Shown here piece after piece: positions 1-6,244 of a stretch of 6,244 nt of DNA. How positions within the stretch are numbered: position 1 is the stretch's first letter; each line of letters opens with the position of its first letter. The stretch is from Actinomycetota bacterium (GTDB lineage Bacteria > Actinomycetota > Humimicrobiia > Humimicrobiales > Humimicrobiaceae). The stretch lies in assembly GCA_016783995.1 (NCBI GenBank), contig JADHVN010000081.1, positions 1 through 6,244 of the forward strand. Reading direction: 5' to 3'. The notes under the pieces were generated by a model. That model did no database searches. It was not told the DNA's origin and worked only from the letters and a program-made list of their open reading frames with translations. Made by a program: the position numbers and the translations under genes.

Positions 1-31
1 CACTTATTTTTTTTATATTATACCCATTCAT
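1..31 (-). CDS. 5' end of a gene cut by the left edge, possibly RtcB RNA ligase
   Basis: An ATG on the minus strand (31-29) opens a frame that runs off the window edge and reads MNGYNIKKIS. A ribosome site GGGGGTG (43-37) sits 5 nt upstream and can pair with the 16S tail with one G-U wobble. The start lies 84 nt after the stop of the archease gene on the same strand. Archease is the activator of the RNA ligase RtcB, the two genes are often adjacent, and RtcB proteins often begin with a similar short lysine- and isoleucine-rich stretch. RtcB is therefore the best guess, but ten residues cannot prove it. That a gene starts here is better supported than its identity. Confidence 0.4.
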   Translation of the reverse strand, partial: MNGYNIKKIS

Positions 32-42
32 AAAAACACCCC

Positions 43-132
43 CAATTAAACATCAGATATTATTTCTTCCGCTCCTACACACAAATTTTATTCTACCGAT
101 ATCCCTCTAACTCAATTAAACATCGAATATTA
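43..132. repeat. Short direct repeat at and after the archease stop codon
   Basis: The 12-mer CAATTAAACATC occurs at 43-54 and again at 113-124. With the next eight bases the two copies (43-62 and 113-132) agree at about 16-18 of 20 positions. The right copy encodes the conserved Asp-Val-stop end of archease. The left copy, read on the same strand, also ends in Asp-Val-stop but lacks an intact upstream frame. It may be a small local duplication of the gene end. Confidence 0.5.
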
Positions 133-583
133 CCTGCCCCGTCCACCTGCTGCTTGTTTCATCTTTTTTTACTTCTAACATATGATATGTTGGAGCTTTA
201 ATGGCAGTCATTATTTCATGCTTCTTCAAATTAATTTTCTCTCCCAAAATCTCTGCTTCCAGTATTTTTTTATCACATTTTTCATTAATTCTTCTTACTC
301 TAAATTTTGAAAATAACATCTTATCTACTTCATAAATATAAAGTAATTTTTCAAGCCATAGTATTAGTAAATCATCCAACCCAATATTACTCTTTCCCCT
401 TATAATAATATTTTTTTTATCAACCTGGACTATTTTTTGTAAATTACACATGATTGAAAACATTCCACTTGCCGCATTTTCAAATAACTCTTCCAAGTCA
501 TTCCCAAAAAATCTTATACCAATATCTGATGGGTGATCTACCTGTATAAATTTCCTATCTTGATTATTATTAATTTCTCTCAT
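116..583 (-). CDS. Archease family protein (RtcB ligase activator)
   Basis: This 155-residue protein belongs to the archease family, small cytoplasmic metal-binding proteins that help RtcB form its guanylate intermediate and so speed RNA ligation in tRNA splicing or repair. Family marks seen here are the N-terminal DHPSDIGI (residues 16-23, usual form DHTADI), the following helix with LEELFENAASGMF (30-42), the KAPTYHML stretch near residue 129, and the C-terminal VIFDV whose Asp is expected to bind metal. Length is slightly above the usual 140 or so because of a short polar N-terminal leader (MREINNNQDRK). The ATG is chosen because no other start precedes the conserved core; AAGGA lies very close to it. 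The gene is divergent from the hydrogenase operon and precedes a possible rtcB start. The DHPSD variant, with Pro-Ser for Thr-Ala, is mildly unusual. Confidence 0.88.
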   Translation of the reverse strand: MREINNNQDRKFIQVDHPSDIGIRFFGNDLEELFENAASGMFSIMCNLQKIVQVDKKNIIIRGKSNIGLDDLLILWLEKLLYIYEVDKMLFSKFRVRRINEKCDKKILEAEILGEKINLKKHEIMTAIKAPTYHMLEVKKDETSSRWTGQVIFDV

Positions 584-636
584 TTCCTTAATAGCTTATC
601 CCCTTTATTTACTTCTATTTTAATAAAAATTTACAA

Positions 637-650
637 ATTACTTAAGTAAT
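637..650. promoter_or_regulatory. 14-bp perfect palindrome, possible operator
   Basis: ATTACTTAAGTAAT is its own reverse complement over 14 bp. It lies about 54 nt before the archease start and about 180 nt before the hydrogenase promoter. Its half-site TACTTAA recurs at 697-703 and, inverted, at 756-762. The spacing and symmetry would suit a dimeric regulator, but no known consensus was matched and such AT-rich palindromes can arise by chance. Confidence 0.3.
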
Positions 651-827
651 CTACCTATTCCTCTAATAATCCTAGCAAAAACTACATTAGCTATTTTACT
701 TAAATATTTATCAAATATTGTTAAACTTTCAATCAATATAATTATATACATAAATTAAGTATAAATGTAATCCCCAAAGAAACTTTATGTTACCACTCTG
801 TAATATCGTAAACTAAAAAAATTCTTA

Positions 828-855
828 TTGAATTTAGTATTTTTATTGATATAAT
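828..855 (+). promoter_or_regulatory. Sigma-A-type promoter with extended -10 for the hydrogenase-MetVF operon
   Basis: A perfect -10 box TATAAT (850-855) is preceded by TG at 847-848, the extended -10 arrangement. TTGAAT at 828-833 is a fair -35 with a 16-nt spacer. Transcription would start near 862, giving a 5' leader of about 137 nt before the small-subunit ATG. It is the best promoter on the plus strand in this region and the only evident one for the five-gene operon. Confidence 0.6.
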
Positions 856-998
856 ATGTAACAAATTTGAAACTAAACCTGAATTTATTTAAATATGTCT
901 ACATTTCATTATTTATATAGCAATGACATTCAGTCTAATATTAATCAAAATATAACTGCTTCACTTAACAAATTTATAAATACTTACAAGGAGATAAT

Positions 999-1895
999 AT
1001 GAGCCCAAAAGAAAGTAAAAATGTTATCAAAGTAGTATACATTCAAGGAGCAGGGTGTACCGGATGCGCAACATCTACCTTATGTTCCCAGTATCCTTCT
1101 ATAAAGAATATTTTGCTCCAGGATATCATTCCAGGCCATAAGCTTGATGTTGTTTTTCACCCTGTTATTATGGCAGCTGCTGGTAATTTAGCAGTAGATA
1201 TACTGGATAAAATTTCAAAGGAAAAAGGATATGTTTTAATTGTTGATGGTGCTATTCCTACAAAAGATAATGGGATTTATTGTACTACTGGCGAAAAAGA
1301 TGGTAAAAGTATTACTATGCTTGAAGAACTGCTAAATTTATCACCAAATGCCTTAATGGTAATTGCACTTGGTACATGTGCTGCATTTGGAGGTATCTCA
1401 GCAGCCTCGCCCAATCCTTCTGACTCTTTAAGCGTTGATGACATTTTCCTAAAAAACAATATAAAAACACCTCTCATTAATATACCTGGTTGTCCGCCTC
1501 ATCCTGACTGGTTATTTGGAACAATAGAAGCAGTTTTAACTGATGGACTGGAAAATATTGAGCTGGATGATTTAAAAAGGCCTAAAACCTATTTTGGAAA
1601 ATTAATACACGAAAATTGCCCAAATAGAGCGTATTTTGATGAAGGCAAATTTGCAAAAAAATTTGGAGATGAGGGATGTTTATATGAATTAGGCTGTAAG
1701 GGTTCCATTACATACGCTGATTGCCCTATCCGGCACTGGAATGGAAAAGTTAACTGGGTTATTGGGAGTGGTGCTCCCTGTAATGGATGTACCCAACCAG
1801 AGTATCCTGATTTTGTCGGAGATTTTTACGAAAGAATTATTGATGTAGAAGTACCTGCCAATCAAAGAAAAACTACAATCCAAAATAAAAAATAG
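999..1895 (+). CDS. [NiFe]-hydrogenase small subunit, cytoplasmic type without Tat signal
   Basis: This is the electron-transfer subunit of a [NiFe]-hydrogenase, carrying three Fe-S clusters from the active site to a partner. Ligands seen: proximal [4Fe-4S] Cys20, Cys23 (GAGCTGC), Cys127 (GTCAAFGG) and Cys165 (PGCPPHPDW); distal [4Fe-4S] His204, Cys207, Cys227 and Cys233; medial cluster Cys242, Cys261 and Cys264 (APCNGC). The residue that is usually Pro in [3Fe-4S] enzymes is Val254; with no fourth Cys there, a [3Fe-4S] centre is expected. The sequence resembles group 1 small subunits, yet it begins only 19 residues before the first cluster Cys, with no twin-arginine signal and no C-terminal membrane helix, so it should stay in the cytoplasm. 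AAGGAG (988-993) 5 nt before the ATG fixes the start. The gene leads the operon, 12 nt before the large subunit. The exact hydrogenase subgroup cannot be assigned by eye. Confidence 0.95.
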   Translation: MSPKESKNVIKVVYIQGAGCTGCATSTLCSQYPSIKNILLQDIIPGHKLDVVFHPVIMAAAGNLAVDILDKISKEKGYVLIVDGAIPTKDNGIYCTTGEKDGKSITMLEELLNLSPNALMVIALGTCAAFGGISAASPNPSDSLSVDDIFLKNNIKTPLINIPGCPPHPDWLFGTIEAVLTDGLENIELDDLKRPKTYFGKLIHENCPNRAYFDEGKFAKKFGDEGCLYELGCKGSITYADCPIRHWNGKVNWVIGSGAPCNGCTQPEYPDFVGDFYERIIDVEVPANQRKTTIQNKK

Positions 1896-1907
1896 GAAGG
1901 TGAGAAA

Positions 1908-3458
1908 GTGAAAAAAATAGTCATACATCCAATTACCAGAATAGAAGGACATTTAAAAGTTGAAGCAACCGTTGATAATGGAGAAGTAAAAGATGCCAAT
2001 ATGAGTGGTACTCTTTTTAGGGGAATAGAGACAATATTAAAAGGAAGAGATCCCAGAGATGCAGTAATGATTTCACAGAGAATTTGCGGAGTTTGCCCTG
2101 AACCCCATGCTATAGCTTCTGTATCAGCATTAGAAGATTGCTGCCAGCTTAGTGATAGTATTCCATTAAATGGAATCCTTCTCAGAAATATTATTCAAGG
2201 TACAAGAACCATAGCTGATCATATCTTACATTTTTACATTTTAAGCGGGCTGGACTATGTAGATGTTGCAAAAGCATTGGAATATGAAGGGAAAAATGAA
2301 GATTTAAATATCCTAAAAAATTTTCTTCAGCAGGGTTTCTCAAAACCATTTTTACCAAGAAGTGAAATAGATTTTAAATTTGACAGTAAAACTGCAAGTG
2401 AAGTAGCAGGACACTATTTGAAGGCTTTAGATATCTATAGAAAAGCACAGGAAGCAGCTTCAATCTTTGGTGGTAAGTGGCCTCATGACAGTGCAATTGT
2501 AGGAGGAGGCGTATCTGGTCAAGTAACACAAGATAAAATTTATAATTATTTCTGGAGATTAGATGAGATCATTGGCTTTGTTAAAAATTACTATCTACCT
2601 GATGTAATTGCAGTAGCAAAAGCTTACAGTGAATACCTTGAAATCGGAAAAGGATGTCAGAATCTACTATCATACCCATCATATAAAATGAAATCTGATG
2701 GTACCGCAAGCGGATCTCTCCTTGCAGAAGGAATTGTAAATAACATAGATAAATACAATTCATTAAATATTGAAAAAATTACAGAGGATGTAACCCATAG
2801 CTGGTACGAGGATTCCGAACCTGTAAATCCTAGTGTTGGAATAACAGAACCAAAAGCTAATAAAACTCAGGGTTACTCCTGGATAAAATCTCCAAGATAT
2901 GAAAGTAATGTTTATGAAGTTGGTCCATTAGCATCACTTCTTACAACTTATTTAAGCAAAGATAATCAATTTATAAAAGATACTGTTGACTCTTCACTGT
3001 CAGAGATTAATGGAAAAATCTCAAATCTTTATTCAGTAATGGGAAGACACCTTTCAAGGGCAGTAGTTGCATATATAATAGGTAGTAATCTAAAAAGCTG
3101 GGCTCAGGATATAAAAGTTGGAGAACCTCTTTCAGTAAAATATTCAGCACCAATGGAAGGATCAGGAATTGGTCTTTGTGCAGCACCTCGTGGCGCTCTT
3201 GGCCACTGGCTAAGTGTTAAAGAAGGTAGAATATCAAATTATCAAGTAATAACACCAACAGCATGGAATGCATCCCCAAAAGACAAAGATGGAAATCCAG
3301 GCCCTTATGAACAAGCATTAATCGGGCTAAAGATTAAAGAAAGTGATTGTCCGGTAGAAATACTGAGAGTTATTAGAAGTTTTGATCCATGTACCGCATG
3401 TGCAGTACATTTAATAACACCAAAAGGAAACTTACTTGGAAAATATAGGATTGTTTAA
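1908..3458 (+). CDS. [NiFe]-hydrogenase large (catalytic) subunit
   Basis: This 516-residue subunit holds the Ni-Fe(CN)2(CO) site that splits or makes H2. Both metal-binding motifs are complete: RICGVCPEPHA near the N-terminus (Cys60, Cys63, His67) and DPCTACAVH near the C-terminus (Cys495, Cys498, His501). ITRIEGH (residues 9-15) and the APRGALGHW segment are also typical. After His501 there is a 15-residue tail (LITPKGNLLGKYRIV), the extension that a specific endopeptidase removes once nickel is in place; such a protease is the last gene of the operon. It starts with GTG at 1908, supported by AAGGTGAG (1897-1904). Length is in the range of uptake-type enzymes. No sign of damage. The pairing with MetV and MetF downstream suggests a redox role in one-carbon reduction rather than a respiratory membrane enzyme. 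Confidence 0.96.
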   Translation: MKKIVIHPITRIEGHLKVEATVDNGEVKDANMSGTLFRGIETILKGRDPRDAVMISQRICGVCPEPHAIASVSALEDCCQLSDSIPLNGILLRNIIQGTRTIADHILHFYILSGLDYVDVAKALEYEGKNEDLNILKNFLQQGFSKPFLPRSEIDFKFDSKTASEVAGHYLKALDIYRKAQEAASIFGGKWPHDSAIVGGGVSGQVTQDKIYNYFWRLDEIIGFVKNYYLPDVIAVAKAYSEYLEIGKGCQNLLSYPSYKMKSDGTASGSLLAEGIVNNIDKYNSLNIEKITEDVTHSWYEDSEPVNPSVGITEPKANKTQGYSWIKSPRYESNVYEVGPLASLLTTYLSKDNQFIKDTVDSSLSEINGKISNLYSVMGRHLSRAVVAYIIGSNLKSWAQDIKVGEPLSVKYSAPMEGSGIGLCAAPRGALGHWLSVKEGRISNYQVITPTAWNASPKDKDGNPGPYEQALIGLKIKESDCPVEILRVIRSFDPCTACAVHLITPKGNLLGKYRIV

Positions 3459-3483
3459 TAAAAATTATATTATTTATTTTGTT

Positions 3484-3489
3484 AGGAGG
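3484..3489 (+). promoter_or_regulatory. Ribosome site that fixes the metV start
   Basis: AGGAGG lies 4 nt before the ATG at 3494. A TTG at 3479 in the same frame would also open the gene, but it precedes this site, so translation cannot plausibly start there. The protein is therefore five residues shorter than the longest open frame. Confidence 0.75.
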
Positions 3490-3493
3490 CCTT

Positions 3494-4168
3494 ATGATAT
3501 TAACTGAACAGAAGCCGGTAGAAGAAATACTCGAGAGATTAAATGGTGAAAATAAGATCTTCATTTTAAACTGCGGAGGTTGTCCAGAAGGTGCTGATAC
3601 TGGTGGAATTAAAGTAATAAACAACCTAAAAGAAGAACTTGAAAAAAAGGGAAAGAAAATAACAGGGTCTGTATCAATAGATTTTCTATGTCAGAAAGCA
3701 CTACTGAGGTCAAGGCTGAGAACTAGAAGAAAAGAAATAGAAGAATCTGACTCTATACTGGTTCTATCCTGCGGGCTGGGTGTCCAGACATCAGCTACAG
3801 TCATCAGTAAAATATGTCATCCTGCTTTAAATACAATAACATTTGGTGGTATTACTGGGATGTGGCAGGGAACAGAAAGATGTGCTACATGTGGTGATTG
3901 TGTACTGGATTATACTGGAGGTATCTGCCCCTATACAGCCTGTCCAAAAGAGCTACTAAATTTAGGTTGTGCAGGTCAAAGTAATGGAAAATGTGAAACT
4001 GATCTTGAAAGAGACTGCGGTTGGGAGCTTATATACAATCGTCTTAAATCTATAGGACAACTAGATAAATTGAAGGAATTTATTCCACCTAGAGACTATA
4101 GCAAGATGCTTCCATCAGCTAAATTAAGAAAAACTAATTTATGGGCATTAGATGAGGAGGCAGTATGA
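3494..4168 (+). CDS. metV: MetV, cysteine-rich partner subunit of methylenetetrahydrofolate reductase
   Basis: This 224-residue protein matches the MTHFR C-terminal (MetV) family, the non-flavin partner of MetF in acetogen-type methylene-THF reductases, where it binds metal and is thought to pass electrons to MetF. It has 13 cysteines. Key stretches are NCGGCPEG (Cys27, Cys30), DFLC (Cys66), LSCGLGVQTSA (Cys93), ERCATCGDC (Cys130, 133, 136), TGGICPYTAC (Cys145, 150), GCAGQSNGKC (Cys159, 167) and DCGW (Cys175). The usual LLNGPCGG element is changed to LLNLGCAG, though its cysteine remains. Whether all clusters are Fe-S or one site is zinc cannot be told from sequence. It lies 35 nt after the large subunit and overlaps metF by 4 nt, so the two proteins are probably made in equal amounts. 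Its place directly after the hydrogenase suggests that it receives electrons from the small subunit. Confidence 0.9.
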   Translation: MILTEQKPVEEILERLNGENKIFILNCGGCPEGADTGGIKVINNLKEELEKKGKKITGSVSIDFLCQKALLRSRLRTRRKEIEESDSILVLSCGLGVQTSATVISKICHPALNTITFGGITGMWQGTERCATCGDCVLDYTGGICPYTACPKELLNLGCAGQSNGKCETDLERDCGWELIYNRLKSIGQLDKLKEFIPPRDYSKMLPSAKLRKTNLWALDEEAV

Positions 4169-5094
4169 CCACTGAAACAATAAACAATAATAATTCAACA
4201 AAATTACAATCTAATCTTAAAGACGCAATAGAAAAGAAAAAATTTGCAATAACATGTGAGATTGGTCCGCCTAAAGGCGCAGATGATAAAGAAATAAGAG
4301 AAACAGGAGAAATACTGAGGGGATTGGCAGATGGGATAAACGTTACTGACCTGCAAAGTTCAGTCATGAGACTTGGATCACTAACTACATGTCATATCTT
4401 AAAAGAAATGGGGCTTGACCCTATTTTTCAACTAACCTGTAGAGATAGAAACAGGTTAGCACTTCAATCAGATCTGCTAAGTGCGTATGTTATGGGAATA
4501 AGAAATGTCCTAGCCCTTACCGGTGATTACACAACTACCGGCGATGATCCTCAATCAAAACCTGTATTTGACCTGGATTCTGTTCAGCTTCTCTGGACAA
4601 TTAAGAAGCTTGAAGAAGGTTATGATATAGCAGGAAAAGAACTTACAGTAAAACCTTCTTTCTTTAAGGGTGCAGTTGTAAATCCTGGCGCAGATACTGA
4701 GGCATCTTATGAGCTGCAAATTGCAAAGATGCAGAAAAAAATTGATCAGGGAGCACAATTTTTCCAGACTCAAGCTGTCTTTGATGCTGATGTTTTCGAA
4801 AGATTCATGGAAAGAATTTCAAAAATGAATATGAATGTGCCTGTTCTTATAGGAATCATACTTCTAAAATCACATAAAATGGCTAACTATATGAATAAAT
4901 TTGTTCCTGGCGTATTTGTTCCTGAGCCAATTATAAAAAAGATGGAAGAAACAGAAGATAAGGTATCCATGTGCCTGGAAATTGCCGCTGAACTTATAAA
5001 TAAAGTTAAACCAATTTGTGCAGGGGCACACATCCAAGCACTCGGATGGGAGAGACATGTCCCTACTCTTATAAAAAAACTTGATCTAAGCTAA
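4165..5094 (+). CDS. metF: MetF, 5,10-methylenetetrahydrofolate reductase
   Basis: MetF reduces 5,10-methylene-THF to 5-methyl-THF on a bound flavin in a TIM barrel; in acetogens this is a step of the methyl branch, and elsewhere it feeds methionine synthesis. Seen in its 309 residues: TCEIGPPKG with catalytic-type Glu32, NVTDLQSSVMRLGS (59-72), LTCRDRNR (90-97), ALTGD with Asp121 (position and context match Asp120 of the E. coli enzyme), GAQFFQTQ with Gln203, and the late LLKSHKMANYMN and VPGVFVPE blocks. There is no NAD(P)H-binding add-on domain. The N-terminus has a short Asn-rich stretch (residues 7-10). It starts at 4165 within ATGA, overlapping the metV stop, with GAGGAGG (4154-4160) ahead. 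Its association with MetV and a hydrogenase points to H2-derived electrons rather than NADH as donor; that is inference. Confidence 0.94.
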   Translation: MTTETINNNNSTKLQSNLKDAIEKKKFAITCEIGPPKGADDKEIRETGEILRGLADGINVTDLQSSVMRLGSLTTCHILKEMGLDPIFQLTCRDRNRLALQSDLLSAYVMGIRNVLALTGDYTTTGDDPQSKPVFDLDSVQLLWTIKKLEEGYDIAGKELTVKPSFFKGAVVNPGADTEASYELQIAKMQKKIDQGAQFFQTQAVFDADVFERFMERISKMNMNVPVLIGIILLKSHKMANYMNKFVPGVFVPEPIIKKMEETEDKVSMCLEIAAELINKVKPICAGAHIQALGWERHVPTLIKKLDLS

Positions 5095-5637
5095 ATGACA
5101 AAACCAGCAGACATTAAAACTGTTATCCTCGGTATCGGTAATATACTCCTGGGAGACGAAGGTATAGGAATTCATGTTATAAAAAGAATAAAAAAAATAA
5201 CTCTTGCAGATAGTGTTGAAGTAATTGACGGAGCAACTGCTGGTTTTGGACTACTCCCAATTTTTAAAACCTATCAAAACAGTAAATTTATAATTGTTGA
5301 TGCATTAAAGGTATCTTCTCCTGACAATCAAAACAATAAATCAGAAAACATAGGATACGAAAAAGGAGGTATCTATAAAATCCCCTTAACTGATATCTAC
5401 GACCTTTGTAGTTCCAATTACCTAAAATATGGCTTTACATCTCTTCATCAAACTGGACTTATTGATGTCTTGAGCTTATTCCATGCTACTTATAAAACTA
5501 AAATTACAGGATATATAATCGGAGTCAATATCTTTGATAGCAAAAAAGACAGCGCCGTCTCATTTTCAATGAATTTATCACCCCAAATAGAAAAGAAAGT
5601 CCCAGAAATTATAAAAATTGTAAAAAAACTAATATAA
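5095..5637 (+). CDS. [NiFe]-hydrogenase maturation endopeptidase (HycI/HybD family)
   Basis: This 180-residue protease removes the C-terminal tail of the hydrogenase large subunit after nickel insertion. The family's nickel-probing residues are present: Glu22 in GIGNILLGDEGIG, Asp69 in FIIVDALK, and His118 in SLHQTGL, corresponding to Glu16, Asp62 and His93 of HybD. VIDGATAGFGLLP (43-55) is also typical. The start codon directly abuts the metF stop (TAAATG) and no ribosome site is evident, so translation probably restarts after metF, giving low-level output suited to a maturation factor. Its likely substrate is the large subunit at 1908-3458, whose tail begins after His501. A loop around residues 74-90 is Asn/Lys-rich and looks like an insertion. 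The pleiotropic hyp maturation genes are not in the window. Confidence 0.93.
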   Translation: MTKPADIKTVILGIGNILLGDEGIGIHVIKRIKKITLADSVEVIDGATAGFGLLPIFKTYQNSKFIIVDALKVSSPDNQNNKSENIGYEKGGIYKIPLTDIYDLCSSNYLKYGFTSLHQTGLIDVLSLFHATYKTKITGYIIGVNIFDSKKDSAVSFSMNLSPQIEKKVPEIIKIVKKLI

Positions 5638-5642
5638 AATCA

Positions 5643-5855
5643 TTAATCAATTGTTACTCTTTCCCAATCATCGTTTATTTTCTTATCCTCATTTCTTGTT
5701 GCTTTGTATCCTTCTATTAAAAGGCTGTCTAATTCTTTCTTTTTTATCATTTCTATTTTTTCTTTCAATGCAGCTGCAATAAATTGACTTTTATTAGGAA
5801 TATCTTCTATTTCTTTGATTATTTCATCAGGTATAGTAACATTTAACCTCTTCAT
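5643..5855 (-). CDS. Ribbon-helix-helix antitoxin-like protein
   Basis: This 70-residue protein begins KRLNVTIPDEIIKEIE, the strand-then-helix pattern of ribbon-helix-helix (CopG/MazE-like) DNA-binding proteins, followed by NKSQFIAAALKEKI as the second helix. The rest is a charged tail (EGYKATRNEDKK...DDWERV) like the toxin-binding tails of small type II antitoxins. A GTG at 5864 lies inside the ribosome site GAGGTGG (5867-5861), so the ATG at 5855 is the better start, with 5-nt spacing. It converges with the hydrogenase protease gene with only 5 nt between stop codons. No toxin gene follows it, so it is either an orphan antitoxin or an autonomous small regulator. Confidence 0.75.
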   Translation of the reverse strand: MKRLNVTIPDEIIKEIEDIPNKSQFIAAALKEKIEMIKKKELDSLLIEGYKATRNEDKKINDDWERVTID

Positions 5856-5860
5856 GCTTA

Positions 5861-5867
5861 CCACCTC
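5861..5867 (-). promoter_or_regulatory. Ribosome site that fixes the RHH gene start
   Basis: GAGGTGG on the minus strand (5867-5861) lies 5 nt before ATG 5855. It contains the in-frame GTG at 5864-5862, which therefore cannot be the real start and would add three residues wrongly. Confidence 0.7.
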
Positions 5868-5875
5868 GTGTATTA

Positions 5876-5904
5876 TTTATACATCATTTTATGCGTATTG
5901 TTAA
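5876..5904 (-). promoter_or_regulatory. Sigma-A-type promoter for the RHH gene
   Basis: On the minus strand TTAACA (5904-5899) and TATAAA (5881-5876) each match the consensus at five of six positions, with a 17-nt spacer. A start near 5869 would place the ribosome site right at the 5' end of the message, with a leader of about 14 nt. It suggests that the RHH gene is expressed apart from the DUF433 gene upstream. Confidence 0.5.
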
Positions 5905-5922
5905 TAATGATAGGGTGTTTTA

Positions 5923-6159
5923 TCACTTAATTGTAACAAGTGGTTTAGTAATCTCTCCTGATAGCCAGGCAGCATATTGAATTGCTTGTAATATATCATC
6001 TTTCTCAAGCTCCGGATAAGCAGCCAATACTTCTTCACAGGTCATCCCAGAACCTAACAGTTTTAAAATGAATGATACAGTAATTCTCATTCCTCTTATT
6101 GTAGCTTGCCCCATACAAACATTAGGATCAATCGTAATTCTATCTAATTTCTTAACCAT
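5923..6159 (-). CDS. DUF433 family protein, VapB-type antitoxin-like
   Basis: This 78-residue protein fits the DUF433 family: DRITIDPNVCMGQATIRGMRIT at the start, then a winged-helix-like region with LLGSGMTCEEVLAAYPELEKDDILQAIQYAA. These small proteins often sit beside a PIN-like (DUF5615) toxin gene and are viewed as antitoxins with DNA-binding ability. Here the next gene downstream is a ribbon-helix-helix protein, not a toxin. The ATG at 6159 is preceded only by a purine-rich AAGAAG stretch, so the ribosome site is weak. The gene begins about 20 nt after the likely end of an IS200/IS605 element, which may have cut it off from its original promoter or partner. Confidence 0.8.
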   Translation of the reverse strand: MVKKLDRITIDPNVCMGQATIRGMRITVSFILKLLGSGMTCEEVLAAYPELEKDDILQAIQYAAWLSGEITKPLVTIK

Positions 6160-6186
6160 TCTTCTTTTCCCTTTTACTGTGACGCT

Positions 6187-6206
6187 CCACAGGGCAAACC
6201 CTATGG
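6187..6206 (-). repeat. Terminal hairpin of the IS200/IS605-like end
   Basis: In minus-strand RNA, CCAUAGGG pairs with CCCUGUGG around a UUUG loop: eight pairs, one of them a U-G wobble. In plus-strand RNA the same position is a C/A mismatch. The stem is thus better on the minus strand, as expected if the functional RNA is transcribed leftward. Confidence 0.6.
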
Positions 6207-6210
6207 CTTC

Positions 6211-6228
6211 TGCTTAGTTTACTAAGCA
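6211..6228. repeat. Perfect inner hairpin of the IS200/IS605-like end
   Basis: TGCTTAG and CTAAGCA form a 7-bp stem around a four-base loop (TTTA on the plus strand). On the plus strand it is followed by a T-rich run (6229-6236), so it could also act as a weak terminator for rightward transcription; no gene here would need one. Confidence 0.6.
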
Positions 6229-6244
6229 TTCTTTTTCCTGCTTC

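Follow-up and report, generated by a model that had tools for sequence, protein, structure and literature searches.

Which electron donor the MetVF reductases of acetogens use in vivo is still debated (PMC8760232). Four kinds of methylene-THF reductase (MTHFR) have been distinguished in acetogens, namely MetF, MetVF, MetVF-RnfC2 and MetVF-HdrCBA-MvhD, and none of them, as far as the consulted parts of these accounts go, carries a catalytic hydrogenase (PMC8760232, PMC9430772). A stretch of 6,244 nucleotides from an Actinomycetota bacterium, hereafter the window, raises the question of whether a hydrogenase could itself be the donor: there, the genes of both subunits of a [NiFe]-hydrogenase directly precede those of MetV and MetF.

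The initial annotation of the window described five genes on one strand with hardly any space between them, a layout with which the open reading frames (ORFs), their Pfam and NCBIfam matches (for MetV, a Pfam match only) and all the junctions agree (Table 1). Successive genes are separated by 12 nt and 35 nt, share a 4-nt overlap (MetV/MetF) and finally abut with 0 nt between them. The window MetV scores 104 bits against PF12225 (cut-off 23) and the window MetF 138 bits against PF02219 (cut-off 24). For MetV, the most likely start is the tabulated ATG, which has AGGAGG in front; the ORF list has an upstream TTG at 3479, and all 50 aligned MetVs have the methionine of this ATG (M6 of the long reading). 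The neighbours on the opposite strand are an Archease gene with no known link with the operon, a DUF433 gene, and a small ORF that we take to resemble a ribbon-helix-helix antitoxin.

Table 1. Features of the window, with positions counted from its first nucleotide.
Feature	Position	Strand	Remarks
Archease	116-583	-	PF01951
[NiFe]-hydrogenase small subunit	999..1895	+	298 aa; PF01058 and PF14720; ligands of three Fe-S clusters; short tail
[NiFe]-hydrogenase large subunit	1908..3458	+	516 aa; GTG start; PF00374; nickel motifs RICGVC and DPCTACAVH
MetV	3494..4168	+	PF12225; ATG start; hydrogenase-linked subfamily; clade-specific Trp (W129 counted from TTG)
MetF, methylene-THF reductase domain	4165..5094	+	309 aa; PF02219
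Hydrogenase large-subunit maturation protease	5095..5637	+	180 aa; PF01750, TIGR00072
Small ORF	5646-5864	-	no Pfam match
DUF433 protein	5926-6159	-	

The initial annotation named confinement of this order to a single genome as a refutation of its reading; the order is not so confined. From a scan by small-subunit alignment, with one genome per species, the best 80 of 433 confirmed relatives were taken; 65 of them have the large subunit and then MetV, nine contigs end before this can be seen, and six differ (one of these, L061, on a contig that ends 1.1 kb past the small subunit). The operon is thus a real, old and well-conserved module and not a product of chance, because 65 of the 71 judgeable loci among these best 80 have MetV behind the large subunit. 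MetF lies within 2.5 kb downstream in 53 of the 65 linked loci, which carry 13 phylum-level labels; these labels come from record titles, those of metagenome-assembled genomes (MAGs) can be wrong, and two records are titled only 'bacterium'. They comprise Actinomycetota, Chloroflexota, Aerophobetes, delta-proteobacterial groups, Planctomycetota, Nitrospirota, Bipolaricaulota, Bacillota, Omnitrophota, Caldisericota, Poribacteria, Armatimonadota and one Vermiphilus MAG. The protease gene shifts its position, either between the large subunit and MetV or past MetF, while the adjacency of large subunit and MetV stays constant, and no subunit fusions occur among the ORFs of the 80 loci. A near relative of the window (L015, from the Actinomycetes MAG CSMAG_2143) covers part of the small subunit and shows 99% identity there, and other near relatives are named Ca. 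Humimicrobiaceae and Actinobacteria.

The hydrogenase itself belongs to a familiar family. Its small subunit reaches 228 bits against TIGR00391 (cut-off 179.5), as expected of a group 1 [NiFe]-hydrogenase core, and the nickel-binding cysteines of motifs L1 and L2 are present in all 66 linked large subunits, the window included. The window large subunit has a 15-residue C-terminal extension for maturation, a tail found in 55 of the 64 linked large subunits that match the full L2 pattern. A [NiFeSe] enzyme is not indicated in the window, where L2 reads DPCTACAVH, with cysteine and no selenocysteine, and the scores stay well below the cut-offs of NF045520 (288 against 470 bits) and NF045518 (451 against 780 bits), although the large-subunit model NF033181 (NiFeSe_hydrog) was missed narrowly (598.6 against 600 bits). 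At the fourth ligand position of the medial cluster, which is cysteine in NiFeSe enzymes, the window has valine, and therefore its medial cluster is likely a 3Fe cluster; across 65 linked small subunits, window included, this position holds Cys in 41, Val in 20 and other residues in four.

Compared with the Desulfovibrio-type group 1a [NiFe]/[NiFeSe] hydrogenases, the window enzyme has the same subunit families, active-site motifs and three-cluster small subunit, but it has a short tail, cysteine in place of selenocysteine and no Tat leader, and MetVF replaces the membrane partner as neighbour. The leader is absent from the window small subunit and from the linked loci with a readable N terminus; in L018, L028, L039 and L077 a chance RR precedes the likely start, without a hydrophobic stretch. 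In contrast, all six non-linked loci (L061, L065, L066, L075, L079 and L080) have twin-arginine leaders. In L065 the next genes, Fer4_11 and NrfD, form a respiratory set of the periplasmic type; members of these two groups also occur in L075 and L080. The tail past the medial motif has a median of 29 residues in 54 scored linked small subunits, none of them above 1.6 on the Kyte-Doolittle scale, versus 66-72 residues in the four scored Tat-type subunits, whose hydropathies of 1.58-1.70 make the hydropathy cut alone a weak one. Since neither a Tat leader nor a membrane tail or partner gene is found among the window ORFs, the window enzyme lacks the marks of a group 1a respiratory periplasmic hydrogenase, and the linked hydrogenases appear, from their predicted proteins, to be cytoplasmic despite their group 1a-like similarity. 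As for the history of the leader, the small-subunit tree does not support a single Tat loss: the Tat rows do not fall on one clean side, three Tat changes were counted, two miscalled rows included, and L079 meets L062 on long branches.

Surveys of additional genomes separated close from distant small subunits. In the class of G014 (Dehalococcoidales), surveyed in 148 genomes, 34 small-subunit profile matches occurred in 29 genomes and all but that of G014 were examined (33). Of the 13 matches with at least 480 bits, 12 sit beside MetV and one lies on a contig that ends within the large subunit, versus none beside MetV among the 20 matches below 450 bits, 16 of which have a readable twin-arginine leader. 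The phylum of G006 (297 genomes) gave 19 matches in 17 genomes, and 17 of these matches were examined (all but those of G006 and G009): all ten with at least 474 bits have MetV-MetF, and the seven below 385 bits have twin-arginine leaders and no MetV, the contigs of L180, L181 and L182 being too short to judge. Taken together, 22 of 22 testable close small subunits in both surveys lie beside MetV (nine repeat the first set and 13 are new operons). The phylum of G015 (299 genomes, 69 with matches) was represented by 16 rows picked for short frames or top score, of which one (L150) is linked and Tat-less and 15 are unlinked; distant small subunits are thereby linked in one of 43 cases over the three surveys, with four contigs too short (L158, L180, L181, L182). 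A separate group, L151-L158, L160, L161 and L163, consists of Tat-less small subunits in which the second proximal cysteine is replaced (CSGN, CGGN, CSGD, etc.), and no MetV was seen beside them (the contig of L158 is too short).

The linked MetVs are a lineage of their own. In a tree of 87 MetVs, with relatives picked by the small-subunit search as in all the MetV trees and residue comparisons here, the 64 linked sequences (window included) fall on one side of a single branch (UFBoot 100, SH-aLRT 99), which was recovered in 200 of 200 bootstrap trees, and 21 unlinked plus two second-in-operon MetVs fall on the other. An enlarged tree still sets 77 linked against 27 other MetVs by one branch (SH-aLRT 98), and the unlinked MetVs from operon-carrying genomes are placed on the other side (the partial L114 was left out). 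Both sides share the same cysteine set. They differ at W129, where each of the 77 linked rows (72 of them different) and none of the 27 others has Trp, and near the N-terminal cysteines at G34, D68 and L75 (77, 76 and 76 of 77 linked versus 6, 2 and 2 of 27 others). Some Dehalococcoidia carry a second MetV within the hydrogenase operon (L038:4535-5266, L063:3701-4564 and L048:13618-14349); those of L038 and L063 are the two on the unlinked side of the tree, and that of L048 is split in two pieces. An unlinked MetV with an in-frame TGA was also observed in a Desulfobacteraceae MAG genome (L110).

On the hydrogenase side, 77 linked small subunits (five repeats) were compared with 17 unlinked ones, mostly from Dehalococcoidia, and a residue was taken as typical of linkage when present in at least 80% of linked and at most 30% of unlinked rows. 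Twelve positions qualify, two of which (Q41 and R279) are not shared by the window, and five (205, 211, 212, 215 and 217) lie within the loop of the distal cluster, whose ligands would by homology be H204, C207, C227 and C233, and which is presumably the electron exit. Divergence over 49 loci plus the window correlates between small subunit and MetV (0.75) and between MetV and MetF (0.74), less so between small subunit and MetF (0.43), and none of 1000 permutations reached the observed values; the pattern suggests a chain with MetV in the middle, as expected for a bridge, although shared ancestry also feeds such correlations. Direct wiring is thus supported, at the level of sequence comparison, by where the genes lie, by the cytoplasmic location, by co-divergence and by residues that are typical of the clade where electrons are expected to leave. 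The earlier interpretation is partly borne out: the conserved order across 13 phylum-level labels (in the best 80 of 433) and the separate clade of linked MetVs speak for it, and the direct wiring itself stands as a candidate.

Our preferred reading of the operon, with a probability of about 0.74, is an H2:methylene-THF oxidoreductase, HydS-HydL-MetV-MetF, that is soluble and cytoplasmic and comes with its own maturation protease; it would be a fifth MetVF-type reductase. We infer a physical complex with MetV as the bridge, and likewise the path and direction of the electrons. H2 would be split at the NiFe site, the electrons would leave singly by way of the small-subunit clusters (proximal, medial, then distal), and MetV, docked where the distal cluster faces outwards, would take them up on its Fe-S clusters and reduce the MetF flavin, where methylene-THF would become methyl-THF and feed the methyl branch of the Wood-Ljungdahl pathway.

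The thermodynamic fit of H2 oxidation and methylene-THF reduction, already claimed in the initial annotation, holds in a hand calculation: with reported potentials of -414 mV for H2 (PMC8760232) and -200 mV for methylene-THF (PMC9430772), the reaction is downhill by about -41 kJ/mol. The complex could also be imagined to run in reverse, with methyl-THF being oxidised and the electrons vented as H2, as would suit syntrophic oxidisers of acetate or methyl groups. Hydrogenases are reversible and the Wood-Ljungdahl pathway is reversed in syntrophic acetate oxidisers, both of which count in favour of this direction; nevertheless, it would cost about +41 kJ/mol at standard conditions, and with methyl- and methylene-THF equal, H2 has to fall below roughly 0.01 Pa before the couple inverts (Nernst, hand calculation), which leaves it very improbable. 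In the forward direction, this step would conserve energy only if the electrons were also split. A bifurcating version, in which the 40 kJ/mol drop is put to use and methylene-THF reduction at the MetF flavin drives the H2-dependent reduction of ferredoxin and the ferredoxin electrons exit via the changed N-terminal metal site of MetV, seems to us rather improbable too; if true, a soluble four-subunit enzyme would provide a main step of energy conservation in uncultured acetogens with 13 phylum-level labels.

A simpler competitor of the direct H2:methylene-THF oxidoreductase is that of two separate enzymes sharing one operon, where a soluble ferredoxin or flavodoxin would carry electrons from the hydrogenase to MetVF. 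At low H2 pressure, the transfer from H2 to ferredoxin is uphill and methylene-THF reduction is not, which counts against such a shuttle. The gaps in the window are also too small for a ferredoxin gene, no conserved ferredoxin-like family appears among the clustered neighbouring ORFs (at least 90 aa, so that smaller ferredoxins elsewhere are possible), and a free MetVF would have no need of a separate MetV clade and its fixed residues, or of an altered loop at the distal cluster. The shuttle gains some plausibility from purified acetogen MetVFs, which accept reduced ferredoxin in vitro (PMC8760232, PMC9430772), and from MetF genes that sit apart from the hydrogenase-MetV genes (L058 and L064). 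All in all, we regard the two-enzyme arrangement as unlikely. Against the proposed complex counts the Sporomusa MetVF, which did not co-purify with its Hdr neighbours, although pull-downs did show contacts (PMC9430772). So do L058, L059 and L064, where the linked MetV has no MetF after it; in L058 and L064 the hydrogenase and MetV genes are followed by a hypF-group gene, and the sole MTHFR found in the genome of L064 is on another contig.

The metabolic setting was surveyed in 28 genomes (23 linked and five Tat-type), for which completeness figures are absent and absences accordingly weigh little. CdhC of CODH/ACS was found in 16 of the 23 linked genomes versus none of the five Tat-type ones, and not found in the other seven linked genomes; FTHFS in 20 of 23 (a fragment in G001) versus two of five; and MetV in 23 of 23, which were chosen so, versus none of five. 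The linked MetV is the sole MetV found in nine of the 23 (G003, G007, G010, G013, G017, G019, G020, G022 and G023), and the linked MetF the sole MTHFR found in seven (G003, G010, G013, G019, G020, G022 and G023), four of which have CdhC. Further MetVs occur in 14 of the 23, and the genome of L015, from the species of the window, has a second MetV and three MTHFRs; these additional copies, and the linked genomes where CdhC was not found, weigh against the proposed enzyme, as the sole copies and the 16 genomes with CdhC weigh for it.

Genes around the operon were sorted into groups, one member of each being identified by Pfam, with ORFs below 90 aa left unclustered. In favour of the proposed enzyme, FTHFS-group and FolD-group genes flank the operon in L035 and L041, and GTP cyclohydrolase I-group and FolD-group genes in L045, L046 and L056; FTHFS and a FolD-group gene do so in G013, the single-contig Bipolaricaulota chromosome of L047. 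In L017, L024, L029, L045, L046, L056 and L060, genes of the histidine-kinase and single-domain response-regulator groups (L046 providing the identified members) are placed behind or between the MetV and MetF genes, hinting at signal control of the operon. Ahead of the operon in L007, L008 and L010-L014 lies a gene of an HdrD-like group, whose member in L012 was identified as CCG plus Fer4; in L008, L011, L012 and L014 this gene is itself preceded by one for an EtfA-like protein with a ferredoxin domain.

These last neighbours bear on the idea that HydSL-MetVF is the core of a larger, possibly bifurcating complex with lineage-specific HdrA, HdrD or Etf partners. The seven loci with HdrD-like genes, four with the EtfA-like gene, are from Dehalococcoidales/Dehalococcoidia, HdrA-FlpD-like group genes lie near some other operons, and type IV reductases already couple MetVF to Hdr (PMC8760232). 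But the Hdr and Etf neighbours vary by lineage, none is within the window, and in L045 and L046 the HdrA-FlpD-like gene adjoins a second, unlinked MetVF, all of which makes us give this larger assembly very little credence.

How does the proposed four-subunit reductase relate to what is known? The type II enzymes, such as that of Clostridium ljungdahlii, consist of MetV and MetF like the window pair, and linked and unlinked MetVs have their cysteine set in common (the C. ljungdahlii protein itself being outside this comparison), but their cluster is described without a hydrogenase and their donor is debated, ferredoxin serving in vitro (PMC8760232). Type III, MetVF-RnfC2 of Acetobacterium woodii, joins a MetVF core to a dedicated electron-input subunit, as here, with the difference that its input is the NADH-oxidising RnfC2 and that of the window a hydrogenase; no RnfC2 gene occurs among the window ORFs, which are thus not of type III. 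Type IV, HdrCBA-MvhD-MetVF of Moorella, Sporomusa and a Hakuba actinobacterium, adds by gene order a redox module to the MetVF core, again as here, but the clusters as presented contain MvhD and Hdr and no catalytic hydrogenase subunits (PMC9430772, PMC7325909), and neither hdrCBA nor mvhD is found among the window ORFs, so that type IV does not apply either. Judging from these gene sets, the operon is likely a MetVF reductase variant with a hydrogenase as dedicated donor.

Other precedents are partial. Sporomusa membranes reduce methylene-THF with H2 through a periplasmic, cytochrome-linked hydrogenase (PMC9430772), clostridial acetogens have Tat-less group 1a hydrogenases, with no MetVF link in the portion of that report we cite (PMC9431212), and a neighbourhood of formate dehydrogenase, NuoEF and MetVF is a possible analogue (PMC5080403). 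The claim that no enzyme of this make-up has been characterised stands for the literature searched, mostly open-access and without bioRxiv, and earlier notices of the hydrogenase-MetVF link may exist. The neighbourhood as such is, however, already in print: a 2024 paper on Great Salt Lake MAGs gives one sentence to HysAB adjoining MetVF in two OTUs of Ca. Bipolaricaulia and proposes that the hydrogenase may supply the reductase with electrons (PMC11287216). That passage concerns one lineage, labels the hydrogenase group 1a, and gives, in the part consulted, no family, localisation, phylogeny or residue analysis.

For the acetogen field, a likely dedicated donor of MetVF would thus be readable from the gene order and conserved among deep lineages. 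Metagenomic hydrogenases read as 'group 1a respiratory, periplasmic' (as in PMC11287216) would need rereading as apparently cytoplasmic enzymes tied to CO2 fixation. A direct link would turn H2 uptake and methyl synthesis into one step that dispenses with NADH and ferredoxin and works at low H2, which would be useful in deep sediments and aquifers. If the candidate enzyme is true, hydrogen would feed straight into carbon fixation in uncultured bacteria.
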